Of a stretch of 36,204 nt of DNA, positions 1 to 36,204 are shown piece by piece. The stretch covers positions 1-36,204 of the IMG/VR virus record IMGVR_UViG_3300033153_005640; one strand, written 5' to 3'. Both the position numbers and the translations under genes were made by a program. The notes under the pieces are model-generated. The model was not told where the DNA came from. It was given only the letters and a program-made list of their open reading frames with translations, and searched no databases. The stretch is from a virus. Position 1 is the first letter of the stretch. Each line of letters starts with the position of its first letter.

Positions 1-172
1 TAACATTGCGAAGAGTAAGGTCCTGAGGGCTCTTGCCCTCCAGGATCTCACCCAACACATGAAACAGTTCCACGGCTAGAGGAGGTAGTTGTGCGTCGTC
101 GTTATACACCATAAAATACAGTGCTCGAATCGTATGTAACTTTTGTGAATCTTTATTCTTACTTCGACTCAT
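1..172 (-). CDS. Partial hypothetical protein, cut by left edge
   Basis: An open frame runs leftward off the window edge with no stop, giving at least 57 residues. It begins MSRSKNKDSQK and continues with a run of hydrophobic and acidic residues (LAVELFHVLGEIL) that looks helical. I chose the ATG at 172, which overlaps the last 14 bases of the zinc-ribbon gene upstream, as is usual in this operon; a second in-frame ATG at 112 is the alternative. Neither has a strong Shine-Dalgarno site. No family is recognised and the C-terminus is missing. It would be the seventh gene of the leftward operon. Confidence 0.5.
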   Translation of the reverse strand, partial: MSRSKNKDSQKLHTIRALYFMVYNDDAQLPPLAVELFHVLGEILEGKSPQDLTLRNV

Positions 173-338
173 TGGCAGGCTCGTTCTCGAACGGTTTAGT
201 GCCACAACCACCACTACAAATTAGAAGACCTCCCGTAGTATGGGAATCCTCTAATTTACAACCACAATCAGGACAAGTTCTTACTCTACTTGCAGTCTTA
301 GTCTTGTCCTGATCCTCCTCTACGCCGTACTTTTCCAT
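159..338 (-). CDS. Small zinc-ribbon protein, 59 aa
   Basis: This 59-residue gene starts directly after the stop of the gene at 339-764 with no spacer, which implies coupled translation. Residues 22-25 are CPDC, followed by a further Cys at 27, then a beta-like stretch and CSGGC at 41-45: two Cys pairs about 16 residues apart, as in a zinc ribbon. The N-terminus is charged and the last ten residues are polar. Such tiny zinc ribbons in phages often bind nucleic acid or a host polymerase, but nothing here shows the partner. The plus-strand frame over the same bases has no ribosome-binding site and is rejected as its shadow. Confidence 0.7.
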   Translation of the reverse strand: MEKYGVEEDQDKTKTASRVRTCPDCGCKLEDSHTTGGLLICSGGCGTKPFENEPANESK

Positions 339-764
339 TTACTTTTTCGCTTCCTTCTTAGCGCCCTCTTTCTTACCGGGTGCCTTCGGAGCATTACCGG
401 GTGCCTTCGGAGCAGCATCCGCAGGAGAGGTCTTAGGCGCTTTTTTCTTGGTTTCTTTCCGTAGAAAGATTTCTTCTACGAGGGTCATTACACGAGTATA
501 ACACCCTGTACGTCTTTTTGCACCTGCCGGTGCTTTACATAGATTGTCCAGGGTTTCTACCATGTAGCCGTCGGTACCCTTAACCATTACGACTACATCG
601 GGAGTGAGGCTGGTATCTACGTCCGTGATAACGGAAACCAATTCCTCCGTCGCGGTTACCTTTGCCTGTTCCTCCGAGAGGAGTTCAATCATCTTCTCCG
701 CGTCTACGGCCTTCTCTTCTGATTTGCCGCAGCGCCCACATACATCTTTTACTGTTACGTCCAT
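339..764 (-). CDS. Hypothetical protein with Lys/Ala/Pro-rich tail, 141 aa
   Basis: A good Shine-Dalgarno site (AAGGGAG) precedes the ATG at 764. The protein begins with a CGRC pair (residues 9-12) in a VCGRCGKSEEK context; two more Cys follow near residues 76 and 88, so a single metal site is possible but not certain. The middle (about 30-100) is a mixed alpha/beta domain that I do not recognise. The last 35 residues are almost only Lys, Ala, Pro and Gly, with a repeated APKAPG, like a histone H1-type nucleic-acid-binding tail. It lies between the endolysin and the zinc-ribbon gene. Function unknown; nucleic-acid binding is an inference from the tail. Confidence 0.75.
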   Translation of the reverse strand: MDVTVKDVCGRCGKSEEKAVDAEKMIELLSEEQAKVTATEELVSVITDVDTSLTPDVVVMVKGTDGYMVETLDNLCKAPAGAKRRTGCYTRVMTLVEEIFLRKETKKKAPKTSPADAAPKAPGNAPKAPGKKEGAKKEAKK

Positions 765-789
765 CGGTTACTCCCTTTTTACGTGTTCG

Positions 790-1956
790 TTATTGGACAC
801 GTTGTGTTAAACTTTTGCAGGTTTGAGGACCTGCTTTACCGTCTACCTTTAATTGATCTACAGGTTCCGGATGTTCGTTGTTCCAGGTTTCCTGGAATGA
901 CTTAATAGCTGCTTTGGTCTTAGCACCGTACTTACCATCTACGGCTAAACGATGCCCTAGCTTTATAAGACACTCTTGTACCTTTTTTGTCGTTAATATC
1001 TTGGTCTCAGGATCCCGGTCACTATCCTGGGTCGGAGTTTCTTCTCCGTATTCAGGATTATCTACCTCATCGTATTCAAAGGACTCGATATCCGCTACCG
1101 CATTTGCAACCTTAACGTCGTACCGCTGTACGAAGGCGTACTGTTCGATAGGAATACTATCAAAGGCCGCATCATTTACATCCCTGTAAGGCCACAGAGG
1201 CCCCGTGTCCGTCTTACCCGACCTCCAGTCCGTGTGGGCACTCATAAAATCAGAGTCCATTTTACCAGGTAAAGCAGCTCGAATGATACGTTTGAGTTTG
1301 ATGTTACTGACTACCTGCTCCGTCGTATAGGGCTGCATTATCTTACAACCTCGGTAAGGCGGATTTAGACGTACCGGCGGTGCTGAAGTTACGAGTTTCT
1401 CGGGGAGAGGGCCTGCCCAATAATGCCACCTATCTGTTTTCTTGTCCTTGTGCAGGTTCCCTGCATTTACCATCTCGATAGCAATCGAGTCTTTATTCCT
1501 GTGAGGCTCGTGCCATGCACCGTGCATCAAAGGGATAAGATAAAAAGGATAGTCCTCGTACCCTAAAATGAAATGAGTAGATGCGCCGGCGTAACCCTGC
1601 TTACCGTTTTTCTTGGTAACCTTTTTAGAACTGAACCAACTTACGGTACGCCATTGATGAATACCCGCAGTAAAATGATCTACCCACCAGAGAGGCTCTT
1701 TGTCTTTCAGGCGGTTGGCGTTGTACTGTTTAGTAGGGTAGTGCTTGTAGAGACCTTTCTTATAGTTACGGATACGTTGGTGCGTATGGATGAATAGGGC
1801 ATCCAGGCAGTCTACCGCTTCTTCTTGAGTTAGGATCTGCGTTCCTGCTTTTGTCCAAAGGTCCCGCAACGTTTTCTCCGCTGCGTCAGATTTCTTAGCA
1901 ATCCTATTCCAAAAACTGGTACGACTAAGCTCGAAAAAATCTTCTAGCTGTTTCAT
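790..1956 (-). CDS. Endolysin: N-acetylmuramoyl-L-alanine amidase with peptidoglycan-binding domain
   Basis: This is a zinc amidase of the Amidase_2 / T7-lysozyme type, which cuts the bond between muramic acid and the peptide stem of peptidoglycan to release phage. Zinc ligands and catalytic residues fit the family: H94 in WVDHFTAG, the AWHEP segment at 147-151 followed by the family motif SIAIEMVNAG (E161), H241 in AHTDWR, and K248/D250 in SGKTDTGPLWP. About 80 N-terminal residues precede the amidase domain and are unassigned. Residues about 320-388 form a PG_binding_1 repeat (LAVDGKYGAKTKAAIKSFQ, then KVDGKAGPQT). There is no signal peptide, so a holin elsewhere is expected. The ATG at 1956 overlaps the nuclease stop (ATGA) with a GAGGA site upstream. 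Confidence 0.9.
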   Translation of the reverse strand: MKQLEDFFELSRTSFWNRIAKKSDAAEKTLRDLWTKAGTQILTQEEAVDCLDALFIHTHQRIRNYKKGLYKHYPTKQYNANRLKDKEPLWWVDHFTAGIHQWRTVSWFSSKKVTKKNGKQGYAGASTHFILGYEDYPFYLIPLMHGAWHEPHRNKDSIAIEMVNAGNLHKDKKTDRWHYWAGPLPEKLVTSAPPVRLNPPYRGCKIMQPYTTEQVVSNIKLKRIIRAALPGKMDSDFMSAHTDWRSGKTDTGPLWPYRDVNDAAFDSIPIEQYAFVQRYDVKVANAVADIESFEYDEVDNPEYGEETPTQDSDRDPETKILTTKKVQECLIKLGHRLAVDGKYGAKTKAAIKSFQETWNNEHPEPVDQLKVDGKAGPQTCKSLTQRVQ

Positions 1957-2786
1957 TTGGGTCCTCTACATTCGTCGTAAAAACCACACCACTTTGGCAT
2001 ACAAGCCCAGCTGGTAGGATCTGTACGGGGAAAAAATCCTCGTTTAATTAAATCAACCGTTGCTTCCAGGTCCTCTATTAAAAGATTGGTATCGTGAGGG
2101 GTCCTGATGGACTTCTGCGGTACGTATCGAGCACCTGACTTAAGAGTTAAAAGCATATCTACCCGTACGTGCGGAGTACCTTCAGCATGCGAATAAAAAG
2201 TAAGTTGCGGAGCATTACGGATCTGATGGTCGGACCATTTCTTACCCGTACATTTCAAGTCGGATACTACTTCCATATACAGGGGTTCTTCGCCTTCTTC
2301 CAACGGCACAGTACTGTCTACCTGGATGCGGTCTACGAGATCTATAAAACCGATAACAGGTACAGTACCGAACTTAACGGCAAAAGAAGATTCTACTTTC
2401 ACAGGGTTGATCAGAGGGACGGCGGTTTTGTGATAAATTCCAAAACTGTGGAGCGTACTATCCTTCATCTTACCCGGAACAACGTCGCCCCAATCCTCTA
2501 TGTCACTTAGACGATTCTCAAAAGAGTCCGCGACGGCTTGGGTTGCTTCCTCTAATCCGAGAGGCTTTCCTGTGTCGATGGTATTTTGGTGGGTAACTTC
2601 GGCGCCCTTATGTATTGCACTCCCCCTAATCAAGGCTATTCCCGGCGCGCTTTTCATACCGCATATATAACGGTAGTAATAACCTTTCATACATCGTTTG
2701 GCTGAACCATATTGGGAAGGAGAAAACCTTCCTTGGTATGGCAGTCCTTTGTCCTCAAAATCTGGGGGCAATTTTAATTCTTTCAA
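1953..2786 (-). CDS. PD-(D/E)XK exonuclease, Cas4/RecB-like
   Basis: The 277-residue protein has the marks of the PDDEXK_1 group (Cas4, AddB C-terminal, RecB nuclease). In order: SPSQYGSAKRC (22-32), RGSAIHKGAE (54-63), the metal-binding D149 in GFIDLVD, D176-x-K178 in VVSDLKCTG, and the QLTFYSHA helix (194-201) with its conserved Gln and Tyr. Three C-terminal Cys (262, 267, 273) together with Cys32 or Cys42 could hold the iron-sulfur cluster usual in Cas4/AddB. The start is TTG at 2786, overlapping the stop of the gene before it (TTGA) and preceded by AAGGGAG; the next Met would remove conserved residues. Next to the SNF2 helicase it probably serves DNA recombination or end processing. Confidence 0.85.
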   Translation of the reverse strand: MKELKLPPDFEDKGLPYQGRFSPSQYGSAKRCMKGYYYRYICGMKSAPGIALIRGSAIHKGAEVTHQNTIDTGKPLGLEEATQAVADSFENRLSDIEDWGDVVPGKMKDSTLHSFGIYHKTAVPLINPVKVESSFAVKFGTVPVIGFIDLVDRIQVDSTVPLEEGEEPLYMEVVSDLKCTGKKWSDHQIRNAPQLTFYSHAEGTPHVRVDMLLTLKSGARYVPQKSIRTPHDTNLLIEDLEATVDLIKRGFFPRTDPTSWACMPKWCGFYDECRGPK

Positions 2787-3136
2787 TGAGACTCCCTTCC
2801 ACCTTCTGTAGGTGCGGGCGGAACGGTTTGTTCGTTCCTACCCGGTACGCGGTCTACCGCAGGTTGTTTTTCCGGTTGTTGTACCATGCTGTCGCTAGCT
2901 CTCATAAGCGCGGACATAGCCATAGGCACATTTTCGGATTCTTTTTCTTCTTTAGGGACTTCCTCAGGGGTTGCTTCTTTCTCGTCAGATGTCGAAAAAC
3001 TCAAAGCAACTTCAGCGTTGGTTACGTGAACCTCGAAAGGATCTGTTTTGACGCTTACTTCATCAGGGTTTAAAGTCACCCCCAATGCTTTACCTAGGAG
3101 GGCTATTAAGTCCTTTTCCTCAAGCACAATCTTCAT
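2783..3136 (-). CDS. Small acidic hypothetical protein, 117 aa
   Basis: I start this gene at the ATG at 3136, which has an ideal AAAGGAG site lying inside the last codons of the helicase gene; the longer frame from 3211 has no such site and would overlap the helicase by over 70 bases. The N-terminus MKIVLEEKDLIALLGKAL looks like an amphipathic helix, followed by a beta-rich stretch to about residue 60. The second half is Glu/Pro-rich and probably disordered (KEEKESEN, then PEKQPAVDRVPGR). No family is recognised. Its position between helicase and nuclease suggests an accessory role in DNA metabolism, which is only an inference. Confidence 0.7.
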   Translation of the reverse strand: MKIVLEEKDLIALLGKALGVTLNPDEVSVKTDPFEVHVTNAEVALSFSTSDEKEATPEEVPKEEKESENVPMAMSALMRASDSMVQQPEKQPAVDRVPGRNEQTVPPAPTEGGRESH

Positions 3137-3138
3137 GG

Positions 3139-5142
3139 TTACTCCTTTAAGATTTTTGCTCGTGTGATAGACCGTTTTACGTTTGTATCTAAAATACATT
3201 CTTTTGTCCACGGTTCTACATTATTTTTTACACATAATGTAAATTCGGCACACACGACGCAGTTAATTTTCTGGGTTAAAGTTCTGGAGATATCCTGACG
3301 TAAGTCCAAAGCTTTTAGCTGTTGTTCTTCTAAAGTACCTCGGGCAATTAAGCGATAAATAATAGTTTTCTTTAGCTGGCCTATCCGATAGTTGCGTTTA
3401 CGGGACTGAAGCCAATCGTCCAACCTCCAGTTACGGGAGTAGTAGACCATGTACGCCGCTGCAGTTAGCGTGATTACAATGCCTGTCTGTATCTGGCCTA
3501 GATATACGGAGCAGGTTTTATCTGTTTGGAATACCGTAGCATGGTCTTTAATATGCCCGGAGTTAGAACCGTCTACTCGAACGTATTTCCATTTATGTTT
3601 AGCCAGTAGGGCTGTAATGTCGTTAAGTTCTGCTTTAAAGTTAGCCCAGATGATTACCTTGTGTTCCGGGTTATCTAGAAGGTCTATTAAAAGGTCTTCT
3701 AGTGCTTTTAACTTGGGATTGTCTTTATAGTTATGCTGTTCACGCTCTCCGCCTCCTTGAATACAGTTCGGGGCTCCGGGTTGTGTCCCAGTAGACACAC
3801 ACTCCATTAAGCGTTCGCAATTATCGCAGATAACCGTGTTTTTAGGTTTGTATACAAAACCACTACATAACTGTAATAGCTTATTCAAACGGTTGGCGGC
3901 ACTGAGAGGTACCGGATCTTCCCCAGGAAAAAGAAATTCTTCGTGGTTTACGGCGTAATTATAATCCTTGATCTGAGGTTTACTCAAAGCGAACATAATG
4001 TCCACCTCCTGTTGGGGCGGAAGATCTACGCACTCATTCAAGGCTCTCTTGGACGTGATAGGATCCATGATACGGTTCAACTCATCTAGGTTCGTATACC
4101 CTGTTACGATGTGTTTATGGTAAGGAGAGAACGTAACGTACTTCTTACAGAATCGAGGCCAGTCAGTCCCTACGATATAAGGAGCCAAAAATTGTAGCTG
4201 AGGGTACAGATCCCGGGGATCGCCTTGAGATATAGTACCGGTTAAGAGATACCTACGTACTGCGTTACGCGATAGCTTAAGCACCGCTTTAGTCTGTTGG
4301 CTTCTGATGTTTTTAATCCTATGACTCTCATCGGCTACGATAATATCGTAGTGTAGGTCTGATATCCATTGAGGTCCGCGTGTCTGTAGAATCTCTTCCA
4401 CTTCTGCACGGATTTCTTTTAGGGGCCGATGCTTTACCCACTCCTGGGCTAGTCTCTTCTGGTCTGCGGTGTTATTGATTCTACGTAGTAAACGTACCAA
4501 TCCGTCGGAAGGAATCACCAGAGGTGGGAATACTTTTTGAGTAGCCGCGAACAAAGTAGGCACTGCATGGTTCCGAACAATACCGTAGCTGGTGATTAGA
4601 AAAGACGCGGATGTTTCTTTAAACTCTGTCATCCTACGGAACTTTGCTTTTGCGTCTCCTTTCAAGACTATAGAACTGAGTTGACCTCCCGTGTGGAGCT
4701 TAATCTCCGCCGCCCAGTTTTCTAAGCCTACTACTGGACATAGGATCAAAGCTTTTTGTTTTAGTTGGTGGACTGTATCGATGACTACTTTACTCTTACC
4801 AGTACCCATTTCACATTCCAGAATATAACGATAGTTGTGTAAGAGCGTATGAAGATCTTCCAGTTGGTGCGCGTAACTTGGAACTACGGGGTCCTGTACC
4901 GGACGTCTCTCGTGCTCCTCCACTCGTTTAATCCAAGCAGCCGCTTCCTCAGAAAATGTATAATGGTCATTTACTTTCGGGAAATCATGTAGTACGTTTA
5001 TTAGAAAGGGAGGAAATGCCGGAAAGACCCAAGTATTTTGGCGCTTAAGGAACGTGGCGCCGTATACGCGAGACCACCCATGATTGGATGCTGCTACTGT
5101 GAATAAAGGTAGATTGTTAATACTTATAACGTTTATTTGCAT
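3139..5142 (-). CDS. SNF2-family DEAD/DEAH helicase
   Basis: This 667-residue superfamily 2 protein carries the SNF2/Rad54-type motor. Motif I is EMGTGKSK (111-118), motif II is ADESHRIKN (270-278), motif III is LLTGTIS (299-305), motif IV lies at KVIIWANF (495-502), and motif VI is RKRNYRIGQ (581-589), the form typical of SNF2 ATPases. A Cys cluster between the two RecA lobes (C439, C442, C448, C460) suggests a zinc finger, and a second pair (C628, C631) sits near the C-terminus. The first 90 residues are an unassigned N-terminal domain. It would translocate on duplex DNA and remodel replication or transcription complexes. It is the first gene of the leftward operon, with an AGGAG site before the ATG at 5142. 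Confidence 0.9.
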   Translation of the reverse strand: MQINVISINNLPLFTVAASNHGWSRVYGATFLKRQNTWVFPAFPPFLINVLHDFPKVNDHYTFSEEAAAWIKRVEEHERRPVQDPVVPSYAHQLEDLHTLLHNYRYILECEMGTGKSKVVIDTVHQLKQKALILCPVVGLENWAAEIKLHTGGQLSSIVLKGDAKAKFRRMTEFKETSASFLITSYGIVRNHAVPTLFAATQKVFPPLVIPSDGLVRLLRRINNTADQKRLAQEWVKHRPLKEIRAEVEEILQTRGPQWISDLHYDIIVADESHRIKNIRSQQTKAVLKLSRNAVRRYLLTGTISQGDPRDLYPQLQFLAPYIVGTDWPRFCKKYVTFSPYHKHIVTGYTNLDELNRIMDPITSKRALNECVDLPPQQEVDIMFALSKPQIKDYNYAVNHEEFLFPGEDPVPLSAANRLNKLLQLCSGFVYKPKNTVICDNCERLMECVSTGTQPGAPNCIQGGGEREQHNYKDNPKLKALEDLLIDLLDNPEHKVIIWANFKAELNDITALLAKHKWKYVRVDGSNSGHIKDHATVFQTDKTCSVYLGQIQTGIVITLTAAAYMVYYSRNWRLDDWLQSRKRNYRIGQLKKTIIYRLIARGTLEEQQLKALDLRQDISRTLTQKINCVVCAEFTLCVKNNVEPWTKECILDTNVKRSITRAKILKE

Positions 5143-5201
5143 GGTAGTTACTCCTAATTTCGGCTATGCTTCTTTAGGGATTTTAATATAAAGGAGCCAT
5201 T
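5143..5201 (+). promoter_or_regulatory. Divergent spacer between the two transcription arms
   Basis: This 59-bp gap separates the leftward helicase operon from the rightward structural operon. It holds Shine-Dalgarno sites on both strands: AGGAG for the helicase and AAAGGAG for the portal. It is AT-rich, but the only TATA-like run (TATAAA, 5187-5192) overlaps the portal ribosome site and cannot serve as its -10 box. Promoters for one or both directions are expected here from the gene layout, but I cannot point to a convincing one. Confidence 0.35.
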
Positions 5202-6929
5202 ATGGCGAATGAATTTGACTTGTCAGACCCCTTTGCAATGAGTAATCCTAGGAGGTCCGGACTACATTCCAGCCCCTACGATTTACACAGTCAGCTATAC
5301 ACTCCTCGTAGATTAAAAGAACTGTTCAAATGGTGTGAATTTCTCTTCTATAACAGTCCTCAAATCTACGCCGCACTCCGTAAATTCGGAGAATATCCTA
5401 TAACGGATTTTACTTATGAGACGTCAAATAGTTCTCTTAAGAAAAAATATAAGAATCTACTGGAAACCACACTGAGAGCTCGGGAACTCTTAGTTGAAAT
5501 GACTATGGACAAGTACGTATATGGAAATGCCTTTATCTCTATGTACCAACCCTTCCTACGGTATTTGAAATGTCCTAAGTGCAACTCCCTGACAAACATC
5601 AAAAATCTATCGTATGAATACTCCTATGACAAATTACAGTTTCGGTATACGTGCCCTAACTGTAAAAAGTCTGTAGTGGCGGGCGAGAAAGAGGTGGAAG
5701 ACCGCAAGCTCGCAATTAGCAGAGGGATTAATTTTATTCGATGGGATCCTAAGCTCATGGATATCGACCACAATCCTATTACAGCTCAGTCCATCTACTA
5801 TTACACTATTCCTCCTGAATTAACTACTCGCGTACAGCATGGACACCGTAGTTTGATTGACACGCTACCCTTGAGTTTCTTAAAGACCATAAAAGAGAAG
5901 AAGCACTTTAAGTTTGCACCCCAAGCCATCCGACATCTAAAAGTAGGTGGGCCTGCAGGGGTTAGTCCTCAGTGGGGCCTTCCTCCTACACTCCCAGCTC
6001 TCCCCATGTTCCATTTTGTAGCCGCGCTACGTAAAGCTAACGAGGCAATTGCCTTAGATTACATGGTACCGTTACGTGTCGTACACCCCGGACGCGGTGC
6101 TAGTCCGATGGATCCAGTTACATCTATTAGCCTGGAGAACTGGAAGGACAATATGAAAGCGAGTTTTGGAGAGTGGCGGAAGGACCCTCTTCATATAATG
6201 TTCGCACCCATTCCAGTTGAAACTGCGCAAATAGGCGGACAGGGTCGTGCCTTATTGACCTTGGGCGAAGTACAGGAAGCTGAAAAAGGAATGATCTCTT
6301 CCCTGGGAGTACCTATTGAATTCATCTACGGAGGTTTAACGGGCAAAGGGATGGAAGCTACATTGCGTCTCATCGAGAACCAGCTACAGACACACATTGC
6401 AGACCTAAAAGATCTACTCCAGTGGGTTGCCGATAGCTGTGCCAAGTTCTTAGGCTGGCCTAAAATAAAAACTGGGATGACACCTTTCCGTATTACTGAT
6501 GACTATATGCAAAAGCAGATCATTATGCAGATGTATATGCAGGGTATTCAAACTGGCGACCAGACTATTTCTGATACTACTATTACCGAGTTGAATAACA
6601 TCGACTTGGACAAAGAACGGGAACGTATTAAACAGGAAGCATTGGATAAAGTACGAGCACAGCAGGAGCTGGAGCTGGAAATTAAGAAGATCCAGAATAA
6701 CATGGCACAGCAGATTCAAATGGCCGCACAGGAAGGAACTGTTTCGTATGACCAACAACAGATTATCGGTCAAGCTGATCAGATTGTAGCACAGTTAATG
6801 ACTCTTGACGCCGGAATGCGTAAGAGTCATCTGGATGCATTACAGGTTGAAGACTACATCTTATACTCGGTCGTAATTCAACGAATGGAACAACAGGAAC
6901 AAACTCTGCAAGGTCAAGGAGGCTACTAA
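5202..6929 (+). CDS. Portal protein with zinc-ribbon insert
   Basis: The 575-residue protein has the look of a phage portal, the dodecameric ring at the head vertex through which DNA is packaged and ejected. Support: size, position as the first gene of the structural arm, the VYGNAFISMY segment typical of portal N-terminal regions, a stem-like portion (GVPIEFIYGGLTGKGMEATLRLIE) and a long Gln/Glu-rich C-terminal coiled coil from about residue 460. A four-Cys zinc ribbon (C124, C127, C151, C154) is inserted in the N-terminal half. The ATG has an AAAGGAG site. Assignment rests on pattern rather than a single diagnostic motif; another head-vertex protein is the main alternative. Confidence 0.75.
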   Translation: MANEFDLSDPFAMSNPRRSGLHSSPYDLHSQLYTPRRLKELFKWCEFLFYNSPQIYAALRKFGEYPITDFTYETSNSSLKKKYKNLLETTLRARELLVEMTMDKYVYGNAFISMYQPFLRYLKCPKCNSLTNIKNLSYEYSYDKLQFRYTCPNCKKSVVAGEKEVEDRKLAISRGINFIRWDPKLMDIDHNPITAQSIYYYTIPPELTTRVQHGHRSLIDTLPLSFLKTIKEKKHFKFAPQAIRHLKVGGPAGVSPQWGLPPTLPALPMFHFVAALRKANEAIALDYMVPLRVVHPGRGASPMDPVTSISLENWKDNMKASFGEWRKDPLHIMFAPIPVETAQIGGQGRALLTLGEVQEAEKGMISSLGVPIEFIYGGLTGKGMEATLRLIENQLQTHIADLKDLLQWVADSCAKFLGWPKIKTGMTPFRITDDYMQKQIIMQMYMQGIQTGDQTISDTTITELNNIDLDKERERIKQEALDKVRAQQELELEIKKIQNNMAQQIQMAAQEGTVSYDQQQIIGQADQIVAQLMTLDAGMRKSHLDALQVEDYILYSVVIQRMEQQEQTLQGQGGY

Positions 6930-7414
6930 TGAAAACTGTACCCATAGTACCTGCGCCCCCGGGAGTGGATACTGACTTTTTTTTGAACACAATGTTCGCC
7001 CCTCCAAGTACTCCGGAAACAGCTGTGGAGACAGATAAAAAAGAGGAGTCGTCTAAGGCCACCGAGATAAGCTATGATTGTCGTACCCAGACTCTTGTGT
7101 TGTGGCGTCCGCCGGAAGTATGTGTACACTGTAAGGACTCGTCCGACGCTGCCCCTCTAGGGGAGGGTGACCTAACGGTATGCCCGCACGTACAGACTAC
7201 GCAGTACCAAGAAGTTGTTAATTCGGTATTCACGAAGAAAACAATCTTACACTTCGAAGAGTTTTTCATGCTACCTAACGGCACGAGATGTGTTCAGCTC
7301 GTGTGGCTCGTAGTTAAAAAAGTAGATAAGCCTAAAGAGAAACCGGTATACCCACCCAACCCGGAAAAAGTCTTCGCTCAAAAAGATGAGGAGCCAAAAG
7401 ATAAGGATGTATAG
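6929..7414 (+). CDS. Hypothetical protein, 161 aa, possible metal site
   Basis: The ATG overlaps the portal stop by one base (TAATG), with AAGGAGG eleven bases upstream, so the two are co-translated. Residues 1-45 are Pro/Glu/Lys-rich and probably disordered. The middle contains CVHC (about 65-68) and CPH (about 85-87), which could form a single C2-CH zinc site, followed by a beta-rich section (LHFEEFFMLPNG, VQLVWLVVKKV). The last 35 residues are again Pro/Lys-rich. No family is recognised. Linkage to the portal suggests a small head or neck component. Confidence 0.7.
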   Translation: MKTVPIVPAPPGVDTDFFLNTMFAPPSTPETAVETDKKEESSKATEISYDCRTQTLVLWRPPEVCVHCKDSSDAAPLGEGDLTVCPHVQTTQYQEVVNSVFTKKTILHFEEFFMLPNGTRCVQLVWLVVKKVDKPKEKPVYPPNPEKVFAQKDEEPKDKDV

Positions 7415-7440
7415 CACACCCTTATCTCCCCCTTTTATCC
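7399..7440 (+). terminator. Probable Rho-independent terminator
   Basis: AGATAAGG at 7399-7406 pairs exactly with CCTTATCT at 7420-7427 (8 bp). Inside the loop TGT (7408-7410) can pair with ACA (7416-7418), leaving a five-base loop. A C-run then TTTT follows (7428-7436), a short U-tract. The hairpin begins inside the last codons of the preceding gene and sits before the polymerase leader, so it would separate the portal transcript from the polymerase transcript. The weak U-tract lowers confidence. Confidence 0.5.
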
Positions 7441-7563
7441 TACAGCCATATGAGCCACGGGATAATCCTTGCGATAGTGATTAACATTCAGTTCCTTTCA
7501 GTTAGATGTTTCACTATATTCTTATACCAAATTAGTCTATACTTTTGACACTTGGAGGATCTG
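7415..7563 (+). promoter_or_regulatory. Leader region upstream of the RNA polymerase gene
   Basis: This 149-bp gap is the longest gene-free stretch in the window. After the terminator it is AT-rich, and TATACTTTTGACACTT lies at 7538-7553, just before a GGAGG ribosome site (7554-7558). The same 16-base pattern, with changes, occurs at 17315-17330 and 18853-18868 in two other long gaps (11 of 16 positions identical in all three). It could be a -10-like element or a promoter for the phage polymerase. I see no matching -35 box here. Confidence 0.35.
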
Positions 7564-10500
7564 ATGGCTGAACTAATTCCCATGATGACGGACCCGGGTC
7601 AACGACGTAAAATGATTAAACAAAAGATCTTGGACGGGCTTGCGGAATCTTTCCCTATGCAGTCACGTAACAAGACTATTGAGCTTGCTGACCTGCAATA
7701 TCAGGAGAAGGACTATAGTTCGAGCGAACAGAAGAAAGCAATCCTTGAGGGGAGCTCCTTAAATGAAACAGTAAAAGGCACTGTAATAGTCCGAGACAAA
7801 GAAGGGAAAGTTATCGACAAGGCGAAGAACTTCGTACTGGCGCGAGTTCCTTATTTCACCCCGCGACATACTTTTATTCTCGAAGGGAATGAGTATTCAG
7901 TTTCAAATATGATCCGGCGTAAGCCCGGAGTTTACGCACGTAAAAGAGCCAATGGAATTCTAGAGGCCTCGTTCAATACGCACGGAGGTAAGAACTTTCG
8001 TATAAGTATGGATCCTTCTAAAGGTGAACCTCAGTTAGAATACGGCGCTACTAAAATCCCTTTATATCCAATCCTTAGACGTACCGGTATGTCTCATGAT
8101 CGTATTGCACAGTCATGGGGTCATAAGCTCACAGACGCAAACCAGAAAAATCTCTACCATAAAGCGGATCAAGCGGTAGATAAGCTGTACAAGAAAGTAC
8201 TACCTGAATATCGAAGAGACAGCGCTCACACCCCCGCAGATCAGATGGATGAGGTTGTCAAAGACTATACCCGCGCTGCGATGGATCCCGACGTGAATGT
8301 ACAGACACTAGGTAAGGGCTATAAAAATGTTACGCCGGATAGCCTATTAGATGCCTCTTCTAAAATACTTCGGATCTTTAAAGATACCGATGAAGTAGAT
8401 GACCAGGATAACCTTGATTTCAAATACATGGTTTCAGTGGACGATTTATTCAAAGAACGTATCAAGTTGGACGCACGGGACATTGCAAAGAAACTCACGA
8501 TAAAGATGGAAGCTACCCCCGAGGTAAAAAAGGTATTACCTGCAGGTCCTTTCTCTAAGGGCTTACGTACATTTATAAACACGTCACAGTTGGCATCTAT
8601 CCCTACACAAACAAATCCTATGGAGCTTATTGATTCGGCTGTACGAGTAACATCCTTGGGCGAAGGGGGTATCTCCACGGAACGAGCAGTACCTATTGAA
8701 GCCCGACAGACTCACGTAACTCAAATTGGAGCGTTAGATCCCATCCGAACCCCTGAATCTTTTAGGGCCGGTATCGATATTCGAGCAGCTATGCTGGCAC
8801 AGAGAGACGCCAAAGGGAATATTTATGTTCCTATTTACGACGTAAAGACTAATAGGCGTAAGCACATACGCGCGGGAAAGCTCCAGACAGCGGTAGTTGC
8901 ATTCCCTAACCAGAAGCTAAGAGGGACCGTTGACGCAGTAGTAAACGGCGTAAACCGTAGAGTCCACGCGTCGAAGGTTGACTACCAGATACCTCATGCC
9001 TCGTTCATGTACAGCCCTACTACAAACTTAATTCCTTTCTTGGAATCAGCTCAGGGTAATCGTGCAGTTATGGGTTCCAAGATGCAGGTACAAGCACTGT
9101 CTCTGGTAGACAGAGAGGAGCCTTACATTCAGGTGAAGGCGCCCGGGAATGCTTCTTATGAGCAGCTGATGGGCCACATCATTAATCCCGTCTCGCCGGT
9201 GGCGGGGACGGTCGCAAAGATTGATAAGGATTATATTTACATACAACCTGAAGCTACGAAGGTCGGAGCGGCTACGCTAAAGAGAGATGCGAAATACGTA
9301 AAGGTTCCTTATGATACCGATTTCCCTTTAGCCGCTAAGACTTATTTGAATCACAAACTTGGAGTAAAAGTTGGAGACCGTGTTAAGCCTCAACAGCTTT
9401 TGGCGGATTCAAACTTTACACGTAACGGCACCTTAGCTCTTGGCAAAAACATGCGAGTAGCGTTCATGCCTTACTACGGCGCGAATTCAAACGACGCTGT
9501 AGTTGTAAGCGAAGGTGCCTCGAAAAAACTAACATCGGAACGTATGTACAAGGTGGTTATCCCCCGTGATGCGGATCTTACATTCAAGAAAACGAAGCAT
9601 CAGTCCTATTACGGGCACGGCTACACTAAAGACCAATACAAACCTTTGGATGACGAGGGTGTTCCTACGCCAGGATCTAAGATACTACCAGGTAATCCGG
9701 TCGTGGTAGGTTTACGTAAGACACAACTATCCGCTGATGACATGATTTTAGGTAAACTTCATAGATCCCTGGTACGTCCGTACAGTGAGTATACTAAAGT
9801 CTGGGACCATGACCATACTGGAGAAGTTGTAGACGTCGTTAAGACTCCCAAACGCATAGCCCTTACGATTAAGACGCGGGAGCCGGCGGGCATAGGTGAC
9901 AAACTATGTTACACTGAAGACACTGAAGTTCTTACTACTGAAGGGTGGGTGCCTGTCGCGGAGGTAGGTCCTCGTACAGTTTGTTATACGTTGAAATCTT
10001 CCGGAGCTATAGAGCTGCAGCTACCTACAGGGCTGTACTACTACCCTCAAGCAGGTGAATTATATGAACTAGATTCTCAACAGGTTAAATTACGTGTTAC
10101 ACCTAATCATGACCTGTACGTAAAGCCTCGGGGCGCCTCTAAGTACCAGCTCAAACCCGCACGGGAAACAATACATAAGCGTGTCAGGCATAAGAAGAAC
10201 GGTAAATGGCTGTCAACAACTCCTGAGGTTGTCACGCTCCCTCCGGTGTTACGGAAGACCAGCGGGCGTATAGCTAAAGTGCTTCAACCTATTCCAACCC
10301 TAAATTGGTGTAAGTTTCTAGGTACCTATTTAGCCAATGGAAGTTTTATAATTCATACTCGTAAGGATAGGAATCAGAGTATAGAATATCGTACTCAAAT
10401 TCATACAGTTAAAGGGCAAAAACATAGTGTCTCCGGTGATCAGTATACGTGGATACAGCAGATCATCTCAGAGTGTAACTTTAAAGGACAGCCTCGAAAG

Positions 10501-12999
10501 GATCGCCACAATATTTCGTCGCGTCAGTTGACAGAGTACGTAGCGCAGTTCGGACACGCACAGGATAAATTTGTACCGCCGGAGATTTTTACCTGGGGCG
10601 CCGATGCAGCTCAAGCAATACTCGAAGGTTTAATAGGGTGTGATGGCCATGCTACCGAAAGTGGTAGTTTAGGATATACTACTACTTCCAAACAGTTAGC
10701 TGACGATGTTCAACGTCTTGCCTTGCACGCGGGTTACGCCGCTAACATTAAAAAAACAATTCCGGATAACCCGAACTGGAGTGCCCGGTACACGGTAGGA
10801 ATTGTAAAGCACAAGTTGACTCCTCAAATTAACCACGGACACGCCCAAACTCAGAACGGACAAACTGAGAGGATTATTGAGTCTATAGAACCGGTATGGG
10901 GTATCACTGTTCCAAACCATGTCTTATACGTTCGTGTAAAAGGGGTACCTGTTTGGTCAGGTAATTCAGGTAGATACGGAAACAAGGGAGTTATCTCCAG
11001 GATTATTCCCGACGGCCAAATGATTCAAGACGAGAGAGGTCGTCCTGTAGATATTTTGATGACGTCTGCAGGAGTAGTATCCCGTATTAATCCTAGTCAA
11101 ATCTTAGAGACGGCCATAGGTAAGGTGGTAGAGAAAACAGGGAAGCCTATTTTGGTTGAGAATTTTGCCAGAAAGGACAATACTGCGTGGGCTAAAAAGC
11201 TGTTGAAGGAGCACGGAATTAAAGATAAGGAAACTGTATTTGACCCTGTTTCGGGTAAGAAAATTCCCAAGGTATTCGTAGGTAACCAGTACATCATGAA
11301 ACTCTTTAAATCTACCGATACTAACTACAGTGCCCGAGGAGTACCTGATAGCTATGACCTCAATCAGCAACCTACTAAGGGAGGGGTACATAGCGCCAAG
11401 GTACTTGGTAAAATGGAGTTTGACGCTCTGGTAGGTCATAATGCTCGGAACATTCTGAAAGACGCAGCTACGATTAAGAGTCAAAAGAACGACGAATACT
11501 GGAGAGCTATTCAGTTAGGCTACCCCACACCTCCGCCACGTACCAGTTTCGCATATAATAAATTTTTGAATATGCTTACAGGTGCAGGCATAAAGATAAA
11601 TCGGGATAAGAACCTCGTATCACTAGCACCTCTTACTGACGAGGATGTATTAGCACAGTCTTCAGGTGAAGTGAAAGACTCTAAGATCGTACAGGCTAAG
11701 AATTTGAAGCCCGAGATTGGAGGTCTCTTCGACCCTGCGATTACTGGAGGTTTGAAGGGCGAAAAGTGGAGCCACATCGCATTAGCAGAACCTGTGATAA
11801 GCCCCGTCTTTATAGATCCGGTTAGACGACTCCTGGGTTTAACCACGAATCAGTTGAATACAGAGTTGAAAGAAAAGGGTGGGGCGCATATTCAACGACG
11901 GTTAAAACGTATTAACGTTGCGGAGATGGAAAAGGAACTCTTAGGTCAGATGCGCCGCAAAAAAGGAACACCCCTGGACTCCGACGTCAAGAAGGTTAAG
12001 TACTTACGCGCACTTAAATCCAGGGGGCTGACTCCGGATAAAGCGTACATCGTATCTAAGATACCTGTAACTCCTCCGGTTACACGTCCTGTTCTACCTA
12101 TGCAGGGGAGCCAGCAGATCATATACGGCGATGCGAATCCTCTGTATCAGGATTTAATTTACATCAACAATCAGCTCAAAGACGTTAAGAAAAATAAAAT
12201 ACTGATAGGAGAAGAAGAGAAGCTACGGCCTGTACTCCAGGAGGCAGTAGGTGCGGTGTACGGAACCAATGATCCAGTAACTGCGAAATCCCAGGCCCGA
12301 GGACATAAAGGATTTTTGACATACCTGGCCGGAAAAGGGAGCCCTAAGTTCGGGTACTTCCAGTCTAAAATAATGAAACGTACCCAGGACGTTGCAGGTC
12401 GAGGTACGATTGTTCCAGACAGCACTCTGGGGATTGATGAAGTAGGTCTTCCAGAAGATATGCTGTGGTCTATGTACGATAAATTTGTCATCCGGCGACT
12501 GGTTCAGACGGGGCAGCCAGCACTCCAGGCAAAAAAGATGGTTAAGGATCGCCACCCGGGAGCGCGAAGTCATCTGATGCGCGAGATACAGGAACGTCCG
12601 GTACTCATCAATCGTGCTCCTACACTACACCGTTACAACATTTTAGCGTCTACCCCTAAACCAATACCCGGGCATACGATTAGGATTAATCCCTTTATAG
12701 AGAAAGCCCAAAATGCCGACTACGACGGTGATACTATGATGGTACACGTTCCTGTCAGCCCAGCGGCGGTGGAAGAATCTAAAAACCTAATGCTTTCAAA
12801 CATCCTTTTTAGTGATAAGTCTAAGGGAGATCTCTTAGTCTTCCCCCAACATGAAGCTATCATGGGCATCAACCATGCGGCGTCCTTAGACCTTAAGAAC
12901 AAGCCAAAGGTATTTAAGAATAAAGCTGAAGCGATGTCGGCGTATAATTCAGGTAAGATTGGATTAGGTACGCGCGTAGATATAAAGGAGGTGTTATGA
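7564..12999 (+). CDS. RNA polymerase beta subunit fused to N-terminal beta-prime, with intein
   Basis: This 1811-residue protein is a multisubunit RNA polymerase chain: nearly all of beta followed by the first part of beta-prime. Beta landmarks in order: GNEYSVSNMIRRKPGVYARK (about 106-125), LDPIRTPES (about 390), NRAVMGSKMQVQAL (about 499), KNMRVAFMPY (about 627), GDKL then, after the intein, SGRYGNKGVIS, and the C-terminal MEFDAL region (about 1284). Beta-prime begins near residue 1350 (LVSLAPL), with KPEIGGLFDP, INRAPTLHRYNIL (about 1682) and the Mg-binding loop NADYDGD (1717-1723; Asp 1719, 1721, 1723). The usual N-terminal beta-prime zinc ribbon is absent. The chain ends shortly after the active-site loop; the rest is encoded at 14934. 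Start: ATG 7564 after GGAGG; an upstream TTG is less likely. Without the intein the product is 1458 residues. Confidence 0.93.
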   Translation: MAELIPMMTDPGQRRKMIKQKILDGLAESFPMQSRNKTIELADLQYQEKDYSSSEQKKAILEGSSLNETVKGTVIVRDKEGKVIDKAKNFVLARVPYFTPRHTFILEGNEYSVSNMIRRKPGVYARKRANGILEASFNTHGGKNFRISMDPSKGEPQLEYGATKIPLYPILRRTGMSHDRIAQSWGHKLTDANQKNLYHKADQAVDKLYKKVLPEYRRDSAHTPADQMDEVVKDYTRAAMDPDVNVQTLGKGYKNVTPDSLLDASSKILRIFKDTDEVDDQDNLDFKYMVSVDDLFKERIKLDARDIAKKLTIKMEATPEVKKVLPAGPFSKGLRTFINTSQLASIPTQTNPMELIDSAVRVTSLGEGGISTERAVPIEARQTHVTQIGALDPIRTPESFRAGIDIRAAMLAQRDAKGNIYVPIYDVKTNRRKHIRAGKLQTAVVAFPNQKLRGTVDAVVNGVNRRVHASKVDYQIPHASFMYSPTTNLIPFLESAQGNRAVMGSKMQVQALSLVDREEPYIQVKAPGNASYEQLMGHIINPVSPVAGTVAKIDKDYIYIQPEATKVGAATLKRDAKYVKVPYDTDFPLAAKTYLNHKLGVKVGDRVKPQQLLADSNFTRNGTLALGKNMRVAFMPYYGANSNDAVVVSEGASKKLTSERMYKVVIPRDADLTFKKTKHQSYYGHGYTKDQYKPLDDEGVPTPGSKILPGNPVVVGLRKTQLSADDMILGKLHRSLVRPYSEYTKVWDHDHTGEVVDVVKTPKRIALTIKTREPAGIGDKLCYTEDTEVLTTEGWVPVAEVGPRTVCYTLKSSGAIELQLPTGLYYYPQAGELYELDSQQVKLRVTPNHDLYVKPRGASKYQLKPARETIHKRVRHKKNGKWLSTTPEVVTLPPVLRKTSGRIAKVLQPIPTLNWCKFLGTYLANGSFIIHTRKDRNQSIEYRTQIHTVKGQKHSVSGDQYTWIQQIISECNFKGQPRKDRHNISSRQLTEYVAQFGHAQDKFVPPEIFTWGADAAQAILEGLIGCDGHATESGSLGYTTTSKQLADDVQRLALHAGYAANIKKTIPDNPNWSARYTVGIVKHKLTPQINHGHAQTQNGQTERIIESIEPVWGITVPNHVLYVRVKGVPVWSGNSGRYGNKGVISRIIPDGQMIQDERGRPVDILMTSAGVVSRINPSQILETAIGKVVEKTGKPILVENFARKDNTAWAKKLLKEHGIKDKETVFDPVSGKKIPKVFVGNQYIMKLFKSTDTNYSARGVPDSYDLNQQPTKGGVHSAKVLGKMEFDALVGHNARNILKDAATIKSQKNDEYWRAIQLGYPTPPPRTSFAYNKFLNMLTGAGIKINRDKNLVSLAPLTDEDVLAQSSGEVKDSKIVQAKNLKPEIGGLFDPAITGGLKGEKWSHIALAEPVISPVFIDPVRRLLGLTTNQLNTELKEKGGAHIQRRLKRINVAEMEKELLGQMRRKKGTPLDSDVKKVKYLRALKSRGLTPDKAYIVSKIPVTPPVTRPVLPMQGSQQIIYGDANPLYQDLIYINNQLKDVKKNKILIGEEEKLRPVLQEAVGAVYGTNDPVTAKSQARGHKGFLTYLAGKGSPKFGYFQSKIMKRTQDVAGRGTIVPDSTLGIDEVGLPEDMLWSMYDKFVIRRLVQTGQPALQAKKMVKDRHPGARSHLMREIQERPVLINRAPTLHRYNILASTPKPIPGHTIRINPFIEKAQNADYDGDTMMVHVPVSPAAVEESKNLMLSNILFSDKSKGDLLVFPQHEAIMGINHAASLDLKNKPKVFKNKAEAMSAYNSGKIGLGTRVDIKEVL
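9907..10965 (+). other. Intein with LAGLIDADG endonuclease in the beta catalytic motif
   Basis: A 353-residue in-frame insertion (Cys782 to Asn1134) interrupts the universally conserved GDK-x-(A/S)GRxGNKG motif of beta, so that GDKL precedes and SGRYGNKG follows. Splicing blocks are visible: block A starts CYTEDTEVLT, block B has TPNH (the TxxH motif), block F is VWGITVPNHVLYV, and the end is VWSGN followed by Ser. The penultimate residue is Gly rather than the usual His. Two endonuclease motifs are present: LGTYLANGS (first acidic residue replaced by Asn) and LEGLIGCDGH (Asp kept), so cutting activity may be reduced. Polymerase should be inactive until splicing restores the two catalytic lysines' motif. 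Confidence 0.93.
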
Positions 13000-13382
13000 G
13001 AAAAGAAGCAAGTCAAATAGCCAACGAAGTTTTGGTCAAAGTAGCAGCTGAAGTAACCCCGGAATTTGAAGAAATGGTCCGCAATATAGAGGGGCAACAG
13101 GTTCAGGGGAGACATACCTTAGGAGGTATGGGACTAGGTAGTTTAGGGGGAGGCATACTCGGTAGTTTAATCGGAAAGGGTAGAGGTGTACCTGGTTTGG
13201 GACTTGCGGGAGTCTTAGCAGGAGCTACCCTCGGAGGTGCTGGCGGTGCGACAAGCGGACATTTTGCCGGTAAGCGTCATGCTGAAGGTATTACTCCCGA
13301 GCATATGCAGGATCAAGCACGGCAATTTTCAACGCTACCCCCTGAGATCTTGGAACAAGCCTTAGAACACTATCGCGGATAA
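12996..13382 (+). CDS. Glycine-zipper protein with KTA-type N-terminal helix, 128 aa
   Basis: The ATG overlaps the stop of the beta/beta-prime gene (ATGA) and has a near-perfect AAAGGAGGTG site inside that gene. Residues 1-17 (MRKEASQIANEVLVKVA) form an amphipathic helix that recurs in two other proteins of the window. Residues about 45-90 are a glycine-zipper stretch (GLGSLGGGILGSLIG, then GLAGVLAGATLGG), which usually inserts in or crosses membranes as a helical hairpin. The C-terminus is helical and charged. Its place inside the split polymerase cluster is striking. It may be a virion or ejection protein; no specific family is recognised. Confidence 0.75.
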   Translation: MRKEASQIANEVLVKVAAEVTPEFEEMVRNIEGQQVQGRHTLGGMGLGSLGGGILGSLIGKGRGVPGLGLAGVLAGATLGGAGGATSGHFAGKRHAEGITPEHMQDQARQFSTLPPEILEQALEHYRG

Positions 13383-13401
13383 CCCTCCGTTAAAGGTCAC
13401 A

Positions 13402-14934
13402 ATGCCCTACCTCTCAAACGCACAACGTAAAGCTATCTGGGCACGGCGTAATGCTGCCGACAAAGAAGTTGTCATCGATAACGCTCAGACCAAACAGAAG
13501 CTTACCAAGGGCGACGTAGGGCAATACTATGGAGACCCTCGTATACGCGAAGAGCTTATTAAGGGCTTACGGAACCGAGACCTCCTGGCAGTTATGTCCC
13601 GTAATCCGGATAAGCATATCTTCAAACGATACGAAGCCAAAAATAAACCGCTTCGAGTACAGGGGGAAGACGACCTATCTCGTTTTGTAACTCGAAGGTA
13701 CACGGAGTTCCACCCTACCATCGGAAAGAAGACTAAAGAAATCTGGGTGGATATTGATTCAGGTAAAGACCTAACTACCGGTACACTTAAGCCTCTTACT
13801 CAGGAAGTATCTACTCTTGTAAAACGGATGCCGGAAGTAGCGAATACGAACATAGCCTTCTCAGGGGGTGATGGTTTTTATGTCCGAGGTCTTTTGAAGC
13901 GGACTCAAAGTACTGACCGTATGCGCTCACGACTCAAAGAAGAGCTAGCAGAACTCGTAAAGAAACACAAACACGTTACGATGTCACCGCCCGCTCCTGA
14001 TGAAGTTCGGTTAGATATTTCTACACTACACAACAAAGGTTCTATTCGAGCCCCTTACTCTCTGAACGCGGAGACAGGATTAGTATCGGTTCCAGTTACC
14101 TCGAAACAGCTACCTACTTTTAAGCCTACTCGAGATGCTCTCCCTGCGAATGTCATTAAGAATCTGAAATACTTCGCCCCGGGAATACCGAAGACTAAGG
14201 TGACACGGGAGATACCTACGCAGCAGGAACAAAGTCATTGGACTCTCGCCGTTCAGGAGCATAAGGCTCAACGTGCAGGCAAACATTGGGACGTTCGTCT
14301 TGTAGATCCTAACACCGGATATGCCCATTCCTGGGCGGTACCTAAAGCTAGGATGCCAGAGGAAAAAGCGTTACTGGCGATCCAGCAACCGACACACACA
14401 GCAGACTACGCCCTCAATTTTGGTTTAGGGGCTCCTAAGATTATTGGAAAAGGTTACGGGAAAGGCTCCGTAGAAATAAAACACAAGGAACCCGTAAAGG
14501 TGTTAAAATCTACCCCGGACTACGTTAAGTTCGAACGACTTGAAGATGGAGTCCCAAAGAACTATATGTTAATCAGGACTAAAGACACGTCCTGGATTAT
14601 GAAGAAGGGTTCGACTATGAAAAAAACAGCAAATCAAATAGCAGATGCGGTACTTTATAAGGTAGCGCTCCTACCGAAGAACCCCTCGAATAGGGTGTCA
14701 ACAAAACCTTCTTCTTTTGAGTTACAGGCTCCCCTAAATGCTCAGGATGAACAGGCTCCTGCAGGGCTTTTAGCCGGCGCTCTTAACGACATTGAGGTTC
14801 CTCCTAAACGAGAAGGTACTCATAATAATTCAAGTCGTGGGATCTCAGCGCGCTTGAATGCGCCTACTTCCTGGGGGGCGTCTACGTCACTTCCTTCTAA
14901 TACAAATAATTCACCTGTTTTAGGACAGTTCTAA
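13402..14934 (+). CDS. AEP-type primase domain fused to LigD-type 3'-phosphoesterase
   Basis: The 510-residue protein joins two nucleic-acid enzymes. Residues about 50-245 resemble archaeo-eukaryotic primase small subunits: metal motif WVDIDSG (D117, D119), a FSGGDGFYVRG loop (153-163) where the family usually has SGxxGxH (here Tyr in place of His), and D205 in VRLDIS followed by KGSIRAPYSLNAETGLVSV, a hallmark stretch. Residues about 276-402 match the 3'-phosphoesterase domain of bacterial LigD, with all expected catalytic residues: H287, H295, D297, R299, H332 and Y336, plus HSWAVPKARMP. The tail (403-510) starts with MKKTANQIADAVLYKVA, the helix seen at 12996, then is disordered. It may prime synthesis or repair DNA ends. 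It lies between the two beta-prime genes. Confidence 0.8.
   Translation: MPYLSNAQRKAIWARRNAADKEVVIDNAQTKQKLTKGDVGQYYGDPRIREELIKGLRNRDLLAVMSRNPDKHIFKRYEAKNKPLRVQGEDDLSRFVTRRYTEFHPTIGKKTKEIWVDIDSGKDLTTGTLKPLTQEVSTLVKRMPEVANTNIAFSGGDGFYVRGLLKRTQSTDRMRSRLKEELAELVKKHKHVTMSPPAPDEVRLDISTLHNKGSIRAPYSLNAETGLVSVPVTSKQLPTFKPTRDALPANVIKNLKYFAPGIPKTKVTREIPTQQEQSHWTLAVQEHKAQRAGKHWDVRLVDPNTGYAHSWAVPKARMPEEKALLAIQQPTHTADYALNFGLGAPKIIGKGYGKGSVEIKHKEPVKVLKSTPDYVKFERLEDGVPKNYMLIRTKDTSWIMKKGSTMKKTANQIADAVLYKVALLPKNPSNRVSTKPSSFELQAPLNAQDEQAPAGLLAGALNDIEVPPKREGTHNNSSRGISARLNAPTSWGASTSLPSNTNNSPVLGQF
14617..14667 (+). other. Internal copy of the KTA-type tag helix, possible second start
   Basis: Codons 406-422 of the AEP-phosphoesterase gene encode MKKTANQIADAVLYKVA, 11 of 17 residues identical to the N-terminus of the protein at 12996. 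Because the same motif begins other proteins, the ATG at 14617 could be a relic of a gene fusion or a second translation start producing a 105-residue tail protein. Only a weak AAGGG lies upstream, so I favour fusion. Confidence 0.4.
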
Positions 14935-16736
14935 TGGCAGACGGCGGAACTTTCGGACGCTACCTATTAAATGAATATTTACCTCGTAAATATCACATAG
15001 GTAGTAACGCAGATAAAAAAGACATCAATAAAAAGATGAACGTTTTCGCACAGAAGGATCCTAAAGAATACATTCGAGCTATCCCCAAACTAAAAAAGGT
15101 AGGAGATCATTTAGCCACTACTGAGGGTCTATCGGTAGGACTAGACGACATAACTCCTGACTACCCTCGACGTAATCCATTGATGCAGAAGTTTGTACGC
15201 CGGTTTGATACCTCTACAACGGACGCTCAACGTAGCCGCGTAGCAGAGCAAGCTCAAACTGCCTTCATAGGTATTGCTTTGGACCATCCAGGATCAATGA
15301 CACAACAAGTGAGCAGTGGCGCCCGGGGGAACACAGTACAGTACTCTAAAATAGTAGCAGGCCCTGCTAACGCACGTGACGCGCAAGGGAATACAGTTCC
15401 CTGGTTGATTCGTAATTCATATAGTGAGGGTTTAACCCCTGCGGATTATTGGGCGGCAGGAAATGAAGCTATCCTGGACACAATCAAAAGTACGGTTTCA
15501 GTGTCGGAACCTGGGGAACTTTCAAAGATACTTATCAACAATATGAGTGATATTATTGTTACAGATACGGATTGTGGGACTACCAACGGGATCGTAAAGT
15601 CGGTCAACAGTAGCAATATAATAGACAGGTACCTGGTACGGAAGACCGGACCCGTTAGTGCAGGTACTTTGATCACCCCCGACGTCCAAAATCGTCTCAT
15701 ACGTACACGTAAAGATAACATTATGGTACGGTCCCCTATGACATGTGAAGCTCCAGACGGTGTCTGTCAGAAATGCCAAGGACTGGATGAGAGAGGTAAC
15801 GCACAGGAATTCGGTACGAACGTAGGTATTCGTGCAGCTCAAGCGTTATCAGAACCTTTGATTCAGTTCGCCTTAAATGCGAAACACGGGGTGCGTACAG
15901 CTGAATCGGAACGTGCACAGCTACAAGGCATTTCTGGTTTTCGTCAAATTATTGAGTCACCAAAACAGTTCTTACACAAGGCGACTCTAGCGGAAGAAGA
16001 CGGTAAAGTTACCCAGGTAGCTTCAGCGCCCCAAGGCGGACACTACGTACACGTAGGTAAGACCAAACACTACATTAATCCTAACATCAAAGTACTCGTC
16101 AAAAAGGATTCCACGGTTGAACGCGGAGATCGTTTAGGTGAAGGTATCCCTAAACCGGATGAAATTGTGAAACATAAAGGTTTGGGTGCAGGACGTCTTT
16201 ACATGGTAGACCTTCTTAACAATCTCTATAAGACCCAAGGATATAACCTAGACCAGCGCCATTATGAGCTCTTAGCTAAAGGCGAACTCAACTACGCACG
16301 CATTTTACAGGACCCTAGTAATAAGTTCATCCCGGGAGATATAGTCGGATACAATACGTTACGCGCAGAGCTGGGAAAAGACACAAAGGAAGTTTCATTA
16401 CAGGACGGCTTGGGTGAAACCTTAGGTAAAAATTATCTTCATTTTTCTGCGGGCAGTAGGGTCACACCTTCAATGGTAAAGACTCTTGACAAAGCTGAGG
16501 TTAAAAATCTACACATCGCACCCCGCGCGCCAGAGATTGAATTCGTCATGAAGCCTGCAACCCGCGCACCTCTTTTACATCCTGATTGGATGGCACGCTT
16601 GGCACATAGGAATTTAAAAGCTACAATTCAACAGGCTGCGCATTTTGGAGATATTTCAAATCTCCACGGAACTCATCCGGTACCTGCGTACGTACACGGA
16701 GTTGACTTCGGCAAGGGTGAGAAGGGACGTTACTAA
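14934..16736 (+). CDS. RNA polymerase beta-prime subunit, C-terminal part
   Basis: This 600-residue protein continues beta-prime exactly where the gene at 7564 stops. FGRYLLNEYLP (7-17) and TTEGLSVGLDDI (62-73) match the region just after the active-site loop in bacterial RpoC. SGARGNTVQ (128-136) and YSEGL (163-167) follow. The second zinc site is complete: C214 (TDCGTT), C271, C278 and C281 (CEAPDGVCQKC). The trigger-loop region reads SEPLIQFALNAKHGV (306-320), keeping the catalytic His (H318, E. coli H936) but with Asn315 where E. coli has Arg933. The bridge-helix core is very divergent. The C-terminal clamp part (KGLGAGRLYMVDLLNNLYK) is recognisable. TAATG overlap with the preceding gene implies coupling. 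Confidence 0.92.
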   Translation: MADGGTFGRYLLNEYLPRKYHIGSNADKKDINKKMNVFAQKDPKEYIRAIPKLKKVGDHLATTEGLSVGLDDITPDYPRRNPLMQKFVRRFDTSTTDAQRSRVAEQAQTAFIGIALDHPGSMTQQVSSGARGNTVQYSKIVAGPANARDAQGNTVPWLIRNSYSEGLTPADYWAAGNEAILDTIKSTVSVSEPGELSKILINNMSDIIVTDTDCGTTNGIVKSVNSSNIIDRYLVRKTGPVSAGTLITPDVQNRLIRTRKDNIMVRSPMTCEAPDGVCQKCQGLDERGNAQEFGTNVGIRAAQALSEPLIQFALNAKHGVRTAESERAQLQGISGFRQIIESPKQFLHKATLAEEDGKVTQVASAPQGGHYVHVGKTKHYINPNIKVLVKKDSTVERGDRLGEGIPKPDEIVKHKGLGAGRLYMVDLLNNLYKTQGYNLDQRHYELLAKGELNYARILQDPSNKFIPGDIVGYNTLRAELGKDTKEVSLQDGLGETLGKNYLHFSAGSRVTPSMVKTLDKAEVKNLHIAPRAPEIEFVMKPATRAPLLHPDWMARLAHRNLKATIQQAAHFGDISNLHGTHPVPAYVHGVDFGKGEKGRY

Positions 16737-16737
16737 G

Positions 16738-17289
16738 GTGACTCTACTTCAGGCTAGTACGGAAAAGACTGCATTTAAAGTACCGCCGTTTATGCTGAAA
16801 GCTCTTCCTCAAATAAGACAGGCGGTTAAAGGATACAACCCTTTTAAGTCAAAACCTCCGGTTACAGGGTGGGGCATACCCGCTAAAAAGAGTTTTGGAA
16901 CTAAAACCAAAGAGTTCATGGTAGGTACCCCCACTAAATTCTTAGATGAGATAAGACAGGGTAAAGCATTCCGGCGCGGTAGTATGATGCACAAGAGTAT
17001 GAAACCTTCAGGGCCTATGGACGCGGCGTTACTGTACGGGTTTCCTGCCTATGAGACTTACCATGCAGCCAAGGGACCTTCCGAAGGACGTGCCGCACGT
17101 ATAGGAGGCGCCTTAGGCGGTTCACTCTGGCTGCCTACTTTTAGACCATTGGGGATGTTAGGTTCTTCAGCCGTAGCTATGGCCGGACATTCAGTAGGTA
17201 GTGGTTTAGGTAGACTGTTTGATAAGGCACCGCAACAACAACCTATGGCATCGCAGCAACAGCCCGGAGGAACCCCTCGTTATTATTAG
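16738..17289 (+). CDS. Glycine-rich putative virion protein, 183 aa
   Basis: I start it at GTG 16738, directly after the beta-prime stop (TAAG|GTG), which gives an N-terminus MTLLQASTEKTAFKV with the EKTA motif common in this region; an internal ATG at 16792 is the alternative, and the longer frame from 16645 would run back into the polymerase gene. Residues about 120-165 are hydrophobic and Gly/Ala-rich (RIGGALGGSLWLP, GSSAVAMAGHSVGSGLG), likely a membrane-seeking hairpin. The tail is Gln/Pro-rich. A role as an internal virion or ejection protein is inferred from composition and neighbours. No family recognised. Confidence 0.65.
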   Translation: MTLLQASTEKTAFKVPPFMLKALPQIRQAVKGYNPFKSKPPVTGWGIPAKKSFGTKTKEFMVGTPTKFLDEIRQGKAFRRGSMMHKSMKPSGPMDAALLYGFPAYETYHAAKGPSEGRAARIGGALGGSLWLPTFRPLGMLGSSAVAMAGHSVGSGLGRLFDKAPQQQPMASQQQPGGTPRYY

Positions 17290-17291
17290 CC

Positions 17292-17320
17292 TTGGGTTCT
17301 GAGTAGAACTACCTTATACT
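17292..17320 (+). promoter_or_regulatory. Possible sigma-70-like promoter
   Basis: TTGGGT (17292-17297) and TATACT (17315-17320) are separated by exactly 17 bases, a reasonable housekeeping-type promoter with a good -10 and fair -35. Transcription would begin about 17327, leaving a short leader that still contains the TAGGAG ribosome site for the gene at 17343. The -10 is part of the 16-base pattern shared with 7538 and 18853. Confidence 0.4.
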
Positions 17321-17342
17321 TTGGGCACGTTAGGAGACGTAC

Positions 17343-17723
17343 ATGACTGAGTCAGAATTGGAACTAATCAAAGCTGCATACGCTGAAGGTTCTAAGCGTG
17401 CGTTACTTGAAGCGGGATACGCTGAAAAAGTAGCCCACGAGGAAAGTGCTACCTACACTGACAGGTTTTTTGAAAAAGAAGCTGTAACTCTAAAGTGGAT
17501 TAAAAAAGTACTAGGTAAAAAGAACCTTAAGATGTTTGACAAGGGTACAGGTTCTAAGATTGATAAATACCCCCATACGGATATGCGGCTTTTGTCAGGT
17601 GAAAAATACGGACCTGTACGTACACAACAGGAATGGCAAAAAGAAATAGCAAAGGCTATAAACACAGGGAAGAAAAAGAACTTAAAAGCTACAAACAAAG
17701 CTGTAAATAAAATGTTTGAATGA
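17343..17723 (+). CDS. Hypothetical basic helical protein, 126 aa
   Basis: ATG 17343 has TAGGAG nine bases upstream. The N-terminal 45 residues are helical with AYAEGSKRALLEAGYAEKVA, reminiscent of the Lys-x-Ala-rich N-termini of nearby virion proteins. The rest is Lys-rich (VLGKKNLKMF, KAINTGKKKNLKA), giving a strongly basic C-terminal half that could contact packaged DNA. There are no Cys residues or membrane segments. No family is recognised. It lies between the polymerase block and the large virion-protein genes. Confidence 0.65.
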   Translation: MTESELELIKAAYAEGSKRALLEAGYAEKVAHEESATYTDRFFEKEAVTLKWIKKVLGKKNLKMFDKGTGSKIDKYPHTDMRLLSGEKYGPVRTQQEWQKEIAKAINTGKKKNLKATNKAVNKMFE

Positions 17724-17765
17724 GAGTAACCCTTGACGAAAACGAATCGTTAAAAGGAGAATGTA

Positions 17766-18830
17766 ATGGGACTTTTTAAAAGAGCGCATGTTCGTGGGAT
17801 GGTATTTGAACTGGTTCGTCGTAACCTTCTTTCTTTTCCCAGTGAGAAGATTGCAGATGAGGTAGCCGATGCCGTTGCCGATAATCTTCCAGACATGCCC
17901 CCCGAAGGGGAGATGCCTCCTGAAGGCGATATTCCGGTACCTGAGATGACCGGTGAAGAAGGTTTAACTGCTGAGGAAGCTACTGCTGTAGTAGACCAAT
18001 TGGTAGACGTCGCAGAGCAGATCGCAGAAAAGACCGGTAGCGTAAAGGACGTAGAGTTCAATAAGCTTGCCGCGTCCACCAGTTATGAGGACGCTTCTAT
18101 CCTCCACGCTAACGCCGTAATGGAAAAAGCTGCGATGGAAGAAGGAACTGACGTCACAGGCGACGGCCGCTTTCAGGACGTAATGGCTGAGGGTCAAGGT
18201 CCAATCGATGCCGCACAGAATCCGTCATCGGAAGTAGTAGGCCCCCAGGGTACTACCAGCCTGGATACTTCGGTAGGAGAAGTAGGTGCGCAAGTACCTC
18301 AGGTGGATACTCCCGGTGCCTCCGCAATAACTCCCGGAGAGGTAGCTAAGTTGTCATCCCTCCTCAAAAAGCTATCAGAAACGGACAACGGAACTGCCGC
18401 AGGATCCGGAGACACGGGATCGAAAGCCTACGAAGAAGCACCTACGAATGTAGCAATGAGTGGTGTAGCTCCTAGCCAGGGTACTACAACCCAGCCCAAA
18501 GGTCCGGTAATAGGTGAGCAGAAACCTCAGCCCGCACAACAGGCTATAAGTCCTGCAACGCCGAACGAAGTATCTAAGCTGTCTTCGGTTTTGAATCAGG
18601 TATTAGGTGCCTTGAAGAAGCAAGGCGGGGAACTTCCCCCTGAGCTCAAAGAAGCTATCGAAGACAAGAAAGACGACAAGGGCGAAGGCTCTGAAGACGA
18701 CAAGAAAGACGACAAGAAAGACGACAAGAAAGACGACAAGAAAGAGGATAAAAAAGAGGATGAAAAGAAAGAAGCATCTGAGCTTCTAAGTGCTCTTCGG
18801 ACTGTCGTCAAACACCTTCCCACCTCCTAA
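17766..18830 (+). CDS. Acidic repeat-bearing virion or scaffold-like protein, 354 aa
   Basis: An AAGGAGAATGTA leader precedes the ATG. Only the first 35 residues are hydrophobic/basic (MGLFKRAHVRGMVFELVRRNLL); the remainder is acidic and low in complexity, with few aromatic residues. Two related helices recur: TPGEVAKLSSLLKKL (about 195-210) and TPNEVSKLSSVLNQVL (about 265-280). Near the C-terminus four perfect KDD-type repeats are followed by a final helix, EASELLSALRTVVKHL. Acidic, disordered proteins with terminal helices are typical of scaffolding or internal head proteins, but this is inference. Lys-x-Ala sites (FNKLAAST, VMEKAAMEEG) could be cleavage points. Confidence 0.7.
   Translation: MGLFKRAHVRGMVFELVRRNLLSFPSEKIADEVADAVADNLPDMPPEGEMPPEGDIPVPEMTGEEGLTAEEATAVVDQLVDVAEQIAEKTGSVKDVEFNKLAASTSYEDASILHANAVMEKAAMEEGTDVTGDGRFQDVMAEGQGPIDAAQNPSSEVVGPQGTTSLDTSVGEVGAQVPQVDTPGASAITPGEVAKLSSLLKKLSETDNGTAAGSGDTGSKAYEEAPTNVAMSGVAPSQGTTTQPKGPVIGEQKPQPAQQAISPATPNEVSKLSSVLNQVLGALKKQGGELPPELKEAIEDKKDDKGEGSEDDKKDDKKDDKKDDKKEDKKEDEKKEASELLSALRTVVKHLPTS
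18696..18743 (+). repeat. Four tandem 12-bp units encoding DDKK
   Basis: GACGACAAGAAA is repeated four times without change inside the acidic protein gene and encodes a DDKK ladder. Degenerate copies flank it on both sides. The length is a multiple of three, so copy-number change by slippage would keep the frame. Confidence 0.9.
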
Positions 18831-18852
18831 TTACAGGTCTTGTCTTTTATCC

Positions 18853-18873
18853 TAGACTTTTCGAACGTATAAT
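18853..18873 (+). promoter_or_regulatory. Possible promoter element before the 847-aa virion protein
   Basis: In the 75-bp gap 18831-18905, TAGACTTTTCGAACGT (18853-18868) resembles the patterns at 7538 and 17315 and runs into a consensus -10 box TATAAT at 18868-18873. No good -35 is seen at the proper distance. The GGAGG site for the next gene lies 22 bases further on. Confidence 0.35.
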
Positions 18874-18905
18874 TAGTACAACTTTAAGTTGATGGAGGAT
18901 AAACT

Positions 18906-21449
18906 ATGTCTTCTCTTTCGCCACAAGTCCAAGCCGCCCAACAAGGAACTCCGCCACCGGAGCAAGCTGAACAGATGTTTAAAGAGCAGTTCACACAGAC
19001 TGCTTACAGTGTTTTGTTCTCTAAGTTCCCCGACATTGCTCCGGAGGTCATCACTTTTAAAATCATAGAAGTGGACCCTGAAGCAGGCGAGGGGTTAGGT
19101 GCATTCATTGCTCTTCGCGAAGAAAAGCCTATATACATTCCAGTAGTCATGGTTAACGGGCAGCTTAAGCCTATGGAAATATTCTACTTTAAAGAGTTAA
19201 ATATTTTCCTGCCGTTAGATAACATGTGGCTGGACGAAATCTCCCGAATGTCTATGGAAGCGATGGGCGAAAGCACAGAGCGTCCGAAAGACGTACCTAA
19301 CGACGTGGATATTCAAGGGCTCGTAAGGCCTCCGTTAGCCGGCGGTCGTTTCGGGTATGCCAGTGATACAGAGCATGACATCAAAAAAATGCTCAAAGAG
19401 TCTCAGGATCACCACTTAGAGATTCACCCGTCATTCCTGGAAGTCATCAAGAAATCTCCGCAGGTAGTACTGGACGGAGTTAAGCTGGCGTTTCAACAAC
19501 ACCCCTATCTCCTCCAGAAATTCGTTAAGAACTACGGTACTACTGCAATCACCGAAGCATTTCAGGCTGGTTATGCTCAGGTCAAAGAAGCAGCAGCCCC
19601 TCCCGAGGTAGGTATTGTAGAACTCTTTACGAAAGAGTCATCCTCGGACAGCCTGAAAAAAGCATTTGGGAATGGCGCCGGTAATGCCTTTTCTAAGATC
19701 TTAACAGCAGGTTACGTCGTAAAGGACAGCCGCAAAGATCTGACTAAGATAGCCGTAAAAGTCGAAGGCCCTGCTATTTTAGATTCCCCGGGTGCAAAAG
19801 GGGGTTGGTTTAGACTTTTCTTTGTAGATGCTCCTGCGGATATTTTCTTCGTTATTCCGTGGCCTAAGTGTGCGGATCGATATTCATTGCCTAGTCCGTA
19901 TGGCAGGGGCGAAGAGCATAGAAAACCTACCGAGTATCTGGTAATCAACAAAGATGCTAAAGAGGCGAGGGTAGCGAATGACGTATTAGGCGAAACCATC
20001 TTAGATGAGAGTATCGTGTCCGGGAGTAAGTTGTATAAACTTATGACTAGAGGCTCTGGAGACACACCTACTCCGAGGTCCTTCGGTTTCTTTTTGAACG
20101 CTACCTCTAAAGCGTTAGAGGCTACCACCCCTTTCGAGATTGAATACGCCGTAGACGAAGGGGGTCGTAAAAAATTTATAGGTCAATACGGAAGTCCTAC
20201 GTGGATTATCGACGACGATCCTTCGAGAATTTGTATTGATACTTTGAAGGAACACCAGCTAGGTTTCCTCCCTAAGGACGTGAAATGGATTGAGATAGTC
20301 AAGGTTAAAGCCCGTGACAATAATCGAGATTCTGTTGATTACGCCGATAGCAGTTCCTTCAGAAACAAGCGTAGAACTTCTTTAATTAAAGATCCTAAAC
20401 TCATGATGCGCTGGTTGAACAGTAAGCTCCATGAGACCAATGCCGAAACCACCAATGTCAAAAAAGCGAGTCGTAACGAGTGGTGGGTGAACGGGTCAGC
20501 TCAAGCGCTGCCTTGGAATGTAGCCCTTCCTAAAGTAGCTATGGATTACGGCGTATCTGTCGAAGACGCCGAAGGTATCTTGAAAGATGCTCAAGCCCAT
20601 AGCGTCTCCAGTGCCTACATCTTGAATGCTCAGACAGGCAGGAAATTACTAAACGACCTGGAGAAAGTTGCTCAGCCTCCTATGCAACAGCCGGCACCTC
20701 AGCAGCAACAGCAGATGCCACAGCAGCAGATGCCCCAGGGTCAAATGCCTCCGGGACAGGAAGGGATGATGCCGCCGGATCAGATGGGTATGCAACAACA
20801 GCAGCCTACTATGAGTCCTACTGATTTAGCTATTGCGGAGACTGTGGACCAGCTAAGACAACAGAATGACGCACAGTTACAGCAGCAGCAAATGTCTATG
20901 GAACAGGGCCAGCAACAGAGTGAGCAGCTTATCGGAGTGCTGGAACAGATCCAACAGCGTTCACAGGAGATTAATGATGCTACAGGTGGGATGATACCCC
21001 CGGAAGCGGCAGGATCACCTGCAACGGCTGCCGGGATGTTAGCTCCTCCGGTAGAAGAGCCTCCGCCCACACCAATGATGGAGGGAGAACTGTCGCCTCA
21101 GATGGTTGCGGAACAACTTAACCCTCAGTATTTGGAAGACGCCGAAGCACTTCAGGACGAGGGCGTATTTGATACCGCAGCGCTGGCAATGTTGTCTTCG
21201 TCACCGGTACTTCAGGATATCGTTTCAGCTTACGTACCTAACATGGAGAAATGCTTGGATAATATCGGGCGTATCTTACTAACCCTGTGGATGACAGAGA
21301 GTGAAATCAAGGAAGCCATAGGTGATGAGGCGTTTGTTACGCTGGAAGATAAACTCCGAACCATTTTTAAGGGCTTGGGTGATGTGATCCTGACGTTAAG
21401 TCGGAGTACTCCTGACCCTGCTTCGATGGGCCCTGATACTTTACAATAG
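18906..21449 (+). CDS. Large virion protein with Gln/Met/Pro-rich segment, 847 aa
   Basis: The ATG follows GGAGGATAAACT. Residues 1-230 look like one folded domain (PIYIPVVMVNGQLKPMEIFYFKE reads as beta structure, split here only for description). Residues about 285-560 form a second alpha/beta domain with PTWIIDDDPSRICIDT. A long low-complexity stretch follows (about 590-720) dominated by Gln, Met and Pro, and the last 120 residues are helical (PNMEKCLDNIGRILLTLW). Lys-Ala sites such as VKKASRNEWW and LEKVAQPP lie at apparent domain borders. No known family is recognised. Its size and place between polymerase and protease suggest an internal head or tail-tube-associated protein. Confidence 0.75.
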   Translation: MSSLSPQVQAAQQGTPPPEQAEQMFKEQFTQTAYSVLFSKFPDIAPEVITFKIIEVDPEAGEGLGAFIALREEKPIYIPVVMVNGQLKPMEIFYFKELNIFLPLDNMWLDEISRMSMEAMGESTERPKDVPNDVDIQGLVRPPLAGGRFGYASDTEHDIKKMLKESQDHHLEIHPSFLEVIKKSPQVVLDGVKLAFQQHPYLLQKFVKNYGTTAITEAFQAGYAQVKEAAAPPEVGIVELFTKESSSDSLKKAFGNGAGNAFSKILTAGYVVKDSRKDLTKIAVKVEGPAILDSPGAKGGWFRLFFVDAPADIFFVIPWPKCADRYSLPSPYGRGEEHRKPTEYLVINKDAKEARVANDVLGETILDESIVSGSKLYKLMTRGSGDTPTPRSFGFFLNATSKALEATTPFEIEYAVDEGGRKKFIGQYGSPTWIIDDDPSRICIDTLKEHQLGFLPKDVKWIEIVKVKARDNNRDSVDYADSSSFRNKRRTSLIKDPKLMMRWLNSKLHETNAETTNVKKASRNEWWVNGSAQALPWNVALPKVAMDYGVSVEDAEGILKDAQAHSVSSAYILNAQTGRKLLNDLEKVAQPPMQQPAPQQQQQMPQQQMPQGQMPPGQEGMMPPDQMGMQQQQPTMSPTDLAIAETVDQLRQQNDAQLQQQQMSMEQGQQQSEQLIGVLEQIQQRSQEINDATGGMIPPEAAGSPATAAGMLAPPVEEPPPTPMMEGELSPQMVAEQLNPQYLEDAEALQDEGVFDTAALAMLSSSPVLQDIVSAYVPNMEKCLDNIGRILLTLWMTESEIKEAIGDEAFVTLEDKLRTIFKGLGDVILTLSRSTPDPASMGPDTLQ

Positions 21450-22154
21450 ATGCACCTTCCCGTACCAGAGCATAGGTGGCTTACAGTACAGGACGCCCTT
21501 AGGGACGAGACACCTCCTGTAGACGATGCCTTTCTCCAACTAGTTTACGGCGTAATTAAAACTGAGGTTGAAGACGAACACGTTGCTACTGCTATCGAGC
21601 TAATCGAAATTCCGGAGTACCGGGATACGATGTGTGCTTTTATCTTAAGCAACGCCCCTACTGCGGATATCGTAGTTAGCTTAGGTATGACAGAAGAAGT
21701 TATCAATACTTTTAAACAACTGTATATGGATACGACAGTATTCAAGCATAAGCTACAGTTAAGAGCCTTCATAAAATACTACCTTGAAAACGTCGCCATA
21801 GATGACGAGTACAAAGCACTCATTGAACTAGGCGTAGAACAAGGATCGGATCACCTGATCTATCGTATGGCTCTCGGGGACGAGAAAGTGTTGTTAGATG
21901 AGGCCAAGTGTGCTCGAAATGCAATCACTCAAGCGTACTTTTTGAGTACCCTTCCTCGTAATGCCGACATCACCTCCCCTCGGGTACGTCAAGCATTACG
22001 ATGGACGGATAAGTGGACGAGCTGGCTCATTAAAACAGAAAAGAGTGGTATGACCGATGGTGGTTCAGCGGACCCGACTCTTGCAATCGACGACCGAGAA
22101 CAAGAAATAGCGGTAGAACGTTTGCAATTAGATCCTAAAGAAGTCTATCATTAG
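21450..22154 (+). CDS. Hypothetical alpha-helical protein, 234 aa
   Basis: The ATG follows the previous stop at once (TAG then ATG), with no clear ribosome site, so it probably depends on translational coupling. The protein is rich in helices, acidic overall, with segments such as HVATAIELIEIPEYRDTM and LRAFIKYYLENVAIDDEY. The C-terminal region contains VRQALRWTDKWTSWLIK and an acidic tail. It has no membrane segment and only two Cys. I do not recognise a family. Gene order suggests a neck, head-completion or internal virion function. Confidence 0.65.
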   Translation: MHLPVPEHRWLTVQDALRDETPPVDDAFLQLVYGVIKTEVEDEHVATAIELIEIPEYRDTMCAFILSNAPTADIVVSLGMTEEVINTFKQLYMDTTVFKHKLQLRAFIKYYLENVAIDDEYKALIELGVEQGSDHLIYRMALGDEKVLLDEAKCARNAITQAYFLSTLPRNADITSPRVRQALRWTDKWTSWLIKTEKSGMTDGGSADPTLAIDDREQEIAVERLQLDPKEVYH

Positions 22155-22167
22155 GCAGGAGATTACG

Positions 22168-22953
22168 ATGTGGAATCAACAACAGTATGAAAAAATTTCA
22201 AAGAGCATTGCCACAGAGTTTGTTGGTAGCGAAGGTGGTAGTACTATAAATAGCCAGGCGGTTAAAGTGGCAGCCGATGAAGGCCTTGTACCAGAGCAGA
22301 TCCGAACCATGGTCCGCCTCGCAAACGTAGAAACTTTTCAACAGCTGTTCGCCCAGAAGACCGGCAGTGATAAGATGATTGAATTTGAGCCGGGAGATGC
22401 TGAAGTGGTGATCAATCAATTGAAAGAAGCCGCAGAAGAGAAATGTGATGCGTCGGGAGACTCCTGTACCTGTGAGGACGCTACTAAGTGTACGTGTGCA
22501 ACAAAGGAAGCCGCGTATGACCGCGCTCAGGATTTTTACGGGCAGCTATACCCGCCAGAGCCGCTAGAAAAGAAAGCTGCAGCTCCAGAAGAGATAGAAG
22601 AACTTCCGAATAGGCACCCTAAAGAAGTCCAATTACTTCTCAAAGACGCCTCTGATAAACTCCGAATAGATCAGTATGAAGCTGCATTCGTTTGGAAGGA
22701 TCGACTGGAGAAAGCTGCCCAGGCATTTAAACTATTGCTCTTCCAGGGGATGATAGGGTGTGATGTCAATGCGCCGGTGCCGTCCACTGAGAAAGTCGCA
22801 CAGATATGTGAGACGCATGTTGCAGTATTGGATCCTGCGCACCGTCAAGTAGTTACCTTTTTAAAAGAAGCCCAAGGTGCGCGTGTTAATTATCTTGAAT
22901 GCCAATCCAGTAGAGAGGTACTGGCCCAATACGTAGCACGTCTTGAAGTGTAG
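22168..22953 (+). CDS. Hypothetical virion protein with Cys cluster, 261 aa
   Basis: A GGAG site precedes the ATG. The protein is helical, acidic and Lys-Ala-rich. A short Cys-rich loop lies at about residues 91-111: EKCDASGDSCTCEDATKC then TCATKEAA, giving five Cys plus two more pairs of Cys near the C-terminus (IGCDVNAP, AQICETH). The loop resembles a metal-binding or disulfide knot inserted between two helical domains. Lys-Ala-rich segments (PLEKKAAAPEE, LEKAAQAFKLL) recall those in neighbouring proteins. No family recognised; virion component inferred from context. Confidence 0.65.
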   Translation: MWNQQQYEKISKSIATEFVGSEGGSTINSQAVKVAADEGLVPEQIRTMVRLANVETFQQLFAQKTGSDKMIEFEPGDAEVVINQLKEAAEEKCDASGDSCTCEDATKCTCATKEAAYDRAQDFYGQLYPPEPLEKKAAAPEEIEELPNRHPKEVQLLLKDASDKLRIDQYEAAFVWKDRLEKAAQAFKLLLFQGMIGCDVNAPVPSTEKVAQICETHVAVLDPAHRQVVTFLKEAQGARVNYLECQSSREVLAQYVARLEV

Positions 22954-22963
22954 GAGGATACTC

Positions 22964-23437
22964 ATGAAGTCTACTGAATTACAAAAGTTTGCAGAGCGTA
23001 AAGAGTATCTAGACGTCAAAACGGCGGGAAGTCTTAGCAGTCTTTTTTCACCTGACTTTCGTACGGGTCTCAATAGGGGATTAGGTACCGGTATTGCCGC
23101 TGCGGGTCTCGTAGGAGTAGGTGCGCTAGTTTCCAAAGCGGCTAAAGGTATTAAAGAGCGAATGGTCTTGAATAAACAACGGGAGCGTATCCTGGATGAA
23201 ATTACTATCAATGACCCTATCGTTTCTGTTTTTGAATCGGAAGATCCCGGGTCCTCTTTGAGGGCCTATAATACTCTTGTACGCGCAGCACCTACGCTCA
23301 GTATAGATCCTAATATCGCTACAGCGTACCTGCGGAATGCGGCACAAACAGGTGGCGCTATTGATTTTCAAACCATAAAGCTTCTAGCGGATGCGGAAAC
23401 TTCAATGCAAAAAGCTAGGAATCCTGGAGGTAAGTAA
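22964..23437 (+). CDS. Putative membrane-inserting virion protein, 157 aa
   Basis: Start chosen at ATG 22964, six bases after GGAGG; an upstream TTG frame adds seven residues but has no ribosome site. The N-terminal 25 residues include EYLDVKTAGSL, another KTA site. Residues about 38-62 are hydrophobic and Gly-rich (GLGTGIAAAGLVGVGALV), a likely membrane segment, followed by a basic stretch (GIKERMVLNKQRERI). The remainder (about 75-157) is a soluble helical domain with DPNIATAYLRNAAQTGG. The layout of short tag, glycine-rich span and soluble domain is shared with other genes here and suggests an internal or ejection protein. Confidence 0.7.
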   Translation: MKSTELQKFAERKEYLDVKTAGSLSSLFSPDFRTGLNRGLGTGIAAAGLVGVGALVSKAAKGIKERMVLNKQRERILDEITINDPIVSVFESEDPGSSLRAYNTLVRAAPTLSIDPNIATAYLRNAAQTGGAIDFQTIKLLADAETSMQKARNPGGK

Positions 23438-23661
23438 TGAGTCCTGAAGAATATGCTAAAATATCCCGGATACTTCCGGACAATTTAAAGGTTGCAGCAG
23501 TGACTCAAAGCGATAAGATCGCTACAGCTATGACTGGTGAAACAGACTTCTCGTTAGAGAAGATTGCTTTCTTCATCGGACATCAAGTCGTAGCACGTCA
23601 TCACAAGTGGCGTCCTGTTGCTAACGGCCTTATTGCACTGAACGGGCTTTTGAAAGGATAA
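23437..23661 (+). CDS. Small hypothetical protein, 74 aa
   Basis: The ATG overlaps the preceding stop by one base (TAATG), with GGAGG upstream. The sequence is helical with DFSLEKIAFFIGHQVVARHH in the middle and a mildly hydrophobic C-terminus (VANGLIALNGLLKG). It contains Lys-x-Ala sites (NLKVAAVTQ, LEKIAFF). No family is recognised. Tight overlap with its neighbours supports it as a real gene of the virion operon. Confidence 0.6.
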   Translation: MSPEEYAKISRILPDNLKVAAVTQSDKIATAMTGETDFSLEKIAFFIGHQVVARHHKWRPVANGLIALNGLLKG

Positions 23662-23666
23662 AGCTA

Positions 23667-24071
23667 ATGCGTCAATTTGCGTTAGACGTCGTAGCACAGT
23701 TAAATTCTCTTACTCAACTGGAGAAACTGGCGGTACAGGTACCTTCAGAGCGTAGTAGCGCTGAGGCTCAGTATACTCAAGCAGTGGCATCAGACCAACT
23801 TTACGCCGTAATTTGCAAGCAAGCGGCGGAGGAACCTGCCCTCAATAAGTGGGAACAGGTTTGTGATTTAACTGATAAGCTCGCACGGGTATTAGATAAA
23901 GACCCTTTGTCTAATGACGTCAAAGCTAAATTGGCAGCGGCCGTGATCGTGGATGACACCTTCACGAGTCAGTTGAAGGCTGCGTCCGAAGATGAAAGAG
24001 TTAAGGTAGCCACTACTCAGTTGTACGGACGTGAGTTCATGGTGGATTTACTCAAAGGAATTCTCACATGA
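23667..24071 (+). CDS. Hypothetical helical protein, 134 aa
   Basis: AAAGGA lies nine bases before the ATG. The protein is almost wholly helical and Ala/Lys-rich, with repeated Lys-x-Ala sites (LEKLAVQV, KLAAAVIV, RVKVATTQ). The C-terminus LLKGILT is identical to that of the next gene's product because both genes end in the same 19-base repeat that carries the following ribosome site. The stop overlaps the next ATG (ATGA). Function unknown. Confidence 0.65.
   Translation: MRQFALDVVAQLNSLTQLEKLAVQVPSERSSAEAQYTQAVASDQLYAVICKQAAEEPALNKWEQVCDLTDKLARVLDKDPLSNDVKAKLAAAVIVDDTFTSQLKAASEDERVKVATTQLYGREFMVDLLKGILT
24049..24067 (+). repeat. 19-bp direct repeat carrying a ribosome site, copy 1
   Basis: TACTCAAAGGAATTCTCAC at 24049-24067 recurs exactly at 24321-24339. 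Each copy ends one gene (encoding LLKGILT), provides AAAGGA as ribosome site and abuts the next start codon, ATG here and TTG at the second copy. The copies bracket the 91-residue gene at 24068, which suggests that gene arose or moved as a cassette. Confidence 0.9.
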
Positions 24072-24343
24072 GAAAGACAGCGGCACATATTGTTGAAGAG
24101 ATTTTAGTAAAGTACGCGGAAAATCTCTCTCCGTACTCCACAAAAGAACCCCCTCCAGTACCGAAGGTGTTACCAAGCCACGCGGACCAATACCCTCAAG
24201 CACTAGACCCGCATATGCGTAGAGCGAAAGAAAAGAGAGGACCAGCACCAAACCCTCGAACTACTACTAAGCCTGTAACGCCGATGGATACACTTAAATT
24301 GAAGTTTGCGAGAGTAGGACTACTCAAAGGAATTCTCACTTGA
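24068..24343 (+). CDS. Proline-rich protein with KTA-type N-terminal helix, 91 aa
   Basis: The N-terminus MRKTAAHIVEEILVKYA matches the tag helix at 12996 and 14617. After it the protein is Pro/Lys/Arg-rich and probably disordered (KEPPPVPKVLPSH, EKRGPAPNPRTTTKP), ending in LLKGILT. It is translated from the first 19-bp repeat and its stop overlaps the next start (TTGA). The composition (short helix, then basic disordered tail) fits a small DNA-contacting internal protein. No family is recognised. Confidence 0.65.
   Translation: MRKTAAHIVEEILVKYAENLSPYSTKEPPPVPKVLPSHADQYPQALDPHMRRAKEKRGPAPNPRTTTKPVTPMDTLKLKFARVGLLKGILT
24321..24339 (+). repeat. 19-bp direct repeat carrying a ribosome site, copy 2
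   Basis: This is the second exact copy of the repeat at 24049-24067. It encodes the end of the 91-residue protein, supplies AAAGGA and lies directly before the TTG start of the prohead protease gene. The spacing from ribosome site to start codon is identical in both copies, which supports the TTG start. Confidence 0.9.
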
Positions 24344-26406
24344 AGAAGATCATACACCTGGATCCTTATTTTCCTACGGGAGAGCTTACGATACAGCCTG
24401 TAATGCTTTGGTCTAGAGGTAGGTCTTTTATTGAGCCTATTACAAAGCATGCCAGTGTGGGTGCGGATTTTTTCAAAACGATTCAACCTGTTCCAGGACA
24501 TTCCATCGTTTATGTTTTAGCTGTAAGCGCTTGGGAAGCGTACGCAGAAAACAAGAATGGGGACGGCTTCCCCGAATTTCCTTACATGGAATCTGCGAGT
24601 CCTCCGTGGATTGCGGCGGACGAAGTATTATCCCAGCACTATAAATCTTTTGAAACTTACGGATATAATTACAGACACCACGTAAACAAGGATCCAAAAA
24701 AAGCTGTAGGCAAAGTGATAAAGGCTTTTTGGAATCCCCCGATGCACCGTGTAGAGTTGCTTATCGACTTAGAAGACGCGAAGGCTCCTGATCTAGCAGA
24801 ACGAATTGCTTCAGGAGAATACCCTCCTGTTAGTATGGGTACTCGTGTCAAATATGACGTATGTAATATTTGCGGGAATCGCGCCCCTACTCGAGCGCAG
24901 TACTGCGACCATTTGAAATATCAGATGCGGGAGATACTTGCCGACGGTCGAAAGGTCTGTGCATTAAATCCGTCTCCTAAATTTTTTGATATCTCCTGGG
25001 TCTTTAAACCCGCTGATATCAACGCCTACATGATGAAAAAAGTTGCAGAACCTGTAGCGTACGATCTTCTTTCGGGCGCAGCTGCGGGTGAGTATATTGA
25101 TGAGATGGATGATTTAAAAATAGCATCTCATAAATTGGCGGTAATGGATAAGGTGGTTCAAGGGATTCCGGTGGACGCTAAGTCTGAGAATATTGATGAA
25201 ACCGAATTAGCTAATATGGTAAAGATGCGTACAGCCATTCTCACTGCCGGCGATAATACTCCAGACTTGCCTGACGATGTATTGAAAAGCTTATCAGGTT
25301 TCGGACTACCCAAAATACTATCTACGATGTTCTCAGGAGGTATGATGCTTAATACCCCTGAGTTTATGAAGGTCGTACTCTTTAAATCAAACCCTAAAAT
25401 GCAATTAGGAGACGACCTTTTGGATAAAAGTGTCTTAATGCAGCGTCCTATCTTAGAGCTATTCCAAGATCACCCTCAGCTATTGGAGCAGTTAGAGTGC
25501 GACGATCATTTAGGTCTCACCCCCGAGAATGTAGATATTAAGGTTGCGGAGTTACTGGATCCCTATTTTGAAAAACGCTCGGCCATTAGTGACTACCTTT
25601 CCCGTCGTTTTATACCTGACTCCTTTCGACCTATGACGTCTGGACGCGCTACACAACAGCTTTCGTTAACAGATCCTGCTACGGGTAGGTCTTACGGTAC
25701 GACTCGAGGCGCGGCTATTAACGCACACGACGAAATTGCGAAAAGAAATATTTATAAGATACTAGGAGGTACCGCGTTACTTGGGGGTGCTTATAAGGTA
25801 ATAGGAAGTGGTTTAACTCGTAGGGGTTTAGGTAAGATGAAGCCCTTGATGGGCCTTACACTAGGTGCTCTAGGCGTTTCACAGTGGCCGAATATGGGTA
25901 AACACTATATGACAGACCAAGGTATCCCCGTTCCTACGATGACAGAGCTTACTCCCAGTAAATACGCGTCAGGGTGGTCTATGCCTTTAATGGGAACGTT
26001 GGGCACTATGGCTCTTTTAGGACATGACTACACTTCTCGGCTGCAAAGGGGTGAGCCTGTAGGACACCCTGCGTTACCTTTATCTCGTCGTATTTTAGAT
26101 CGGCTCGGACAGACTGTACAGGACCATCCTTTGTTATCTGCCGCAGGAGGCACTCTTCTACTCCGTAAAGGACTACGCGGACGACCTGCACAATTTTTAA
26201 AACATAAAGCGGTACAGCCCGCTATGAATTACGGACGTGCAGCATACAAAGATGTACGCGGGTCATTGAAAGATTTCGTAGAAGGTGTGAAAATTTCTTC
26301 ATGGCTTGAAAAAGAATTACCACAACCCTCGGGAACAGTAATGCTCCCGGAAATTGATATAGACAGACTTGCAGAAAAAATTGGAGAGATAATTGTTGAG
26401 GGTTGA
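24340..26406 (+). CDS. Prohead protease fused to a long C-terminal region
   Basis: The N-terminal ~230 residues look like a caudovirus prohead protease, the serine enzyme that matures capsid proteins: ENKNGDGFPEF (70-80), H113/H114 in YRHHVNKDPKKAVGKV (the catalytic-His and Gly-x-Val context), and S165 in YPPVSMGTRV (the vSxG catalytic-Ser motif). A zinc-finger-like C175, C178, C189, H191 follows the serine. At 688 residues it is far longer than usual proteases; the C-terminal part has Gly-rich hydrophobic stretches (ILGGTALLGGAYKVIG, MGLTLGALGVSQWP, SAAGGTLLL) and a final amphipathic helix. Start is TTG 24340, matched to the repeat-borne ribosome site. The C-terminal part may be a scaffold or membrane region. 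Confidence 0.75.
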   Translation: MKKIIHLDPYFPTGELTIQPVMLWSRGRSFIEPITKHASVGADFFKTIQPVPGHSIVYVLAVSAWEAYAENKNGDGFPEFPYMESASPPWIAADEVLSQHYKSFETYGYNYRHHVNKDPKKAVGKVIKAFWNPPMHRVELLIDLEDAKAPDLAERIASGEYPPVSMGTRVKYDVCNICGNRAPTRAQYCDHLKYQMREILADGRKVCALNPSPKFFDISWVFKPADINAYMMKKVAEPVAYDLLSGAAAGEYIDEMDDLKIASHKLAVMDKVVQGIPVDAKSENIDETELANMVKMRTAILTAGDNTPDLPDDVLKSLSGFGLPKILSTMFSGGMMLNTPEFMKVVLFKSNPKMQLGDDLLDKSVLMQRPILELFQDHPQLLEQLECDDHLGLTPENVDIKVAELLDPYFEKRSAISDYLSRRFIPDSFRPMTSGRATQQLSLTDPATGRSYGTTRGAAINAHDEIAKRNIYKILGGTALLGGAYKVIGSGLTRRGLGKMKPLMGLTLGALGVSQWPNMGKHYMTDQGIPVPTMTELTPSKYASGWSMPLMGTLGTMALLGHDYTSRLQRGEPVGHPALPLSRRILDRLGQTVQDHPLLSAAGGTLLLRKGLRGRPAQFLKHKAVQPAMNYGRAAYKDVRGSLKDFVEGVKISSWLEKELPQPSGTVMLPEIDIDRLAEKIGEIIVEG

Positions 26407-26478
26407 AATAAAAACATCCCTTGTGGATTACGAACGCGCACCCTATCATTGGTTGCGAAACTTGAAAGAGGTAATAAC

Positions 26479-27084
26479 ATGGAGTTAGAACAGCTCATTA
26501 AGAAGTTAGAAGTAGGGAAGACATCTGAAAAAACCGCTTCAGAAAAACCTTCTACTGAAGCTAACCTGAAGAACGCGTTAACAGATTCCTTGGGTGCAGT
26601 CGCACCGGCTATCGAAAAAACTGCTTCAGAAGATTCTGACGCAGTGGAGACACTCAAGAAGATTGCCTCTGATTTGGCCGGCCTCGACAAGCAGGCAGAG
26701 GAAGCGCACGTTACATCACTGGCTAATGTCTTTGCTGACACCGTGATGAACAAGTTCGCAGGTTATACCGCCGCGTTGCCTCCTACGGTTGACGCTACCC
26801 CCGCGCAGACGCCGGAGCTTGTAGATGCTCTGAAGACAGCTGCGACACAAGGGTATGCAGATACAGTACAGGCGCTGCAAGGAAGCTCTATAGAAGAGTG
26901 GGAGAAAGCAGCGGCTGCAGGAAATCCCCAGGCCATCGCACAGATGGAAAAATTCGCTGCCGAGCAGTTTGACGCGGGTCAAGATCAAGCTCTTGCGGAT
27001 GTTCAGGGACAAGCTGCACAGGAATTCATAAAAGGCGCCCAAGAAGTCGGCGTTCTCCTGCAGCACCTGGAACAACGGCAGTAA
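26479..27084 (+). CDS. Scaffold-like acidic helical protein, 201 aa
   Basis: Start chosen at ATG 26479 after AAAGAGG; a TTG frame ten codons upstream lacks a site. The protein is acidic, Ala/Gln-rich and helical. It contains two EKTAS motifs (TSEKTASEKP, IEKTASEDSD) and other Lys-x-Ala sites. It lies between the prohead protease and the capsid genes, the normal place for a scaffold that the protease degrades during maturation. That role is inferred from composition and location, not from a recognised domain. It ends in an overlap with the next tiny gene (TAATG). Confidence 0.65.
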   Translation: MELEQLIKKLEVGKTSEKTASEKPSTEANLKNALTDSLGAVAPAIEKTASEDSDAVETLKKIASDLAGLDKQAEEAHVTSLANVFADTVMNKFAGYTAALPPTVDATPAQTPELVDALKTAATQGYADTVQALQGSSIEEWEKAAAAGNPQAIAQMEKFAAEQFDAGQDQALADVQGQAAQEFIKGAQEVGVLLQHLEQRQ

Positions 27085-27170
27085 TGTACTCAAAGGACAT
27101 CAGACGTTTATATTATGCTCTATATAAACAAGCCCTAGAGAAGACTGCGAAGTTCTTCGAAAAAAGGTAA
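27084..27170 (+). CDS. Very small protein, 28 aa, with EKTA motif
   Basis: A 28-residue frame starts in the stop codon of the previous gene (TAATG) and ends six bases before the next ATG. Its product is basic and aromatic (MYSKDIRRLYYALYKQ), followed by ALEKTAKFFEKR, the same EKTA signature as in its neighbours. It has no strong ribosome site of its own, so it would depend on coupling. The motif and exact fit in the gap favour a real gene, though chance cannot be excluded. Confidence 0.5.
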   Translation: MYSKDIRRLYYALYKQALEKTAKFFEKR

Positions 27171-27176
27171 GGACGC

Positions 27177-27395
27177 ATGAAGGTACCTAATATTAACGAG
27201 ATAGTACGGCAAGTAAAAGCCACGGTACAGAGTATGCCTTTAAAGAAAGAAGCGTCTTTTACACCTGTCACAGCCATTGCAAAGGACTTACAGTCTTTAG
27301 CAACCCGACTGAAAACTGCGCAGCTCTACTCCGTTACCAACGACGACGTAATAACTTTAGGGCGTCAACTGTTAGGGGGTCAAGATGGAAGTTAA
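27177..27395 (+). CDS. Small hypothetical protein, 72 aa
   Basis: AAGGA lies seven bases before the ATG. The protein is helical with a basic N-terminal half and KKEASFTP, a variant of the Lys-x-Ala site, at about residues 23-30. The second half reads KDLQSLATRLKTAQLYS. Its end overlaps the next gene by eleven bases. No family recognised; it belongs to the row of small virion-operon proteins before the capsid. Confidence 0.6.
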   Translation: MKVPNINEIVRQVKATVQSMPLKKEASFTPVTAIAKDLQSLATRLKTAQLYSVTNDDVITLGRQLLGGQDGS

Positions 27396-27549
27396 ACACA
27401 TCCCTGAGCACTTGCGCAAATTAGCTAAGTCCCTGAGAGAAGAAGCTGCGAAAGTTGACGAGTTCAAACGCGTTAAAAGTGCGCAGGTTCTGGTAGCAGC
27501 CCAAGGTTTGGTTCAGTTGGAAAAAATAATCATGGGAGAGATCAAATGA
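27385..27549 (+). CDS. Small hypothetical helical protein, 54 aa
   Basis: This gene overlaps the end of the previous one and its stop overlaps the following ATG (ATGA). GGGGG six bases upstream may act as the ribosome site. The product (MEVKHIPEHLRKLAKSLREE, then AAKVDEFKRVKSAQVL) is a basic amphipathic helix for its whole length. It fits the gap left between its neighbours and continues the pattern of short overlapping genes. Function unknown. Confidence 0.6.
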   Translation: MEVKHIPEHLRKLAKSLREEAAKVDEFKRVKSAQVLVAAQGLVQLEKIIMGEIK

Positions 27550-27896
27550 GTGATTCCCAATTGTTAGGTCAAGTTGCAGATATTTTAGAGAAAACTGCTG
27601 CTTATTTTGAGCATACTGAGTCCCAGGAACTTTCCCGAGTGAAAGCTGCTAAGGATGAAATTGCAGAGAAATTGGCAGCTAAGCTAGGTGACGTAACTGG
27701 TGAGTTAGTGGATCCTAGTTTAATAGATAAGTTGGCAGAGCTGGATCCGGACATAGCAACTCTTTTAAGTAAGGTTGCAGGGGAGAACGATGCTGTCGAC
27801 GCGATGGGGTATCCCCAGGAAACTTTAACCAAAACGGCGTCTCGTGGAGTATCTTCTGCGGATGATCGGTTTTTAGAATGGATCATAAGATCTTAA
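27546..27896 (+). CDS. Hypothetical helical protein with EKTA motif, 116 aa
   Basis: The ATG follows GGGAG and overlaps the previous stop. The sequence is acidic and helical: QVADILEKTAAYFEH (about 7-21) carries the EKTA motif, followed by KDEIAEKLAAKLGDV and PSLIDKLAELDPDIATLL. The C-terminus (DDRFLEWIIRS) ends 15 bases before the decoration-protein start. The regular spacing of helices suggests a small helical bundle. It could be a further scaffold or head-assembly component; no family is recognised. Confidence 0.65.
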   Translation: MSDSQLLGQVADILEKTAAYFEHTESQELSRVKAAKDEIAEKLAAKLGDVTGELVDPSLIDKLAELDPDIATLLSKVAGENDAVDAMGYPQETLTKTASRGVSSADDRFLEWIIRS

Positions 27897-27911
27897 CACG
27901 GAGGAAACACA

Positions 27912-28409
27912 ATGAGTAATTTGACATCAGTCTTCGACATTGTGACCAGAGACCCACACCCGAATGCTCTTGCCAGTCTTATGGTCATTCTTGATGTAGA
28001 CAGCCCGCCGGCAGTTACCGACCCCGGTACTCCTGCTCCGGGTAGCATTGCACCAGGGATGATTGTAGAGATGAATTCATCTGGCAAACTCATCCTAGGG
28101 ACTTCTACTGGCAATGTGACGGCAACGGCCCCCAAAATGTACCTGGTTGCAGTTGATGGCGACATTGACTATGACGGTGCATTTTTACACCGCGTAACTT
28201 GTCTCGAGGGTGGCCTGCAAATGAAAACAGACCAGTTTGTTACTGCTACGTATACTCCAGGACAGCCTTTGACTGTTGGTACCGGTGGTACTGCAGGCAA
28301 ACTCCTGGGACTTACTGGCGCTGATGAGCCCGTACTTGGTTGGGTCGGACCCGATGGTCTTAGCAACGGCGTCTTAGACGTTATCATGCCGCAGGGCTGT
28401 GGCCGATAA
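27912..28409 (+). CDS. Probable capsid decoration protein, 165 aa
   Basis: A strong GGAGG site drives this gene directly before the capsid gene, where decoration (head-stabilising) proteins usually lie. The sequence is beta-rich and glycine-rich with almost no Lys: IAPGMIVEMNSSGKLIL, then YLVAVDGDIDYDGAFL and YTPGQPLTVGTGGTAGKLLG. The pattern of short beta strands joined by Gly turns is also seen in the protein at 30741 and in the C-terminal domain of the fibre at 31634. Its codons are richer in C and G at third positions than in the upstream genes, as in the capsid gene. The assignment is by position and fold pattern. Confidence 0.65.
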   Translation: MSNLTSVFDIVTRDPHPNALASLMVILDVDSPPAVTDPGTPAPGSIAPGMIVEMNSSGKLILGTSTGNVTATAPKMYLVAVDGDIDYDGAFLHRVTCLEGGLQMKTDQFVTATYTPGQPLTVGTGGTAGKLLGLTGADEPVLGWVGPDGLSNGVLDVIMPQGCGR

Positions 28410-28420
28410 GGAGGTTCATC

Positions 28421-29338
28421 ATGAGTAGTTATCAGGTACAGACTCCCGAAGTAAGCGCACAGTTTATTAATCGGAGTTTCATCAAAAAAATCGAGAACGG
28501 ACAGGAAAAAGAGGCCGCCGAAGAGAGCTCCGCGTTTATCCGTGAAAAGCTGCGCCAGGAAGCCGCCGTTCGTGAGATCATGGCCCCCGAGGGTATCTCG
28601 GAAGAAGAGATCGACCGCGATGAGCAGACCGATCAACCCAAGAAGATCGTCGACAAAGAGCCTGACTCTTTTGCGACCTTCGTACAGTTTCAGGGCACCG
28701 GTCATCGAACCTGGTTTAAGGGTCCTCGTTATGCCATCTACTTTGGTAAGGTAGAATCACAGAGATTCACCAAGGACAAGTGGTCCCTCATGACTTACAC
28801 CTCGGACATCCGTAAGATCCTTTCGGACAACTCCGTGAAGGACATGGCGGACGAGGAAGATCGTAAGTGGAATGAGCTCGTAACAGATATCATTGCATTG
28901 AATCCTGCAGAGCAACGCAACAGCGGCGCTTTCCAGAGTTCTACCTTCAAGGTAGCTATGCAGAGACTTCTGGGACGTAGACGCCCCATTGGCAAAATGC
29001 TGATGTGTAAAGAGCGTTACATGGAAGCGATTGACCTTCCAGCGACCACGGTCGGTGACGATATCGCTAAGCGTCATTTCGACGATGGTATCGAGGCCAG
29101 TGAAAAACTGTGGGGTCTGCCCGTAGTGACCACTATCAAAAGTGACATCTACGATCCGGACAAAGCCTGGATCTTCTCGCCCCAGTCCCCGAATAACTTT
29201 TTGGGTAACTTCTACCTGCTCCAGGATGCCACTCTGTTTCTCAAGGCCGAAGCTGACATCATTCAGTTTTGGAGTTACGAAGCAATCGGAATCGGCGTAG
29301 GTAATCGCCTGTCGATGCAGGAAATCGCTTTTACCTAG
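28421..29338 (+). CDS. Probable major capsid protein, 305 aa
   Basis: AAGGAGG lies eight bases upstream, the strongest site in the region. Residues 1-80 are acidic and helical (AEESSAFIREKLRQEAAV), like the extended or delta-type N-terminus of HK97-fold capsids. The remainder looks like the HK97 core: FQGTGHRTWFKGPRYAIYF, then YMEAIDLPATTVGDDIAKRH, KAWIFSPQSPNNFLGNF and the C-terminal FWSYEAIGIGVGNRLSM. Codon choice favours C-ending codons more than neighbouring genes, consistent with very high expression. I see no single diagnostic motif, so the call rests on size, fold-like pattern, position after the decoration protein and expression signals. Confidence 0.75.
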   Translation: MSSYQVQTPEVSAQFINRSFIKKIENGQEKEAAEESSAFIREKLRQEAAVREIMAPEGISEEEIDRDEQTDQPKKIVDKEPDSFATFVQFQGTGHRTWFKGPRYAIYFGKVESQRFTKDKWSLMTYTSDIRKILSDNSVKDMADEEDRKWNELVTDIIALNPAEQRNSGAFQSSTFKVAMQRLLGRRRPIGKMLMCKERYMEAIDLPATTVGDDIAKRHFDDGIEASEKLWGLPVVTTIKSDIYDPDKAWIFSPQSPNNFLGNFYLLQDATLFLKAEADIIQFWSYEAIGIGVGNRLSMQEIAFT

Positions 29339-29390
29339 ACCTTAGGTTTCGGTTACAGCGCTCGATCATACCTATGTAGGAGGCTTAACT

Positions 29391-29912
29391 ATGAAGTTCG
29401 TCCCTTTGACAAATTCGTCGGATCATCGAATCTCCGTATCTCAGGTACGGGGAGCCGATGGACGCCCCTTAAGTTTTGAAACGGGGGAGACTCGGTCAGT
29501 ACACCCAAGTAACCTCAAGCATCCTGCACTAGCTCGGTATATCGGTGCCGGATTGGATGTAGCGGTAGATGACCAAGGTCCTCCGGAACCGGTTGCTACT
29601 CCCGAGCCTGTTCCCGTACCAGCCCCCGCACCCGAGCCTGACCCTGTACCAGTTCCCGCTCCCGAACCTACTCCTATACCGGTTCCCGAGGTACTGGAAA
29701 CAGAGGATGAAGACTCAGGTAACGAGAACAAAGACAATGAGGAGCTCTACCTGTCAGCTCCTGGAATCACGGCACGGAACGTTGAAACTGTTCTCGCCCA
29801 GTTCCCGTCCTTGGAAGCATTAGTTGACGCTGAAGCGGATGAATTAGTTGACTGTGGTGTTTCCAAGTCTTTCACCTCCCGTCTTTTAGAGTGGGCCCTC
29901 GAACAAGTATAA
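29391..29912 (+). CDS. Head-associated protein with Pro-rich linker and HhH-like domain, 173 aa
   Basis: AGGAGG precedes the ATG. The N-terminal ~60 residues are a small beta domain (SSDHRISVSQVRGADGRPL). Residues about 64-103 are a linker of repeated Pro-x-Pro and EP units (EPVPVPAPAPEPDPVPVP), then an acidic stretch. The C-terminal ~50 residues (LSAPGITARNVETVLAQF, SLEALVDAEADELVDCGVSK) resemble a helix-hairpin-helix domain of the RuvA/UvrC type that binds DNA non-specifically. The linker-separated layout suggests one domain docks on the virion while the other reaches DNA or another part. Its position after the capsid gene fits a head-completion role. Confidence 0.65.
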   Translation: MKFVPLTNSSDHRISVSQVRGADGRPLSFETGETRSVHPSNLKHPALARYIGAGLDVAVDDQGPPEPVATPEPVPVPAPAPEPDPVPVPAPEPTPIPVPEVLETEDEDSGNENKDNEELYLSAPGITARNVETVLAQFPSLEALVDAEADELVDCGVSKSFTSRLLEWALEQV

Positions 29913-29923
29913 TAATATTTGGC

Positions 29924-29952
29924 TTTTTGTTAGCGTCCTTTTCTCCTATAAT
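29924..29952 (+). promoter_or_regulatory. Possible promoter in AT-rich gap before the fibre-side genes
   Basis: The 74-bp gap 29913-29986 is much more AT-rich than its surroundings. It contains a perfect -10 box TATAAT at 29947-29952; at 17 bases upstream there is only TTTTTG (29924-29929), a poor -35. TATAATTTTAAAAGTT at 29947-29962 also resembles the 16-base pattern at 7538 (10 of 16 positions). AAAAAGG serves the next ATG. Confidence 0.3.
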
Positions 29953-29986
29953 TTTAAAAGTTATTTTAAAAAAAAGGTTCAGCCTT

Positions 29987-30256
29987 ATGTCTGTATCTGT
30001 TAGTCACAATTACCCGCACGCGAATGCCATGTTAGCTCGGTACGACAACGGTGAACCGATCCTTAATGCTACGGTGAAAATCTATAATCACACTGATTTT
30101 TACAATCAAGGAGTGACGCTTCCAGTAGCTGAAACTACAACTGACGTTGACGGCAAATGGCAGGATGCCGTATCGTTAGAAGATGGGCGAAGCTGGGTAG
30201 TTGTAATTCAAAAAAATGTTTCCTACGGTCCTAGTACGTGGGAAGTCACAACGTAA
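29987..30256 (+). CDS. Small beta-sandwich-like protein, 89 aa
   Basis: I use ATG 29987 after AAAAAGG; a GTG frame from 29891 would overlap the previous gene and read through the promoter-like gap. The product reads like a carboxypeptidase-regulatory or Ig-like beta sandwich used in phage fibres: NGEPILNATVKIYNHTDF, then TTTDVDGKWQDAVSLEDG. It has no membrane segment once the shorter start is used. Its position at the beginning of the tail/fibre gene block suggests a small adaptor or head-surface protein. The fold call is inference. Confidence 0.6.
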   Translation: MSVSVSHNYPHANAMLARYDNGEPILNATVKIYNHTDFYNQGVTLPVAETTTDVDGKWQDAVSLEDGRSWVVVIQKNVSYGPSTWEVTT

Positions 30257-30269
30257 GCAGGAGAATTAG

Positions 30270-30713
30270 ATGGGCGATCCAATCATAGGAAAAGAAATCG
30301 TAGGAATTCGACAAAAATGTGCAGGACTTTTTGCGAGTAATCCGCCTAAAAAAGGTGCCGTATTCTATGCGGCAGATAAAGTTTTATCGGGTATGTACGA
30401 CTACGTAGACCCTGACGATTCCACAAAAGATATTGCGGTTACCGGTCAAGCGGGTCAATTCTTCTTTGGTCCTCATACTGTTTTTCTATACGAAATGCGT
30501 GTGGCGATAGGCGCGAATAACTTTTCGGCGTCTTTAAAAGACGCGGGGGGTAGTCCTGATATTGTACTTCTCACGGCCCAAAGTGGTAACAGTTTAAGGT
30601 ATGCATTTGATCCGCCGTTGCCCGTACTGCCTGCAGCATCCTTGTGCGTTACAAGTTTAGGCGGAAGTGGTTCGGTTACGGTTTACGCCGTAAAGGGCGA
30701 CGCAGTTATATAA
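30270..30713 (+). CDS. Hypothetical virion protein, 147 aa
   Basis: GCAGGAG precedes the ATG. The N-terminus (IIGKEIVGIRQKCAGL) is basic; the rest is beta-rich with glycine turns and a hydrophobic core (GQFFFGPHTVFLYEMRVAIG, ASLCVTSLGGSGSVTVYAV). Length and composition fit a tail or head-surface beta protein. There are two Cys residues (19 and 127) and no obvious metal motif. No family is recognised. It sits with the small beta-rich genes between the capsid and fibre genes. Confidence 0.6.
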   Translation: MGDPIIGKEIVGIRQKCAGLFASNPPKKGAVFYAADKVLSGMYDYVDPDDSTKDIAVTGQAGQFFFGPHTVFLYEMRVAIGANNFSASLKDAGGSPDIVLLTAQSGNSLRYAFDPPLPVLPAASLCVTSLGGSGSVTVYAVKGDAVI

Positions 30714-30740
30714 ACATCGATAGGTATATTAGGTTGATAC

Positions 30741-31166
30741 ATGCAATTACGAAATCCGCTTACGGTTGCCCAAGGAGATCTAAAGTATTTATCGTATCTA
30801 CAGGATGTTGCCTGTTTATCTGGAGACGTAGTAGGGAATACAGTATGTGTAAGAGGAGACCGAGTAAATGGGAAGTGGCGCGTAGAGACGGCCGACCCTC
30901 GGGATGTGAATAAAATGCCGGCATTAGGCATATTGATTTCTAAGTCGACTCCTACGGTAGGTGTTATGCGATTGTTTGGACCTTGTGAAAGCTTTACGGG
31001 AATGACTCCGGGGAAGTCTTATTTTGTAAACGGTTCTTCTATTGCTTTAACTATGCCGGATCCTCTACCTGGCGGCTATGCTATCGTTCAGCGTATGGGA
31101 CTTGCCGTCGCCAGTGATCGTCTTTGGTTACCTGGGGACCTGACAATGTACAAAAAGATAACTTAG
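30741..31166 (+). CDS. Beta-rich protein related to decoration/fibre domains, 141 aa
   Basis: The ribosome site (TTAGGT) is weak. The protein is beta-rich with Gly turns: YLQDVACLSGDVVGNTV, ALGILISKSTPTVGVMRLFG, GMTPGKSYFVNGSS and GYAIVQRMGLAVASDRLWL. The order, a GD-V start, a GI/GV strand, a G-x-x-Y-x-V turn and a final VQRMGLAV strand, parallels the C-terminal domain of the fibre at 31634 (SKGDPVEWG, VGDRYYVDNAGG, GNHVIFVGTA). I infer a shared fold used as a decoration or fibre knob. No enzymatic residues are evident. Confidence 0.6.
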   Translation: MQLRNPLTVAQGDLKYLSYLQDVACLSGDVVGNTVCVRGDRVNGKWRVETADPRDVNKMPALGILISKSTPTVGVMRLFGPCESFTGMTPGKSYFVNGSSIALTMPDPLPGGYAIVQRMGLAVASDRLWLPGDLTMYKKIT

Positions 31167-31181
31167 TAAAGGGAGTAAACC

Positions 31182-31631
31182 ATGACCGAAGAAAAGAAGA
31201 AAGTAGTAAAAAAGAGGGTGCGAAAAAAACCAAACAAGAAAGCGTCGTTTCTTCATGTGAAAATTATCGATGGAGTAGAACACCCTTGTGTAAGTGAAAT
31301 ACACCTTTTGAGCATGGAACTTTTTCACCAGAAGATGTTGGCGTGTAGGGAAGGGACTGCGCGCCGTTATCGCGAGGCTGAAAAAGAAGAAGCGATGGCT
31401 CTTGCCAAGGTGCGTGCTTTACGTATTGAGGCTGGTAGGATGGAACGGGAATTAGAAGAGGTCAGAGATGACCATAAACGATTTATGAATAAGTTAAGTA
31501 CAGAATACCGCGTCGATTTCGCCAAGGTGTCGTATGATAGTAATACGGGAATCCTGGATATTGATGCGGATGCCTGGTTGAAGAAAGAGAACAATACTAA
31601 GCCGAAGAGTTCTACGGCTAAAAGGAGTTAG
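31182..31631 (+). CDS. Coiled-coil protein with very basic N-terminus, 149 aa
   Basis: AAGGGAG precedes the ATG. The first 22 residues are almost all Lys, Arg and Val (KKKVVKKRVRKKPNKK), followed by a short beta-like section (FLHVKIIDGVEHPCVSEIHL). Residues about 45-105 form a long charged coiled coil (RRYREAEKEEAMALAKVRAL, then ERELEEVRDDHKRF). The C-terminus is polar and Lys/Ser-rich. It probably forms a rod that joins parts of the tail or binds DNA by its basic end. No family is recognised. Confidence 0.65.
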   Translation: MTEEKKKVVKKRVRKKPNKKASFLHVKIIDGVEHPCVSEIHLLSMELFHQKMLACREGTARRYREAEKEEAMALAKVRALRIEAGRMERELEEVRDDHKRFMNKLSTEYRVDFAKVSYDSNTGILDIDADAWLKKENNTKPKSSTAKRS

Positions 31632-31633
31632 AA

Positions 31634-33331
31634 ATGGCAACGCGCAAACCAATGTTTTTAGGTGAAGTTGGCGGAGAAGAAATGGCCTCGACAGACGACA
31701 TGGCACTAGGAGGACTCGCGATGTCGGGCAATGTTACGATGGCGGCCAACAAGTTGACAGGGTTGGGCTCCGCAAGTGGCAGTGGTGAGGCATTGGTTTA
31801 CGGGCAGTCAAGTGGGAGTCTTGCGGGATTAACTCTGACGGACGACCTCGCCATGGGTACGAAGAAGATTACCGGGCTTGATGACGGTACCGCCGGAGGG
31901 GATGCCGTCAATAAGAGCCAGCTCGATACTGCCGTTATCAGCGGTGGTAAGATCAAAGAATTTCTTTTGCACCCGAGTCAGCTCAACGACGCAGAAGGCG
32001 TTCTTGCTGCAATAGCCCTGGTTATGCAGGTGATCCCTGTTGGTGGTGATGTCATTTCAATCACTGACGGAGTAACTACAAGGACCTATGGTGCAACTTC
32101 AGGCGGTGATGTTCAGTACACAATCGGTGGCACTATCGCAGCTACAATGGCCAATCTCGCAGCGGCAATACTGGGCGACGGTTCAGGAGCATGGGGCGCA
32201 CTGTACACGACAGACCTCGATGCAATTGATACCGATGGCGTTGTTGTTATCTATGAGTTGGATAATGATGCGGGCGCTTCCAAGCTATACGGTACGTGGG
32301 CTACCCCAGCTGATTGTCAGGTTGTGGATTTTGAGGGTGAAGCAGAGTACACGAAGAAGGCTCTGACGACCATGACTGGTCCAGGTGCTCCTGCGAATTC
32401 AAACTTCGGTATTCGTAGAACCCAGTCTGCCTTGGTAGCCGGTGAGATTCACTACTGTGAAGACGATGACACTCAGTATTACTGGGACATCGATACCACT
32501 ACGTGGTTTACAATGACCGGAGCCGGTTCTATTCCAGATGCCACATCGGCTTCTGGAGGTGGTGTCAAAGGTAAGGTTACTTTTGATAGAGATTTTGGTT
32601 TGGTTGTAGCTTCCGGTATCGCAAAGGTGTCGCTTGCCGCGAGCAAGGGCTTATCAATGGATGGTTCCGGTGATGTCCAGGGTGTTGCAAATGCCTCAGC
32701 AGGTATGGCAGTTGGTGCAAGCGGTTTTGAAGTTGACTTAGCTGACACGAACCCTTGTCTGTTATTTGCTTCAGGTATCGGCTTGCAAATTAATGGCACC
32801 ACTCTTGAAAAGACGGCTACCGGTGCGAGAGTAAAAGGACTACCAAGTCAGTTTGAAGTAGGCGGCGTAGCAGTAGGTACCCCAGTTTCTGCTCCAAATT
32901 TAGACACTCTGACGGATGGGTCCGATGCAGATGCCCTCCATACGCACAATAACGTTCAAGCAACACGTCTTGAAGCTGAGTTGATTGCGGAAGAAGCTCT
33001 GTCAAAAGGTGATCCAGTTGAGTGGGGAACCACGAATGATAAGGTTCGCCAGTCCAGAGCAAACTTGCTTTCCCGCGTGGATGCAATGGCAGTAGTTGAA
33101 GAATCCGCAGGCATAGCTCCAGATGCAGTTGGAACGTGTGTACGCCGTGGTCCTGCAACAGTGCTGACTGGCGCCACAGTTGGAGATCGTTACTACGTAG
33201 ATAATGCGGGCGGCTTGGTTGCGGGTAAAGGCACCATTAGTGCAGGGAACCATGTTATCTTTGTCGGAACGGCAATCAACGCAACCGAACTCGAAGTTCA
33301 TATTAGGTACGTCGGACAGAAAGCAGCTTAG
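31634..33331 (+). CDS. Tail fibre protein, 565 aa
   Basis: AAAAGGAG precedes the ATG. The N-terminal 100 residues contain two fibre-type repeats (LAMSGNVTMAANKLTGLGSA and LAMGTKKITGLDDGTAGGDA) ending in NKSQLD, which is typical of phage tail fibres. A middle region follows with DATSASGGGVKGKVTFDRDF-like beta repeats and TLTDGSDADALHTHNN. Residues about 445-565 form a C-terminal beta domain (EALSKGDPVEWGTTNDKV, then VGDRYYVDNAGGLV) that may be the receptor-facing or attachment knob. Codons differ from the polymerase block, with fewer TTA/CTA leucines, suggesting a different history. The fibre call is confident, the receptor unknown. Confidence 0.75.
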   Translation: MATRKPMFLGEVGGEEMASTDDMALGGLAMSGNVTMAANKLTGLGSASGSGEALVYGQSSGSLAGLTLTDDLAMGTKKITGLDDGTAGGDAVNKSQLDTAVISGGKIKEFLLHPSQLNDAEGVLAAIALVMQVIPVGGDVISITDGVTTRTYGATSGGDVQYTIGGTIAATMANLAAAILGDGSGAWGALYTTDLDAIDTDGVVVIYELDNDAGASKLYGTWATPADCQVVDFEGEAEYTKKALTTMTGPGAPANSNFGIRRTQSALVAGEIHYCEDDDTQYYWDIDTTTWFTMTGAGSIPDATSASGGGVKGKVTFDRDFGLVVASGIAKVSLAASKGLSMDGSGDVQGVANASAGMAVGASGFEVDLADTNPCLLFASGIGLQINGTTLEKTATGARVKGLPSQFEVGGVAVGTPVSAPNLDTLTDGSDADALHTHNNVQATRLEAELIAEEALSKGDPVEWGTTNDKVRQSRANLLSRVDAMAVVEESAGIAPDAVGTCVRRGPATVLTGATVGDRYYVDNAGGLVAGKGTISAGNHVIFVGTAINATELEVHIRYVGQKAA

Positions 33332-33334
33332 TAG

Positions 33335-33745
33335 ATGGCGATTGGTGCAGATAGAGTACAGGTCTTCAAGATTGAGTCTACGGCTCTTGGCGGCAAGGAC
33401 GCGGATGACTTAACAGGTGGACCAGTCCCTATCAGGGCTCAGGAAGACGCTATCGAATCTTCTGGTTGGTACGTGCAAGATGAGTCTAATAGAGATGAAG
33501 ATATTGCAATTTTCAGGGACGGCGACGATCTTACGTTCAAAGATAAGACCGTATCCGGAGAGAAGACTTTAGCGCAGTTGGCTGCGGGTGGTGGTTATGT
33601 AGGGCATCCTTTTAATGTTGCCAACGGAGAGACTCTGACCATCCCAGTGGATCTGCAATTCGACAACCTTGGAAGATTCGGCGTAAGTGGACGTCTCGTT
33701 ATTGATGGACGATTCGTTTTAGGAATAGGAGCGAAAAATGGCTAA
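33335..33745 (+). CDS. Small fibre-associated beta protein, 136 aa
   Basis: The ATG lies three bases after the fibre stop and no clear ribosome site is seen, so translation is probably coupled. The N-terminal half is acidic (ALGGKDADDLTGGPVPI, DESNRDEDIAIFRDGDDL). The C-terminal half (ANGETLTIPVDLQFDNLG, VSGRLVIDGRFVLGIG) is beta-rich and resembles short beta-barrel segments of fibre caps. The last codons overlap the next start. It probably joins or caps the neighbouring fibre and spike; no defined family is recognised. Confidence 0.6.
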   Translation: MAIGADRVQVFKIESTALGGKDADDLTGGPVPIRAQEDAIESSGWYVQDESNRDEDIAIFRDGDDLTFKDKTVSGEKTLAQLAAGGGYVGHPFNVANGETLTIPVDLQFDNLGRFGVSGRLVIDGRFVLGIGAKNG

Positions 33746-35573
33746 CAATGGAGTGCCTGTACTTCCTAGACAGGCGATAGGTTCTCTTGATGACGCTCCG
33801 GCTGGGTATCTTGAGATCGTAGCAGCAGACGGCACGGGTAAGCTCGCATCAGTCGATGAGAACGGTCTTGTAACTGAGTATGGAACGGGCACAGCACCCC
33901 AGGAGAACGTTTACTATTTTGGTAGTGCAGGTTCAGATTCAAATACCGGCAAGACTCCGGGGCAAGCAGTTTTGACAATAACTTACGCTATCAGTCTTGC
34001 GGTAGCGCAGACTCCGAGTGCTATAAAAGGTTTTTCCGTTGTATGCCTAGACGCCGAAATCTACACAGAGAGTTTTGCGATCCCGTCCTATATAAACGTG
34101 TGGTGTCCAAACGCTACACTAATAGGAAATGTTACTTGTTCTGGATTCGGAGGCTTGACCTGCCTGAATTTAATAGCAGTCAGCGGCGTTGCGTTTACAA
34201 AGGATTCAGATAATGATTCCGGGTCACTTACAGTTGGTTTTCTTTCAGGAAACGGGACAACGGTTGGGGGTGTTGAGTGCGCCCAAGGCGGACTGATAAT
34301 CCATGTTGGAATATTGACGGCAATAAACGGTGTAGCAGTACACAATAGTGGTCTATCATGCCACCTGCACGGCAACATCGCTACCATTACCATTTCAGGT
34401 TCGGGTACTGGAATAAAGACAAGTGGTGAGAGTTCCGAGGCGTCTCTATTCGTTTCAGAAATAATTGCGCCTTCCGGCACAGGCATAGATCTTGATGACG
34501 GTCATTTGCATACAACAATCGGTGAGCTTAATGTCGGCACAGGAGGAGATGTTGCGACTGGTTCCGAGTTAACTGCATTTGTAGCGGACCTGTACGGCAA
34601 TACATTTACCGGGTCTGGAGAAATCAAAGTAACAGAGGCGGGCGTCATTCCGCTACATGGACCGAGCCATACATCAGGCCAAACCGATGCAATAAAGCTC
34701 GATGATTTTGCGGCTCCTGACGACAATGCAGACCTCAATGTTGGTTTGTCAGCACATGGGTTGATGGTGAAACTTCCGGGCGGTACAGATACGTTTTTCC
34801 GGGCTGACGGGTCTTATGCCCAGCCTCCGGTTGGTGTGGCTTTAGGTTCGTCTTGGAAGTTTGATGATACTACTGCTGACGCCGATCCCGGTTCTAAGAA
34901 GTTCAGGATGAATTCAGGTACACAGAGTTCGTCTACGTTTCTTTATGTGAACAATACGTCTGAAAGTGGTGTGGATTTCAGCGCGGCTCTCTTAACTATG
35001 ACAACCGGCGATAGAATATATCTTCAAGAGGAGAGAGATTCAACGAGGTATCATCTGTGTACCCTCACGGGCAATGCAGTTGATGCGACGACATATGTTA
35101 AACTCCCAATCACAATAAATGACTCTGGTTCTGATCTACAGGATACGAAAGTAACAGGATTTCTGATTGTAACCGGCCATGCGGCAGCGGCCCCTCCCAC
35201 GGTACTACAAGGTTCGGAAGACGCTGAGGATTCGACAACAAGCCTAACTTACGTGCAAGCGTATCGGTTTTCCCCAACGCTGGAAGCGTCCACGAAATAC
35301 ATCTTGTGGTACGACAGTGAAATCAGTGGGGATTCGGCTACCTATTGGGCACAGGGACGATTACAGATAGATGACACAGTAACGGTATCTGAGATGATGC
35401 AGGAGATAGAAAGTACGTCCAACGATGAATGGTGGAAGATGAGCGGAGTTTATTTTCTGACTACGACAACAGCTAAGGCGTATAACTTCGACTTCGATTT
35501 TAAGACGCAAGATGATGGAGAGGCAGCGTACCTTAGGAATAAACGCATCGTATTAATGAAGGTGGTGGAGTAA
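33738..35573 (+). CDS. Beta-helix tail spike or fibre protein, 611 aa
   Basis: AGGAG lies eight bases upstream, inside the previous gene. After a short N-terminal section (MANNGVPVLPRQAIGSLDD), YYFGSAGSDSNTGKTPGQA begins a right-handed beta-helix-like region (about 60-300) rich in Gly, Asn, Thr and Ser with repeated short strands (LNLIAVSGVAFTKDSDN, HNSGLSCHLHGNIATI). A fibre motif follows (LHGPSHTSGQTDAIKLDD, DTFFRADGSYAQPP). The last ~230 residues look like a beta-sandwich tip (YVQAYRFSPTLEASTKYIL). Such proteins bind or degrade surface polysaccharide, but I see no clear catalytic acidic pair, so enzymatic activity is unproven. Confidence 0.7.
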   Translation: MANNGVPVLPRQAIGSLDDAPAGYLEIVAADGTGKLASVDENGLVTEYGTGTAPQENVYYFGSAGSDSNTGKTPGQAVLTITYAISLAVAQTPSAIKGFSVVCLDAEIYTESFAIPSYINVWCPNATLIGNVTCSGFGGLTCLNLIAVSGVAFTKDSDNDSGSLTVGFLSGNGTTVGGVECAQGGLIIHVGILTAINGVAVHNSGLSCHLHGNIATITISGSGTGIKTSGESSEASLFVSEIIAPSGTGIDLDDGHLHTTIGELNVGTGGDVATGSELTAFVADLYGNTFTGSGEIKVTEAGVIPLHGPSHTSGQTDAIKLDDFAAPDDNADLNVGLSAHGLMVKLPGGTDTFFRADGSYAQPPVGVALGSSWKFDDTTADADPGSKKFRMNSGTQSSSTFLYVNNTSESGVDFSAALLTMTTGDRIYLQEERDSTRYHLCTLTGNAVDATTYVKLPITINDSGSDLQDTKVTGFLIVTGHAAAAPPTVLQGSEDAEDSTTSLTYVQAYRFSPTLEASTKYILWYDSEISGDSATYWAQGRLQIDDTVTVSEMMQEIESTSNDEWWKMSGVYFLTTTTAKAYNFDFDFKTQDDGEAAYLRNKRIVLMKVVE

Positions 35574-36136
35574 TGGCTAAACAAGATTATCCCTATGTTC
35601 CAGGCGATTACGGCAACCAGAAAATGTATGTCTCGATGTTGCGAGAAGCGGTAGTAGCCAGCGCGATTGTAACGGCTGTAAGCGATGTATTCTGCAAAGA
35701 AGGAGTTAGATGTACTGTCTGGATGGAAGACCAACTCAGTATGGCAGACAAAGCTATACTTGACGGGCTGATAGCGTCCTATGACGTGGCTGACTGGCCT
35801 AAGTTTCAAACTACGAAGATGTTAAGAGATAAGGTCTTGCCGAACAATTATGTGGCAGAATTGACTATGACCAGCACCGCCGATGGTTTAGTGGTTACGA
35901 CTACAATCGATGAACTCGATATTGAGGATCAGACAACGGTTGTGGCCGATACTAGTTTGACAAAATATGTGCTGCTTTCCTTGTGTTACAGCGATGCGGA
36001 AGGCATTCATGTTGAGGCTTTTGAGAAGACAGACGGCATGTATGACCTGTTGGCTTTAGGGGATTACTTGATCCAACAGGACATCAGTGAATGGTCGGTT
36101 GTTGCCAATGGTGACACACTGGTAAAGGTGGAGTAA
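35573..36136 (+). CDS. Hypothetical fibre-side protein, 187 aa
   Basis: The ATG overlaps the spike stop by one base (TAATG) with GGTGGTGGAG upstream. The sequence is acidic, mixed alpha/beta, with a helical N-terminal half (MYVSMLREAVVASAIVTAVS) and a beta-rich C-terminal half (ELTMTSTADGLVVTTTI, TKYVLLSLCYSDAEG). Two Cys occur at about 42 and 48. Small proteins after spike genes often help trimer assembly or attach the spike; that role is inferred only from location. No family is recognised. Confidence 0.6.
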   Translation: MAKQDYPYVPGDYGNQKMYVSMLREAVVASAIVTAVSDVFCKEGVRCTVWMEDQLSMADKAILDGLIASYDVADWPKFQTTKMLRDKVLPNNYVAELTMTSTADGLVVTTTIDELDIEDQTTVVADTSLTKYVLLSLCYSDAEGIHVEAFEKTDGMYDLLALGDYLIQQDISEWSVVANGDTLVKVE

Positions 36137-36204
36137 TGGCAAGTGTAAGATCACAGAGACCGGATAAAGCAACAGAAGCCAAGTCTGCGGCTGCGGCATC
36201 GAAT
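36136..36204 (+). CDS. Partial hypothetical protein, cut by right edge
   Basis: A frame opens at ATG 36136 in the stop of the previous gene (TAATG), with AAAGGTGGAG upstream, and continues without a stop to the window edge (23 codons seen). It begins MASVRSQRPDKATEAK and is then Ala-rich. Too little is present to assign a role; by position it continues the tail-fibre operon. Confidence 0.5.
   Translation, partial: MASVRSQRPDKATEAKSAAAASN

Follow-up and report, generated by a model that had tools for sequence, protein, structure and literature searches.

An intein of 353 residues interrupts the RNA polymerase of a phage. It lies in the window analysed here (the whole of the 36,204-base linear IMG/VR virus record IMGVR_UViG_3300033153_005640) and splits the motif GDKL^SGRYGNKG between the two catalytic lysines of a polymerase in which beta and the beta' N-terminal half form a single chain. 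The reading to which we give a probability of about 0.9 is that of a class 1 intein with a LAGLIDADG domain, which excises itself from between the active-site lysines and is selfish, without a regulatory role.

The intein and its host polymerase

The polymerase open reading frame runs without stops from a TTG at 7552 to 12999 (1815 aa). Counted from the ATG at 7564, the precursor has 1811 residues, and removal of 353 leaves 1458, which reproduces the chain lengths given in the preliminary description. The Pfam matches Rpb2_3, Rpb2_6, Rpb1_1 and Rpb1_2 place RNA polymerase domains on both sides of the insert and bear out the earlier identification of a phage fusion polymerase, whose chain joins beta to the N-terminal half of beta'; the NCBIfam likeness to rpoB/rpoC consists of matches that are all under the curated cut-offs. 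The features are as follows.

5202-6929, plus strand: portal protein gene upstream of the polymerase (matches the Arash portal with 30% identity across 499 aligned positions, E 2e-92)
7555-7559, plus strand: GGAGG, likely ribosome-binding site read in the sequence, with the start ATG 7564 downstream
7564-12999, plus strand: gene for the fused RNA polymerase chain (beta and the first half of beta'), split by the intein (ORF, Pfam, NCBIfam)
9895-9906, plus strand: end of the N-extein, GDKL, with the first catalytic lysine at 9901-9903 (alignment of relatives, conservation)
9907-10965, plus strand: intein, 353 aa (splicing residues, fold, Pfam LAGLIDADG_3, empty sites in relatives)
9907-9909, plus strand: Cys1, first nucleophile (Cys in all 16 same-site inteins)
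10099-10110, plus strand: splicing block B, Thr65-Pro-Asn-His68 (T..H in 16 of 16 same-site inteins)
10312-10347, plus strand: LAGLIDADG motif 1, KFLGTYLANGSF, with Asn144 (10336-10338), which is Asp or Glu in more distant relatives
10618-10650, plus strand: LAGLIDADG motif 2, ILEGLIGCDGH, with Asp246 (10642-10644) kept
10894-10944, plus strand: splicing block F, VWGITVPNHVLYVRVKG, with Gly332 and His338; Cys (or Asp) stands at the Gly332 position outside the clade
10960-10965, plus strand: intein C-terminus Gly352-Asn353, with a penultimate Gly, not His
10966-10989, plus strand: start of the C-extein, SGRYGNKG, with +1 Ser at 10966-10968 and the second catalytic lysine at 10984-10986
12712-12732, plus strand: NADYDGD, the beta' catalytic aspartate motif, unbroken in the window and occupied by another intein in relatives
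14934-16736, plus strand: separate gene for the C-terminal half of beta' (Pfam Rpb1_5; 30% identity to Arash Gp216)

Between the two polymerase halves lies a LigD-type primase-polymerase and phosphoesterase-like gene (13402-14934), and an SNF2-type helicase gene (3139-5142, minus strand) is found close to the polymerase; helicases of this type have been linked with phage polymerases (PMC7824862, excerpt). An endolysin-like gene (790-1956, minus strand) and a head-maturation-protease-like gene (24340-26406) support a tailed phage. No tRNAs were found in the window.

The insert opens with CYTEDTEVLTTEGW and closes with VPNHVLYVRVKGVPVWSGN, its final residues being VWSGN, and Ser follows as the first residue of SGRYGNKG. 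The residue set of a class 1 intein is present in frame, namely C1, T65/H68, N353 and Ser+1. The Asp or Cys of block F and the penultimate His, which are usual and not strictly required in class 1, are absent, with Gly332 and Gly352 in their places. Class 3, which lacks a nucleophile at position 1 and has a W-C-T triplet in blocks B, F and G, was ruled out by the presence of Cys1 and by Gly at position 4 of block F. The 16 deduplicated same-site inteins are all stop-free and, besides the invariant residues listed above, all have Ser or Thr at +1; the terminal Asn is found in 15 of them (Gln in L084) and the block F His in 14 (Gly in L094 and L107). The L084 intein ends with Ile-Gly-Gln before Ser and has degenerate endonuclease motifs. 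An RNA intron was also discarded, as Rfam gives no match of any kind in the window and the insert is open in frame.

The AlphaFold2 model of the insert, built from an eight-row alignment, has a pLDDT of 84.0 and a pTM of 0.83. Its top Foldseek matches are the inteins TliVMA (7qsu, E 1.7e-19), PhoVMA, PI-PkoII, PI-PfuI and PI-SceI, followed by the endonuclease I-DmoI. With VIA-align 2, the model superposes on 7qsu over the whole insert length (Z 25.2, rmsd 4.3, 307 aligned), on PI-SceI chains with Z 18.8-20.9 and on NpuDnaE, a Hint fold, with Z 16.0, while its endonuclease part aligns with I-DmoI at Z 13.8. TliVMA, PhoVMA and PI-SceI (7qsu, 7qst, 1vde) thus combine Hint and LAGLIDADG in one chain as the insert does; they share 12-20% identity with it in structural alignments and, in contrast, have V-ATPase exteins. 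Pfam LAGLIDADG_3 (PF14528) matches residues 236-301 (1e-10) and is the only LAGLIDADG match of the polymerase gene; Pfam Intein_splicing gave no match to the insert at E 0.01.

The preliminary description had put the insert at 9907-10965 within GDK-x-SGRYGNKG, and these coordinates proved exact. It had also counted the site among the most conserved of beta, in agreement with the 99.9th conservation percentile reached by the 12-residue motif GDKLSGRYGNKG among the 12-residue windows of the two aligned flanking stretches. Across 84 aligned relatives, neither the GDK lysine nor the GNKG lysine varies. In a profile alignment, the residue after the +1 Ser falls near position 1068 in E. coli RpoB chains, whose two conserved lysines are K1065 and K1073. 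Conserved lysines of the active centre touch the transcript backbone at -1/-2 (PMC7598289, excerpt). With the insert lodged between the catalytic lysines, the unspliced polymerase should be inactive.

Empty sites, trees and the endonuclease domain

A polymerase match was present in 117 loci (77 with an empty site, 36 with an intein, 2 with no motif and 2 with no coverage), a count in which duplicates and a piece cut from the window are included. Dropping identical sequences and one short locus left 84 rows, the window counted in, of which 16 carry the intein and 68 have an empty site, i.e. an uninterrupted GDKx-[S/T/A/C]xxxGxKG. Intein-free relatives, which the preliminary description had proposed to look for, are thus abundant and include the window's sister L027, whose site reads GGG GAC AAA CTG^GCG GGA CGG TAC. 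In all 16 carriers the insert stands at exactly the same codon boundary, so that chance does not account for it. Three carriers (L107, L109 and L110) came from an intein-seeded search. The polymerase-seeded scan, which took the best 80 of at least 500 confirmed relatives (79 of the 80 being classifiable), found the intein in 11 of 69 unique loci and none in the other 58; the carrier counts therefore describe the nearest part of the polymerase family only. By tblastn, intein-free homologues occur in Salmonella phage Arash and in Vibrio phages D69, D148 and D181, and the empty site was inspected in Arash, D69 and D181. Alanine at +1 is found at 27 of the 68 empty sites and in none of the 16 carriers (nucleophile versus Ala, Fisher p 0.0019, uncorrected for kinship).

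On the polymerase tree, the presence of the intein takes 12 changes, only slightly below the mean of 14.8 for shuffled labels, and 12-14 of 500 label shuffles reach as few changes as observed. The window pairs there with the empty L027 (support 98). In the intein tree, the window forms one clade with L015, L109, L017 and L021 (100/99), which L107 joins next (98/91). The polymerase data reject the first grouping (AU p 5e-45) and also the grouping with L107 added (AU p 1e-8); the intein of L107 is 57% identical to that of the window and its polymerase 51%. This patchy presence, together with the incongruent trees, indicates that the element was moved or lost repeatedly. Gain is hardly a better explanation of the distribution than loss, which would come about by recombination with empty alleles. 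Next to the site, carriers are no more alike in nucleotide sequence than elsewhere, third positions being probably saturated, so that no recent homing event is visible.

The insert has a LAGLIDADG-type fold and two motifs, with the acidic residue in motif 2 only (Asn144, Asp246). Asn in motif 1 with Asp in motif 2 is found in the window, L015, L017, L109 and L107; both endonuclease acids are lost in L002, L004, L006, L045 and L021. Compared with the window, the L002 group has identities of 0.43-0.49 for the splicing part and of 0.24-0.27 for the endonuclease part, whereas L015, L017 and L109 have 0.71-0.73 and 0.71-0.75, respectively. An endonuclease as conserved as the splicing domain is unlike simple decay. 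Judged by these identities, the domain is decaying in the L002 clade and is constrained in the window's clade despite the Asn. As Asn replaces Asp or Glu in motif 1, homing may be dead, and the insert can be called a LAGLIDADG endonuclease by its fold, its cleavage activity being doubtful.

Considering the Asn in motif 1 and the same-site clade that lacks both catalytic acids, the best fit is a mobile element whose homing cycle is over or nearly so. The polymerase would be translated as a precursor of 1811 residues; attack by Cys1, transfer to Ser+1 and cyclisation of Asn353 would excise the intein and join GDKL to SGRYGNKG, giving an active 1458-residue chain. The intein would persist because only its exact removal is tolerated at this position, and would spread through homing or when related phages recombine. 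The Asn in motif 1 may have weakened the endonuclease of the window's clade, in which the domain is still conserved.

Timing of splicing and other readings of the insert

The preliminary description had suggested that the intein could also act as a timing switch. In its full form, slow or conditional splicing would hold a virion polymerase inactive until packaging or injection, and the intein would have been selected for that. The Arash homologue was the most detected virion protein, with 3516 spectra, its beta' partner giving 1210 (PMC10585845, excerpt), so that the window's enzyme may, by analogy, be a virion polymerase; the Arash authors noted that abundance during infection could also account for the polymerase in virions (PMC10585845, excerpt). 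A precursor that should be dead, with the intein between its catalytic lysines, would suit such a switch, as would the two glycines, one penultimate and one at position 4 of block F. These characterise the window's clade, whereas same-site inteins outside it have Cys in block F. Four inteins (L002, L004, L006 and L045) moreover keep their splicing residues after losing both endonuclease acids, but a live polymerase would need the splicing residues in any case. However, the Arash polymerase is found in the virion without any intein, and the element is missing in the sister L027 and in the 58 of 69 unique relatives of the polymerase-seeded scan, a distribution that takes the 12 changes given above. 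The Bethlehem RDF intein of Kelley et al., a phage intein of class 1 with a penultimate Gly, had already spliced to completion at time zero in a reporter, and a Gly-to-His change at that position slowed it (PMC5050341, excerpt); the penultimate Gly is thus no sign of a slow intein. We consider the timing switch improbable, and a general regulatory role of the intein unlikely, though it may have one in particular lineages. It would be a similarly long shot to regard both halves of the active centre (GDK^...GNKG and NADYDGD^) as recurrent intein niches in which splicing serves as an activation checkpoint, a polymerase bound for the virion staying inert as long as its inteins are in place, with the unusual Gly/Gly pair setting the delay.

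A normal, lineage-specific polymerase domain that is not excised has next to no probability. Real domain insertions without intein character do occur elsewhere in this polymerase, at query residues ~570-585 (L051-L065; up to ~760 nt at 571 in L058) and, with 1.1 kb, at 234-240 in L101. Such an insertion would be at odds with the Hint and LAGLIDADG fold, the exact intein borders, the position between two invariant lysines and the 68 of 84 relatives that have a clean empty site. The preliminary description had named this as the finding that would undo it; in the alignment, intein-free homologues run straight across the site, which excludes a polymerase domain, and the precursor can be expected to need splicing.

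Hardly more credible is a decaying polymerase copy with a dead intein remnant in a phage that uses another polymerase, for which a 36-kb linear fragment leaves room elsewhere and to which the altered endonuclease motif 1 would be suited, since the gene has 1811 open codons with both catalytic lysines and NADYDGD, the gene for the C-terminal half of beta' is intact and Arash-like, and no same-site intein contains a stop.

Further inteins of the family and known systems

Beyond the window, the intein between the active-site lysines has counterparts, since inserts with intein features were found at five sites of the polymerase family.

GDK^S/T site: 16 rows
NADYDGD^T, beta' catalytic motif: complete in L018, L028, L030, L046, L054, L064 and L109; running off the locus end in L017 and L021
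Complete NADYDGD-site inserts: L109:7824-9299, L018:5182-6810, L028:7765-9249, L030:7765-9252, L064:7777-9243, L046:7771-9396, L054:8902-10395
RTPE^, fork region: L037, L052
TTPK^, in beta': L054
AAKKLT^, in beta: L128

The NADYDGD^T inserts have ~490-545 residues, begin with Ser or Cys and end with V[FYW]D before Thr, i.e. they are Asp-terminal. Among nine non-GDK inserts, Pfam LAGLIDADG_3 was matched by eight (E 0.01 or better), L052 having none, and Intein_splicing by four of those eight, with some matches under curated cut-offs. Complete inserts occupy both catalytic motifs in L109 and L054. The latter, a contig of 167875 bases, has three inteins in one polymerase gene (GDK, TTPK and NADYDGN sites), and a weaker intein-like match lies in another frame of 1006 codons. 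At L054:8881-8901 the N-extein reads NADYDGN (codon AAC), so that standard splicing would turn the third catalytic Asp into Asn; the enzyme may be dead, the sequence may contain an error here, or the junction may be an unusual one in which the Asp is retained at the insert's distal end. The single-site framing of the preliminary description was thus too narrow, as other core sites and the RPB2 of a eukaryotic-type virus (L119) are occupied as well.

L119 is a viral contig whose RPB2 (Pfam Rpb2_1 to Rpb2_7) is interrupted at GDKF^SARHGQKG by a related intein of 29% identity (L119:5001-6044). RPB2 is likewise the carrier in L118 (GDKMA^SRSSQKG) and in L120 (DDKIH^SRA, with a TFIIB gene adjoining). 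We infer that all three are nucleocytoplasmic large DNA viruses; L118 and L119 show more than one Hint or intein match each. Their inteins cluster with that of phage L128 (100/98), apart from the phage GDK inteins. The AU test speaks against a placement of the L119 intein within the phage GDK clade (p 0.0205, the group having been picked after seeing the tree), and with it against one origin of the phage and eukaryotic-virus inteins of the same site. A single clade of all phage GDK inteins is not rejected (AU p 0.226), with L094 falling elsewhere in the tree. The grouping with L128 makes the site common to phage and viral RPB2 look like repeated targeting rather than one transfer. Terminases as well as bacterial and archaeal proteins also contain related inteins, and a recognisable RNA polymerase host was seen in none of the 30 related-intein genome loci examined (of 31).

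Penultimate-Gly inteins of mycobacteriophages are likewise of class 1, with Cys1 and a homing endonuclease, and sit in important phage genes (PMC5050341, excerpt); those in nucleotidyltransferases match the window's intein with ~24-25% identity (tblastn). The present intein differs from those described there by its RNA polymerase host and by the Gly at block F position 4 in its clade. The RPB2, RPA2 and RPC2 inteins of eukaryotes and large DNA viruses also occupy conserved core sites near the active site, in the second-largest (or largest) RNA polymerase subunit (PMC1635734, excerpt), and Bodo saltans virus has inteins in polr2a and polr2b (PMC5871332, excerpt); one viral RNA-polymerase-subunit intein ends with TGN (PMC1635734 and PMC5871332, excerpts). 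The GDK site is likely allelic with the viral site of PMC1635734, as far as the excerpt describes it. Compared with these RPB2-type inteins, the host here is a bacterial-type beta/beta' fusion of a tailed phage. Green-algal chloroplast RpoB inteins share the bacterial-type beta, in a cellular organelle and not in a phage (PMC5784728, excerpt).

Among phages, Arash, D69, D148 and D181 have a homologous fused beta/beta'-N polymerase without an intein. The Arash-type protein is 35% identical over 80% of the query (tblastn), the uncovered part being the intein, and Arash shares with the window the split of beta' and the order portal, small gene, polymerase. Unlike its D69 counterpart, the homologous D181 gene is interrupted by a group I intron (L010:16518-16798) that contains a homing endonuclease gene. 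Disrupted polymerase ORFs are reported for zeta crAss-like phages (PMC7886860, excerpt), and a polymerase gene of N4 type is reported to include an HNH endonuclease (PMC5418858, excerpt). A Lak-phage match that seemed to extend past the intein into the flank was set aside, since the flanks proved different.

The intein class is a known one, and the open-access literature holds no description that we could find of an intein in a multisubunit RNA polymerase of a tailed phage, a weak kind of evidence that covers open access only. The case is notable for its place and for the repeated invasion of the family. It adds a phage RNA polymerase of the multisubunit type to the essential proteins exploited by inteins. 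In annotation, such intein-bearing genes can easily be mistaken for genes with odd domains. As alleles of similar enzymes exist in nature with and without the intein, the cost or benefit of an active-site intein is directly testable. Finally, the invasion of both catalytic motifs, with up to three inteins in one gene, and a target site common to tailed-phage and eukaryotic-type viral polymerases bear on the concentration of inteins at active sites.

Follow-up and report, generated by a model that had tools for sequence, protein, structure and literature searches.

What is a DNA end-processing enzyme doing inside the genes for a phage RNA polymerase? The question is raised by an open reading frame (ORF) in the virus record IMGVR_UViG_3300033153_005640 of IMG/VR, which was analyzed over its whole stretch of 36,204 nucleotides (referred to as the window). 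An initial annotation made from the sequence alone described its product as a primase-polymerase (AEP) core with a DxD motif fused to a complete 3'-phosphoesterase (PE) of the LigD type, without a ligase domain and encoded in a polymerase operon. LigD-type end processing is known from bacterial and archaeal non-homologous end joining (NHEJ), whereas we found no published account of the arrangement seen here.

We find that the observation is correct: the protein combines the gap-filling and 3'-end-trimming parts of bacterial end-joining ligase D. The interpretation attached to it is supported in part, as domain identities, PE residues, the missing ligase domain and the linkage to a polymerase hold, whereas the nature of the operon, the proposed role in primer making and the removal of 3'-phosphates had to be revised. 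The gene lies between the two halves of a multisubunit RNA polymerase (RNAP) in a group of uncultured tailed phages, and related phages carry a trimming-plus-ligase version at the same spot, which suggests that these phages repair DNA ends in a way linked to their own RNAP.

Domain identity and predicted fold

A failure to match the AEP or LigD phosphoesterase families had been named in advance as grounds for rejecting the assignment, and both were therefore searched by profile. Pfam matches LigD_Prim-Pol (PF21686) at residues 76-256 (E=1.4e-7, 31.8 bits against a cut-off of 27.4) and LigD_N (PF13298) at residues 285-359 (E=2.9e-6, 27.8 bits, just below its cut-off of 31.1). On its own the PE score is modest and the case is made by relatives: all 16 aligned orthologs match both families (best 5.5e-17 and 1.5e-8). 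A profile of the orthologs retrieves solved archaeal PE structures (3p4h, 2.1e-12) and the PolDom structures of Mycobacterium tuberculosis (Mtb) and Pseudomonas aeruginosa (2iru, 1.6e-4; 1.4e-6 with the AEP part alone). Structure prediction, likewise proposed beforehand as a check, agrees. An AlphaFold2 model built with 27 sequences gives 10-residue pLDDT means of 90-98 over most of AEP and 84-94 over PE, but low confidence for the last 105 residues. Foldseek ranks LigD PolDom and Prim-PolC structures first (Mtb PolDom, E 5e-12, target TM about 0.7) and an archaeal PE next (3p4h, target TM 0.82), while nothing of this two-domain kind appears among the BFVD matches.

The six residues that bind metal and phosphate in the PEs of P. 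aeruginosa (H42, H48, D50, R52, H84 and Y88) and Methanocella paludicola (PMC8656161, PMC4797286) correspond to H287, H295, D297, R299, H332 and Y336. They were numbered correctly in the initial annotation and are invariant in all aligned PEs, as are Q285 and S310. However, Glu82 of P. aeruginosa PE, reported as needed for 3'-phosphatase activity but not for ribonucleoside removal (PMC8656161), aligns with an invariant proline, P330. This does not bear on family membership, but it makes removal of 3'-phosphates the less secure half of the PE prediction, and since PE chemistry leaves a 3'-phosphate after ribonucleoside removal (PMC4797286), a second phosphatase might be needed.

In the AEP domain, alignment with Mtb PolDom places D137, D139 and D227 at D117, D119 and D205, invariant in 26 sequences and satisfying motifs I (hhhDhD) and III (hD), while Ser172 corresponds to the equally invariant S154 (residue roles from PMC8656161). 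His111, which reads the ribose 2'-OH, we place at the invariant H104, a reading based on the motif context ExH, and Arg244 falls at N222. The DxD core was thus described correctly, but motif II (sxH) is changed in this copy, with His178 replaced by Tyr160. Across the set, 14 sequences have Tyr and 12 have His at this position, and for the window protein this motif decides neither for nor against membership in the family. A chance or decayed ORF is ruled out by conservation, fold and selection, as dN/dS in close pairs with usable dS is 0.03-0.10 for AEP and 0.04-0.05 for PE.

Features of the window and of related contigs (contigs numbered L carry related loci; G001 and G002 are two large AEP-PE contigs of 173 and 179 kb)
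Record	Position	Strand	Feature	Basis
Window	5202-6929		Portal-like protein	Our reading only; no PHROG match
Window	7552-12999	+	RNAP beta fused to the N-terminal part of beta' (beta-beta'N), 1815 aa	PHROG RNAP beta matches
Window	9910-10965 (approximately)		Insertion of about 350 aa (residues about 787-1138), likely an intein	Present in L007, L009 and L013, missing in most relatives
Window	12996-13382	+	Extra 128-aa Gly-rich ORF beginning with the same tag peptide as the AEP-PE tail (MRKEASQIANEVLVKVA)	Absent in most relatives
Window	12996-13050		Tag peptide	
Window	13402-14934	+	AEP-PE protein, 510 aa	Start codon supported by the conserved N-terminus M-PYxSPAQRAAxWAxR in L002, L006, L017 and L023
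Window	13465-14169	+	LigD-type AEP domain, residues about 22-256	PF21686; PDB profile alignment; model and Foldseek
Window	14170-14610	+	LigD-type PE domain, residues about 257-403	PF13298; profile against 3p4h, 3p43 and 3n9b; invariant residues
Window	14617-14931	+	C-terminal tail, residues 406-510, with MKKTANQIADxVLxKVA and a conserved PL..D..PAGxLA part	dN/dS 0.05-0.06 in two pairs with usable dS
Window	14617-14670		Tag peptide	
Window	14934-16736	+	RNAP beta' C-terminal part (beta'C), 600 aa; its ATG overlaps the AEP-PE stop by one base	PF04998, 2.8e-16; PDB beta' chains, 1.2e-35
Window	24340-26406		Head maturation protease match	
G001	152968-154110	-	Reverse transcriptase	RVT_1, 7.8e-15
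G002	87609-88799	+	Reverse transcriptase	RVT_1, 1.7e-18
L158	6286-9717		PE-LIG-AEP protein, 1143 aa	
L090	4974-9656		1560-aa ORF joining SNF2-type helicase, NUDIX, PE and ligase domains	
L088	3999-9230		LigD-type AEP followed by a rubrerythrin-like domain at the end of a 1743-aa ORF	
L086	5538-12206		PE beside a GNAT acetyltransferase domain in a 2222-aa ORF	

A variable partner at a constant site

The polymerase next to the gene is a phage-type multisubunit RNAP with homologs in IMG/VR and in isolates. A first scan of viral contigs with the single AEP-PE sequence confirmed no relative, and the RNAP half proved to be the way in: a scan with beta'C gave 23 contigs, and one with the AEP-PE profile 46 loci. 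Thirty-one contigs carry AEP-PE after the first RNAP half, and beta'C follows wherever the contig reaches it. L126 and L127 have a divergent AEP-PE at the same locus. In the twelve loci measured, the gaps to the RNAP genes are mostly -11 to +3 bases, the exceptions being the window (402 bases upstream) and L007 (269 bases downstream). A split intein or intron does not explain the gap in beta', as by inspection the two RNAP ORFs have no intein-like ends and relatives have the same split with other genes between. Direct tblastn searches with the AEP-PE protein in isolated phages and plasmids, and with PE-LIG, the single AEP and the L088 PE in phages, found no relatives, nor did profile-derived patterns in GTDB genomes.

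In the sister clade the same slot encodes PE fused to an ATP-dependent ligase with the KxDG motif (L077-L081, L083, L084), while L082, L112 and L119 have PE without AEP or ligase and L020-L022 have no PE in the slot. L005 keeps only a C-terminal remnant of PE and the tail, beside a helicase-like ORF. Among contigs in whose examined sequence no RNAP was found, L085 and L088 have AEP and PE in separate ORFs, L087, L089 and L090 have PE-LIG, and the virus-classed L158 has all three domains in one chain, interrupted, by our reading, by an intein in the PE metal-binding motif.

On a tree of RNAP beta'C the architectures largely follow the phylogeny: AEP-PE-tail members group together, with L005, which lost the protein, and PE-LIG and PE-only members group apart, although some deep supports are low. 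On the PE tree, AEP-PE-tail, PE-LIG and PE-only members form one clade (support 0.94), so they are the same PE with different partners. PE is therefore the constant part, while the partner domain changes. The AEP of L126 and L127 joins that of the AEP-PE-tail members (0.97). Six bacterial LigD sequences, the only ones used, fall outside the phage PEs, but this rests on rooting with them. The ligase-domain tree and deep AEP branches are poorly supported, so the direction of domain exchange and the source organism are not settled. The tail is a separate small ORF upstream of beta'C in several PE-LIG and PE-only phages and thus appears fused to AEP-PE in this clade. As to an internal start giving a separate tail product, start codons often precede the tail but no consistent ribosome site was seen in a partial scan, so the matter is open.

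A search for a ligase elsewhere in the genome had been suggested from the outset. G001 and G002, which are collinear over many ORFs, have no match to PF01068 or PF01653 and no ligase like that of the sister clade, and the phage ligase profile finds none in the window either; RNA-ligase families were not included. Ku (PF02735) was not found in any record searched, including PE-LIG contigs of up to 198 kb. A DnaG-type CHC2 primase match is present in nine of twelve large records of all architectures (one below the curated cut-off), and G002, which has none by profile, encodes a collinear ortholog of the G001 protein at 28% identity.

A possible link between end repair and transcription

The explanation we favor, although with no more than even confidence, is that the gene encodes a phage DNA end-processing enzyme made of the polymerase and phosphoesterase modules of archaeo-prokaryotic end joining. 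Our computations establish the two domains and their predicted folds, the conserved catalytic residues, purifying selection, the constant place between two RNAP half-genes and the ligase that replaces AEP as the partner of the same PE in the sister clade. The mechanism, in contrast, is inferred: AEP would fill short gaps or recessed 3' ends with ribonucleotides, PE would trim excess 3' ribonucleotides or displaced product, and a host ligase would seal the nick. This fits with archaeo-prokaryotic NHEJ, where Pol fills gaps with ribonucleotides and may displace strands, and with M. paludicola, in which a separate PE trims the products of Pol so that ligation works (PMC4797286). The invariant equivalent of the ribose-sensing His111 is in agreement, and that PE is kept while its partner changes suggests 3'-end trimming to be the core need. 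In this view, overlap with the beta' gene implies that the enzyme is made in step with the phage RNAP, and it may ride with it, possibly in the virion, so that incoming or transcribed phage DNA is mended where the polymerase meets gaps and nicks.

Some observations weigh against this model. Without Ku or a ligase in G001 and G002, the sealing step must come from the host or a missed enzyme. Neither ribonucleotide addition nor 3' trimming was assayed, polymerase activity is not assured given Tyr160, and without the Glu82 equivalent 3'-phosphate ends may be left after trimming. Gene placement does not prove physical contact with RNAP, and virion packaging is not shown for this lineage; particle association is suggested only by phage YerA41, whose RNAP is a distant match and in whose particles RNAP subunits and a DNA ligase were found (PMC7354516). 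The protein is also dispensable to some members, as the loss in L005 and the absence of PE from the slot in L020-L022 indicate. A bolder version, which we regard as tentative and rather unlikely, is a phage RNAP that carries its own DNA end-repair module: LigD-derived enzymes made in step with, and perhaps bound to, a split multisubunit RNAP, varying by lineage (AEP-PE, PE-ligase, PE alone) and possibly packaged and injected with the polymerase to mend the genome at the start of infection. Modules of LigD recombined, without Ku, at a fixed site inside phage RNAP genes would show that these parts have a viral life of their own and would offer a simple test of whether transcription and DNA end repair are physically linked in a virus.

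Alternative readings appear less likely. The enzyme might be the end-preparing half of a Ku-independent system that rejoins broken phage genomes, with ligase and end-bridging supplied by the host or by unrecognized phage proteins. The LigD modules, the PE-ligase fusion of sister phages at the same place and the full LigD-like chain of L158 are in line with this idea, which we nevertheless consider improbable in view of the missing Ku and, in G001 and G002, the missing ligase. More doubtful still is a main role in replication, with AEP laying RNA primers, one of the roles proposed initially, or PE removing RNA from 3' ends made by the phage RNAP or primase. LigD Pol domains can prime (PMC8656161) and motif III resembles the replicative primase small subunit, but with the separately encoded DnaG-type candidates AEP is not the only primase, and it was not found in the PE-LIG, PE-only, L005 and L020 contigs.

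Similarly weak is the case for counter-defense, in which 3'-blocked or gapped phage DNA produced by host defense nucleases would be repaired. Lineage-specific changes of partner domains, including AEP, LIG, and GNAT or NUDIX-helicase fusions, look like adaptation to different threats, yet no defense target is known and a constant position inside RNAP is unusual for accessory anti-defense genes. It is equally doubtful that the gap in beta' is merely a tolerant cargo site without a link to RNAP. Salmonella phage Arash, Vibrio phage D69 and L005 do carry other genes in the gap, and small Gly-rich ORFs are inserted in some members, but AEP-PE is kept through its clade, tightly packed against both RNAP ORFs and under strong purifying selection.

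Relation to known systems

Among the closest known systems are the split NHEJ enzymes of M. paludicola (PDB 5DMU, 5DMP), where LigD-type Pol and PE work as a pair but are encoded, with Lig, as separate co-operonic genes. In the phage protein Pol and PE are fused, no ligase or Ku partner was found, and the gene is in an RNAP operon. LigD of M. tuberculosis and P. aeruginosa shares the two domain families, the folds and the PE catalytic residues, from which the window protein differs by the absence of a LIG domain and Ku, the motif II change from His to Tyr and the Pro at the Glu82 position. The mycobacterial Prim-PolC/LigC gap-repair complex (PMC5663958) has a stand-alone LigD-like Pol that fills short gaps with ribonucleotides outside NHEJ, but it is cellular and lacks a PE fusion.

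On the RNAP side, the multisubunit-RNAP-encoding Caudovirales (mReC; PMC7481178) and the isolates D69 and Arash have beta and beta' of a phage type, and the isolates share the beta-beta'N fusion with a separate beta'C. The position of the window inside the published mReC tree was not examined, nor were the capsid (PF07068/VOG11186) and terminase (VOG01069) families searched. D69 and Arash have no AEP-PE in the gap and no LigD-type AEP, and carry an ATP-dependent ligase elsewhere. The main text of the mReC paper does not mention ligase, primase or LigD, and literature searches, confined to open-access papers and thus no proof of absence, found no report of LigD Pol-PE fusions in phages or of LigD modules inside RNAP genes, in agreement with the initial annotation. 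While the parts are known, the fusion in phages, the constant site inside a split RNAP and the change of partner domain appear to be new.

The large AEP-PE contigs hold further features. Both G001 and G002 encode a sigma-70-like factor, a RuvC match and ParB-like proteins, with an IS605 OrfB/TnpB-type match in G001 and a class II ribonucleotide reductase and a uracil-DNA glycosylase in G002. Their reverse transcriptases share a RYADDL motif, are 43% identical and lie in collinear positions next to a partner ORF of unknown family. Finally, the short peptide M[KR]KTAxxIAxxVLxKVA recurs at starts or inside unrelated ORFs of these phages (the window, L005, L007, G001 and G002), sometimes twice in one ORF, and may be a sorting or packaging tag.
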